Positions 1-45,151 of a DNA stretch of 45,151 nt are shown here, one piece after another; position 1 is the first letter of the stretch; each line of letters begins with the position of its first letter. Location: contig CALVSI010000009.1 in NCBI GenBank assembly GCA_944358985.1, positions 1 to 45,151 of the forward strand, given 5' to 3'. The translations under genes and the position numbers were made by a program. The notes under the pieces were generated by a model. The model saw only the letters and a list, made by a program, of their open reading frames with translations. It did not search any database and was not told where the DNA came from. This DNA comes from an uncultured Bacilli bacterium. GTDB taxonomy: Bacteria; Bacillota_I; Bacilli_A; RFN20; CAG-826.

Positions 1-76
1 CTTCTAGAGTTAACTTCATAAAAAAATCCTCCATTTCATCTTACCCTATTTGGGCAAAATTTTGGGGGAAATTTCA
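1..76 (-). mobile_element. 5' end of an IS-like element, running off the window
   Basis: Read on the minus strand, the element begins TGAAATTTCCCCC at about position 76. It has a GGAGG ribosome site and then ATG at 19-17, followed by codons for MKLTLE before the window edge. The same arrangement recurs at 45067-45145 with 76 of 79 bases identical. An N-terminus of this kind resembles the helix-turn-helix OrfA of IS3/IS150-type transposases, and a TG end fits that family. The family assignment is an inference because the body lies outside the window. It sits 8 bases beyond the tRNA-His CCA end. Confidence 0.55.
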
Positions 77-83
77 TATCGTT

Positions 84-160
84 TGGGGCGAATGATGGGA
101 ATCGAACCCACGTATGCCTGGTTCACAGCCAGGAGTGTTAACCACTTCACCACATCCGCC
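84..160 (-). tRNA. tRNA-His (anticodon GTG)
   Basis: The minus strand folds as a complete tRNA. The 7-bp acceptor stem is GCGGATG/CATTCGC with one G-U pair. The anticodon stem is CCTGG/CCAGG around loop CTGTGAA, giving anticodon GTG. The T-arm has loop TTCGATT. The hallmark of tRNA-His is present: an extra G at -1 (position 160) opposite C73 (position 87). CCA is encoded (86-84). Confidence 0.95.
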
Positions 161-185
161 GTGCCTAATTATGATAATAATTTAT

Positions 186-707
186 TTAGCAATTGTCAAA
201 GTATTTCGACTTAACAAGCAATAAAATTGGTAATTCACGGTTTTTAATTAGCCTTGCTAAGGGTTCTTTTGTCATTTTTTGATATTTTCTTATTGCTTTA
301 TCTATATCCATCCAACATGTTTTTTCAAACAATGTTTTTTCCAAATTTGTTAAATTTCTTTTTGTTTTTCTTTCTATTGTGCAAAGATAATAATAAGAAA
401 TGTTTTCTTGTTTTATTAGATTATAAAAATCTCTAACTTTCCCAATTGGAACGATGTTATTTATTAATAAACCTAATTCTTCTTTAATTTCTCTTTTTAA
501 AGCTTTTTGCAAAGTTTCGTTTTTCTTGATTCCTCCACCAGGAATTTCATAATAATCGCGATGACCAAAAACATCATCTTTTTTTATCTTAATAAAAGCA
601 ATTTTATTATTTTTCGAATTAATTACTAAGGCTCTGACTGCACGTCTTACATGATCAATACCGTTATTTTGGTATTCATTATCCACTAATGAATTTATTA
701 ACCGCAT
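186..707 (-). CDS. NUDIX hydrolase
   Basis: This 173-residue protein carries a full Nudix box, G-x5-E-x7-REIKEELG, at roughly residues 58-80. The box is preceded by YYEIPGGG, the usual strand leading into it. Nudix enzymes hydrolyse nucleoside diphosphates linked to another group (X); the substrate cannot be told from the sequence. The start codon directly abuts the stop codon of the acyl carrier protein gene upstream (707/708), so it is the last gene of the leftward run. The C-terminal third is basic and shows no second domain. Confidence 0.9.
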   Translation of the reverse strand: MRLINSLVDNEYQNNGIDHVRRAVRALVINSKNNKIAFIKIKKDDVFGHRDYYEIPGGGIKKNETLQKALKREIKEELGLLINNIVPIGKVRDFYNLIKQENISYYYLCTIERKTKRNLTNLEKTLFEKTCWMDIDKAIRKYQKMTKEPLARLIKNRELPILLLVKSKYFDNC

Positions 708-962
708 TTATTTGTTTTTGGCCTGTTTAATATATTCAACTACATCTTTGATTGTTTTAAGATTTAATATATCTTCTTTTCTTAAAATCAAATCAAATTG
801 TTCTTCTAACGAACTCGCTAACATCAAATATTCCATACTATCAAAATCTAAATCTTTTGCTAAGTTTATATTTTCATCGATGATGTCAACTTTATCTAAA
901 CAAATAGGATTAATTCCTTTGATTACTTTTATAACATTTTTAAAAACTAAATCATTATTCAT
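708..962 (-). CDS. acpP: Acyl carrier protein
   Basis: This is a small acidic protein of 84-86 residues with the phosphopantetheine attachment motif written as DFDSME instead of the usual DSLD; the Ser is near residue 42-44. The rest matches the four-helix ACP pattern, including a C-terminal segment typical of the last helix. It would carry acyl chains for lipid synthesis. ATG at 962 is chosen because AGGTG lies just upstream; an in-frame GTG at 968 is the alternative. No fatty-acid synthesis genes are adjacent. Neighbours are an alpha/beta hydrolase and a NUDIX gene, so it could be a specialised rather than the main ACP. Confidence 0.85.
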   Translation of the reverse strand: MNNDLVFKNVIKVIKGINPICLDKVDIIDENINLAKDLDFDSMEYLMLASSLEEQFDLILRKEDILNLKTIKDVVEYIKQAKNK

Positions 963-995
963 AGACACCTATAATTATACATAAACATTAATTAC

Positions 996-1910
996 CTAGT
1001 TATTGTTTTTTAAATAATCTATTATTTTTTGATTAGTCAACAAACTTCTTTTATCATATGGATTATAAACGTTATATATATGATTTATTTTTTTATCAAA
1101 ACTATAATTAAAATCTAAAATAACTTTATCAAACAATTCTGATTTTAATTTTAAAGAATGATTTTTCAAAAAATCATTGCGTGATGTAGTTACAAATATA
1201 GAAAAATCAACATTTATAGATTTGTTGACTATTAAATAACTTGGATTATTATTTTGAATAAATTCATCATCTAAATTATTACCAAAAAATAATTTTAAAG
1301 CATTTTTTGTTAAAACTTTTTTAGCTACATTATAAATCATAAAATAATCATATACTGGGCTATTTAAAATAAGTTTTTTGACTTTTATATTTTCATCTAT
1401 ATCTACACCATAATATTTTTGCAATGATTTATTATTAATGGTCAACGCTAATAGGAAAGCGATATGACCTCCTGCTGAATCTCCTTTTAATATCAAATTA
1501 TTAAAATCGATATGATAATTATCATTATTTAAATTAAGGTATTTTAAAAGACAAGTCATTTCTTTAATAGTATGCTTTATATCAATTTCACCATTAAAAA
1601 GTGTGTAATTAGTGCTTATAACATTGATTCCATTATTTGCGTAAAAATCATTAATAAAAAAATTGTTTTCTTTGTAACTATATATATAACCACCGCCATG
1701 AATATCGATACATGTTAAATTGTTATCATCTTTATTTTGTTTATAAAAATCAAAAAGGTGCTCTTTTTTATCATCTAAAATATATGGAATATCAAATTGA
1801 TAATTTTTGTTTGTATTTCGATTATTTATTAACATTTTATCGCGTTTTTTATCATTTCTTGCAATAAAACGTATAATTAATTTCACCGCTAATTTTGTCA
1901 TAATTTTCAT
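996..1910 (-). CDS. Alpha/beta hydrolase (HSL/esterase-lipase type)
   Basis: The protein has 304 residues. It shows the HGGG oxyanion-hole motif (HGGGYIY) followed about 75 residues later by the nucleophile elbow GDSAGGH. Asp in SRNDFL and His near KINHIY at the C-terminus are plausible members of the catalytic triad. This is the layout of the hormone-sensitive-lipase/carboxylesterase group, which hydrolyses short acyl or acetyl esters. No signal peptide is seen, so it is probably cytoplasmic. It begins 5 bases after the DUF3810 stop and lies directly upstream of the ACP gene. An in-frame Met three codons in is an alternative start. Confidence 0.85.
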   Translation of the reverse strand: MKIMTKLAVKLIIRFIARNDKKRDKMLINNRNTNKNYQFDIPYILDDKKEHLFDFYKQNKDDNNLTCIDIHGGGYIYSYKENNFFINDFYANNGINVISTNYTLFNGEIDIKHTIKEMTCLLKYLNLNNDNYHIDFNNLILKGDSAGGHIAFLLALTINNKSLQKYYGVDIDENIKVKKLILNSPVYDYFMIYNVAKKVLTKNALKLFFGNNLDDEFIQNNNPSYLIVNKSINVDFSIFVTTSRNDFLKNHSLKLKSELFDKVILDFNYSFDKKINHIYNVYNPYDKRSLLTNQKIIDYLKNNN

Positions 1911-1915
1911 AATTT

Positions 1916-3085
1916 TTACCCATTAAAATAAAATTCAAAATATAACTTTTGATAAGGAGAAAAATAAAATTCATATATGATGTTTCCATCAGCGTCAACT
2001 TCTCCTGTGTCATTAATAGTTGGATTATCAATATAAGCATCTGTCCCACCATTACCAAATAATGTCAAATAAATATTATTAAAAAACGAACCAATGTCCC
2101 CTATTAATTTAAAACTATTTATGTAATCGTTAGATGCTTTTATATCCAAAAGAATATTGGGATTAATTGTTTCATAAACTTCTTGATAACTATTTTCATC
2201 ACCATTGTAATTTAAAAGCATTAATATAGAAGAAATAGAACGAATATAACCAGAATATCTTAAATAACAATCGTCAGAACTAAGACAAATAAATAAAGCG
2301 GTTAAATTTGCATCTTCTTCACGCATTACTCCTTTTTGATGGGCAAGTTCATGTGCAAGAGTAAATGGGAAGTCATTCGTGGCATTTAACATGTTAATAT
2401 TAGCTTCTCCTAATAAAGAAAAAGACATTCCAGCAATATGAAACTCACTAAAAATATAACTAGAAATTAATTTTTTTGCTTTGGGTGTATAACTAGAAAA
2501 ATAAGAATTATTATCTAATCGTTTATATTCATTTATAACTATTTCATTTAAAGTTTCAAAAGAATATGGCATTATCACCATACCATCTTCACCATAACTT
2601 AATTGCTCACTACAATAATTAAAATCTTTAATAAAATAATTAGCTATTTCTTCAAATTCATCCGTATCAACTTTTTCATTATATAAAGCAATATTTATTG
2701 GCAACCGATTATAATTTAAACCGCTTAAAGCAAAATAACATGTACATAATGTTAAAACATATAAGACAAAACTAGCAAAAATATGAATGGAGATTCGATA
2801 TTTTTTCTTGTAAATATAATAAATGGTTAAAGTGATAACACTAATAGTTATAATAATCCATATTAAAATTACAATTTCCGTTAAAGAAAAAGGAAAAATA
2901 CTTGTAATTTGCGATATCAAATTAGTCAAAGGATTAGATACATTTAAAACATAATCTTCGCAAATCTCAGGAAAATTTTTCAAAATTAATAAAATTATAA
3001 GCCAAATTAAAACAAAACAAGATAATGCGATAAGTATTATTTCTTTTATTGTTAATTTAAACTTTTTTTGTTTCATATGAAACAT
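1916..3085 (-). CDS. DUF3810 family membrane zinc metallopeptidase
   Basis: This 389-residue protein has three hydrophobic segments in the first ~130 residues and then a soluble domain. The soluble part contains AHELAHQKG, an HExxH zinc-peptidase motif in the exact form typical of DUF3810, followed by REEDANLTA, which supplies the likely third zinc ligand. The active site probably lies outside the membrane. The substrate is unknown. The start ATG overlaps the lactate dehydrogenase stop by one base (TAATG), implying translational coupling. A second Met at codon 4 is possible. Confidence 0.85.
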   Translation of the reverse strand: MFHMKQKKFKLTIKEIILIALSCFVLIWLIILLILKNFPEICEDYVLNVSNPLTNLISQITSIFPFSLTEIVILIWIIITISVITLTIYYIYKKKYRISIHIFASFVLYVLTLCTCYFALSGLNYNRLPINIALYNEKVDTDEFEEIANYFIKDFNYCSEQLSYGEDGMVIMPYSFETLNEIVINEYKRLDNNSYFSSYTPKAKKLISSYIFSEFHIAGMSFSLLGEANINMLNATNDFPFTLAHELAHQKGVMREEDANLTALFICLSSDDCYLRYSGYIRSISSILMLLNYNGDENSYQEVYETINPNILLDIKASNDYINSFKLIGDIGSFFNNIYLTLFGNGGTDAYIDNPTINDTGEVDADGNIIYEFYFSPYQKLYFEFYFNG

Positions 3086-4038
3086 TATAAATTAACTGAT
3101 TTAATTTCGTTAGAAATAATATTTCCACTTTCCACTAATTTTTCAATTTCTTCATCGCTATATTGAGGCTTTAATAATCTAACAACACCTTCTTTTCCTA
3201 TAACACAAGGCAATGAAAAATAAATGTTTTTAACACGATTAGAAAATTCGTTTTTAATATAAGTAGAAACTGTTAATATTGAATGCGAATCGTTTAAAAT
3301 TGCTTTAACTATATGGTTGACTGCAAGGGCAACCGCATAATATGTTGCACCTTTTTTAGCGATTATTTCATATGCAGCGTCTTTAACTTGTTTATGTAAA
3401 GACATTAACTTCAAATTTTTATTTTCACATTTTTTACAAGTATCACAATATTTATCAATTGGAATCCCACCGATTGTAGTTAAAGAATAAATAGCAACCT
3501 CGCTATCTCCGTGTTCTCCTAAAACAAAACTATGAACATTTCTTGGATCAATATTGACATGTTGAGCAATAATTGTCTTAAATCTAGCGGTATCTAAGAC
3601 AGTGCCACTACCAATAACACGATTTGAGGAAATATTAAGTTTTTTATAAGTAAAATAAGAAAGAATATCAACAGGATTTGTGACAACTAAAACAACAGCT
3701 TCATCATCTAAATATGGTTGCATTTGGCTAAGAATAGAATCAAAAATTGCAATATTCTTATTTAATAATTGAAGTCTAGTTTCCCCCACTTTTTGAGCGA
3801 CGCCAGCACTTAAAATAACAATATGAGCGTCTTTAATATCGCTATAATCACCTGCTTTTATTTTTTTAGGGCTAACAAATGGAAGGCCGTGCATCAAATC
3901 TAAAGCATCTCCCTCAGCCTTATCTTTATTCACATCAATTATAACTAATTCATTAACGACATTATCATTAACCAAACTAAAAGCAATGGATGAACCAACC
4001 ATTCCATCACCAATAATAACTACTTTACGATTGTTCAT
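3085..4038 (-). CDS. ldh: L-lactate dehydrogenase
   Basis: This 317-residue NAD-dependent dehydrogenase reduces pyruvate to L-lactate at the end of fermentation. It has the Rossmann motif GDGMVGSS, with Asp in the second position where Ala is common. The substrate loop AQKVGETRLQLL contains the specificity Gln that separates lactate from malate dehydrogenases and the catalytic Arg. TNPVDILSY and LGEHGDSE (catalytic His) follow. The start is set by a strong GGGGGTGAT site about 6 bases before ATG. It follows surE by 56 bases and overlaps the DUF3810 gene. Confidence 0.95.
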   Translation of the reverse strand: MNNRKVVIIGDGMVGSSIAFSLVNDNVVNELVIIDVNKDKAEGDALDLMHGLPFVSPKKIKAGDYSDIKDAHIVILSAGVAQKVGETRLQLLNKNIAIFDSILSQMQPYLDDEAVVLVVTNPVDILSYFTYKKLNISSNRVIGSGTVLDTARFKTIIAQHVNIDPRNVHSFVLGEHGDSEVAIYSLTTIGGIPIDKYCDTCKKCENKNLKLMSLHKQVKDAAYEIIAKKGATYYAVALAVNHIVKAILNDSHSILTVSTYIKNEFSNRVKNIYFSLPCVIGKEGVVRLLKPQYSDEEIEKLVESGNIISNEIKSVNL

Positions 4039-4094
4039 AATATCACCCCCATTTAAATTTTAAATGAAAATGAAAATATTTTAAAAAGTAATGC

Positions 4095-4811
4095 TTATAT
4101 TTTTTTATTCTTTTTTAAATTTAAATAAAGTTCTTTATTAAAAAGACTACGATATAAAGGTGTAATACTTATATAACCCTTATTTATTAAATTAATATCT
4201 GCAAAATCATCATTATTATCGTTATTAATTATTCGATGTGGAATATAAACATCTTTATTTTCATCATAAACAAAATATCTTTTGTCATTTCTAAAACCAC
4301 ATTTAGAAAAAATGATATCTTTAACCACATCTCCATAAGGAAAATTAACATTTAAAAAATATTCATTACTTAACAATTCATTTTTAAAAATATACTCCAT
4401 AACCATGTCAACATAATTAATCATTTTCTTCAAATTTTTTTCCAAAGAGAAAGCAATCGCAGGTGTTTGATACATTAAAGATTCCACACACGCTCCAATC
4501 GTACCGCTATGAAGGGTGTCATAACTAACATTTAGCCCGTTATTAATACCTGAAACAACTAAATCAAATTTAATTTTAAGACTCGTTAAGCCAAAACTAA
4601 CACAATCTGCAGGCATTCCTTCTAAAGCATAAAATTTTTCATCAATCTTATGAACCTTGATAGGTTCAAATATTGTTAAAGCAATGCTTTTTCCAGACAT
4701 ATGATGATATGGTGCTACTACATAAACATCACCATATTTTTTCAATTTATCTCTTAATAAAATAAGTCCTTCAGAATTATATCCATCATCATTTACTAAC
4801 AAAATTTTCAT
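4095..4811 (-). CDS. surE: SurE, 5'/3'-nucleotidase
   Basis: The protein has 238 residues, close to the usual SurE length. It opens with KILLVNDDGYNSEG, whose paired Asp residues bind the divalent metal. SGINNGLNVSYDTLHSGTIGAC forms the rest of the phosphatase site. SurE dephosphorylates nucleoside monophosphates and is linked to stationary-phase survival. It is the first gene of the leftward run. No Shine-Dalgarno site precedes ATG; a TATAAA hexamer preceded by TG lies only 7 bases before the start, so the mRNA may be leaderless. Confidence 0.93.
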   Translation of the reverse strand: MKILLVNDDGYNSEGLILLRDKLKKYGDVYVVAPYHHMSGKSIALTIFEPIKVHKIDEKFYALEGMPADCVSFGLTSLKIKFDLVVSGINNGLNVSYDTLHSGTIGACVESLMYQTPAIAFSLEKNLKKMINYVDMVMEYIFKNELLSNEYFLNVNFPYGDVVKDIIFSKCGFRNDKRYFVYDENKDVYIPHRIINNDNNDDFADINLINKGYISITPLYRSLFNKELYLNLKKNKKI

Positions 4812-4861
4812 GTATGTTTTTATAACATATTTTTAATAAATTTAAAATCATTTGCATAAAA

Positions 4862-4895
4862 ATAAAAAAAGAAATCGCCAAAACGACGATTTCTT
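4862..4895 (-). terminator. Rho-independent terminator of the old-yellow-enzyme gene
   Basis: A perfect 9-bp stem (AAGAAATCG/CGATTTCTT, 4869-4877 and 4887-4895) with a 9-base loop is followed on the minus strand by TTTTTTTATT. It lies 20 bases past the stop of the oxidoreductase gene. Confidence 0.85.
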
Positions 4896-4914
4896 AAGAA
4901 AATTTAATACTAAG

Positions 4915-6969
4915 TTAAATTGATTCTGCGACTTTATAGGCTCTCCAAATAACATTTCTTAAATTGCCTATTTCATAGCAATCACCAACTAGATGAACGT
5001 GTAATGATTTTCTCGCTAATGGATTTGGGTTGTATCCGATAGAAACAATTACATCATCGCATTTGATTTCTTTAACTGTTCCATCTTTTGTTAAAACTTT
5101 AACACCATTTTTACTAATTTCATTAACTTTACTATTTAAACAAACTTCAACATTATTAGTTTTAAAATAGTCTCTTAAATAACTAGAGTTCGCTAATGAA
5201 ATAGTTTTAGAAACAATTAAATCATCTAACATTTCAACAATAATAGGATTATGACCATTTTTATGCAAGTCATAAGCAATTTCACATCCTGTAAGTCCAC
5301 CACCGATAACGACAACGGTTTTACCAACTTTTTTATTGCTAGATAAATAATCGACAGCTTCTATAGCGTTTTCAATACCAGGAATATGAAGTTGTTTGGC
5401 TTTACCACCTGTGGCAATAACTACCTCATCTGCATCAAGAGAAGAAACATCTTTAACTTCATAATTTAATTTAACTTCGATAGGTAATTTTTCAATTTGA
5501 CGAATATACCATTTAATTAAAAGTTTATCTTTTTCTTTAAAATCAAAATTAGATGCTGCTATAAATACGCCACCTAGAACATTACTCTTTTCATAAATAG
5601 TAACTTTATGCCCACGTAGTGCGGCAACACGTGCAGCTTCCATACCGCCAATACCACCACCAACAACAGCAACTCTTTTAATCTTTTTAGCAGGAATAAT
5701 ATCATATTTATGACCTTGCATAGTCATAGGATTTAATGCACATCTTGACATGTGTGAAACATCTTCCATACTTGCACAATTAGCGGTTGATTTTGATTTA
5801 GCCATAACAAAGCAAGCATTATGGCAAGCAATACATGGACGAATATCTTCTAAACGATTTTCAATTAATTTGCTAACCCATTCTGGATCGCAAAGGAATT
5901 GTCTAGCAACACCCATCGCATCAATTTTGCCTTCTTTGATTGCTTTTGCAGCATCAACAGGATCCATCTTACCAGCACAAACAACAGGTATGTCAACAAA
6001 TTTTTTAATATGTGCAACTTCTTCTAGGTTACAATTTTTAGGCATGTATGCTGGTGGATGAGCCCAATACCATGCATCATAAGTTCCATTATCAGCATTT
6101 AACATATCATAGCCAGCATCTTGCAAATATTTAGCGGCCTTTTCACTTTCAGCCATGTCGCGACCAATTTCTTTAAATTTTTCACCAGGCAAAGCACCAT
6201 AGCAGAAATCTTTTGTTTTTGAAACAACTGAATATCTTAATGAAACTGGATAATCTTTACCACATTCTTTTTTAATTGCTTTTACAACATCGCAAGCAAA
6301 ACGATATCTATTTTCAAAACTTCCACCATATTCATCTGTTCTTTTATTAGTATAATCCATAGTGAATTGGTCTAATAAATATCCTTCGTGGACAGCGTGA
6401 ACTTCTACACCATCAACACCAGCTTCTTGACATAATTTTGCTGTTTTAGCAAAAGCATCTACCATTTCTTGGATTTCTTCTTTTTTCAAGGCACGACAAA
6501 TAATATCGTTAGCCCATCTTGAAGGCAATTCACTAGGTGCTGCACAAAGATAGGAAGCATCAACAATAGGTTTTGCTAAAGCTCCAACAACTTTATTTTT
6601 TAATAGTAATACCATCGCATCAGTAATAGCAAAACTACGACCAAATCCCGCTGTTAATTGAACAAACAATTTTGCGCCAGTCTGATGAATCTTATCCATA
6701 TATGGTTTTAGTTGTTTAAACATCTTTTTATTTTGATAAAGCCATCTTCCACCAATAGTGTCTTTTAAAGGGGCAATTCCAGGAATGATAAGGCCAACAT
6801 TATTTTTGGAAATCATTTCAAAAAATTCGCTAGCCACCTTATCAAAATGATTTGGTTCCATCCAACCAAAAAGTGATGTTCCACCCATCGGACACATGAC
6901 GATACGATTTTTTATTTCGACATTTCCGATTTTAAATGGAGTAAATAATGGTTCATATTTTTTATCCAT
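4915..6969 (-). CDS. Old-yellow-enzyme family NADH:flavin oxidoreductase with FAD/NAD domain
   Basis: The protein has about 684 residues. Residues 1-~370 form an FMN-binding TIM barrel, with VHAVHEGYLLDQF and the NKRTDEYGGSFENR motif characteristic of the family. A Cys-rich stretch CIACHNAC...RCALNP binds a [4Fe-4S] cluster. The last ~260 residues carry two dinucleotide-binding motifs (VVGGGIGGMEAA and VIGGGLTGCEIA). This matches 2,4-dienoyl-CoA reductase, enoate reductase and BaiCD/BaiH-like enzymes that reduce activated C=C bonds in anaerobes; the substrate is not predictable. ATG at 6969 is preferred over 6975 because GAGG is then 8 bases away. Compared with 2,4-dienoyl-CoA reductase, extra residues separate the third and fourth cluster cysteines. 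Confidence 0.9.
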   Translation of the reverse strand: MDKKYEPLFTPFKIGNVEIKNRIVMCPMGGTSLFGWMEPNHFDKVASEFFEMISKNNVGLIIPGIAPLKDTIGGRWLYQNKKMFKQLKPYMDKIHQTGAKLFVQLTAGFGRSFAITDAMVLLLKNKVVGALAKPIVDASYLCAAPSELPSRWANDIICRALKKEEIQEMVDAFAKTAKLCQEAGVDGVEVHAVHEGYLLDQFTMDYTNKRTDEYGGSFENRYRFACDVVKAIKKECGKDYPVSLRYSVVSKTKDFCYGALPGEKFKEIGRDMAESEKAAKYLQDAGYDMLNADNGTYDAWYWAHPPAYMPKNCNLEEVAHIKKFVDIPVVCAGKMDPVDAAKAIKEGKIDAMGVARQFLCDPEWVSKLIENRLEDIRPCIACHNACFVMAKSKSTANCASMEDVSHMSRCALNPMTMQGHKYDIIPAKKIKRVAVVGGGIGGMEAARVAALRGHKVTIYEKSNVLGGVFIAASNFDFKEKDKLLIKWYIRQIEKLPIEVKLNYEVKDVSSLDADEVVIATGGKAKQLHIPGIENAIEAVDYLSSNKKVGKTVVVIGGGLTGCEIAYDLHKNGHNPIIVEMLDDLIVSKTISLANSSYLRDYFKTNNVEVCLNSKVNEISKNGVKVLTKDGTVKEIKCDDVIVSIGYNPNPLARKSLHVHLVGDCYEIGNLRNVIWRAYKVAESI

Positions 6970-6994
6970 ATGCATTTCCTCACAATCTATATTA

Positions 6995-7000
6995 ATTATA
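6995..7000 (-). promoter_or_regulatory. Probable -10 box for the oxidoreductase gene
   Basis: TATAAT on the minus strand lies about 25 bases before the chosen ATG and ahead of the GAGG ribosome site. The -35 region is weak (GGACAC at 18-bp spacing). Confidence 0.5.
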
Positions 7001-7075
7001 CTTCAAAAAATATTTGTTGTGTCCTTAATTTTTGTTAAATTTAAAATTTTAGTAAAACAAAAAAATAATTTTCTA

Positions 7076-7084
7076 TGGTATAAT
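7076..7084 (+). promoter_or_regulatory. Extended -10 promoter of the CarD-like gene
   Basis: TGGTATAAT is a perfect TGnTATAAT extended -10 element. No good -35 box is seen at 16-18 bases, which fits an extended -10 promoter. The expected leader is about 55 bases, ending in GGAGGTG before ATG 7147. Confidence 0.65.
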
Positions 7085-7146
7085 AAATTAGAACTTTTGA
7101 TTTTGACCCACTTAGATCTTTAAAAATAATATTGTGGAGGTGTGAC

Positions 7147-7671
7147 ATGAAAAAAGAAGAGATTAAAATGGGATCTTATGTATATTATGTTTCTTTAGGA
7201 ATATGCCAGGTCTTAGAAACTGTAACAATGGGCGAAGATGAATCTAGTAAAGATTATTTAACCCTTCAATCAATTAATCCAAAAAACTCTGTTAAAGTTT
7301 TTGTTCCCCTTGATAATCCTTCTCAACTTTCTAATATTTTATCGACACTAAGCCAAGATCAAATTTTAAATGCAATAAAAACAAAACCAAAAACAATAGA
7401 ATGGAACGCTAATAAAAGAGAAAGACAAGAATTATTCACTTCTTGCCTGCATTCTCATAATATAATGGATATAATTAATCTAATTGTTTGTTTAACAAAA
7501 AAATCTCACGAATTGCGATTAGAAAAAAAACATTTATCATCTTCTGATGGCGAAATTTTGCAAAAAGCAAGTTATATAGTAAAAGAAGCAGTAAGTTTTG
7601 CTTTTAAAATTCCTCTTGATGAGGCATATACTTTCATTATTGAAAATGTAAATTATCAATTATTCGTTTAA
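7147..7671 (+). CDS. CarD/CdnL-like RNA polymerase-binding regulator
   Basis: This is a 174-residue protein. The first ~65 residues match the CarD/TRCF RNA polymerase-interaction domain (KMGSYVYYVSLGICQVLE, then a second strand set ending FVPLDN). The C-terminal helical part carries EWNANKRERQELF and an LSSSDGEILQKASYIVKEA segment like the CdnL DNA-contacting domain. Such proteins bind the beta subunit and stabilise open complexes at rRNA and other promoters. The start at 7147 is set by GGAGGTG seven bases upstream, not the earlier in-frame TTG. Its 3' end overlaps the convergent CoA-disulfide reductase gene by 12 bases. Confidence 0.85.
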   Translation: MKKEEIKMGSYVYYVSLGICQVLETVTMGEDESSKDYLTLQSINPKNSVKVFVPLDNPSQLSNILSTLSQDQILNAIKTKPKTIEWNANKRERQELFTSCLHSHNIMDIINLIVCLTKKSHELRLEKKHLSSSDGEILQKASYIVKEAVSFAFKIPLDEAYTFIIENVNYQLFV

Positions 7672-9282
7672 CAACTGATATAAAGAATAGCCACCCATAA
7701 CATTACAGACATCATAGCCGAGTGCTTTTAATTTGCAACACGCATTATAAGAAGTTATTCCAACTTGACAATGAATATAAATCGTTTTGTTTTTGTCTAA
7801 TTTATCCAAATTATTTAAAAGACTTTCTAATGGTATATTAATAGCGTTTCCAATATGACCCTTGTCATACATAGATTTATTTCTAACATCAATAATGAAA
7901 ACATCATTTTCAATTTGTTTTATATCTATTGGAGAAATTGTTTTAAGATTCATATTTAAGATATTATCAATAATAAAACCTGAAAAATCTAAAATGTCTT
8001 TTGCACTGCTATAAATTGGAGAATAGCAAGATTCAATTTCCATTAAATCTTTATATGTTCCGCCTTTTAAAATTATATTTGATAAAACATCTAAACGTTT
8101 ATCCACTAAATTTTTTCCAATAAATTGTCCACCTAAAATTTTACCATTATCATCGTATAAAATTTTTGTAATAACTGAGGTAGCGTTTGGATAATATGTA
8201 GCGTGCGAATTTCCATTTTGATAAATAGAATGATACTTCATATTAAATTTTTTTAATAAATCTTCATTTAGACCAACACTAGCAAAAGTATATTCATCAA
8301 ATTTAAAAACGCTTGCTAAAGTTACTTTTTGACGAAAATATTCAAGATTTGCAATGTTATTAGCGATAATTCGTCCGTGTTTATTAGCAAACCCTGCAAG
8401 AGGAGAATAAATATATTCATCATTAACTACACATTTATTAGTTATCAAATCTCCCCCAGCATAAATATTTTTAAAATTAGTTTGTAATTTATCATTTACT
8501 TTAATTGCATTGAATTCATCTAATTCAATAGCGCTATTTCTAATCAAATCAATATTTGGTTTTACTCCAATAGATAGCAAAACTGCTTCACTTTTGATAA
8601 GAGATTTATTTGTTTTAATGGTTAAAGTTTTATCCTTATTTTCGGTGATATTTAAAAGTTTTTCATTTAAATATAAATTAACACCTTTATTTATTAAAAT
8701 CTTCTTTAAAAATGTCGCCATGTCTTTATCTAAATTTGATAGATGATCTTTAGCTTCAATTAAATTAACTTTTACATTCATTTTTAAAATATTATCTATC
8801 GCTTCTAAACCAATAAATCCGCCTCCGACAACCGTGATTTCTTTTATAGTTTTTAGTCTATCTTTTAACCTAGCAGCGTCGTCAATAGTTCTTAAAAAAT
8901 AAACATTATCAATATTTTTATAACCCAAATCTATTTCTTTAGCCCCCATCGCTAAAACCAAATTATCATATGATAATCCAAATGTTTCGGTAGTTAATAA
9001 ATTTTTGACCTCTATTTTATTTAAATTTGGAAAAACATTAATAACTTCATGATTTATTCTTACATCAATTCCATATTTGTTTTTTAATGTTTGAACATCA
9101 GTGACTATTAAATCTGATGTATCTTTTATTTCACCACTTAAAAAATAAGGAAGACCGCAATTGGCAAAAGATGGATATTTTCCTTTTTCTATAATAATTA
9201 CTTCATCTAATGGTCTTAATCTTTTTAATCTAGCCGCACAGGATGCCCCTAACGCTACACCACCAATAATAATTGTTTTCAT
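7660..9282 (-). CDS. CoA-disulfide reductase with C-terminal rhodanese domain
   Basis: This 540-residue FAD-dependent pyridine nucleotide-disulfide oxidoreductase has the N-terminal FAD motif IIGGVALGASCAARL. The single active-site Cys is in SFANCGLPYF (residue ~43), as in CoA-disulfide reductase and NADH oxidase. The NAD motif is VVGGGFIGLEA, and YAGGDLI lies in the second FAD segment. The last ~90 residues are a rhodanese domain with an intact loop, HCQVGITSY. It reduces CoA or CoA-persulfide/polysulfide and helps redox balance. AAGGGA eight bases before ATG supports the start. Convergent with, and overlapping, the CarD-like gene. Confidence 0.9.
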   Translation of the reverse strand: MKTIIIGGVALGASCAARLKRLRPLDEVIIIEKGKYPSFANCGLPYFLSGEIKDTSDLIVTDVQTLKNKYGIDVRINHEVINVFPNLNKIEVKNLLTTETFGLSYDNLVLAMGAKEIDLGYKNIDNVYFLRTIDDAARLKDRLKTIKEITVVGGGFIGLEAIDNILKMNVKVNLIEAKDHLSNLDKDMATFLKKILINKGVNLYLNEKLLNITENKDKTLTIKTNKSLIKSEAVLLSIGVKPNIDLIRNSAIELDEFNAIKVNDKLQTNFKNIYAGGDLITNKCVVNDEYIYSPLAGFANKHGRIIANNIANLEYFRQKVTLASVFKFDEYTFASVGLNEDLLKKFNMKYHSIYQNGNSHATYYPNATSVITKILYDDNGKILGGQFIGKNLVDKRLDVLSNIILKGGTYKDLMEIESCYSPIYSSAKDILDFSGFIIDNILNMNLKTISPIDIKQIENDVFIIDVRNKSMYDKGHIGNAINIPLESLLNNLDKLDKNKTIYIHCQVGITSYNACCKLKALGYDVCNVMGGYSLYQLLNE

Positions 9283-9328
9283 ATTTGTTTCCCTTAAAAC
9301 TTAATCTTTTTTTAAATTGCTTAGAATA

Positions 9329-9475
9329 TCACATAAAAGTACTTCTATTATCATCTTCACCTATTAAACGACAAATAGTTTCTCCAGATAACAATTGTGT
9401 TTTATCCTCTAATGTTAAATAAATACTTAAATTATATCCGCTTCTATATTCCAATTCATCTAAGTATATTTTGTA
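9329..9475 (-). other. Open stretch without a start codon, possible gene remnant
   Basis: Between the CoA-disulfide reductase start and the copper promoter, the minus strand is open for about 48 codons with protein-like composition (contains LEYRSGYNLSIYL and QLLSGETICRLIG). There is no ATG or ribosome site; only a TTG at 9454 could start it. I do not recognise it. It may be a decayed gene or chance. Confidence 0.2.
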
Positions 9476-9516
9476 TTATCTGTTTTTGATTGTCAATTAT
9501 TTTATTAGCATATCAT

Positions 9517-9545
9517 TTGATATATACCCTAGGTAGGTATATTAT
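9517..9545 (+). promoter_or_regulatory. Copper operon promoter with CsoR operator
   Basis: TTGATA (9517-9522) and TATTAT (9540-9545) are spaced 17 bases. Between them lies the inverted repeat ATATACC-N7-GGTATAT (9522-9542), which has the GC-tract and TATA flanks of CsoR operators. Apo-CsoR bound here would block both promoter hexamers; Cu(I) binding would release it. Confidence 0.75.
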
Positions 9546-9564
9546 ATTAATTGAGGTAATAACA

Positions 9565-9855
9565 ATGAAAGCAAAACATAATTTAACAACAATTAGAAAT
9601 GATGAAGAAAAATTAGATTTATGCAAAAGAATAAATCGTATTCAAGGACAAATAAATGGAATAAAAAACATGATAGAAAATAATAGGTATTGCGATGATA
9701 TTTTAATACAATTATCCGCAGTGGATAAGGCTATTAAAAGTTTAGCTAATCAAATATTAAATCGACATCTTCACACATGTATTATCGAAAATATTAAAAA
9801 TGGAAATGAATCTGTTATAGATGAAATTTCCGATTTATTTAAAAGGTTTCAATAA
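9565..9855 (+). CDS. csoR: CsoR-type copper-sensing repressor
   Basis: This 96-residue, all-helical regulator has the Cu(I) triad of CsoR: Cys43 in NRYCDDIL, then His68 and Cys72 in RHLHTC (H-x3-C). The RINRIQGQINGIKNMIE stretch is the family's DNA-binding helix. It represses its own operon in the absence of copper. The start is placed at ATG 9565, with GAGGT at 9553-9557. A longer reading to 9490 would cover the promoter and operator and is rejected. Its stop overlaps the copA start by one base (TAATG). Confidence 0.93.
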   Translation: MKAKHNLTTIRNDEEKLDLCKRINRIQGQINGIKNMIENNRYCDDILIQLSAVDKAIKSLANQILNRHLHTCIIENIKNGNESVIDEISDLFKRFQ

Positions 9856-12359
9856 TGGAATTAAAGTTTAATATTGAAGGCATGACTTGTGCTTCATGCC
9901 AAGCTCACGTTCAAAAAGCTGTTGAAAAATTAAATGGAATTAAAAAGGTCAATGTCAATCTTTTGTCTAATTCAATGAATGTTGACTTTGATGAAAATAT
10001 TTTAAGTGTTGAAGATATAATTTCAAGTGTTGAAAAACAAGGATATAAAGCTTCCATAGTCGATAAGAAAGAAAATAATTTAGTTTCTACAAAACGCGAA
10101 ACAAAAAAGAAAAAAGTTGATTTGGATTTAATCAAATTAATTATTAGTTTTGTTTTTTTAATTATATTAATGTATGTTTCAATGGGACATATGATCGGAT
10201 TACCTCTTCCAGATTTTTTAAGTCCAGAAGAAAATCCACTTGCCTTTGCATTTACTCAGCTCTTGTTAACTATTCCAAGCTTGATAATTTATGCAAAATA
10301 TTTTAAAAATGGTTTTTTAAGATTATTTAAATTATCACCTAACATGGATAGTTTAATAGCGATAGGAGCGTGTGCATCGTTAATATATGGTGTATATGCA
10401 ATTTATCAAATCGGATATGGCTTAAGCCATAATATAGATGTTTTAGATTATACACACAATTTATATTTTGAAAGTGCTGCGATGATTTTAACTTTAGTAA
10501 GTTTAGGTAAATATTTTGAAGGACTAGCCAAAAAAAGAACTACTAAAGCTGTAGAAAAAATGATGGATTTAGCTCCTAAAAAAGCAACATTATTAATTAA
10601 CGAAGAAGAAAAAGTTGTTGATATAGAAAAAGTTAAAGTAAACGATATTGTCGTAGTTAAAAAAGGCGAATCTATACCAATTGATGGAGAAATTATTAAA
10701 GGCAGTGCTTCAATAGATGAATCAACAATTACCGGCGAATCTATTCCTGCTTTTAAAAAAGAAGGAGATAGTGTTTATTCATCAACAATATTAACTAGCG
10801 GTTATGTTTTAATTAAGGCTTTAAAAGTTGGAAAAGATACTTCTATTAACACTATTATTGAATTAGTAGAACAAGCCAGCAATTCTAAAGCTCCAATTTC
10901 CAAATTAGCGGATAAAGTATCTTTATATTTTGTTCCTACGATATTATTAATTGCACTTGCCACTTTTATCGGATTTTTAAGTGCTGGCTATGATTTTGAA
11001 TTAGCGTTTAATTTTGCAATATCGGTTGTCGTTATTGCTTGTCCTTGTGCGTTAGGTCTTGCTACACCTGTCGCTATTATGGTTGCGACCGGAAAAGGAG
11101 CAAGCAATGGATTATTAATTAAAAATGCCGAAATATTGGAAAAATCTCATTTAATTAAAACGGTCGTATTAGATAAAACGGGAACGATTACTAATGGTTC
11201 CCCCACTATTACTGATGTTTTATACTTAAAACAAGATCAAGAAAAAATATTAAATATTATTTATAGCATTGAAACGTTAAGTGAACACCCTCTTGCTAAC
11301 GCTATTAACGAATACTGCAAAAAAAATAATGCTTTAAACAATTTAAAAATAGAAGATCATATCGCTCAAGATGGAAAAGGTTTATATGCTAGAATCGATA
11401 ACATTACTTATTATATTGGTAATAAAAAAGGATTAGATATCGATTTAGATGATAATATTAAAAGTTCTATAGATAAATTATCTAGTCAAGGCAAAACTAT
11501 ATTATATGTCGCTGATGAAAAAGAAGTTTTAGCTATTTTAGCATTAAAAGATGAAATTAAAGAAAATAGCAAATATGCTATTAAATTATTAAAAGATATG
11601 CAAATTAAGGTTGTAATGTTAACAGGAGATAATCAAAAAACCGCACAAGCAATTGCTAATGAAGTTGGTATTGATGAAGTTTATAGTGAGGTTTTACCAA
11701 TTGAAAAATCCACAATTATTAATTCTTTAAAAACAGACAACAAACATTTAGTGGCGATGGTTGGCGATGGTGTTAATGATGCTTTAGCTTTAACAAGTGC
11801 TGATTTAGGAATTGCCATAGGAGGAGGTAGCGATATTGCAAAAGAAAGTGCTGATATAGTTTTAATTAAAAATGATCTTATCGGTGTTGTTAATGCGATT
11901 AGATTATCTAAAAGAACACTAAATACAATTAAAGGTAATTTATTTTGGGCTTTCTTTTATAACTGTATCGGTGTCCTATTAGCGACTGGGATGTTTTATC
12001 CTTTAAACCCTGAATTAAAACTTAATCCAATGATTGGATCTTTAGCGATGTCAATTTCTAGTGTTTTTGTTGTTTTAAATGCCCTAACAATAAATTTATT
12101 CAAATTTAAAGAAAACAAAATTATAAAAAATGTTAAACAAAAGGAGGAAGAAAAGATGGAAAATTTAACATTAAAAATTAAAGGCATGATGTGTCAACAT
12201 TGTGTTATGCATGTCACTAACGCATTAAAAGCTGTTCAAGGAGTTAAAGAAGTTAACGTTTCTTTAGAAAATGAATCCGCGGAAGTCAAAGGTTTAAATT
12301 TAAATCTAGAAGAATTAAAAACCGCAGTTAAAAACGCTGGATATGAAGTTATTGATTAA
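9855..12359 (+). CDS. copA: Copper-exporting P1B-type ATPase with fused C-terminal CopZ domain
   Basis: The protein has 834 residues. An N-terminal metal-binding domain has GMTCASC (Cys12, Cys15). Then come membrane segments, the TGES actuator loop, the intramembrane CPC metal site (396-398), the phosphorylated Asp of DKTGT (~440), MLTGDN and GDGVNDALAL. This is a Cu(I) efflux pump. Unusually, a second metal-binding domain with GMMCQHC (Cys780, Cys783) follows the last membrane helix via a charged linker KQKEEEK. That linker is encoded by a strong ribosome-binding sequence and followed by an in-frame ATG, so free CopZ may also be made. Translationally coupled to csoR. Confidence 0.95.
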   Translation: MELKFNIEGMTCASCQAHVQKAVEKLNGIKKVNVNLLSNSMNVDFDENILSVEDIISSVEKQGYKASIVDKKENNLVSTKRETKKKKVDLDLIKLIISFVFLIILMYVSMGHMIGLPLPDFLSPEENPLAFAFTQLLLTIPSLIIYAKYFKNGFLRLFKLSPNMDSLIAIGACASLIYGVYAIYQIGYGLSHNIDVLDYTHNLYFESAAMILTLVSLGKYFEGLAKKRTTKAVEKMMDLAPKKATLLINEEEKVVDIEKVKVNDIVVVKKGESIPIDGEIIKGSASIDESTITGESIPAFKKEGDSVYSSTILTSGYVLIKALKVGKDTSINTIIELVEQASNSKAPISKLADKVSLYFVPTILLIALATFIGFLSAGYDFELAFNFAISVVVIACPCALGLATPVAIMVATGKGASNGLLIKNAEILEKSHLIKTVVLDKTGTITNGSPTITDVLYLKQDQEKILNIIYSIETLSEHPLANAINEYCKKNNALNNLKIEDHIAQDGKGLYARIDNITYYIGNKKGLDIDLDDNIKSSIDKLSSQGKTILYVADEKEVLAILALKDEIKENSKYAIKLLKDMQIKVVMLTGDNQKTAQAIANEVGIDEVYSEVLPIEKSTIINSLKTDNKHLVAMVGDGVNDALALTSADLGIAIGGGSDIAKESADIVLIKNDLIGVVNAIRLSKRTLNTIKGNLFWAFFYNCIGVLLATGMFYPLNPELKLNPMIGSLAMSISSVFVVLNALTINLFKFKENKIIKNVKQKEEEKMENLTLKIKGMMCQHCVMHVTNALKAVQGVKEVNVSLENESAEVKGLNLNLEELKTAVKNAGYEVID
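12141..12158 (+). promoter_or_regulatory. copZ: Internal ribosome site for a possible free CopZ (12156-12359)
   Basis: AAGGAGG (12141-12147) stands 8 bases before an in-frame ATG (12156) inside copA. Starting there gives a 67-residue protein, the normal length of the copper chaperone CopZ, with the Cys-x2-Cys site near its N-terminus. The site looks like a former intergenic ribosome site kept after the copA stop codon was lost. Whether it is used is not shown by sequence. Confidence 0.55.
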
Positions 12360-12538
12360 TTAATTTTTTATAATTATTACTATTTAAAAAATCTTTTAAC
12401 ATTTTTTAGTTATGTTTTTTACGTTATTTTTACAATTTTTTGTTATTTTTTGATGATTAAAATAATAAATATATTCTCTAATATGTGACTTTTTTTACAC
12501 ATTGAATATATTTTGTTTTTACTATGACTATCTATATA

Positions 12539-12551
12539 TATAATATTACTA
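12539..12551 (+). promoter_or_regulatory. -10 box directly before the WYL gene
   Basis: TATAAT at 12539-12544 is followed by 7 bases and then ATG 12552, with no Shine-Dalgarno site. Transcription would start at or next to the ATG, giving a leaderless mRNA. Confidence 0.5.
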
Positions 12552-13529
12552 ATGAATAAGAAATCCGCACCACTTCTCATATTAAAAATTTTACAACAAT
12601 TTAGTGATGAAAATCATTTAATGACACAGCAAGATATAATTGATAAATTACAATCTTTATATAATTTAAAATTGGAAAGAAAAAGTGTTTCAGCTTCTAT
12701 TAAATTATTACAAGATTTAGATTATGACATTATTAAAACTAATAAAGGGTGTGCTTATATTGATCGCGTTTTTGAAGAAAGTGAAGTTCAATATATTATT
12801 GATTTATTGTTATCAAGCAAATCAATAACTGGTTCTTATGCTTTACAAATCGCTGATAAATTAAAAAATACTTTAAGCGAAAATAGTAAACAAGATTATA
12901 ACTATATAATGGAATCAAAAAGTATTAATCGCACGAACAACAAAGAAATATTTTTAAATATAGAAACAATTAAAAAAGCTATTAAAAATAATAAATGGAT
13001 AGGTTTTCAATATTTAACATATGATGAAGATGGCAAACAAACACTAGCGTTTAATAATTATGTATATCATGCTTCTCCTTGCTTTTTAATAAATAATCAA
13101 GGCCGTTACTATTTATTAGCACAAAGAAACAAATATAAAAATATTAATATATTTCGTGTTGATTATATGAAAAATATTTATGAAATGGATGATAGACAAC
13201 GTATACCTATAAACGAAGTTGATGAATTTAAATCATATAAAAATATATCTGATTACATTAATGATCACATTTATCCTTTTGGTGGAAAAATCATTCATGC
13301 GGTCATTGAAGTATTTAATCCGCGTTCATTAACTTATGTTAATGATTGGTTTGGCGCGAACGCTAAAATATATAAAAAAGATAATCATTTATTTGCTAAA
13401 ATAAAATGTAATGAAAAAGCTTTCTTTTATTGGGCTATGCAATATAGTGAACATATCAAAGTCATTTCACCAAAAGAAATGATTGAAAATATTAAAAAAG
13501 CTGCAGAAGAAATGCTGAAAAAATATTGA
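12552..13529 (+). CDS. WYL-domain transcriptional regulator
   Basis: The protein has 325 residues. An N-terminal winged helix-turn-helix (residues ~1-70, with MTQQDIIDKL and KSVSASIKLLQDLDYDI) is followed by a WYL-type ligand-binding domain around residues 140-210 (NKWIGFQYLTYDEDG, YYLLAQRNKYKNINIFRVDYM). A C-terminal WCX-like tail (VIEVFNPRSLTYVNDWFG) completes the layout. These regulators sense nucleic-acid-like or nucleotide ligands and are common next to phage-defence genes. It stands at the left border of the helicase/nuclease island, oriented away from copA's control, and is probably monocistronic. Stop codon is TGA. Confidence 0.85.
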   Translation: MNKKSAPLLILKILQQFSDENHLMTQQDIIDKLQSLYNLKLERKSVSASIKLLQDLDYDIIKTNKGCAYIDRVFEESEVQYIIDLLLSSKSITGSYALQIADKLKNTLSENSKQDYNYIMESKSINRTNNKEIFLNIETIKKAIKNNKWIGFQYLTYDEDGKQTLAFNNYVYHASPCFLINNQGRYYLLAQRNKYKNINIFRVDYMKNIYEMDDRQRIPINEVDEFKSYKNISDYINDHIYPFGGKIIHAVIEVFNPRSLTYVNDWFGANAKIYKKDNHLFAKIKCNEKAFFYWAMQYSEHIKVISPKEMIENIKKAAEEMLKKY

Positions 13530-13537
13530 TATTACGT

Positions 13538-13630
13538 TTATTTATAAATATTTTTTAGTTGTTTTTTGCTAAGCCAAGGTTTTTTTCTATGAATCATCGA
13601 ATGACAATTTGAACAAACATTAATCTCGTT
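13538..13630 (-). pseudogene. C-terminal remnant of an HNH endonuclease
   Basis: Thirty minus-strand codons before a TAA read as the end of an HNH nuclease: INVCSNCHSMIH followed by basic residues and a short helix. The CxxCH...H pattern is the second half of the HNH zinc and active-site motif. A TAG precedes it in frame and no start exists, so only the tail survives. It points to past nuclease content in this region. Confidence 0.5.
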
Positions 13631-13937
13631 CTATAAATGAACACTAATTTTGCATGTTCCAAATTACAATATTAAGCTATAGTTAGTTATCAATTTGACT
13701 AATTGTTATAATACAATTATAAAAAAATTAAAAATGAATTAAAAAAATATATTTGTTAACACACGAATTTTTAGTCAAAAATTATGTTTTAAAAATAATT
13801 GAAAATTTTTATACCCAATCATTAAAAATTAATATAGATATGATGACATTTATTATTTGAATGTAGTGTGTTAAATAATTCGTTTAGTCTGCTGATGTTT
13901 TTGGAATATCATGTAAAGATGATTGCAATTACAAAAA
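13631..13937. other. AT-rich gap, no gene seen
   Basis: About 300 bases between the HNH remnant and the helicase stop. No open frame, RNA fold or strong repeat is recognised. It holds the decayed upstream part of the HNH gene or unrelated filler. Confidence 0.5.
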
Positions 13938-16667
13938 TCATTTTTTTATTAATTTGTATTTGTTTTCTAATATTTTAACATCCTTAATGACATTTTTTGT
14001 CTTAAATGATTTAATGATTGCCGTTTCACTTTCTGGAGACCAATATATAGTTAAAAATCTCTTGGCTCTTGTTATAGCTGTATAAAATACATTATGTGAA
14101 ATTGCTTCTTCAACTTCTCTTGTAATTATTAATTTGACAGAATTATATTCTAATCCCTGAGATTTATGAATTGAGATAGCATAAGCTATTTCAAAAGGAA
14201 TTTTGTTTGAATCATTTGTATCTTTGTCATAATCGTCCTCTGTAGCATTTAAAACAGTTAATTTAATTAACGATTTATCTTCACCCAAATTAGAAACAAA
14301 AATAAAATTAGAATATCTTATTAAAGGATTTAAGATAGTATCAACTTCAAGAGTAAACTCTATACTTTGGTTTGGATTAATCCTCACATCTTTAATTACT
14401 CCTTTTAAATTGTTGTAAATATATCCATCAAATCTGCTAGTATCGTTAAAAATTATTGGATCACCTATTTTAAAAACATGTTGTTTCCAGATTATTTCAT
14501 TATTTGGATTATTGATTTGCAATATTCTATTTAGATTGTTTATACCATAAAGACCATCATAATTGAGAGCCAGTATAATCTCATCAGAATTTGTTTTTTT
14601 AAAAATGCTTTCATCAATAATATGAGAAAATCTATATGAAACAAACATTTCTTGCATATTAGGTTTGATATTTCTAACACTATCCCATACTTCAATTAAA
14701 ATATTTCCTTCTTTGCATCGATAAATATGAAATAGATCAGTATATGAATACTTTTTTATAAAATTGCGCAATAAAGCAAACCAATTTCCAAATTGAATTG
14801 CAGGTAATTGATATATGTCTCCAGCTAATATCATCAATTTTGTTTCTATTTTTGTAAGAACATCATGCATATCCTTGGAAGAAATAGTGCTACATTCATC
14901 TATAACTACAATATCGTATTTTGTTTGGATATCTTTGTTTGCAATAAAACTTTTAATTGTTTTATAATGAACACGCGTGTCATCTATTTTCTTAACCATA
15001 TTTTGAAGCGCAGCATGCGTATTTGTTAAACACAATTTAGAAATTTGACCTAGCGCTTTTAGTTCTTTACTAATCAAAGTTGATTTTCCAGTTCCTGCAG
15101 CACCATAAATGCAAAACAAGCTTGAGTTCTTGAACATTTCTTTAAAGGCTTTTTCTTTTTCTTTATCATCAAACTGTATAGTTCCGTTTTTTAAAAAAGA
15201 ATCAATATAAGTTGAGTAATTTGGAAAATTTATAATATTAGTTCTGGATATTAAATTTTTTATAATTTTGATTGAATTGACTTCGTTTTCCCTTATATAA
15301 ACGTTTTTGCCAAAACGCTCAAGATATCTTTCGCCTTGAAAAGAAGGGATTCTTTTATTATATTTTTGAATTAATCTATCGGCTTCATCAAGATCTGAAT
15401 CCTTGATACCAATATAAATAGATGCTGTTTTATTAGATTCATTTATTATATGATTCGCAAAAATATCATCCTCATAATCCTTATAATTAAATAGGTTAAT
15501 TAAAATATTAAATAAAGGATTATGTTTAATTAAAGAACCACTATATGGAGTTTTATCAAAAACCAAAACTCCATTTTTTAGAAATAAATTTGATACTTTA
15601 GGATTCTCTTTGTTGCTTAATTGATTTTTAATAATTGAATTTGTAAAAATATTAGCCAAATATTTGACAGTGTTATAACCAACAATTTTCCGGTGTAAAA
15701 ACTTTCTTGAATAATTCAACAATTCTATCAAATAAGAAGATTTCTTTTTGGCATCTATAATCGTATTCATAAATTCATTGTAGTCAGTATCTGCAAATTC
15801 AAGTATTTCAGAAATTGAAATGTGATTATTTTTTATATAATCCATTAAGCGCTCATATTGATCGGTTCTACTATTTTTTTGATTCAATCCAAAAATTTTT
15901 GCAAATTTGTCTAACTCACATGGCCTAATGGCAATCCAATAATCTACAATCACCATCAATGGAACATCTTTTCCAAATACTTTTATGAATTTTTTTTCAA
16001 AAGAACATCTTACTGCATAATTTTCAAACATATCTATTTTGGAATACGCAATAAACCTATCAAATTTGCTTACATCATCAAACGCATCTGTTAATGTATA
16101 TTCATAAAATAATATTTCTTTGATATATATAGTTTTTTTCTTTCTGATATAAAATGTGTTCGTTCCAAATTTTTTAGAATTGTGGTGACTAATATTTACT
16201 ATATCTTTAATGCTATTATAATAACTTTCAAGATTAGAATCCAAGTCTAAAGGTATCTTATTTAAATTATTTAAAACAATTATTCCGAAATCATTTTTAA
16301 ACAACAATTTTATTTTAATAAGAAATTCAAAATATTTTAATAACATTCTTTCTGCATATTCGCCATATAAATTATAGTGTGATAAACTGGCTTGCAAACA
16401 ATCATGGAAGATGCGAAGAAACCTAAATTTACTATTTTTCTTGATATAACTGATAGAATGTCCAATTATTTCATATCTGTTAACAGCATTTTCTTTGTTT
16501 TTCTTTGTATAAACATAGCAAGCAACTGCTTCAACCAAATTTCTCAAACTATTCAAAACATTTGAAGCAATCAAACCTCTATTATCATCTCTAATAAGTG
16601 ATAAATTTTCATCAATTAAACAACAAGATTGAATCAATTCATTTTTCCAATATTCATCATTAAACAT
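13938..16667 (-). CDS. Superfamily 1 (RecD/UvrD-like) helicase with a large unknown N-terminal region
   Basis: The protein has 909 residues. The C-terminal ~400 residues form an SF1 helicase core: Walker A GAAGTGKST (~521-529), TNTHAAL (motif Ia), Walker B VVIDECST, GDIYQLPA (motif III), YAISIHKSQGLEY (motif V) and TAITRAKRFL (motif VI). The first ~500 residues match nothing I recognise. They begin helical and are Lys/Asn-rich, without obvious nuclease motifs. It likely unwinds or translocates on nucleic acid. It lies 345 bases downstream of the DUF2075 gene on the same strand. No ribosome site lies close to ATG; a TATAAT at 16694-16699 suggests its own promoter. Confidence 0.85.
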   Translation of the reverse strand: MFNDEYWKNELIQSCCLIDENLSLIRDDNRGLIASNVLNSLRNLVEAVACYVYTKKNKENAVNRYEIIGHSISYIKKNSKFRFLRIFHDCLQASLSHYNLYGEYAERMLLKYFEFLIKIKLLFKNDFGIIVLNNLNKIPLDLDSNLESYYNSIKDIVNISHHNSKKFGTNTFYIRKKKTIYIKEILFYEYTLTDAFDDVSKFDRFIAYSKIDMFENYAVRCSFEKKFIKVFGKDVPLMVIVDYWIAIRPCELDKFAKIFGLNQKNSRTDQYERLMDYIKNNHISISEILEFADTDYNEFMNTIIDAKKKSSYLIELLNYSRKFLHRKIVGYNTVKYLANIFTNSIIKNQLSNKENPKVSNLFLKNGVLVFDKTPYSGSLIKHNPLFNILINLFNYKDYEDDIFANHIINESNKTASIYIGIKDSDLDEADRLIQKYNKRIPSFQGERYLERFGKNVYIRENEVNSIKIIKNLISRTNIINFPNYSTYIDSFLKNGTIQFDDKEKEKAFKEMFKNSSLFCIYGAAGTGKSTLISKELKALGQISKLCLTNTHAALQNMVKKIDDTRVHYKTIKSFIANKDIQTKYDIVVIDECSTISSKDMHDVLTKIETKLMILAGDIYQLPAIQFGNWFALLRNFIKKYSYTDLFHIYRCKEGNILIEVWDSVRNIKPNMQEMFVSYRFSHIIDESIFKKTNSDEIILALNYDGLYGINNLNRILQINNPNNEIIWKQHVFKIGDPIIFNDTSRFDGYIYNNLKGVIKDVRINPNQSIEFTLEVDTILNPLIRYSNFIFVSNLGEDKSLIKLTVLNATEDDYDKDTNDSNKIPFEIAYAISIHKSQGLEYNSVKLIITREVEEAISHNVFYTAITRAKRFLTIYWSPESETAIIKSFKTKNVIKDVKILENKYKLIKK

Positions 16668-17012
16668 AAAATACTTTTTTTACATTTTCCTCAATTATAA
16701 AAATTGTAATTAATTTAATGACATTTTATCACTAATATTAAAAAAATAAAAATATTATAAATATTAATAGAAACCCACGATGTTAATTATAAATTAATTC
16801 TATCTTTAATATTTTAGCAAACACATGTTTATATTATCTTATCAAATAAAAATAATCGAAAGAATCGAATTGATTATAAAAAATTGTTTTGATTATTTAC
16901 TGGAATAAAATATGTCAACTAAATAACAATTATTTACTTCTCCGGTTGGAATAGCATTGTGAATAAGCGATTGAGTTTAGTTGAAACAAAAAAGTGTAAC
17001 TATTCCATTTAT
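16668..17012. other. 345-base gap before the helicase gene, with complementary segments
   Basis: No gene is seen. It probably contains the helicase promoter (minus-strand TATAAT at 16694-16699). Its right part holds three short segments that are complementary to three others in the same order (16948-16954 with 17000-17006, 16959-16966 with 17009-17016, 16970-16975 with 17016-17021). Confidence 0.4.
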
Positions 17013-18902
17013 TCACTCAATTTCCACTTTTATCATTTCGCTAATATGTTTTAATAATTCCTTGTCTTCGCAGTATATATAACAACCTTTTTGTCCTCGT
17101 GATAGCAATACTTTATAAGTATCTTTTATTATTCTTTCTGCTTTTTCTTTATAATTTGGTTGTGATTTAATTCCATGTAACGACTTATCAGTTTTGGCTC
17201 TTTTTGATGCATCTGTAATAACGTGGGTGTTTTTATATCTTAAATCTTGTCCGATTATGACACCAACATAATCAAATTCTAGACCTTGTGAAGTATGAAT
17301 ACATCCGACTTGTGCAAAACTATCTTCATCAATTGCCCAAGTTGTTGTGTTATTAAAGTTCCATTTTGCATGAAAATCATCTTCTAAATTTATGTCATAT
17401 TCGTCAGAATATATTGCTTGTTTTGTAATCCAATTATAACAATATCCCGCGAGCATACGAGCTTTGTTATTAGTATTTTTCTTTTCTAACTCATCGCGCA
17501 TTTTAGAAGGACTATTAAATAATCTTATTTCATAATCCAAATCAAAATCGTAATTTGCGGTTTGACGAATTTCTAATAAATTATCTAAAAAAGCCAAATA
17601 TCCATCAGATCCATTACATCTAAATTGACTAGTAAGATTTAATGAATCATCATAAATCACTTTGCTATTTTCAATATGCGCCCATTTTTTAATTTCTTCA
17701 ATCGAACCAATATCTGATGCGGTAACTATTTGATCCTCATCGATGAAAAATACAGAAACTCTAGAAGAATGAATAATTTCTTTTATTTGATTTTCGCCAA
17801 GATTTTTATACATGCCACTTTTTGCATTTAATCTATGAGCTTCATCACATAATATACAATCAAATTGATTTAATGAAGCATTAACAAAACTTCCAGAACC
17901 AACAAAAAGATTTTTTAAGTAATGTTTCTTATATTTCTTCCCCATTAATTTTTCAAAATATACTTCTCTTGGGGCACTATTTTTTGAAGTATACACAGCA
18001 GATTTTTTATCCATTATTAAATCGCGTAGCAATTGAATTGCTATAACACTTTTTCCAGTTCCAGGACCGCCTTTGACGATTATTGTATATTTACCACTTT
18101 CACTTTTTAAATCGTTCGTGGATTTTAAACTTTTATTAACAATGGATTTTATTACCTCATATGCAACTTTTTGTTCATCAATCAAATAAAATTCTTTATT
18201 TCCATCAAACATCCCACTAATAGCGTCTTGCAAAGATTTAGATGGTTTTAATTTTCCATTTTCAATTTGCATTAAAATATCAATATTATCTTTTTTCTTA
18301 ATGAATTTTTTAATAAAATTTCTTAATTTAATTTCATCTCTACCTAAAAATAAAGGAGCCAATGTAATTGCTTCTTTATAAAAATCATTATCGATGTGTA
18401 AACGATTAATTTCGCGATAATTATGTAAGTACGCACATGGCTTTATACTTATATTATTTTTTTGAATAGATTCATTAAAATTTTCGATAATTTTTGCATA
18501 AGAATAAGCTTGATATGAAGGATGACAAACGAAACGTTCAGCACCACCCGTAAAAGCATAAACAACATCTGGTCGATTAGTTTGTTTACTATCTTCCCAC
18601 TGCTTTAATTCGACTACTACAACATTATTTGAATCATTTTCATCACAACCTGAAATTAAAAAATCAACGCGCTTTGAAGTTAGAGGTATTTGATACTCTA
18701 TCGCTAATCTACAAGAATTAGAAATGTCATTGTCATCAAGTACATCACGCATGAATTGAAGTGAATTTGCCCACGCTCTATACTCGCTTTCGTGGCTATA
18801 TGGAATATGATGTTTGCTCATCTCTTCTTCGATAATGTCCGCTAATATTCCATTTCTAACATCATCGATAAAACCACCTTTAGTATTTTGATAAACAATC
18901 AT
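17013..18902 (-). CDS. PD-(D/E)XK nuclease-like domain fused to a DUF2075 (Schlafen-type) helicase
   Basis: The protein has 629 residues. The N-terminal ~110 residues contain RVDFLISG and VVVELKQW, placing Asp80, Glu98 and Lys100 as a PD-(D/E)XK nuclease signature, with Glu69 as a further acidic residue. The remainder is the DUF2075/Schlafen group 3 DNA-RNA helicase: Walker A GGPGTGKSV (~276-284), ILCDEAHRL, FFIDEDQIV, TSQFRCNG, HTSQGLEFDYVGV and VLLSRGQKGCYIY. It is predicted to be an ATP-driven nucleic-acid-processing enzyme with nuclease activity. The ATG overlaps the stop of the MazG-like gene by one base, so the two are co-translated, as often seen for this family. A role in phage defence is inference. 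Confidence 0.87.
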   Translation of the reverse strand: MIVYQNTKGGFIDDVRNGILADIIEEEMSKHHIPYSHESEYRAWANSLQFMRDVLDDNDISNSCRLAIEYQIPLTSKRVDFLISGCDENDSNNVVVVELKQWEDSKQTNRPDVVYAFTGGAERFVCHPSYQAYSYAKIIENFNESIQKNNISIKPCAYLHNYREINRLHIDNDFYKEAITLAPLFLGRDEIKLRNFIKKFIKKKDNIDILMQIENGKLKPSKSLQDAISGMFDGNKEFYLIDEQKVAYEVIKSIVNKSLKSTNDLKSESGKYTIIVKGGPGTGKSVIAIQLLRDLIMDKKSAVYTSKNSAPREVYFEKLMGKKYKKHYLKNLFVGSGSFVNASLNQFDCILCDEAHRLNAKSGMYKNLGENQIKEIIHSSRVSVFFIDEDQIVTASDIGSIEEIKKWAHIENSKVIYDDSLNLTSQFRCNGSDGYLAFLDNLLEIRQTANYDFDLDYEIRLFNSPSKMRDELEKKNTNNKARMLAGYCYNWITKQAIYSDEYDINLEDDFHAKWNFNNTTTWAIDEDSFAQVGCIHTSQGLEFDYVGVIIGQDLRYKNTHVITDASKRAKTDKSLHGIKSQPNYKEKAERIIKDTYKVLLSRGQKGCYIYCEDKELLKHISEMIKVEIE

Positions 18903-19216
18903 TAGAATTTATTCTCCTTATCAAGAGGATATTTTAAAGAATTTTTGGATATTTTATTATTAACAATCTCATCGATATTTAAATTATATTTTTCAGCAAT
19001 TTGAACAGCATAAATAAAAATATCCGCTAATTCTTCCTTTATTTTATCTATTTTGTTTACACAATCTAAATTATCACCACTCCACTGAAAAATTTCTAAT
19101 AATTCAGCAGATTCTAAAGATAAAGAAATCGCTAAATCTTTTCCGTTATGATATTTTTCCCAATCTCTATCAATATTAAACTGATTTATTCTCTTTATTG
19201 TTTTATCTGAAAGCAT
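18902..19216 (-). CDS. MazG-like nucleotide pyrophosphohydrolase (dCTPase type)
   Basis: This 104-residue protein has RDWEKYHNGKDLAISLSLESAE, close to the start of dCTP pyrophosphatase/iMazG proteins, then ELLEIFQW and EELADIFIYAVQI. The paired Glu residues and the EExxD motif bind Mg. It would hydrolyse a dNTP (often dCTP or modified forms) to the monophosphate and pyrophosphate. AAGGA lies 8 bases before ATG. It is the first gene of a two-gene operon with the DUF2075 helicase. Confidence 0.87.
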   Translation of the reverse strand: MLSDKTIKRINQFNIDRDWEKYHNGKDLAISLSLESAELLEIFQWSGDNLDCVNKIDKIKEELADIFIYAVQIAEKYNLNIDEIVNNKISKNSLKYPLDKENKF

Positions 19217-19231
19217 ATACTAATTCCTTAT

Positions 19232-19249
19232 ATGGTAATATTTTACCAT
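19232..19249 (-). promoter_or_regulatory. Inverted repeat over the promoter of the MazG-DUF2075 operon
   Basis: ATGGTAA-N4-TTACCAT is a perfect 7-bp inverted repeat 16 bases before the start codon. On the minus strand it includes TGGTAAAAT, a good extended -10 element, so a repressor binding here would shut the operon. No repressor is encoded in the operon; the WYL protein is one candidate. Confidence 0.5.
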
Positions 19250-19380
19250 TTAGTAAAATCGTGTAAATGCCAGATTGTTTTAGTGGAAAAAATTGTGCAT
19301 AACAATAAATTGAAAATCATATTTTATGACTATAAATACTAATTTTGTAAATTGTTGCTTGCTGTTCAAATGATTTTTTA

Positions 19381-20220
19381 TTATTTTATGAACCAATAAA
19401 TCGTTCGATAATGCAATTTAACAAAATCATCAATTGTAAAATCGTCAATTTTTTTAAAATCTTTTTCTAAATATCGCATTTGTCTATCACTAAATAAATA
19501 AACTAGACCAACTTTATTATGTTCTTTAAGCATTGATTTTATTTGATTAACAATAATTTTAAATTCATTTTTAATTTCATTAACACTAGAATTAGTGTTT
19601 TCTTTTGTTCTTTTTAAAAGCAAAGGATATGAATAATCGATAAATTCTTTATATGTATCGTAGTCAACTTTTGGATTGGCGGTATAAAAATGCGATACCA
19701 TTTTAACATTAGGGCGTTTAGGATCATCTATTAATTCTTCGCTATAAAAATTATTAAATCTGATGTCTAACGGATTATCGATTTGAGGATGATTTTTAAC
19801 AAAATCTCGATAATTTAAATAAATTGGATTTTTATAAAATTTTTTATTTTGTTTCGCTGTTTTTGAAAATTCTTCATATTTTTCAATTACATCAGCATAT
19901 TCTTTAGCGATATAAGAAGTAGAATCAAAATATTGTTTATTAATTGCTATTTGATAATATTCTTTGACTTTATTTATACATTCATTATCTTTATCTATGC
20001 ATTCTTTTTCATATTCTTTAAAAGAAATATTCCTATTATTTAAACAACCAAAACAACTGACAAAATCATCATAATCTAATCCATTAAATTCATTAGCATT
20101 TAAACATTCACCACAAAAAGATTTATTACCAGCAATATGAGGAACTAAATTGTCCCCTGCTATTTCATAAATAAGGACAGGTCCATGGATATTTAAAGGT
20201 AAAATTAATTTTTTGTCCAT
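19381..20220 (-). CDS. Hypothetical protein with an N-terminal Cys4 zinc site
   Basis: This 279-residue protein is not recognised. Near the N-terminus it has C36-x2-C39 and C56-x2-C59, a zinc-knuckle or ribbon pattern. The rest is rich in Lys, Asn, Tyr and Asp and predicted mostly helical, without membrane segments or signal. It is on the same strand as the MazG-DUF2075 pair, 164 bases upstream, so it could belong to the same island. No Shine-Dalgarno site is seen; a TGATAAAAT extended -10 lies 9 bases before ATG. Function unknown. Confidence 0.7.
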   Translation of the reverse strand: MDKKLILPLNIHGPVLIYEIAGDNLVPHIAGNKSFCGECLNANEFNGLDYDDFVSCFGCLNNRNISFKEYEKECIDKDNECINKVKEYYQIAINKQYFDSTSYIAKEYADVIEKYEEFSKTAKQNKKFYKNPIYLNYRDFVKNHPQIDNPLDIRFNNFYSEELIDDPKRPNVKMVSHFYTANPKVDYDTYKEFIDYSYPLLLKRTKENTNSSVNEIKNEFKIIVNQIKSMLKEHNKVGLVYLFSDRQMRYLEKDFKKIDDFTIDDFVKLHYRTIYWFIK

Positions 20221-20250
20221 ACAAATTGTATTTTATCACCAATTCATATA

Positions 20251-20290
20251 ATAAAAAACAAGGTGATATACCAAATTGATACACCACCTT
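20251..20290 (-). terminator. Terminator-like hairpin
   Basis: On the minus strand AAGGTGGTGTAT and GTATATCACCTT form a 12-bp stem with wobble pairs and a 7-base loop, followed by GTTTTTTATT. It stands upstream of the 279-residue gene and ends whatever is transcribed leftward from 20300-20580, or acts as an attenuator for that gene. Confidence 0.6.
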
Positions 20291-20312
20291 AAATTCCATA
20301 GTTTTGACTTTG

Positions 20313-20405
20313 TTAGGTCTTAAAATGTTTGATTTTATTTATATGAGCCATGCTTAAATTTTTATTTATTTTTAATGTTTTAAGTTTATAACACTTGTAA
20401 TAAAG
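20313..20405 (-). pseudogene. Possible C-terminal gene remnant before the hairpin
   Basis: The minus strand is open for 30 codons and ends MAHINKIKHFKT then TAA, 23 bases before the terminator hairpin. There is no ribosome site or full start region. It looks like the basic tail of a lost gene, possibly a transposase, but I cannot confirm the family. Confidence 0.25.
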
Positions 20406-20587
20406 TCATATAAAAATATATCAAAATACTAATTACACACAAATATTTCATAAAATTTTAATTATTTTTCTGTCTATATATAAAAAAGTTTTTAATTTTA
20501 TAAAGTTTTTACGTTTGAAAAGTAAAAACTATTCAAATTTCATAAGTTTTTTGTTACACTATAAATGACAAACGAGGAGGTATTGAT

Positions 20588-21787
20588 ATGATCATAAGAC
20601 CATACTACTTAAAAACGTTAAAAACCTATCGAGATGTTCCGCTTGTAAAGATATTAGCGGGAATTAGACGTTGCGGTAAATCAACTATTTTAGATATGCT
20701 ACGTGATGATTTGGTTGAAAGCGGAATTAGTTTAGATCATATAATTAGTGTTTCATACACTTCAGAAGATTTTGATAATGGCATGACTGATAAAGATATG
20801 TATGATAATATCAAAAAACAAATGATAGACGATAAACGTTATTATTTACTGCTAGATGAGGTGCAAGAAATTTTTGGTTGGGAAAAAGCAATAAATAGTT
20901 TATTAGAACGCACTAATAGCGATATTTATGTGACTGGTTCTAATTCTAAACTAATGTCTAGCGAAATATCTACCTATTTAACAGGACGATATATTTCAAT
21001 ACCTGTCTATACTTTGTCTTTTTTAGAATATCTAGATTTTAAAAAACAAGATTTAAAATCACCAAAAGATTTGCTAAATGAATACATACGTTTTGGTGGA
21101 TTCCCAATAGTAGCAATAGGTAATTTTGATGCACACTCCGCCTATCAGATTGTGGAAGGAATCTATAATTCAGTGATTACTAACGATATAACAAAACGAC
21201 ACAATGTCACAAATATCGATTTGTTTAACCGCGTTGTTAAATACATAATAGAAAACGTTGGTAAAACTTTTTCAGCTAATTCAATTGTTAAATTTCTTAA
21301 AAGTGAAGGTCGATCTTTATCTATAGAAACAATTTATAATTATTTAAGCTGGCTAGAAAAAGCATTTGTAATTTATCGTTGTCAAAGATATGACTTACAA
21401 GGGAAATCCATACTAAAAACTCAGGAAAAATTTTATCTAGCCGACACTTCTTTAAAATATTGTATGATGGGTTTTAATCCTACCTCCATTGCTGCCATGT
21501 TAGAAAATATCGTATATTTTGAACTACGCCGAAGAGGATATGAAGTCTATATCGGAAAAAACAAGACAAAAGAGATTGATTTTGTGGCAATAAGGCGTGA
21601 TGAAAGAATCTATGTTCAAGTATGTAGCAGGTTGCTAGATATGTCGGATCGAGAAATTGATAATCTTCTTGAAATCAAAGATAATTATCAAAAATATATA
21701 ATAACTCTAGATGAACTAGCGACAGGTAATATTAAAGGTATTAAAATTATCCATTTAGCGGATTTTCTTTTAAATGATGAATATTAA
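20588..21787 (+). CDS. AAA_14/DUF4143 family ATPase
   Basis: The protein has 399 residues. The N-terminal ATPase has Walker A GIRRCGKST (~25-33) and Walker B YLLLDEVQEI, with sensor-like VTGSNSKLM. The C-terminal part is DUF4143 (KFYLADTSLKY, ENIVYFELRRRGYEVYIGK, EIDFVAIR), which resembles a restriction-endonuclease-like fold with EIDFVA. This widespread family has no settled role. The start has a strong GAGGAGGT site, with TATAAA at 20560-20565 as the -10 box. It is monocistronic. Base composition resembles the neighbours. Confidence 0.9.
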   Translation: MIIRPYYLKTLKTYRDVPLVKILAGIRRCGKSTILDMLRDDLVESGISLDHIISVSYTSEDFDNGMTDKDMYDNIKKQMIDDKRYYLLLDEVQEIFGWEKAINSLLERTNSDIYVTGSNSKLMSSEISTYLTGRYISIPVYTLSFLEYLDFKKQDLKSPKDLLNEYIRFGGFPIVAIGNFDAHSAYQIVEGIYNSVITNDITKRHNVTNIDLFNRVVKYIIENVGKTFSANSIVKFLKSEGRSLSIETIYNYLSWLEKAFVIYRCQRYDLQGKSILKTQEKFYLADTSLKYCMMGFNPTSIAAMLENIVYFELRRRGYEVYIGKNKTKEIDFVAIRRDERIYVQVCSRLLDMSDREIDNLLEIKDNYQKYIITLDELATGNIKGIKIIHLADFLLNDEY

Positions 21788-22116
21788 AATAAAAATCACA
21801 TTATTTTAATCCGTGATGGTATCAGCTGATATGTATTATTTTTTATTTTACGATTTACTCCACTATTTATTAAAAACATTATATATTATGTCTTAAACAT
21901 ACATATTTTCAGCATTACAAAAATATGTGCAATTTTTATTTGTTGATGTTGAATTAATATAACTTATTATTTTGTTTTGATAATCTATATCTTCTAATAA
22001 AAACTATTGTTTATGTGTTATAAAATTAAAATAATTTTGAATTTGTAACACTTTGATGCAAAATATATGCGAAAATTACTATTAAAATTTATTAATAATG
22101 TAATATTTGCTAAATA
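21788..22116. other. 329-base gap between convergent genes
   Basis: This is AT-rich sequence between the AAA_14 ATPase and the PIG-L gene. A weak ATCAC...GTGAT stem follows the ATPase stop, and AATATTT-GCT-AAATATT lies just past the PIG-L stop, but neither has a clear U-run. No gene or RNA is recognised. Confidence 0.4.
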
Positions 22117-22947
22117 TTATATTAATTCCGTTAATTGATTTTTAACATCTTGATAAAATTTATCAATGTAACTAAGTGCATATTGTTTGATATCAAGATT
22201 TATAGAATTTATTAAAGGTGTTAAATCAATAGCAAAATTAACCATTTTAGCTTTATCAACGCTATGAGAAGCAGCGTATGTCGCATTTGCGTATCGTCTT
22301 CCAATTGTTGCTAAATCATAACGCTTTCCACCTACGATTTGTGACTTATATACATTTAAAATATCTTTAGCAAGTTTAGGTTTTTTTGATACATCTAAAA
22401 CATATTTTAAATCATCATCAACCCAATCTAAATCGCGCCATACCTCACATCCTAACACTTTTTTAGGATGATATTTTTTATCTAATTTTCTTAATGCTTT
22501 AATAACTTTAATAACAACACCAAGATGAGTGGGATGCTTATCTAATAAATTATGAGTATAAATAACTTCTGGTCTTAATTGTTTAATGATATTAATGTAA
22601 TCATTAATGACATTATCATCATCTTTATTTTTAACTTCCGCGGAAGTGTAGTTTAACATATATAAAGAATGATATTTGCCTATTTCACTAGCCTCTTGCT
22701 GTTCCTTGATTCTAACTTTTTTCATCATTTCATCAGTATAATCTTTAAATTCACCAGTTCTTGCTGAACCAGCACCATCGCAAGTGACAACCGCACTAAA
22801 AGAATATTTTTTTGAAAACCATCCTTTTAAAATTCCATGATACGCCATAATTTCAACATCATCTTGATGAGCGGCGATACATAAATATTTAACTTTATTT
22901 TTATTTGCATTTTTTGGTATATAAATAAAACCTTTATTCAATTCCAT
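22117..22947 (-). CDS. PIG-L/LmbE family deacetylase
   Basis: This 276-residue protein has the zinc site of the family: AAHQDDVEI near residue 27 and THNLLDKHPTH in the middle. PIG-L enzymes remove N-acetyl groups from GlcNAc-containing compounds. It has no signal peptide and is cytoplasmic. AAGGAAG precedes ATG by about 8 bases. It is the last gene of the carbohydrate operon, 31 bases after the SIS gene. That pairing suggests an imported acetylated amino sugar is deacetylated and then isomerised or deaminated; this is an inference. Confidence 0.88.
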   Translation of the reverse strand: MELNKGFIYIPKNANKNKVKYLCIAAHQDDVEIMAYHGILKGWFSKKYSFSAVVTCDGAGSARTGEFKDYTDEMMKKVRIKEQQEASEIGKYHSLYMLNYTSAEVKNKDDDNVINDYINIIKQLRPEVIYTHNLLDKHPTHLGVVIKVIKALRKLDKKYHPKKVLGCEVWRDLDWVDDDLKYVLDVSKKPKLAKDILNVYKSQIVGGKRYDLATIGRRYANATYAASHSVDKAKMVNFAIDLTPLINSINLDIKQYALSYIDKFYQDVKNQLTELI

Positions 22948-22978
22948 ATTAATTTCTTCCTTTTTATTTTTTATAAAA

Positions 22979-24031
22979 TTAACGAGTTACTGTTACTTTT
23001 TTTAAACCTCTTGGTATATCAGGATTATTGCCTTTTAAAACAGAAAGGAAACAAGAAAATATTTGCATTGCTTCTATAATTGCAAAAGGCGAGATGCATT
23101 CTTCGCATCTTGGAACAAACAAAGTTTTTGAATAATCGGTAAAATATGAATCATTTGAAATAACATATACATTAGCTTTCGCATCCATTAATTTTTCAAA
23201 CATCTCATATAAATTCATATTGCAACGGCCAAAACCATGCAATAAGAAAATATTTTGCGTATCATCGACGACCGCGAAAGGTCCGTGATAAAAGTCGCTA
23301 ACCGAATATGCTTTTGATTTAACATAAGTAGTTTCTTGTAATTTCAAAGCCGATTCCAAGACAGAAACATAGTTAATACCACGCGCTAAAAAGTAACAAT
23401 CATACATATCAACACAAGATTTTGCTAAATTAAAAATATTTTCTTCTTCTTTTAAAGTTTCTTCTAATAATGAAGGAACTAAATCAAGATTTTTTCTAAG
23501 ATAATCGCTATTGGCGATTTCAGCACACATCAAACCTAAAACATACATTTCTGTAATAAAAGTTTTTGTTGCCGCTACAGATTTTTCTACACCACATCCT
23601 AAATAAAGATGATAATCAGCAGCTTGAGCTAATAAAGATGTCTCATAATTTGTAATAGCAATAGTTAAAGCTCCTGCTTTTTTTGCTTCTTCAATGACAT
23701 TTAATATATCAAGACCTTGTCCTGATTGAGAAACACCGATAACTAAAGTGTTCTTATAATTTAATTTTCCACCATAAACAGTCGATACGCTAGGAGCAGC
23801 AAATCCGCATGGCAAACCAGCGAATATTTCACACATATATTTAAAATAAACACAAACATTATCGCTAGAACCACGAGCGGATAAAACAACATTAGTAATA
23901 TTTTTTTCTTTAATTTTTTTTGCAATTAATTTGATTTTATCCAAATTAATTTCTTTAGTTAGTTTGACCGCATCAGCTTGTTGATGAATTTCTTCATACA
24001 TATGCAGTTTTTTAAAGTCTAATTGTTTCAT
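22979..24031 (-). CDS. Double SIS-domain sugar isomerase/deaminase (GlmS/NagB-II/FrlB-like)
   Basis: The 350-residue protein has two SIS domains. The first shows SARGSSDNVCVYFKYMCE, GVSQSGQGLDIL and SVAATKTF, and the C-terminus ends with PRGLKKVTVTR. This is the isomerase half of glucosamine-6-phosphate synthase without the glutaminase half, as in NagB-II glucosamine-6-phosphate deaminases, AgaS and FrlB. It acts on a phosphorylated amino or aminated sugar in the cytoplasm. AAGGGAAG precedes ATG. It sits between the ABC ATPase and the PIG-L deacetylase. Confidence 0.87.
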   Translation of the reverse strand: MKQLDFKKLHMYEEIHQQADAVKLTKEINLDKIKLIAKKIKEKNITNVVLSARGSSDNVCVYFKYMCEIFAGLPCGFAAPSVSTVYGGKLNYKNTLVIGVSQSGQGLDILNVIEEAKKAGALTIAITNYETSLLAQAADYHLYLGCGVEKSVAATKTFITEMYVLGLMCAEIANSDYLRKNLDLVPSLLEETLKEEENIFNLAKSCVDMYDCYFLARGINYVSVLESALKLQETTYVKSKAYSVSDFYHGPFAVVDDTQNIFLLHGFGRCNMNLYEMFEKLMDAKANVYVISNDSYFTDYSKTLFVPRCEECISPFAIIEAMQIFSCFLSVLKGNNPDIPRGLKKVTVTR

Positions 24032-24046
24032 AATTATCTTCCCTTT

Positions 24047-25282
24047 TTATTTACTACTTTCTTCTATTACTTCTTCTGATAAAACATTTAATGATGGTTT
24101 ATTATTATTTGATGTTTCTCCATCTTCAGTTTTATAAATTGTTTCTTCTTTTTCATCATTTGAGAAAAGATGTATTTTTTTCTTTCCAAATTTAATAAAG
24201 ATTTTTTGTTTTGCTAAGAAAACATCGCGTTCATATCTTTTAATAACAATTGAAGATGTTGATTCACGAATATTTAAATCTTTTCCTAACGCAAAATCAG
24301 CGTATACAAGTGTTTCACTTCCTAAATTTTCACAAATAGAAGTTTCAACTTGGAAAGTATCTTTGTCAGCACTTTCAACAATTTGAATATGTTCAGGACG
24401 AATTCCAAGTATTGCTTTATGTTCTTGACCATCTAAATATTTATCCTTAATTTTCTTTAAATCTTTTAACGCTACTAACAAGACGTTATTTTCTGGCAAA
24501 ACAATTTGTAAAGATTGTCGAATTTTTTTAATAGTAACCTCATAAAAATTCATTTGAGGTGTTCCAATAAATCCCGCTACAAAACGATTTTTTGGAAAAT
24601 CATATAAGGCTTCGGGGCGATCAATTTGTTGAATGATACCCTTACGCATAACGACAATAATTGTGCCCATAGTCATCGCTTCAACTTGATCGTGAGTAAC
24701 ATATATAAATGGTGTATCTAATTTTTCATATAATTTTGTAATTTCAACACGCATTTGTGCTCTTAATTTTGCATCAAGATTTGATAAAGGTTCATCTAAT
24801 AAAAATAAACGAGGTGTTCTAACAATAGCGCGACCTAAAGCCACTCTTTGTCTTTCGCCACCGCTCATCGCTTTTGGCTTACGATGTAAAAGATGTTCAA
24901 TATCTAAAATTTTAACTGCTTGATTAATTCTTTTATCAATTTCATCTTTAGCAATGTGCATGTTTTTTAAACCAAACGCCATATTTTGATAAGCAGTCAT
25001 ATGCGGGTATAAGGCGTAATTTTGGAAAACCATGGCAACATTTCTAAATTTTGGTTCAACTTTATTCATCAATTCGCCATCCATATAAAGTTCACCTTTA
25101 GAAATGTCTTCTAGACCAGCAATCATTCTTAAAGTTGTTGATTTGCCACATCCAGAAGGACCAACAAAAACAACAAATTCTTTTTTGTTAATCGATAAAT
25201 TAAAATCTTTAACAGCAACTACTTCTTCGTTTTTCTTTTTGCCTTTATATATTTTTGAAACATTTATTAATTTTAATTCCAT
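24047..25282 (-). CDS. msmK: Sugar ABC transporter ATP-binding protein (MsmK/UgpC type)
   Basis: This is a 411-residue CUT1 ATPase. It has Walker A GPSGCGKST, Q-loop VFQNYALYPHM, signature MSGGERQRVALGRA, Walker B LFLLDEPLSNLD and the switch His in YVTHDQVEAM. The last ~150 residues form the TOBE regulatory region with GIRPEHI. The extra Glu/Asn/Ser-rich tail is unusual. It powers uptake through the two permeases encoded upstream. GAGGT precedes ATG. Confidence 0.93.
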   Translation of the reverse strand: MELKLINVSKIYKGKKKNEEVVAVKDFNLSINKKEFVVFVGPSGCGKSTTLRMIAGLEDISKGELYMDGELMNKVEPKFRNVAMVFQNYALYPHMTAYQNMAFGLKNMHIAKDEIDKRINQAVKILDIEHLLHRKPKAMSGGERQRVALGRAIVRTPRLFLLDEPLSNLDAKLRAQMRVEITKLYEKLDTPFIYVTHDQVEAMTMGTIIVVMRKGIIQQIDRPEALYDFPKNRFVAGFIGTPQMNFYEVTIKKIRQSLQIVLPENNVLLVALKDLKKIKDKYLDGQEHKAILGIRPEHIQIVESADKDTFQVETSICENLGSETLVYADFALGKDLNIRESTSSIVIKRYERDVFLAKQKIFIKFGKKKIHLFSNDEKEETIYKTEDGETSNNNKPSLNVLSEEVIEESSK

Positions 25283-25296
25283 TATAGTTACCTCTT

Positions 25297-26460
25297 TTAA
25301 TCTTTTTTACAACTATGATTTAAGACATAGTCTACTCCTACCGCAGTAGCACCTATAATCTTAGAATCACGTCCTAAAGTCGAAAATTTAATTGTTGGAG
25401 TATAAATTAAATGACTATTTGTCGCTTCTTGAATTGCTTTTAAATATTCATCACCTAATTCTGTAGCTCTTCCACCTATAACAATTGTTGAAACATCTAA
25501 TGATTCCACTAATTGGCTTAAAGCTTCTCCAACCGCACTAGCGCTTTTTAAAACTTCTTCTTTAACTTTGCTATTTTCTTTATATAGTTCAATTAACCTA
25601 GTTCTTGATCTATTTAAGTTTTCATTACTAATTTTTTCAGCTTTGTCAATTAAAACACGCAATGACGCTACTTCATCTAAATAGTCATATTTATTGTCAT
25701 AAAATACTTTGATAAGACCAAATTCACCAGCGTAACCTTTATCGCCTTCAAATAAGGATGAATTAAAAATCAAAGCTCCGCCTATACCGATATCAATAGA
25801 AATGTAAATAGCGTTTTTAACATCAACTAAAGCTCCTTTTTTAATTTCTGCCCACGCTGAAACATTAACGTCATTAGAAATAAAAATTGGAACGTTTGGA
25901 AATTGTAAAGAAAAAACATGACGAATAAAGTTTTGTTCTTTAAAAAGTTCTGGATCAAATTGTTTTGACAAAAGCAATTCTCCGCTATTGCGATTAACAC
26001 GACCAGGTAAAGAAATCACAATATTTTTTAAAGGAAAACTCTTAAATTTTTCATTCATGAGTATTTGACTAGCTTTTAATAATATAAGATAAATAGTTTT
26101 TGCATCATATTTTTCAACATCTAATATTTCGGTAAATAATATTTCTTCTTTTAAGTTAGAAATGGATATTTTAGCTTGATAATTTGAAATATTGACCGCT
26201 AAGATTAGACCATAATTTTCGTTGATTGTATAAAATACTTGTTTGCGCCCTATTTCCTTTTTAGAAGAAGAATTATTGACTTTAATTAATCCTTTGTTTA
26301 ATAACTCTTTAACAATTGAAGACATTGTTGCATTAGAAAGATGCAATTCGTTTGCTAAATCTGTCGCTGAATAATTTTTTTGCTGTAACTTAGAAATGAC
26401 TAATCTATTATTTAATAATCTTGAATAAGTTTGATCTTTTCCTAATTGTTTATTGTCCAT
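25297..26460 (-). CDS. ROK family repressor (NagC/XylR type)
   Basis: The protein has about 387 residues. An N-terminal winged helix (NYSATDLANELHLSNATMSSIVKEL) is followed by a sugar-kinase-like ROK domain (ISIDIGIGGALIFNSSLFEGDKGYAGEFG and VIGGRATELG). The start is set at ATG 26460 by AAGGAG; the longer frame to 26502 overlaps the preceding gene. The usual ROK zinc motif with CxCGxxGC is missing. As the only regulator in the operon it probably represses the locus until an intracellular sugar or sugar phosphate binds. Confidence 0.88.
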   Translation of the reverse strand: MDNKQLGKDQTYSRLLNNRLVISKLQQKNYSATDLANELHLSNATMSSIVKELLNKGLIKVNNSSSKKEIGRKQVFYTINENYGLILAVNISNYQAKISISNLKEEILFTEILDVEKYDAKTIYLILLKASQILMNEKFKSFPLKNIVISLPGRVNRNSGELLLSKQFDPELFKEQNFIRHVFSLQFPNVPIFISNDVNVSAWAEIKKGALVDVKNAIYISIDIGIGGALIFNSSLFEGDKGYAGEFGLIKVFYDNKYDYLDEVASLRVLIDKAEKISNENLNRSRTRLIELYKENSKVKEEVLKSASAVGEALSQLVESLDVSTIVIGGRATELGDEYLKAIQEATNSHLIYTPTIKFSTLGRDSKIIGATAVGVDYVLNHSCKKD

Positions 26461-26470
26461 ATTTAACTCC

Positions 26471-29440
26471 TTATCTAGCGATAAAATCATAGTATACCGC
26501 ATTTAATTTGCCATTATTTGTTGGAGCGATATCATCTTGAATGCCGCCATCAGCAATAGATGAACAATTTATAAAATAAATGTTTTCTAAAATAGCGTTA
26601 TTTAGGATAGAACATGCAAATGCACCAACCCAATTGTTTGCATAAACATTAATATTTTCAAACGTTACATCATAGATTTGTCCATCAAAAGCTCCAAAGA
26701 AACCAACAGCGTATTTAGATGGACGATAATTATCTAATTGACCGGCTTCATCTAAAGTAAAATACTGTTCGTTTTCATTAATATTAACATTTTTAATTAC
26801 ATGCCCTTGACCATATATTTTGCCAGTGAAACTCCTACCTTCATAACCAATGCCATATAGTGTTTCATTATTAAAATCTAAGTCATTAGTCAAAATAAAT
26901 GTTTTAGAATAATATTTATCATAACGAGTCGAATCATAATCTTTGACATTAAAATATTTATAAAAATCTTCTACTGAATTAATTGTGTAGTATTCTTGCC
27001 CTTTTAAATAGTCTAAATCGTAATTAGGACGATCTAAATATGTCGCATAAGCTCTATATAAATTGCCATCGCTTGTTTTAAATGTATATTTAAATGATAC
27101 ATCAGGATTAGATTTTAAATTATTAGAAGAAACAAGAATAGTGTCATCATTAACTTTAAAGTCAATTTCTTCATTGTTTTCTAAAACAATTAAGTCGTTT
27201 AAAGAAGGATTGTTAGGTAATTTAAATTCAATGTTATCTTGAATTGTATCTTGATTATAAGTATATTTTTCTTCTAAGAATGTGAATTTTTTAACACTGA
27301 TAGTAACCATTGATGAATTTTTATTATCCGCACGAGCGTATAACTTAAAAGAATCAACTGCAATATTTTCGCTTAAAGTAATAATATCACCATCTAAAGT
27401 AACACCATCAATCGTAGATGGAGATAGACGATATTCAACATCTTGTCTAGCAGTTAAAGGTGAAATATTACATGATAATTGATAAGATTGATCGGCTTCC
27501 ATTACCAATGGTACTGATTCAGAAATGCTGACTGATTCAACATTATCATATAATTTAAATATCTTACTATTTGTGAAAGTTTGTTCGTCAATTGTTAAAG
27601 ATATTGTTACAATAAATTCATATTCTTTAGCGTCATATGTATTAACAATATTTTCACTAATTGAATATCCTTCACCATCGACATAATATTTAACATCGCT
27701 GATATATTGATTATATAAATCGCTTGGATTAATATTGACTAAAATTTCTACTTCATCTCCCCTATTCGCGGTTAAATCTTTATTAGAAATTTCAATATCA
27801 TAAACAAAATAATATTTTAAATAATGATTTAAAGTAGGCGTATTAATATTATCAAATGTCCAATATGTTGAATCTAAAATATCAGAATAATCATAATTAA
27901 TTAAATATTGTAATGTTTCAAATAAAATTGAAGTATCACTATTTAAGCCATCACCGATAAATAATTCACCATTTTCTTTTAAAGCATAGCAATTATTAAT
28001 TGTGCCAGAATTATATCCTGCAAAAGCACCGACAGATTCATCGCCACTGACCATACCATAACTAAAACAATTTGTAATTGTGCCTTCATTTCTTCCAACA
28101 AAGCCACCAATAATTTTAAAAATATTTTCCCCTGAATAGTTTGTTAAATCAACATCGGCCCAACAATTTGATATTGTTCCAGCATTAAATCCAACTAAAC
28201 CACCGCTATAGGAGCGAACACTATTAGTGGTACCTGGTAAACCTTTAACACCTAAATTTTTAATAACACCCATGTTTGAAACATATCCAAATAATCCAGC
28301 ATTATATGCTAATTCATCACTTCTATTTATATATAGACCGCTAATGGTGTAACCATTTCCATCAAAAGTACCTTGGAAAGTATCTAATAAAGCTGTTCCA
28401 TCCGTAACATCATGATAAATGCCAATCGGATTCCAACCTTTTCCATCATTATATCCTTCACCATTAATCGACAAATAATCTGTTAAATCAATATCATTTA
28501 AAAGAATATAATATCCTTTTAAAGCATCGCGAGATTCACCAATAGAAGCTAAATCTTGCGGTGTCTTAATAAATTTATTAGCGATTAATAATTTAACAAT
28601 GATAGTGTTTCTAGAAGTTACTATTATTAATTCATTTTCACCAGGAGTGAATGTTTTTAAAAATTCTGGCGATAAAGTAATTTGATTGTTTGTTTCATCA
28701 TAAGAATAATTATTAGAATCTATTGAGGTTTTACCATGCATAATTCCAATAAATTCTTTTTTATACTCAGAAGATGTAATATCAGAAAAATCTAAAATAT
28801 ATGCAACAGGAGATTTACTATCAATTTCCGCTGATTGGATTGTATTTTCTACTTTTGCTAATTGTGTTGTCGCAGCAATAAATGTTTTTTTAAGTGAAAC
28901 GCCATAACTAGATATAATAACTTCAAACTGTTCACCATTACTGACTTTGTCAGTAAACGAAACGCGACCGCTTATAGAATCAATACTAATACCAATTGGC
29001 TCGCCATCTAATTCATATTTGATAGCTTGATTGTTAGAATTAGAGGCTAATATATAATCTCCATCACTAATATAATCGATTGGATTAGTAAAAGTTAAAG
29101 TCGCCTCTTGAATATCTTGATTCAATGTCAAAACAACATAATCGGATTTAACATCACTATTATCTAAATAAGCATAATATAAAACTTGACTATAATTTTT
29201 AACAGTATCATCAAAACTTATTTGACCAGTTTTGTTATCTAAACTAACTCCAACTGGAACATCACCAGCAAAAGAATATAAAATATCATCACTTTCTTGA
29301 TTGACATTAACAATATCATTATTTTTAATTGTATATTCGCTTTGTGAAAAAGTTAGGTTGGTGATTACGTTGTTGTTTTGACAACCATTTAAAAACGGCA
29401 ATATCAATAAAGATAAGCCAAACAAAATACTTTTTTTCAT
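26471..29440 (-). CDS. Large surface lipoprotein with GLUG repeats
   Basis: This 989-residue protein has a lipoprotein signal (LPFLNGC, Cys20). The N-terminal ~200 residues hold two cadherin/Ig-like repeats, each ending in an SGRVSF or TGQISF strand. Residues ~310-520 have GLUG motifs (GGLVGFNAGTISNCWA, GGFVGRNEGTITNCFS, GAFAGYNSGTINNCYA). Further Ig-like segments and a last GLUG-like block (GFFGAFDGQIYDV) follow. It is probably an adhesin or glycan-binding protein on the outer face. The ATG overlaps the permease stop by four bases (ATGA), so it is fixed into the transporter operon. Confidence 0.85.
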   Translation of the reverse strand: MKKSILFGLSLLILPFLNGCQNNNVITNLTFSQSEYTIKNNDIVNVNQESDDILYSFAGDVPVGVSLDNKTGQISFDDTVKNYSQVLYYAYLDNSDVKSDYVVLTLNQDIQEATLTFTNPIDYISDGDYILASNSNNQAIKYELDGEPIGISIDSISGRVSFTDKVSNGEQFEVIISSYGVSLKKTFIAATTQLAKVENTIQSAEIDSKSPVAYILDFSDITSSEYKKEFIGIMHGKTSIDSNNYSYDETNNQITLSPEFLKTFTPGENELIIVTSRNTIIVKLLIANKFIKTPQDLASIGESRDALKGYYILLNDIDLTDYLSINGEGYNDGKGWNPIGIYHDVTDGTALLDTFQGTFDGNGYTISGLYINRSDELAYNAGLFGYVSNMGVIKNLGVKGLPGTTNSVRSYSGGLVGFNAGTISNCWADVDLTNYSGENIFKIIGGFVGRNEGTITNCFSYGMVSGDESVGAFAGYNSGTINNCYALKENGELFIGDGLNSDTSILFETLQYLINYDYSDILDSTYWTFDNINTPTLNHYLKYYFVYDIEISNKDLTANRGDEVEILVNINPSDLYNQYISDVKYYVDGEGYSISENIVNTYDAKEYEFIVTISLTIDEQTFTNSKIFKLYDNVESVSISESVPLVMEADQSYQLSCNISPLTARQDVEYRLSPSTIDGVTLDGDIITLSENIAVDSFKLYARADNKNSSMVTISVKKFTFLEEKYTYNQDTIQDNIEFKLPNNPSLNDLIVLENNEEIDFKVNDDTILVSSNNLKSNPDVSFKYTFKTSDGNLYRAYATYLDRPNYDLDYLKGQEYYTINSVEDFYKYFNVKDYDSTRYDKYYSKTFILTNDLDFNNETLYGIGYEGRSFTGKIYGQGHVIKNVNINENEQYFTLDEAGQLDNYRPSKYAVGFFGAFDGQIYDVTFENINVYANNWVGAFACSILNNAILENIYFINCSSIADGGIQDDIAPTNNGKLNAVYYDFIAR

Positions 29441-30342
29441 CCTTTAAGACCCCCAGCATTTGTGCTTTCAATAATTCGTTTTTGAAAACAAAGATATAAA
29501 ATAAGAATTGGGAAAATGGCAATAAGCATTGAGGCGAAAACCATCGGATAATCACCACTTCCAGATCCAAGACTTTCTTGCAATTTTTGTAAACCAACCG
29601 CTAATGTTGTCATATCTGATGGCATAAATAGTCGAGGTGTAGAATAATCATTCCAATAAGTAATTGCTTGTAAAATTGAGCAAGCAATCAATGGACCTTT
29701 AGCCATCGGAAGCATAATAGTAAAAAATGTTTTAAAACGACCCGCACAATCAATTTGAGCGGCTTCTATATAACTATTAGAAATGCTAGAAAAAGAAGAA
29801 TATAACAAAATAAAATTAAAACCAAAACAACCAGAATATAAAAATAATACACCAATCAAAGATTCATCGATTCCAAATGTTTCTAACATAACAACTTGGC
29901 TAGGAAGAGTTCCAACAATAGGAACAACCATTGTAAAAATTGCTAAACCATAAATAATATTTCGACCAGGAAATTTATATTTAGATAAACAATAAGCAGC
30001 ACACGCTGATAAAAAGACATTAATAACTGTTCCTAATATTGTGACAACTAAAGATAGAAGTATCATTGACCAAACAGTTTGTCCTTCCACTTCATAAGTT
30101 AATATTTCAACAAAATTTAATCCGTACCACTGTTTTGGAAAGCCAAAAATATTACCGGTTATAAATTCTTCACCAGTTTTAAATGAATTTATTAACATCC
30201 AAAGAAAAGGAAATAAAAGAGTAACAGCGTAAATTACAAATAAACAAAAGACAAACCATTTTCCAAAATGGTATCCAAAATCAATTTTTTTCTTGTTTTT
30301 CTTTTTAATATCGCCTTGATACGCTAATTTTAAATCTTCCAT
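29437..30342 (-). CDS. Sugar ABC transporter permease (MalG/UgpE type)
   Basis: This 301-residue integral membrane protein has about six hydrophobic segments. The CUT1 EAA loop reads IEAAQIDCAGRFKTFFTIMLPM, which contacts the ATPase. It pairs with the permease encoded just upstream (one base between stop and start). It ends in AGGLKG, a common tail in the family. It imports oligosaccharides delivered by the binding protein encoded at 32964. Confidence 0.93.
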   Translation of the reverse strand: MEDLKLAYQGDIKKKNKKKIDFGYHFGKWFVFCLFVIYAVTLLFPFLWMLINSFKTGEEFITGNIFGFPKQWYGLNFVEILTYEVEGQTVWSMILLSLVVTILGTVINVFLSACAAYCLSKYKFPGRNIIYGLAIFTMVVPIVGTLPSQVVMLETFGIDESLIGVLFLYSGCFGFNFILLYSSFSSISNSYIEAAQIDCAGRFKTFFTIMLPMAKGPLIACSILQAITYWNDYSTPRLFMPSDMTTLAVGLQKLQESLGSGSGDYPMVFASMLIAIFPILILYLCFQKRIIESTNAGGLKG

Positions 30343-30343
30343 A

Positions 30344-31360
30344 TCAATAATCCACTCCTTGATATTTTTTAGACATAAAATGTCTTACTAGCATAATAAC
30401 TGGTGCCCAAATAGCAGAACAAAGCAAACCTTTTGCGGCAGCCGAACAATATTGGGCAGGCGAATAAGAAGCTGTAGCAAGAAAGATGTCTAATGAAATT
30501 GTATAAGTATTTCCTTCGCCATTTGTAAGCAACAAAGGTTGTAAATATAAAGTTAAGACGTTGGTCATTCCTAAAATGACTAATGTCACAATAGTGGGCC
30601 AAATACAAGGTATTACAACATGGAAAAATTCTTTAAAATATCCAGCATGATCTAATTTTGCTGATTCAAATAATTCCTTTGGTATACGACCTATCGCACC
30701 TGATAAAAGAATGATGTTATAGCCTAAACCAGCCCAAATACAATAAATATAGACCATGATTTGAGATGTAGGCCAAACGCTGAAAAAGTTATCAGAAAAT
30801 CCAATCATACGCATAAACTCGTATAAATAACCATATGTAGAATCAAATCCCATAGCAAAAGCAAATGTTAAAGCGACAACAGGAATAATATTTGGTAAGA
30901 AAAATATTGCTCTAAAAACATTTGCTAAAGGCATTTTCTTTGATAAAAAATAAGAAAATAAAAGTGATAAAGGCAAAGAAATAAAAATCGTAATAACAGC
31001 AAAGCCTAAAGAATTTAATAAAATAACTGATGTATTATTTAGCCAACTAACACCGGTAGTGTTTAACTGTGAATTAAATAAATCATCAAATATTTTAACA
31101 AATTGATCAAATCCCGCCCATTCATATGTGCCATCAATTCGTCCATATTGAAAAGCGTGCATTAAAGAATTTATATTAACAAAAGCCCAAGTAATAACAA
31201 ATTGTAAAACTGGATATAAAAGCATAATAATGATAAAAATATAATCTCTTGTCTTTTTAGATAGGTGTTTTTTAGAATCAAAATTAAAGAATTTTCTTCT
31301 AGAAGACTTATCTTTTTGATTGTTTTCTGTTTTATTATTTTCTATAGAAATATCGCTCAT
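30344..31360 (-). CDS. Sugar ABC transporter permease (MalF/UgpA type)
   Basis: This 338-residue membrane protein has a basic, disordered N-terminal tail of ~40 residues and six hydrophobic segments. The EAA loop FESAKLDHAGYFKEFFHVVIP is present. It contains the WAGFDQFVKIF element typical of MalF-like subunits. Its ATG overlaps the stop of the GH16 gene by four bases. It forms the heterodimeric channel with the next gene product. Confidence 0.93.
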   Translation of the reverse strand: MSDISIENNKTENNQKDKSSRRKFFNFDSKKHLSKKTRDYIFIIIMLLYPVLQFVITWAFVNINSLMHAFQYGRIDGTYEWAGFDQFVKIFDDLFNSQLNTTGVSWLNNTSVILLNSLGFAVITIFISLPLSLLFSYFLSKKMPLANVFRAIFFLPNIIPVVALTFAFAMGFDSTYGYLYEFMRMIGFSDNFFSVWPTSQIMVYIYCIWAGLGYNIILLSGAIGRIPKELFESAKLDHAGYFKEFFHVVIPCIWPTIVTLVILGMTNVLTLYLQPLLLTNGEGNTYTISLDIFLATASYSPAQYCSAAAKGLLCSAIWAPVIMLVRHFMSKKYQGVDY

Positions 31361-32796
31361 TTTGTTCTCACCAACTTTACATTATCTATTTGAAGTGTAG
31401 ATTCACTTAAAGTGTTATAAAATTCCAATCTAATAGAATAAGAATCTTTAGGTGCAGTAACATTTAAAGTATATGTTTCCCATTCGTTAGATTTGATTAT
31501 GACCGGACATGATTCTATTGCACGTGAAGATGAAGCACTGACAAAATTTAAAACAGCATTAGAATCTTCACCATTGCTTTTAGCTTTAAATGACAATTGA
31601 TATTCATATCCTTCATAAACAGAATCAACATTTGTGGACAAATATCCGCCATCTTTTATGACAGCACCATAAGATTGTTGAAAACCGCCATCACTTAAAG
31701 GATAACAAACTTCGCTAACTTCTTTATCTTCGGTGTTTAATCTAGAATAAGACCATCCATAACCATCTTGATTATGATCTGCTAAATATTCAAAATCCCC
31801 ATTAGCGATTAAATCAACATCAGGATAATATGTTGGAGTAGTCGGATATTGACTTTCTAAAGCAGCATTAACAGAAATAGAAGCATCTTTTTCTTCGTAT
31901 GGTTGGCTACTATCAAATGGTAAATATTTTACCCAATCAACTTCCATATAGTCGGTTTCAAATAAAGATTCTCCGACAAAGCCTGCATTATTTGGAAACC
32001 AAACTCCAAGCCATAATCTTGATGATAAGGTCGGAATAAAAACATCACTTACCGCTGTTACAACACCATCTAAATGATAAACAATAATTTCAGGATCGGT
32101 GTACCAATCAAAACCGAAAGTGTGGAATTGACCATCGTTTAAATAAATCTCTTCACCTTGAATTGAAGAAAAATTAACATCTTTTGAAGTTGAATATGAT
32201 TCGGTTATATAGTTAGTATTTAAAACATTTTTAAAAGATATAACACCATCGCTTTTACCACCTGGTAATTCGATATCAATTTCATGGTTAAGATTTTCAC
32301 CACCTAAAGGATCCGTCGTGTTGTTATAAGTCCAAAACGCAGAACAAGCACCCAATCTACCTAATGGTTTCATCTTAATTTGATAACGGCCAGGACCGGT
32401 TAGAAATTTTGAAATTAGTGCAGCACCAGTATTTCTTCCATCTTTTAACATTCCAACACCCTTAACTTCATCTTTAGCGTAATATAAGCCGTTTCCTCTT
32501 AATAATAAGACACCATCGTCAGTGTAAAAGACATTTTCTGGAATAACTCCACCATTGCCATTGCCCCATGCGCCATTACCAATAATCCAATTGTCATAAT
32601 TAACACCATCAGTAAAATCATCAAAAAATAATTTTGATTCGTCAAAAGTAACATCTCCTAATAATCTTAAAGAATCGCCAACTTCAATATCTGTATCAAT
32701 AATTTGACTTGTTGAAATATTATCATTATCACAACCAAGCAAAAGACAACTACAAGACATTACAAATAAAATATTTATTAATTTAAAACGTTTCAT
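31357..32796 (-). CDS. GH16 endo-beta-glucanase lipoprotein with C-terminal carbohydrate-binding module
   Basis: The protein has about 479 residues. Its lipoprotein signal ends in LLLGC. The GH16 domain (~50-300) has the catalytic motif HEIDIELPGG near residues 170-180, with Glu-x-Asp-x-Glu acting as nucleophile, helper and acid/base. The 150-residue C-terminus (NGDFE..., LSFKAKS, LQIDNVKLV) is a CBM4/9-like module. It cuts beta-1,3- or mixed-linkage beta-glucan outside the cell. ATG 32796 is preferred over TTG 32802 because GAGG is then in place. It is first in the eight-gene leftward operon and divergent from the binding-protein gene. Confidence 0.92.
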   Translation of the reverse strand: MKRFKLINILFVMSCSCLLLGCDNDNISTSQIIDTDIEVGDSLRLLGDVTFDESKLFFDDFTDGVNYDNWIIGNGAWGNGNGGVIPENVFYTDDGVLLLRGNGLYYAKDEVKGVGMLKDGRNTGAALISKFLTGPGRYQIKMKPLGRLGACSAFWTYNNTTDPLGGENLNHEIDIELPGGKSDGVISFKNVLNTNYITESYSTSKDVNFSSIQGEEIYLNDGQFHTFGFDWYTDPEIIVYHLDGVVTAVSDVFIPTLSSRLWLGVWFPNNAGFVGESLFETDYMEVDWVKYLPFDSSQPYEEKDASISVNAALESQYPTTPTYYPDVDLIANGDFEYLADHNQDGYGWSYSRLNTEDKEVSEVCYPLSDGGFQQSYGAVIKDGGYLSTNVDSVYEGYEYQLSFKAKSNGEDSNAVLNFVSASSSRAIESCPVIIKSNEWETYTLNVTAPKDSYSIRLEFYNTLSESTLQIDNVKLVRTK

Positions 32797-32820
32797 AGTC
32801 AAACCTCGTTTTCTATATTA

Positions 32821-32826
32821 ATTATA
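32821..32826 (-). promoter_or_regulatory. Probable -10 box of the GH16-transporter operon
   Basis: TATAAT on the minus strand lies 25 bases before ATG 32796 and ahead of the GAGG ribosome site. The -35 region is weak. The ~95 bases to the opposing promoter are very A/T-rich and would be the place for the ROK operator, but I see no clear palindrome. Confidence 0.5.
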
Positions 32827-32890
32827 TATGATTTTTTAAAAAATAAAGCATTTTTTTATTTTATGAAAAAATATTGTTTATTTTTTTCTA

Positions 32891-32918
32891 TTGTTTTAAA
32901 TTTTAATTATATTATAAT
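32891..32918 (+). promoter_or_regulatory. Promoter of the binding protein-GH94 operon
   Basis: TTGTTT (32891-32896) and TATAAT (32913-32918) with a 16-base spacer precede the AAAGGAG ribosome site and ATG 32964. Confidence 0.6.
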
Positions 32919-32963
32919 GTTCATTAGGATTTATTTTACAAACTAAAAAAAGGAGTTTACAAA

Positions 32964-34376
32964 ATGAAAAAAAGTGCAATTTACTTATTTATACCTGCGG
33001 TATTACTTTCTTTAACAACTTTAGTAAGTTGTGATAAGACTGAAAATGACCCCACAACATTAAATATTATTTGTTTAAATTTAGGTTATGGCGATACTTG
33101 GATTAAAAACGCTGTCGCAAAATGGGAAGATGAAAATCCCGATTATAAGATTAATTTAGAAGCAAGCGAAGATGCAAAAAGTTTGATTTCTCGTCACATG
33201 GCTTCTTCTCATAATACTGATGATTTATATATTAGTGTTGGAACAGATTGGCGAACATACGCTGCTAGCGGTGCTCTTCTTCCATTAGATGATTTAATCG
33301 AAGAAGAAGTTGATGGCGTTAAAATTAAAGATAAAGTTAATGATGAGTATAAAAAATCAATTTATTTTACTAATTTAGATGGCGAAACACATACTTATCG
33401 TTTGCCTTGGACAAGCGGCGTTGGCGGTATATATTATAATGCAGCAATGTTTGAAGAAAATGGTTGGCAAGTTCCTACTACTTATGATGAATTGATAACA
33501 TTAATTAATACTATTAAAGACGCGCGTATTCCTGTTGAAGGAGATTTACAAGCGACTGTTAAACCATTAGTTTATACAGGCCAAAATACTGATTATTTTG
33601 ATTACACTGTTTTAACTTGGTGGGGTCAATTAGCAGGTAAAGAAAAATTGGATGAATTTTTAACTTATAGTGATTATTCTGTTTTTGATTACGAAGATAA
33701 TGATGGTGCATATATCCATTTAAAAGAAGCTGTCAATTTATGGAATAACATTTTCTCTGATTCAAGCAATTATGTTGAAGGTTCACTTTCTAAAACCAAT
33801 CACCAAGCTCAACAAGATTTTCTTAATGGTTATTCTGCGATGATGTTTAATGGCGAATGGTGTTACAATGAAATAGTTGGCTATATGGAAAATGGCGTCT
33901 TACCAGAATCTTTTGATTTAAAAATTATGAAAACACCAAAAGTTGATAACGCTGTTGAAGAAAACATTTCTTATATAGTTGGCGAAGATCAATATATTGC
34001 TATACCCGCAACAACTACCAAACCAGAATTAGCCAAATCTTTTATTAAGTTATTAGTTAGCGATTGGGGTTGTGAAAATTTTACTAGTAGCGCTAACGGG
34101 TTAATGGCGTATAAATGGAATAATGAAAATTATGAAGCTCCAAATTCCTTTGTTGAATCATTAATTGAATATAAAAATAGCACTACATCCACTTTTACAA
34201 ATTTCTCATCAAGTTTATTATACCTTAATAATATTATTGATATTTGGGGTACTTCTGCGATGCGTCCATTTAATGGGATTTTATCTAATACTTCCACTGT
34301 TGACCGTGCTTTTGAGACAATAAAAACAGAAACACAAAGACAATGGGAAGATTGGAAAAGACAAGCAGGCATTTAA
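32964..34376 (+). CDS. Sugar ABC transporter substrate-binding lipoprotein
   Basis: This 470-residue family 1 extracellular solute-binding protein has a lipoprotein signal ending LTTLVSC. The mature part shows the usual CUT1 pattern: LNIICLNLG, AVAKWEDENPDYKI, a hinge-proximal RLPWTSGVGGIYYN, then WQVPTTYDELI and FLNGYSAMMFNGEWCY. It captures oligosaccharides released by the GH16 enzymes and passes them to the permeases of the divergent operon. A strong AAAGGAG site sets the start. GH94 follows 3 bases after its stop. Confidence 0.93.
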   Translation: MKKSAIYLFIPAVLLSLTTLVSCDKTENDPTTLNIICLNLGYGDTWIKNAVAKWEDENPDYKINLEASEDAKSLISRHMASSHNTDDLYISVGTDWRTYAASGALLPLDDLIEEEVDGVKIKDKVNDEYKKSIYFTNLDGETHTYRLPWTSGVGGIYYNAAMFEENGWQVPTTYDELITLINTIKDARIPVEGDLQATVKPLVYTGQNTDYFDYTVLTWWGQLAGKEKLDEFLTYSDYSVFDYEDNDGAYIHLKEAVNLWNNIFSDSSNYVEGSLSKTNHQAQQDFLNGYSAMMFNGEWCYNEIVGYMENGVLPESFDLKIMKTPKVDNAVEENISYIVGEDQYIAIPATTTKPELAKSFIKLLVSDWGCENFTSSANGLMAYKWNNENYEAPNSFVESLIEYKNSTTSTFTNFSSSLLYLNNIIDIWGTSAMRPFNGILSNTSTVDRAFETIKTETQRQWEDWKRQAGI

Positions 34377-34379
34377 AAT

Positions 34380-36881
34380 ATGGATTTTAAAATTGAAATA
34401 CTTGATTTATTAAAACAAATTAAAAATGTTATAAAAACAAAACCATCGGATGAAACTTTACCAGGCAATTGCTATTTCTTAAATGATGATTATGTATTAG
34501 CTATGCCAAGAAAAGATGGCGATAGTCGTTATCCTTATTCTTATGATGGTTTAACAATGTGGGTACATAGTTCTGGTTATATATCTATAAATGAATCTTC
34601 ATTTTATTTTATTCCTCCTGCCCTAGAAGGAAGAGAACCACGAATAGCGTTTTTTGGAGGAATTAAAAAAGATAATAGATATACACCAATATCTATAACA
34701 GGCGTTTTAAGTGATATTGATGATAATTACCCTGTTTATTGTGTTTATGGCAAAAAATATTGTTATTATATTAATGAAAAAGATGACATTATATTTGCTG
34801 TAAGATTGGCAATTGATAATAATAAAAACATCCTCTTCTCCACATATGCAATTAATAATTCTAATAAAAGATGCGATGTTTATTTATCATCTTTTATCAA
34901 TCCTATCATGGAACACAATGCATGTGATAGTGAAGAGAGCAAATGGTTTAAAAAATGTACGTTAAACAAAAATGGTGCAACTTTTTTAGGTATTGAAGAT
35001 GTTTCAAGGAATACTCATTTAACAAATTATGCTTGCCTTAAAAGAGCAATTAATAAAAATGATGTTCAAATATCTGCTTCATCTTCAAGAAAAGAATTTA
35101 GTGATGGTTTGCATTTATCAATAAGACATTCAAAAGCATTACTAAATGGTGAATTACCGACAAATAAAAAAGTAACATCATTTTCTGAAACAGCCGCTTA
35201 TTCAGATATTATATGCACTGCTATTAAACAAAATGATTATTTAAAAGTTGATTATAAAATTGAATTAGCGTTTAATCAAAAAGATATAGAATTATATGAA
35301 AATACACCATTTTTAATAAATGAAAATGATGATACTTTTTTAAAATTAAAAATGGAACCATCTAATATTAATGATTTTTCTATTCATTTTGGAAAAATCA
35401 AAGATTATCAACTAGATAACAACTTATTAAATAATTTTTTAAGCTATGTTATTAAACAAGTTGATTATGGTGCTAATTCTAAAAACTCATCTTTGATGCT
35501 ATTAGGAATTCGTGATGTTTATCAAATGGTTGAAGCATCTTTAATGTGGGATTTAAAAAGTGCAAGAAAAATAATTTTAAACAGCATGAACTTTATTGAT
35601 CCATCTGGTCGATGTCCTAGACAATTTTCTATGCCAAATGGTTCGGAAAAAGTGTTAATGGACAATAGACAATTTATCGATCAAGGACAATGGATAATAT
35701 CCACTATTTATACTTATTTATCTTTCAGCGATGATAAAACATTATTAGATGAAAATTGTACTTATTGTGAATTAGAAGGATTAAAAAGCGGAAAAATGTT
35801 AAACGTAAAAGATTCTTTATATTTGCATCTAGAAAAAATTATTAATTATTTGATTTTAAATATCGATGAAGATACTGGCTGTCTTAAGACGTTGTATGGC
35901 GATTGGAATGACGCTATTGATGGATTAGGAAGATCGTATCTAAGCCAAAAAGAGTTTTCTAATGGCGTTTCTTCTATGGCTACTTTCCATTTATATAAAA
36001 ATCTTAACGAAATGGCGGAAATTGTTAAATATTATAATAACGACACTGATAAAATTAATTATTATTTAGATATCGCTAAAAAAGTAAAGGAAAGTGCAAA
36101 TAATAACTGTATTATAACTAAAAATAATGAAAAAAGGATTGTTCATGGTTGGGGTGAAAATAGAAGTTTTTATGTCGGTAGTTTTTTAGATGTCGATAAT
36201 AAAAGCAGACATTCTTTGACTTCGAATGCTTTTTATGTCATATCCAATCTATACGAGTCTAATCCGAGTTTAAAAAAAGATATTTTAAATGCTTATAATT
36301 GTTTAGATTCTAAATATGGATTAAAAACATTCGATGTCTTTTTTGATCGCGATGCTTATAAAGTTGGACGTATTATAAATTTGCCAAAAGGAACAGCAGA
36401 AAACGCTGCTACTTACATTCATAGTACAGTTTTTGCCATCAAATCATTATTTATGTTAGGCGAAGGCGAATTAGCGTTTAAACAAATATATAAGATTTTA
36501 CCAATTACACATGATTTTATAAGCTCCACTCCTTTTGTTATGCCAAATTCATACATATATAATCCTGAAATAGGAGTCGATGGCGAATCGATGAACGATT
36601 GGTATACTGGTACGTCAAATACATTGATTAAAACAATTGTCTTTGATGTATTTGGTTTACATGTATTTTTAGATAATATAGTTAAAATATCACCTTCAAA
36701 TTATTTCCCTTGCGATGACGCTAGTTTAAAAATTAGAGTAAGAAATAAACTTTTAAATATCGTTTATTTAAATAAATATCAAGGCAAAAGAACAATTAAA
36801 ATCAATGGCATAGACTCAAAAGATACCTTTAATTTAAATTCTTATGATAATGGTATTATCAATATCGAAATCATAGATTAG
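34380..36881 (+). CDS. GH94 family beta-glucoside phosphorylase
   Basis: This 833-residue protein has the length and layout of cellobiose/laminaribiose phosphorylases: an N-terminal beta-sandwich (~1-270), a linker, an (alpha/alpha)6 barrel and a C-terminal beta-sheet. The barrel contains YGDWNDAIDGLG at 506-517, the GH94 region with the catalytic Asp. No signal peptide is present, so it acts in the cytoplasm. It splits imported beta-oligosaccharides with phosphate to give a sugar-1-phosphate, saving ATP. Laminaribiose, cellobiose or diacetylchitobiose are all possible substrates; GH161 is an alternative family. It starts 3 bases after the binding-protein stop without a good ribosome site, so it is probably coupled. 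Confidence 0.85.
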   Translation: MDFKIEILDLLKQIKNVIKTKPSDETLPGNCYFLNDDYVLAMPRKDGDSRYPYSYDGLTMWVHSSGYISINESSFYFIPPALEGREPRIAFFGGIKKDNRYTPISITGVLSDIDDNYPVYCVYGKKYCYYINEKDDIIFAVRLAIDNNKNILFSTYAINNSNKRCDVYLSSFINPIMEHNACDSEESKWFKKCTLNKNGATFLGIEDVSRNTHLTNYACLKRAINKNDVQISASSSRKEFSDGLHLSIRHSKALLNGELPTNKKVTSFSETAAYSDIICTAIKQNDYLKVDYKIELAFNQKDIELYENTPFLINENDDTFLKLKMEPSNINDFSIHFGKIKDYQLDNNLLNNFLSYVIKQVDYGANSKNSSLMLLGIRDVYQMVEASLMWDLKSARKIILNSMNFIDPSGRCPRQFSMPNGSEKVLMDNRQFIDQGQWIISTIYTYLSFSDDKTLLDENCTYCELEGLKSGKMLNVKDSLYLHLEKIINYLILNIDEDTGCLKTLYGDWNDAIDGLGRSYLSQKEFSNGVSSMATFHLYKNLNEMAEIVKYYNNDTDKINYYLDIAKKVKESANNNCIITKNNEKRIVHGWGENRSFYVGSFLDVDNKSRHSLTSNAFYVISNLYESNPSLKKDILNAYNCLDSKYGLKTFDVFFDRDAYKVGRIINLPKGTAENAATYIHSTVFAIKSLFMLGEGELAFKQIYKILPITHDFISSTPFVMPNSYIYNPEIGVDGESMNDWYTGTSNTLIKTIVFDVFGLHVFLDNIVKISPSNYFPCDDASLKIRVRNKLLNIVYLNKYQGKRTIKINGIDSKDTFNLNSYDNGIINIEIID

Positions 36882-36906
36882 TTTTTATTAAATTAAAGTT
36901 TATAAA

Positions 36907-36933
36907 CAAAAAGCACTCGCTTGAGTGCTTTTG
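36907..36933. terminator. Bidirectional terminator between convergent genes
   Basis: AAAAGCACTC-GCTT-GAGTGCTTTT forms a 10-bp stem with A-runs on the left and T-runs on the right. It serves GH94 (rightward) and the 389-residue surface protein gene (leftward). Confidence 0.88.
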
Positions 36934-36956
36934 TTAATTATGTCTTCTTTTTAATC

Positions 36957-38126
36957 TTATTTTGTCTGGCTTTTTGGTTTTTTATTTTTAATGACGAAAA
37001 ACAAAACCAAACTAATTGCAGCAACAACACCAAAACTAACAACAGTAATTATAATGGTCATATTGTTATTGTTGTTAACAAAACTTCCACTTAAATATAA
37101 ACCCAATGGATCAACTTCGCCTAAACCAACATATTCTTTTAAATATGAATTAAATTCATAATATGTACTTTCATTAGTGTTACCAATAATAGGTGTATCA
37201 GCAAGTGCTTGTAAATTTTCATTACTTATTTTGTAATTAATCATTTCAAGTGTTGTTTTATAAGATGCAGTATTATTTGTTAATTTTTCACAAATACCTT
37301 CCTCATTTGCTAACTTATTTAAATAATGTTTAGCACTATTCAAGGTGTTAATTTTAATACCATGGAAATGCAAATTGTTTGCACCTGGTGTATAAGATTC
37401 AAAAGTAAACGCAATACGAACAGATTTATCTTTAATATTACCATAGTTCAAATCATTTAAAATGGTCATAACTGCAGCGTGTTGATTCCAACTATTAGCT
37501 ACACCGCTTCCACTAACGTTTCCATTTGTACCAGCAAAATTTGATTTTTCGCCATTATCTTGTCTTACAACTGTCCAATCACCATCAACTTCTTCCTGAT
37601 ATAAAACAGTAACATAGCCAGCTTCCGCCCCACTAAAATAGAAATTAATATCACTAATCTCACTAATAAAATCATCAGAAATGACTGCGGTAACATATTT
37701 TGTAGTATCGCCAGCATATCCTAAGGCTTCTGAAATTTTAAAATAATCAGAATTTGGATCTTCATTAGCAGTTATAGTAGATTCAGCTGGACTAATTGCA
37801 ATTCCGTTTTCATAATTAGCGGCTATGTCATTGATGTTTCCTAAAGCTAATTGATGTCCTGATGTTCTTCTTGCAAAAGAAACAGTCCATGTTAAATCTA
37901 AATCAGTATTAAATTTAACTGAAACATCTTTTTTGTATTGCCAATTAGTAGGATATTTGGAAATTAAATCAGAACCATAATCAACAACAGCATAATAGCA
38001 GTTGTTAGTGGTGTTTTCTGCACCAGCTGCATAAACTTTATCCATATTCAATCCGACGTTTGAAATAGATCCCGCTAAAAGCAAAGCAGCACTGATGCCC
38101 ATTAAAAATAAATGTTTAGTTTTCAT
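36957..38126 (-). CDS. Membrane-anchored surface protein of unknown function
   Basis: The protein has 389 residues: a signal peptide (cut probably near VYAAGA), an extracellular beta-rich region of ~320 residues, then one membrane helix (MTIIITVVSFGVVAAISLVLFFVI) and a basic tail. The extracellular part aligns by eye with the C-terminal half of the GH16 protein at 39638: FYFSGA/FYINGY, VRIAFTFESYT/IRFAYAYVSFT, GIKINT/GISINR, then a short helical Cys-containing segment. It thus looks like a stand-alone copy of that module, perhaps glycan-binding. GGAGG inside the 3' end of the mutase gene drives translation; the genes overlap by 11 bases. Confidence 0.75.
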   Translation of the reverse strand: MKTKHLFLMGISAALLLAGSISNVGLNMDKVYAAGAENTTNNCYYAVVDYGSDLISKYPTNWQYKKDVSVKFNTDLDLTWTVSFARRTSGHQLALGNINDIAANYENGIAISPAESTITANEDPNSDYFKISEALGYAGDTTKYVTAVISDDFISEISDINFYFSGAEAGYVTVLYQEEVDGDWTVVRQDNGEKSNFAGTNGNVSGSGVANSWNQHAAVMTILNDLNYGNIKDKSVRIAFTFESYTPGANNLHFHGIKINTLNSAKHYLNKLANEEGICEKLTNNTASYKTTLEMINYKISNENLQALADTPIIGNTNESTYYEFNSYLKEYVGLGEVDPLGLYLSGSFVNNNNNMTIIITVVSFGVVAAISLVLFFVIKNKKPKSQTK

Positions 38127-39564
38127 CTTTATTTTTTCCTCCTTCTATTTTTAACTGAACATTTTCTATATAATTTTTTAACTCCAAGACACATGCTTCT
38201 GCATCTTTTTTATTTTCCATTTCGGCAAATATTCTAAAGGCTGGTTCTGTGCCTGAGAGTCTAATTAACATCCAAGATTCGTTATCAAAATAAAACTTAA
38301 AATTTCTTGTAAAGTGTTCAAAACGCACTAATTTTTGGCTAAATTTTGGTTGATTCTTATTTAAATAATCAATAACTTTATCAACATCCACTGTTAAAGT
38401 TAAATAGTCTTCACAAAAATAATGATGGTAGTCTGCTTCTTTTTTTATGTTATTTATAATTTCACTAACTGGTTTTTTAAAATAAGCAACCATTTCCATA
38501 AACATCGCACTAGAAAAAACACTGTCTTTTCCATATAAATATCCTCGAAGTGTTAATCCACCACTAGATTCGCCACCCATTAAAGCATTATATTGTTTCA
38601 TTCCAGCGGTAATGTTTTTAAAGCCAACATCTACTTCATGACATTTATATCCTAATTTTTTTGCAATTTTATCAACTAAAATAGATGTTGCACAGTTTTT
38701 AACAATATCACCGGTAAATCCTCTAATTTTAACTAAATAATAATATAACGAAGCAAGAATTTCGTTATTTGAAACATACAAACCTTTTTCATCAATAACT
38801 CCTAATCTATCCCCATCAGAATCAGTCGCTAAACCAAAATCATAATGGCCTTTAATAACCATCTCTTTAAAACCAATGCTTAAAGCTTCGTCTGTTGGAT
38901 TTGGTAGATTAAAATTGAAAAAAGCATCGTGTTCTCCATGTATAATGTCAAATTGTTTAATTTTTAAATCTTTAGCTAATTGTTTTAAACCAACAACACC
39001 GACACCATTCATGTTATCGTATATAACTTTTAAATTATTATTTTCTAAAGTTTTTTTATCAATAAACATTTTAATATGATTCAAATACATATTTGTATTC
39101 GAATAATCTTGAATAAGCCATTCTTTTTTTGCTAAATTTATATCCATTGTTTTAACATGTTTAACGTTTTTGATGTATTGTTCTAATTTATTGGTAAATT
39201 CTATATCAGCGTCATAACCCTGTTTTAAAAATATTTTAATACCATTAAAATAATAAGGATTATGACTAGCGGTAATCATAACTCCATAATCATTACCTAA
39301 ATCGCGAGTCGCTGACATTACTGATGGGGTTGGTACACTGCTTGTGTATATATAAGATTTAATATTATTTGCCGCTAAGACTTGTGCAAACCAACGTGCA
39401 CTAAAATCGGACATAAAACGATTGTCATATCCTATAATGATAGGTTTTGCATTACCATCTTCGTTAATGATATCACTTAACCCTTGAGCGATAAGTTCAA
39501 TATTTTCTCTTGTGAAGTCATCGCCTATAACACCACGAAAACCACCAGTACCAAAATTAATCAT
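38116..39564 (-). CDS. Alpha-D-phosphohexomutase (phosphoglucomutase/phosphomannomutase)
   Basis: This 482-residue protein has all four family signatures: FGTGGFRG at the N-terminus, the phosphoserine loop TASHNPYYFNGIK, the Mg loop DSDGDRLGVID, the sugar loop GGESSGGLTLRGY and the phosphate-binding RLSGTEPAFRI. In this locus it most likely turns glucose-1-phosphate from the GH94 reaction into glucose-6-phosphate for glycolysis. It is 73 bases downstream of the second GH16 gene and overlaps the surface protein gene. The ribosome site is weak. Confidence 0.92.
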   Translation of the reverse strand: MINFGTGGFRGVIGDDFTRENIELIAQGLSDIINEDGNAKPIIIGYDNRFMSDFSARWFAQVLAANNIKSYIYTSSVPTPSVMSATRDLGNDYGVMITASHNPYYFNGIKIFLKQGYDADIEFTNKLEQYIKNVKHVKTMDINLAKKEWLIQDYSNTNMYLNHIKMFIDKKTLENNNLKVIYDNMNGVGVVGLKQLAKDLKIKQFDIIHGEHDAFFNFNLPNPTDEALSIGFKEMVIKGHYDFGLATDSDGDRLGVIDEKGLYVSNNEILASLYYYLVKIRGFTGDIVKNCATSILVDKIAKKLGYKCHEVDVGFKNITAGMKQYNALMGGESSGGLTLRGYLYGKDSVFSSAMFMEMVAYFKKPVSEIINNIKKEADYHHYFCEDYLTLTVDVDKVIDYLNKNQPKFSQKLVRFEHFTRNFKFYFDNESWMLIRLSGTEPAFRIFAEMENKKDAEACVLELKNYIENVQLKIEGGKNKDEN

Positions 39565-39637
39565 CTTGCCATTATTATCAATGATTATTTTAAGAAAATC
39601 AATGCATTTTTTTACAAACTTAAAAAATATATAATTT

Positions 39638-41962
39638 TTAGGTGCTTTTTATTCTTTTTTTTCTTAAAATTACATAAATCAAAATACTTAAAATCATCGT
39701 AAATATACATATTGAAATTATGATTATGCTCATGTTGTTATTTGCTGAATATGTTATATCATTTATTTTTAAACTATCAGCGTTTGACCAATACACTAAT
39801 AAATATTCATAGCCTTTTAAATATGTTTCACTATTAGAATTTTTCCGATTTGTATTTTCGATTAAATTAAATTCTTCACTAGTTAGATTACTATATTGTG
39901 TTTTTAAAAAATCTTGTTTCCCTAACGAGTAGTTACATATGTCAATATCGTTATCAATTTTGTTAATAAAATCATTATATCTATTAATGGATATCCCACT
40001 TAATCTAACTCCTTCACCTCCAACAGTGAAAGAAACATAAGCGTAAGCGAAACGAATTTGTTTAAATGAATTTATATTTAAATCATCTTTATTTGCGACA
40101 ATTTGATAATTGTCCATATAAGAAGAAGCTAGTCCTTGACTATCTTTTACCATATTTATATTTAAAACTTCCCAAGAACTTCCTTCATCTATTGAATATA
40201 AAATAACATTGCGATAATAAATTCCACTTGGCTCGCTATAACCATTAATATAAAAAGTAATATCATTAAAATCTTTAATATCAAAGTCCATATACATCGC
40301 TTGAACAAAGTGTTGTTCGTTATTCATTGATGGCTCTTTTAAAATCGCATCATTAATATTCTTAAATATTATTTCTTCTTTGTTATTGCCGCTTAAAAGA
40401 TGAATGCTTGCAAGATTTGATGTTGATGGTGTTCCTTCTGCACAGCTTAATATTAAAGGAAATTGATTTGTATAATATCCACCATTAGAGATAACCCACT
40501 CCTGATTAGTGTTAGTAAAATCTAAGCGAGTAATACCATTATATGGATTAGCAAATGCAATGTTTTCATTATATGAAATATTTACACCGTAACTTTCTAA
40601 ATCTTCATTGATTGGATGATCATCTTCTTCAAAAGTTAAATTTTCTCCCAAATACCAATTATCAATATCTATTGTTGATAAAGTATTAACACTAATAATG
40701 ATATAAAAGCTATTATTTGGACATGTTAAAGATGTGTTGAATCTGGTATAAATATTGTTTTCTTTTAATATGAATTCATCACTTTTAAGCAAGTTATCAT
40801 CGCTTGAATAATATTTAATTTTAATATTTCCTTCGCCCTTATAATCAATAGATAAATTGAATTTATTTACTTCATAACAAGAATCGATTGTACTAGATAC
40901 GCTGCCATTAATTAGTCTAAGTCCATAACTATTATTTCCATATAATCTATCAATAGTTTTATTGTTTGTATAATAAAGACCACTTCCTTGGTATGTTGGA
41001 TTTGTTTGATAATATTCAAAATCACCATTTGGTATTCTATTATCATCATTATTATCAATTGGCGTTGATGGATATTCATCTAGATTAGCAACTTGTCCTA
41101 CAAAAGTTGTTTTTTCAACACTTATTTGATTTTTAAAAGGAACATATCTAACATAATCAACATCCATGTAAGCTGTTTCAAATAATGGCTCGCCAACAAA
41201 ATCAGGATTGTTTGGAATCCATACTCCTAACCATAATCTTGTATTTAAAAACGGAATATTAGTTGTAGTAGTTGCTAATAATTGTCCGTCAATATAATAA
41301 TTTATTAACTTATTATTATTTGAATAATACCAATCGAATCCGTAAGTATGATATTCATTATCATTTAAATAAAAGTCCAAAATAGACGTATTTGATGTTG
41401 ATTTTCCAATATAGTTTGTAAACAAAACATTTTTAAAACTATTATGACCATCAACATTACCGGGCAATTCAATATCAATTTCATGATTATTGCCATTTTC
41501 ATCTTCTGTATATGTCCAAAAAGCATTGCAAATACCAACACGTGGTGCGACTTTCATTCGTATTTCATATCTCCCTGGACCGGTATCTTGTTTTAAAATC
41601 AAAGCGCTCCCGGTTAAAGAGCCATCTTTAACAGTTCCAACACCATTAAATTCATTTTTTAAATAATATTCACCTCTAGCGTATAATCTTGCAAAACCAC
41701 CATTTTCAGTTGAATATCCAACATTTTGAGGGATGACGCCGCCATTTATTCTACCATTAACTTCGCCCCAGACTCTTTTAGAAATATACCAGTTATCTGG
41801 ATCTATCCCATTAACAAAATCATCAAAAAATTCATTTTCATAATCTAATTCTTCATTTTCTAATATTGAAATTGATCTTAAATTTTCTTGTTGAGTTTGA
41901 TTTAAATATCCATTAAACGATATAAGAGAGATGCCAAGAGTTATAAGTGCTAATATTTTCAT
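39638..41962 (-). CDS. Membrane-anchored GH16 glucanase with accessory beta-sandwich modules
   Basis: The protein has 774 residues. A signal peptide without lipobox Cys is followed by a GH16 domain (~45-280) with NHEIDIELPG near residues 155-165. Next comes a CBM4/9-like module (NGDFEYYQT..., LSIDYKGEG, IDIDNWYLG), then a ~220-residue module shared with the neighbouring 389-residue surface protein. A C-terminal membrane helix and an RKKRIKST tail end it. It is closely related to the GH16 lipoprotein at 31357 (shared GGVIPQNV/GGVIPENV, FKNVL.TNYI, LWLGVW.PNN), so a duplication is likely. It degrades glucan at the cell surface. First gene of a three-gene leftward group. Confidence 0.9.
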   Translation of the reverse strand: MKILALITLGISLISFNGYLNQTQQENLRSISILENEELDYENEFFDDFVNGIDPDNWYISKRVWGEVNGRINGGVIPQNVGYSTENGGFARLYARGEYYLKNEFNGVGTVKDGSLTGSALILKQDTGPGRYEIRMKVAPRVGICNAFWTYTEDENGNNHEIDIELPGNVDGHNSFKNVLFTNYIGKSTSNTSILDFYLNDNEYHTYGFDWYYSNNNKLINYYIDGQLLATTTTNIPFLNTRLWLGVWIPNNPDFVGEPLFETAYMDVDYVRYVPFKNQISVEKTTFVGQVANLDEYPSTPIDNNDDNRIPNGDFEYYQTNPTYQGSGLYYTNNKTIDRLYGNNSYGLRLINGSVSSTIDSCYEVNKFNLSIDYKGEGNIKIKYYSSDDNLLKSDEFILKENNIYTRFNTSLTCPNNSFYIIISVNTLSTIDIDNWYLGENLTFEEDDHPINEDLESYGVNISYNENIAFANPYNGITRLDFTNTNQEWVISNGGYYTNQFPLILSCAEGTPSTSNLASIHLLSGNNKEEIIFKNINDAILKEPSMNNEQHFVQAMYMDFDIKDFNDITFYINGYSEPSGIYYRNVILYSIDEGSSWEVLNINMVKDSQGLASSYMDNYQIVANKDDLNINSFKQIRFAYAYVSFTVGGEGVRLSGISINRYNDFINKIDNDIDICNYSLGKQDFLKTQYSNLTSEEFNLIENTNRKNSNSETYLKGYEYLLVYWSNADSLKINDITYSANNNMSIIIISICIFTMILSILIYVILRKKRIKST

Positions 41963-42178
41963 TTTTTTACTTTCCTAAATAACTATTTAAATAATAGCAT
42001 ATTAAATCATAAAAAACATAACTTTTAATAAAGTAAAATATTTTTGGTAACTTTTTTATATAAATTCTATTTTCATAATTGCATTATCAAAAGATACGCT
42101 ATATTTTAAAATTACACTGCGACGTTTTAAACTTAATTTAGTCAATTTTAATACGAAGCTTTACATGATTTATAAAAA

Positions 42179-43144
42179 TTAATTTAAAACTTCCCAATAT
42201 CCATAACGTTTGCCATTAATTCTTTTAATTTGTTGATTGTTTTCCATGACTTTTAAAACAGACTTTATTGTTCTGACTGAAACGCCTATTTCTTTAGCAA
42301 GTTTTTCTATGGTAATTTTTGGATTATCTTTTACTATATTTATAATTCTTGATTGTCGAAAAGTATCTTTACCTTGTGCTTTAATTTGCGATATATGAAG
42401 ATCTTTATTTTGTAAAATATTGGTTTCGCCTAAAATAAGATTTCTTAAAAATTTAATTAAAAATAATCTATCTTGAAAGATACCTTTCCCAATATTGTTA
42501 TAATTTGCTCTAACTAGAGCATTTCTAAAATACCAAGAATTCTTCGCAAATGTGTCGTTAGTGGTATCAAAACCAAGACTTTTTAAATATTTAATAAAAA
42601 ATACTGTAACAGTTCTTGTATTTCCTTCTTCAAAGATATGAATTTGCCAAAGGTTGGAAATAAATATTGCAAGATGCTCAATAATTTCATCAATTGATAA
42701 ATCCTTATAATTAAACTTTTTTTCTAATTCAAAATCAAATTGAAGAGTTCTCTCTAATTCTCGATAGTCACCATAAACTACACTAGCACCACCAAGCACC
42801 CATTCTTTTTTAGAAAAATTATATTTCCTCATTTCACCAGGATGTTTTAAAATCCCGTTAAAAAGAATTTTATGAATTGTCAATAATTGTCCGACAGTAA
42901 ATGTAAATGAATTTTCAGAAATAAGTTTGGCAATACGGACAGATATTTTGTCGGCTTCTTCTGTTCGATCTCCAATGCTAGACTTATTTGCATAATATGC
43001 AGAAACAATATTATCTAATTCATCTAATGAAATTTCACCATTTATATATCGATTTGCTTCATTTAAAAAATATGTCGAATTACTTAGTTGATCGACATCT
43101 TGTAAACCTATTCCTGTTTCAATAAAATATTTTGTTTTTTTCAT
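42179..43144 (-). CDS. Fic family protein with C-terminal winged helix
   Basis: The protein has about 321 residues. The Fic motif reads HIFEEGNTRT, satisfying HxFx(D/E)GNxR although the usual Pro after His and Gly after Asn are replaced. HPGEMRKYNFSKKEWVLGGA is the typical upstream segment. Residues ~265-321 form a winged helix (TIEKLAKEIGVSVRTIKSVL), suggesting DNA binding and autoregulation. Fic enzymes AMP-ylate target proteins. No clear S/TxxxE(G/N) inhibitory motif is seen. Start at 43144: TATAAT lies just 6 bases upstream and no ribosome site exists, so a leaderless mRNA is likely; a longer frame to 43216 would span the promoter. Confidence 0.88.
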   Translation of the reverse strand: MKKTKYFIETGIGLQDVDQLSNSTYFLNEANRYINGEISLDELDNIVSAYYANKSSIGDRTEEADKISVRIAKLISENSFTFTVGQLLTIHKILFNGILKHPGEMRKYNFSKKEWVLGGASVVYGDYRELERTLQFDFELEKKFNYKDLSIDEIIEHLAIFISNLWQIHIFEEGNTRTVTVFFIKYLKSLGFDTTNDTFAKNSWYFRNALVRANYNNIGKGIFQDRLFLIKFLRNLILGETNILQNKDLHISQIKAQGKDTFRQSRIINIVKDNPKITIEKLAKEIGVSVRTIKSVLKVMENNQQIKRINGKRYGYWEVLN

Positions 43145-43150
43145 ATATAT

Positions 43151-43202
43151 ATTATAAATAACACAATTCCAAAGTGCAATTCCAAAGTGCAACATGCACT
43201 TT
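43151..43202 (-). promoter_or_regulatory. Fic promoter with tandem and inverted repeats
   Basis: Minus strand TTGCAC (43179-43174), a 17-base spacer and TATAAT (43156-43151) form the promoter. The 13-base CAATTCCAAAGTG is repeated in tandem (43164-43176, 43177-43189) and AAAGTGCA-N3-TGCACTTT is an inverted repeat (43184-43202). These overlap the -35 box and are good operator candidates, possibly for the Fic protein's own winged helix. Confidence 0.55.
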
Positions 43203-43244
43203 AAAAAATAATACATAGAACGTATTAAATGATATTATTCTTTC

Positions 43245-43272
43245 TAAAAGAAAAATGCCCGATTTCTCGGAC
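43245..43272 (-). terminator. Terminator after the XRE-flavoprotein gene
   Basis: The minus strand has GTCCGA-GAAA-TCGGGC, a 6-bp stem with a GNRA tetraloop, followed by ATTTTTCTTTT. It ends the RhuM/XRE operon before the Fic promoter. Confidence 0.75.
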
Positions 43273-43366
43273 AAATGTTAGTTATAGCGTGTCTTTGTGT
43301 TATCGCTTTAATACAATATAATACTCTTGTTAAAAGATATCCCTTAAAAAGTATTGGTTTTATAAA

Positions 43367-44116
43367 TTAATCTAAAAACTTAGAAATTTTATACAGAAGT
43401 GTTTTGTCAGTTATTTTCTTATCATCTATTTTAATATTTAATTTATGCCTTTCTAACAAAAATATTTTTAATTGACTTTCAACAAAATCATAAAAGTTTT
43501 TTTGAAAAGAAGGATATTCATAATTGCTTCCAAATATAAGAATAATTTTCGTTTTTGATTTTATGTTCATATAATTTTCTTCTTTTTTGTTAAAATAAGC
43601 CTGACTTCTTTCTGAAAACTTATAAAACAAAGAAGGAGCATTAGAACAATACATAGGGATGATAAGAATAACTTCTTTAGATTTATTAAGCATTTCAAAA
43701 AATATAAAGTTATCATCATTTTCATAAGGACACTTATTATAAAAACATTCATATTGGCATAGAGAACAACTGTGTATGTTCAAATTTCGATAAAAAAATA
43801 TTTGATCGCCTTCTTTTTTAAAATTATTAGCGACAAAATCCGATATTCCGCCAACTCTTCCGCTAAATGAAACAAATATTTTATTAATATTTTCTTTAGG
43901 TTCAATTTTATTGTTATCATCACCAAAAAGTTCTCCTGCTGATAACGCATATTCTTTGATCAGGACAAGGATTTTTTGATATGACATCTTTTCAACTCCC
44001 GATTCGATTTTATTAATCGTAGATTTATGAGCATAACCTAAAGATTCAGCGAACTGCTGTTGAGTTAAACCTCTATCCTTTCTTATTTTTTTAATTCTTT
44101 TGCCAAAATCATTCAT
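43367..44116 (-). CDS. XRE-type regulator fused to an iron-sulfur flavoprotein domain
   Basis: The protein has 249 residues. Residues ~5-65 are a Cro/C1-type helix-turn-helix (RGLTQQQFAESLGYAHKSTI). Residues ~78-249 match the flavodoxin-like NAD(P)H-dependent FMN reductase/iron-sulfur flavoprotein fold. Evidence for that fold is IFVSFSGRVGGISDFVA for the phosphate loop, then C117-x2-C120-x3-C124-x4-C129 and PYENDD, like the CxxCxxC...C...DD cluster loop of Isf proteins, and VILIIPMY as the next strand. It is probably a redox-responsive transcription factor. It overlaps the RhuM gene by 8 bases and is translated after it. Confidence 0.8.
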   Translation of the reverse strand: MNDFGKRIKKIRKDRGLTQQQFAESLGYAHKSTINKIESGVEKMSYQKILVLIKEYALSAGELFGDDNNKIEPKENINKIFVSFSGRVGGISDFVANNFKKEGDQIFFYRNLNIHSCSLCQYECFYNKCPYENDDNFIFFEMLNKSKEVILIIPMYCSNAPSLFYKFSERSQAYFNKKEENYMNIKSKTKIILIFGSNYEYPSFQKNFYDFVESQLKIFLLERHKLNIKIDDKKITDKTLLYKISKFLD

Positions 44117-44957
44117 CTTTAATGATATCCTTAATGTTGAATTGACTACATTTTATTACGCTTGATGTTTTATGGCCTATTGAATTTAATGAAGTTCCCA
44201 TAAGATATATTTCACTATCGACAATTAAAAATCGATCGTGGTATGTTTTATCTACCTTAATAACGATAGGACCATATTCTTTTTCAAATCTATTTATAAT
44301 TTCCTTAGATATCCTGTTAGTTTTGTGACAAATCACTACTTTTTTAATGCCTTTTTTTGATCCAATTAAAAAATCAAAAAGAGAGTCGTCAGCATAACCA
44401 TCTATGATTATTACTGATTCTATTGCTTTTTTAATCAAACCATTAATAAAAGAAAATCCATCAAAAGAATCGCCTTCATAAATAATGATAGAATCTAAAA
44501 CGTTCCTGTTTACTATCCCCTTAATGTCTTCGACATCCTTTTTTAAATGGTTGACATCGTTAATAAGTTGAATATAGTTTTCATTAGTAACTATAACTCT
44601 GTCTGATGATAATGAATAGCCCTTAATTAGATAATCTCTTAAAACTGCTGTTGCCCATCTTCTGAATAAAATTCCTCTTTTTGATTTAACACGATATCCG
44701 ACAGCAAGTATAACATCAAGATTATATAGTTTTGCAGGTCTATGATTAGTTATGTCGGAATTTCCGACGGAAGTCATTTCAAATAGCTCTCCTTCGGAAA
44801 AAATATTGTTAATATGTTCGGTAATTGTTGAACGAGATTTTCCAAAAAGTTTGGCAATCTGATCTTGAGTTAACCAAATTGTGTTTTGTTGAGGCGAGAT
44901 ATTAACATCCAATTCAAAATCACCATCTACAAACTTAATTATTTCATAATTTGACAT
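44109..44957 (-). CDS. RhuM-like protein with C-terminal PLD-like domain
   Basis: The protein has 282 residues. The N-terminal ~125 residues match the RhuM virulence/defence-island family (WLTQDQIAKLFGKSRSTITEHI, NLDVILAVGYRVKSKRGILFRRWA), which includes a DNA-binding helix-turn-helix. The C-terminal ~120 residues end in HDRFLIVD...GTSLN, i.e. H-x-(K/R)-x4-D-x6-G-(S/T)-x-N, the phospholipase D active-site motif. A single copy would need a dimer, as in BfiI-type nucleases. RhuM's function is not established. No clear ribosome site is present. Confidence 0.82.
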   Translation of the reverse strand: MSNYEIIKFVDGDFELDVNISPQQNTIWLTQDQIAKLFGKSRSTITEHINNIFSEGELFEMTSVGNSDITNHRPAKLYNLDVILAVGYRVKSKRGILFRRWATAVLRDYLIKGYSLSSDRVIVTNENYIQLINDVNHLKKDVEDIKGIVNRNVLDSIIIYEGDSFDGFSFINGLIKKAIESVIIIDGYADDSLFDFLIGSKKGIKKVVICHKTNRISKEIINRFEKEYGPIVIKVDKTYHDRFLIVDSEIYLMGTSLNSIGHKTSSVIKCSQFNIKDIIKDE

Positions 44958-45037
44958 ATGAATAATTTAACATAAATTAATAAATAAAAGTAGTTTTTTA
45001 AGAAACTTTTTTTCATTAAGCGTGAAAACTATAGAAA

Positions 45038-45142
45038 TCAATGTAATTTAACATTTTCAAGCTTTTCTTCTAGAGTTAATTTCATAAAAAAATCCTCCTT
45101 TTCATTTTACCCTATTTGGGCAAAATTTTGGGGGAAATTTCA
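45038..45142 (-). mobile_element. Truncated 5' end of the same IS-like element
   Basis: On the minus strand this copy starts TGAAATTTCCCCC, has AAGGAGG and then ATG 45085. It encodes only MKLTLEEKLENVKLH before TGA at 45038. The first 79 bases match positions 1-79 of the window with three differences. The transposase body is gone; the RhuM gene begins about 80 bases further on. It is a dead remnant of the element. Confidence 0.55.
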
Positions 45143-45151
45143 TATAAGATG

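What the first reader, a model, noticed from the sequence alone, without database searches (positions are those of the whole stretch)
13938..19216. Candidate defence module: dCTPase-like MazG + PD-(D/E)XK-DUF2075 helicase, with an SF1 helicase downstream
Seen: a nucleotide pyrophosphohydrolase gene overlaps by one base a gene fusing a PD-(D/E)XK signature (Asp80, Glu98, Lys100) to a Schlafen-type DUF2075 helicase. A 909-residue SF1 helicase follows on the same strand. The promoter of the pair carries a perfect inverted repeat over its -10. Known: nucleotide depletion and nuclease-helicase fusions are recurrent themes of phage defence. Inference: the pair acts together on nucleic acid and its precursors, with the helicase as a possible third part.
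Basis: partly seen in the sequence, partly recalled or inferred. Interest (0 to 1): 0.68.

Follow-up and report, generated by a model that had tools for sequence, protein, structure and literature searches.

The report
MazG plus nuclease-helicase defence pair
Two overlapping genes, a nucleotide-destroying enzyme and a DNA-cutting helicase, form a mobile module that recurs next to each other in defence islands of bacteria and archaea, which suggests that microbes couple cutting invader DNA with policing the DNA building blocks.

Summary
Confirmed: a 104-aa MazG gene overlaps by one base a 629-aa gene with an N-terminal PD-(D/E)XK signature and a Schlafen-group-3 (DUF2075) SF1 helicase. The pairing is real. 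MazG lies next to this nuclease-helicase, on the same strand, in 68 of 101 testable loci across many phyla and archaea, upstream or downstream. Catalytic residues of both are invariant. The pair is patchy and travels in defence islands (63 PADLOC families around it versus 11 in control regions). The 909-aa helicase is not a third part. It is the separate PADLOC candidate PDC-S53, is swapped out beside the intact pair in a congeneric genome, and is absent from the other pair-bearing relatives searched. The promoter repeat is chance-level. Two unexpected clues: (1) an unrelated nuclease-helicase, the SauUSI-like type IV restriction enzyme, is equally tied to an unrelated pyrophosphohydrolase (NUDIX; 18 of 20 loci); (2) 13 homologues carry a LexA/UmuD-like autoprotease domain. 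Best reading: the nuclease-helicase destroys foreign DNA, and the DCTPP1-like MazG hydrolyses dCTP or 5-modified dCTP, most likely to keep modified nucleotides out of host DNA. Defence and substrates are inferred; no experiment was found.

The parts
18902..19216 (-). MazG-like NTP pyrophosphohydrolase, 104 aa; EXXE/EXXD active site E35, E38, E62, D65; dCTP-pocket residues W19, W45, Y69
   Evidence: PF12643 8e-14; PDB dCTP pyrophosphatase 1 6e-12 for the single sequence and 1e-21 for the family profile; catalytic residues invariant in the paired homologues
17013..18902 (-). PD-(D/E)XK nuclease - SF1 (SLFN group 3, DUF2075) helicase, 629 aa; start codon overlaps the MazG stop by one base
   Evidence: PF09848 3e-99; AlphaFold model pLDDT 91, pTM 0.92
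18303..18902 (-). N-terminal nuclease region (about residues 1-200), D80-x17-E98-L-K100, plus invariant E69, S47 and H127-P128
   Evidence: D80, E98, K100 invariant in 63 sequences; predicted helix 37-55, strands 65-71, 78-86, 92-100, helix 128-142, strand 152-159
17064..18089 (-). SF1 helicase core (residues 272-613), Walker A GGPGTGKS, Walker B DEAH
   Evidence: PF09848; VIA-align Z 21 to UvrD over residues 232-627; Foldseek best hit human SLFN11, then Dna2
17006..19311 (-). Block conserved as a unit (pair plus about 95 bases upstream) between two congeneric genomes, with different cassettes on both sides
   Evidence: blastn of window against G003: 96.4% identity over 2306 bases, breaks at 17006 and 19303-19311
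13938..16667 (-). PDC-S53 SF1 helicase, 909 aa: neighbouring separate defence candidate, NOT part of the pair
   Evidence: PADLOC 4e-277; slot 13527-17005 replaced by KAP-NTPase/PDC-S49-like and MrcB_N-NOV_C genes in G003
19232..19249 (.). 7-bp inverted repeat upstream of the pair; judged chance-level
   Evidence: 29% of shuffles have arms as long; broken in G003

Best explanation
A horizontally moving two-gene defence module. The PD-(D/E)XK nuclease-SF1 helicase is the effector: it tracks on and cuts invading DNA, using ATP. The co-translated MazG is a DCTPP1-type pyrophosphohydrolase acting on dCTP and 5-modified dCTP. Committed mechanism for MazG: it keeps modified cytosine nucleotides (from the invader's metabolism or from degraded modified DNA) out of host DNA, so that a nuclease biased to modified DNA does not attack its own chromosome. 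Probabilities: defence module with these two enzyme activities about 0.8; sanitation or self-protection role for MazG about 0.35; plain dNTP depletion 0.25; nucleotide-gated control of the nuclease 0.15. Shown by sequence: gene pair, linkage, intact catalytic motifs, defence-island context, mobility. Inferred: DNA as substrate, preference for modified DNA, MazG substrate, protection from phage.
For: Linkage: MazG adjacent on the same strand in 68 of 101 testable loci, 52 upstream and 16 downstream; 18 of 29 within 1.5 kb in a second sample drawn from an evenly sampled phylum set, overlapping the first by a few genomes. The MazG state changes at least 18 times on well-supported branches, so the pairing was lost and re-made repeatedly. 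Co-occurrence in relatives: MazG in 23 of 27 genomes with the helicase versus 15 of 68 without (Fisher p 1.7e-8). Active sites: invariant. Defence context: PADLOC at E 1e-30 gives 63 families among 130 neighbours (BrxL, PglZ, type IV REase, methylases, AbiEi, Mza) versus 11 among 130 control genes; annotated plasmids show BREX-4, Druantia and type I R-M beside homologues. Substrate: seven of eight DCTPP1 dCTP-pocket residues are kept, including both Trp that contact the 5-methyl group (PMC4491611). Parallel: SauUSI-like type IV enzymes, which cut m5C/hm5C DNA (PMC3874153), have a NUDIX hydrolase beside them in 18 of 20 loci, and that NUDIX is closest to CTP pyrophosphohydrolase in the PDB. MrcB_N proteins recur next to the pair or to MazG.
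Against: One third of the nuclease-helicases have no adjacent MazG, so MazG is not obligatory. MazG and nuclease-helicase distances are only weakly correlated (Mantel r 0.21), and paired MazGs are interleaved with unpaired ones in the tree, so MazG looks recruited rather than tightly co-evolved. No modified-base reader domain was recognised in the 629-aa protein. No phage-protection experiment on this family was found.
Confidence: 0.68

Rival explanations
1. Nucleotide depletion: MazG is itself an effector that drains dCTP (and related dNTPs) during infection while the nuclease-helicase attacks DNA, as with known dCTP deaminase or dGTPase defences.
For: MazG catalytic residues invariant; DCTPP1 also hydrolyses plain dCTP (PMC4491611).
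Against: MazG is often absent or exchanged. The same MazG family occurs beside non-defence genes, including a ribonucleotide reductase, where draining dNTPs without control would be harmful.
Confidence: 0.25
2. DNA-damage response or repair module: a resection nuclease-helicase with dNTP pool sanitation, protecting genomes rather than fighting phage.
For: 13 homologues carry a C-terminal LexA/UmuD-like S24 domain with conserved Ser, Lys and an Ala/Cys-Gly cleavage dipeptide, implying control by DNA damage; Dna2 is among the best structural matches.
Against: Patchy distribution (30 of 95 relatives), presence on plasmids, defence-island neighbours versus controls, exchange at one site within a genus.
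Confidence: 0.15
3. Three-gene system including the 909-aa helicase.
For: Same strand, 345 bases downstream.
Against: PDC-S53 is a known stand-alone candidate; in G003 that slot holds other genes beside an intact pair; S53 in 3 of 95 relatives, none with the nuclease-helicase.
Confidence: 0.03
4. Two unrelated genes: a housekeeping MazG that happens to lie beside a stand-alone nuclease-helicase.
For: MazG relatives exist elsewhere beside metabolic genes; a third of the nuclease-helicases lack it.
Against: 68 of 101 loci adjacent on the same strand in both gene orders, across bacteria and archaea; MazG occurs in only 38 of 95 genomes, so adjacency by chance would be well under one per cent.
Confidence: 0.03

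Closest known systems
PADLOC PDC-S41 (uncharacterised candidate single-gene system)
   Same: Nearest defence profile; N-terminal extension plus SLFN-g3 helicase; all 18 homologues tested match it
   Different: Window protein matches only remotely (1e-22), whereas a true member in L109 scores 4e-241; PDC-S41 is listed as a single gene, without MazG
Nhi and AbiO (Nhi: single-gene nuclease-helicase immunity)
   Same: Nuclease and SF1 helicase in one chain; 12 and 11 of 18 homologues hit these profiles
   Different: In the two homologues where positions were examined, hits fall in the helicase part (residues 221-481); the window protein itself does not hit; no MazG partner is described for Nhi in what I read (PMC11811056)
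SauUSI-like type IV restriction enzyme with NUDIX
   Same: Nuclease-helicase fusion tied to an NTP pyrophosphohydrolase, same islands, both gene orders
   Different: PLD nuclease, SF2 helicase and DUF3427 reader; NUDIX instead of MazG: unrelated folds
PADLOC PDC-S53
   Same: Is the neighbouring 909-aa helicase (4e-277)
   Different: Not part of the pair
Eukaryotic Schlafens (SLFN11)
   Same: Best Foldseek hit of the whole model; helicase Pfam family is named for them
   Different: No AlbA-type Schlafen RNase core; N-terminal PD-(D/E)XK signature instead
DCTPP1 / RS21-C6 dCTP pyrophosphatase
   Same: Fold family by sequence; seven of eight pocket residues
   Different: His38, which hydrogen-bonds the cytosine, is not conserved; substrate untested

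Membership tests
MazG-like all-alpha NTP pyrophosphohydrolase | EXXE ... EXXD metal-binding motif within the helical core | tested here: met
   E35, E38, E62, D65 invariant in paired homologues; PF12643 8e-14
DCTPP1-type dCTP pyrophosphatase | Base pocket His38, Trp47, Trp73, Tyr102 plus catalytic acids | tested here: inconclusive
   All conserved except His38 (residues from PMC4491611); activity not testable here
PD-(D/E)XK nuclease | D-x(n)-(D/E)-x-K motif | tested here: met
   D80, E98, K100 invariant in 63 sequences
PD-(D/E)XK nuclease | alpha-beta-beta-beta-alpha-beta core fold | tested here: inconclusive
SLFN group 3 / DUF2075 SF1 helicase | Full-length match with Walker A and B | tested here: met
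   PF09848 3e-99 over positions 2-354 of 354; K284, D353, E354 invariant
Schlafen (SLFN RNase) defence proteins | AlbA_2-type Schlafen core (PF04326) | tested here: not met
   Pfam scan finds no such domain in the 629-aa protein
PDC-S41 | Full-length high-scoring match to PDLC05014 | tested here: not met
   1e-22, two partial stretches, against 4e-241 for a real member
Nhi / AbiO | Profile match of the whole protein | tested here: not met
   Window protein has no hit at E 0.001; in the two homologues examined singly the hits lie in the helicase part
PDC-S53 (909-aa helicase) | Full-length profile match | tested here: met
   4e-277, residues 9-906
Type IV (modification-dependent) restriction | Recognisable modified-base reader domain or shown cleavage of modified DNA | tested here: inconclusive
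   No reader domain found by Pfam; cleavage not testable here
Anti-phage defence system | Measured protection from phage | not testable with these tools
   Only context evidence

The most novel reading that the evidence does not exclude
A general rule: nuclease-helicases that attack modified foreign DNA are paired, convergently with unrelated enzymes (MazG or NUDIX), with a pyrophosphohydrolase that clears 5-modified dCTP so that modified nucleotides never enter host DNA. Self-protection would come from cleaning the nucleotide pool instead of modifying the chromosome, and in some lineages a fused LexA-like autoprotease would arm the nuclease on DNA damage.
Probability: 0.25. Interest if true: 0.85.

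Novelty: new variant of a known kind. Interest (0 to 1): 0.62.

Why it matters
Nuclease-helicases and nucleotide hydrolases are both known in phage defence, but a dedicated, repeatedly re-assembled pairing of the two across bacteria and archaea is not in PADLOC 2.0.0, and I found no description in the papers searched (DUF2075 appears in five papers of the library, none identified from its title and abstract as about defence; MazG is only predicted as a defence domain in the DefensePredictor paper). If the hydrolase protects the host by cleaning modified nucleotides, it would be a third form of self/non-self logic besides DNA methylation and target memory. The matching NUDIX-SauUSI pairing makes this directly testable with an enzyme whose specificity is already known.

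Tried and rejected
(1) 909-aa helicase as third component: rejected by the cassette swap in G003 and by non-co-occurrence. (2) Promoter inverted repeat: rejected as chance-level. (3) The neighbouring AAA_14/DUF4143 gene (PDC-S01) as defence evidence: rejected, because PDC-S01 models are as frequent in control regions. (4) Tight co-evolution of MazG and nuclease-helicase: only weak (Mantel r 0.18-0.21). (5) MazG-DUF2075 gene fusion: none found. (8) Paper searches for the pair gave no description; Burroughs 2015 (PMC4678834), cited by DefensePredictor for nucleotide-centric conflict domains, is not held, so prior mention there cannot be excluded.

Full report
1. What is there. Three minus-strand ORFs lie at 18902-19216 (104 aa), 17013-18902 (629 aa) and 13938-16667 (909 aa). 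The first two share base 18902. The 104-aa protein is MazG-like (PF12643, 8e-14). The 629-aa protein has a full SLFN-g3/DUF2075 helicase (3e-99) behind about 240 residues that Pfam does not name. The window lies in a 1.17-Mb, 47-contig, AT-rich draft genome.

2. Nuclease and helicase motifs. In an alignment of 63 homologues with 31-54% identity to the window protein, from many bacterial phyla, archaea and two viral contigs, D80, E98 and K100 are invariant, as are Walker A (K284) and Walker B (D353, E354). An AlphaFold model (pLDDT 91, pTM 0.92) places D80 in the second and E98-K100 at the end of the third strand of a helix-strand-strand-strand-helix-strand arrangement, as expected of PD-(D/E)XK enzymes. 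The best whole-model matches are human SLFN11, then Dna2 nuclease-helicase (Foldseek); UvrD leads by VIA-align over residues 232-627. So the fold is supported but not independently shown.

3. MazG. The family profile hits dCTP pyrophosphatase 1/RS21-C6 at 1e-21. The window protein aligns with DCTPP1 so that W19, E35, E38, W45, E62, D65 and Y69 fall on Trp47, Glu63, Glu66, Trp73, Glu95, Asp98 and Tyr102, seven of the eight pocket residues named in PMC4491611, where Trp47 and Trp73 contact the 5-methyl group. These are conserved, with few conservative exceptions, in 61-68 paired homologues and also in unpaired ones; His38 is not conserved. DCTPP1 prefers dCTP and 5-methyl-dCTP (PMC4491611, PMC7162842).

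4. The pair is real. Of 101 loci with enough flank, 68 have MazG within 700 bases on the same strand, 52 upstream and 16 downstream. Neighbour clustering over 109 loci found MazG as the only dominant partner: 62 of 62 on the same strand and 58 immediately adjacent. A second sample from an evenly drawn phylum set, sharing a few genomes with the first, gave 18 of 29. The pairing occurs in Bacillota, Bacteroidota (10 of 10), Pseudomonadota, Spirochaetota, Verrucomicrobiota and Methanobacteriota, and by record title also in Saccharibacteria and Parcubacteria. On the nuclease-helicase tree the MazG state changes 24 times, at least 18 forced by well-supported branches, and the gene order changes about ten times. 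This is repeated re-assembly, not one inherited operon. Distance correlation is weak (r 0.21, p 0.0008), so MazG seems exchangeable. In 95 relatives MazG is present in 23 of 27 genomes with the helicase against 15 of 68 without.

5. Mobility and defence context. Within the genus, G000 and G003 share the pair at 97% identity at one site, G004 has a 51%-identical one elsewhere, and G001 and G002 have none. The window and G003 are collinear at about 96% identity except for swapped cassettes: the slot 13527-17005 holds PDC-S53 here but a KAP-NTPase/PDC-S49-like and an MrcB_N-NOV_C gene in G003, and 3.4 kb is inserted in G003 between the pair and the 279-aa gene. PADLOC at E 1e-30 finds 63 families among 130 genes within 7 kb of homologues, including BrxL, PglZ, type IV REase, methylases, AbiEi and Mza, against 11 among 130 genes of random regions from the same genomes, mostly housekeeping look-alikes. 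Annotated plasmids show BREX-4, Druantia, type I R-M and ABC-three-component genes beside homologues. Homologues in viral collections are rare.

6. The 909-aa helicase. It is PDC-S53 (4e-277), present in 3 of 95 relatives, none of which has the nuclease-helicase. It is a neighbour, not a part.

7. Two clues to mechanism. First, in the same islands a SauUSI-like protein (PLD nuclease, SF2 helicase, DUF3427; PADLOC type IV restriction 4e-235) sits beside a NUDIX hydrolase (PADLOC PDC-S07). In a class-wide sample, 18 of 20 such enzymes have this NUDIX adjacent, 16 on the same strand and 2 convergent within 45 bases. That NUDIX is closest in the PDB to a putative CTP pyrophosphohydrolase and lies near the MutT and pyrimidine (deoxy)nucleoside triphosphate diphosphatase models. 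SauUSI cuts m5C and hm5C DNA (PMC3874153). So two unrelated nuclease-helicases each carry an unrelated pyrophosphohydrolase. MrcB_N proteins, the McrB-like reader type, also recur next to the pair or to MazG. Second, 13 homologues carry a C-terminal LexA/UmuD-like S24 domain; the aligned examples keep Ser, Lys and an Ala/Cys-Gly cleavage dipeptide, which suggests damage-triggered control in those lineages. The window protein lacks it.

8. Mechanism. Most likely the nuclease-helicase destroys foreign DNA, and MazG removes 5-modified dCTP so that the host does not build its own target. Depletion of dCTP and nucleotide gating remain open. The self-protection reading rests on substrate family, the SauUSI parallel and MrcB_N neighbours; it is inference. 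Enzyme activities and defence are not shown by experiment here or in the papers found.

9. Known or new. PADLOC 2.0.0 holds only remote relatives (PDC-S41 1e-22 for the window protein; Nhi and AbiO for some homologues) and no MazG partner. DefensePredictor lists MazG as a predicted, unvalidated defence domain (PMC13092281). I file the pair as a new variant of nuclease-helicase defence.

Noticed in passing
L222-L241 (SauUSI-like loci, class-wide sample); L043, L045, L054, L087, L089, L115: SauUSI-like type IV restriction enzymes (PLD, helicase, DUF3427) are almost always next to a NUDIX hydrolase (18 of 20), upstream or downstream; no published description was found in the library.
   Followed up: partly
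L052, L060, L062, L066, L068, L073, L075, L077, L082, L084, L095, L099, L103: C-terminal LexA/UmuD-like S24 autopeptidase domain fused to the nuclease-helicase, with conserved catalytic Ser and Lys and a scissile Ala/Cys-Gly dipeptide in the aligned examples.
   Followed up: partly
window 17013-18902, residues 40-51: Family consensus ExxSWxNSL resembles the Schlafen SWADL motif, and SLFN11 is the best structural match; the Schlafen linker may be a degenerate form of this nuclease domain.
   Followed up: partly
window 19381-20220: 279-aa protein with Cys-rich motifs and no Pfam, NCBIfam or PADLOC match, conserved in the congeneric G003 but separated from the pair there by 3.4 kb.
   Followed up: partly
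window 9490-12401 and G003:C2:723187-725734: The island lies beside a CsoR-CopA copper operon; CopA is intact here but split into two reading frames in G003.
   Followed up: no
window 20588-21787: AAA_14/DUF4143 protein scores as PDC-S01 (3e-150), but PDC-S01 models were as frequent in control regions, so this model is a poor marker of defence islands in this lineage.
   Followed up: yes
L125 (10001-13987), L032: Some replicons carry two copies of the nuclease-helicase near each other (Hymenobacter plasmid; G077).
   Followed up: no
L261, L266, L267, L268: Nuclease-helicase homologues with several in-frame TGA codons in small genomes of one family, suggesting TGA is read as Trp there.
   Followed up: no
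L156 5354-7305; L157 89-1674; L128 8446-9839: The same MazG family also sits next to a Schlafen AlbA_2-HATPase protein and next to MrcB_N proteins, so it may serve several defence modules.
   Followed up: partly
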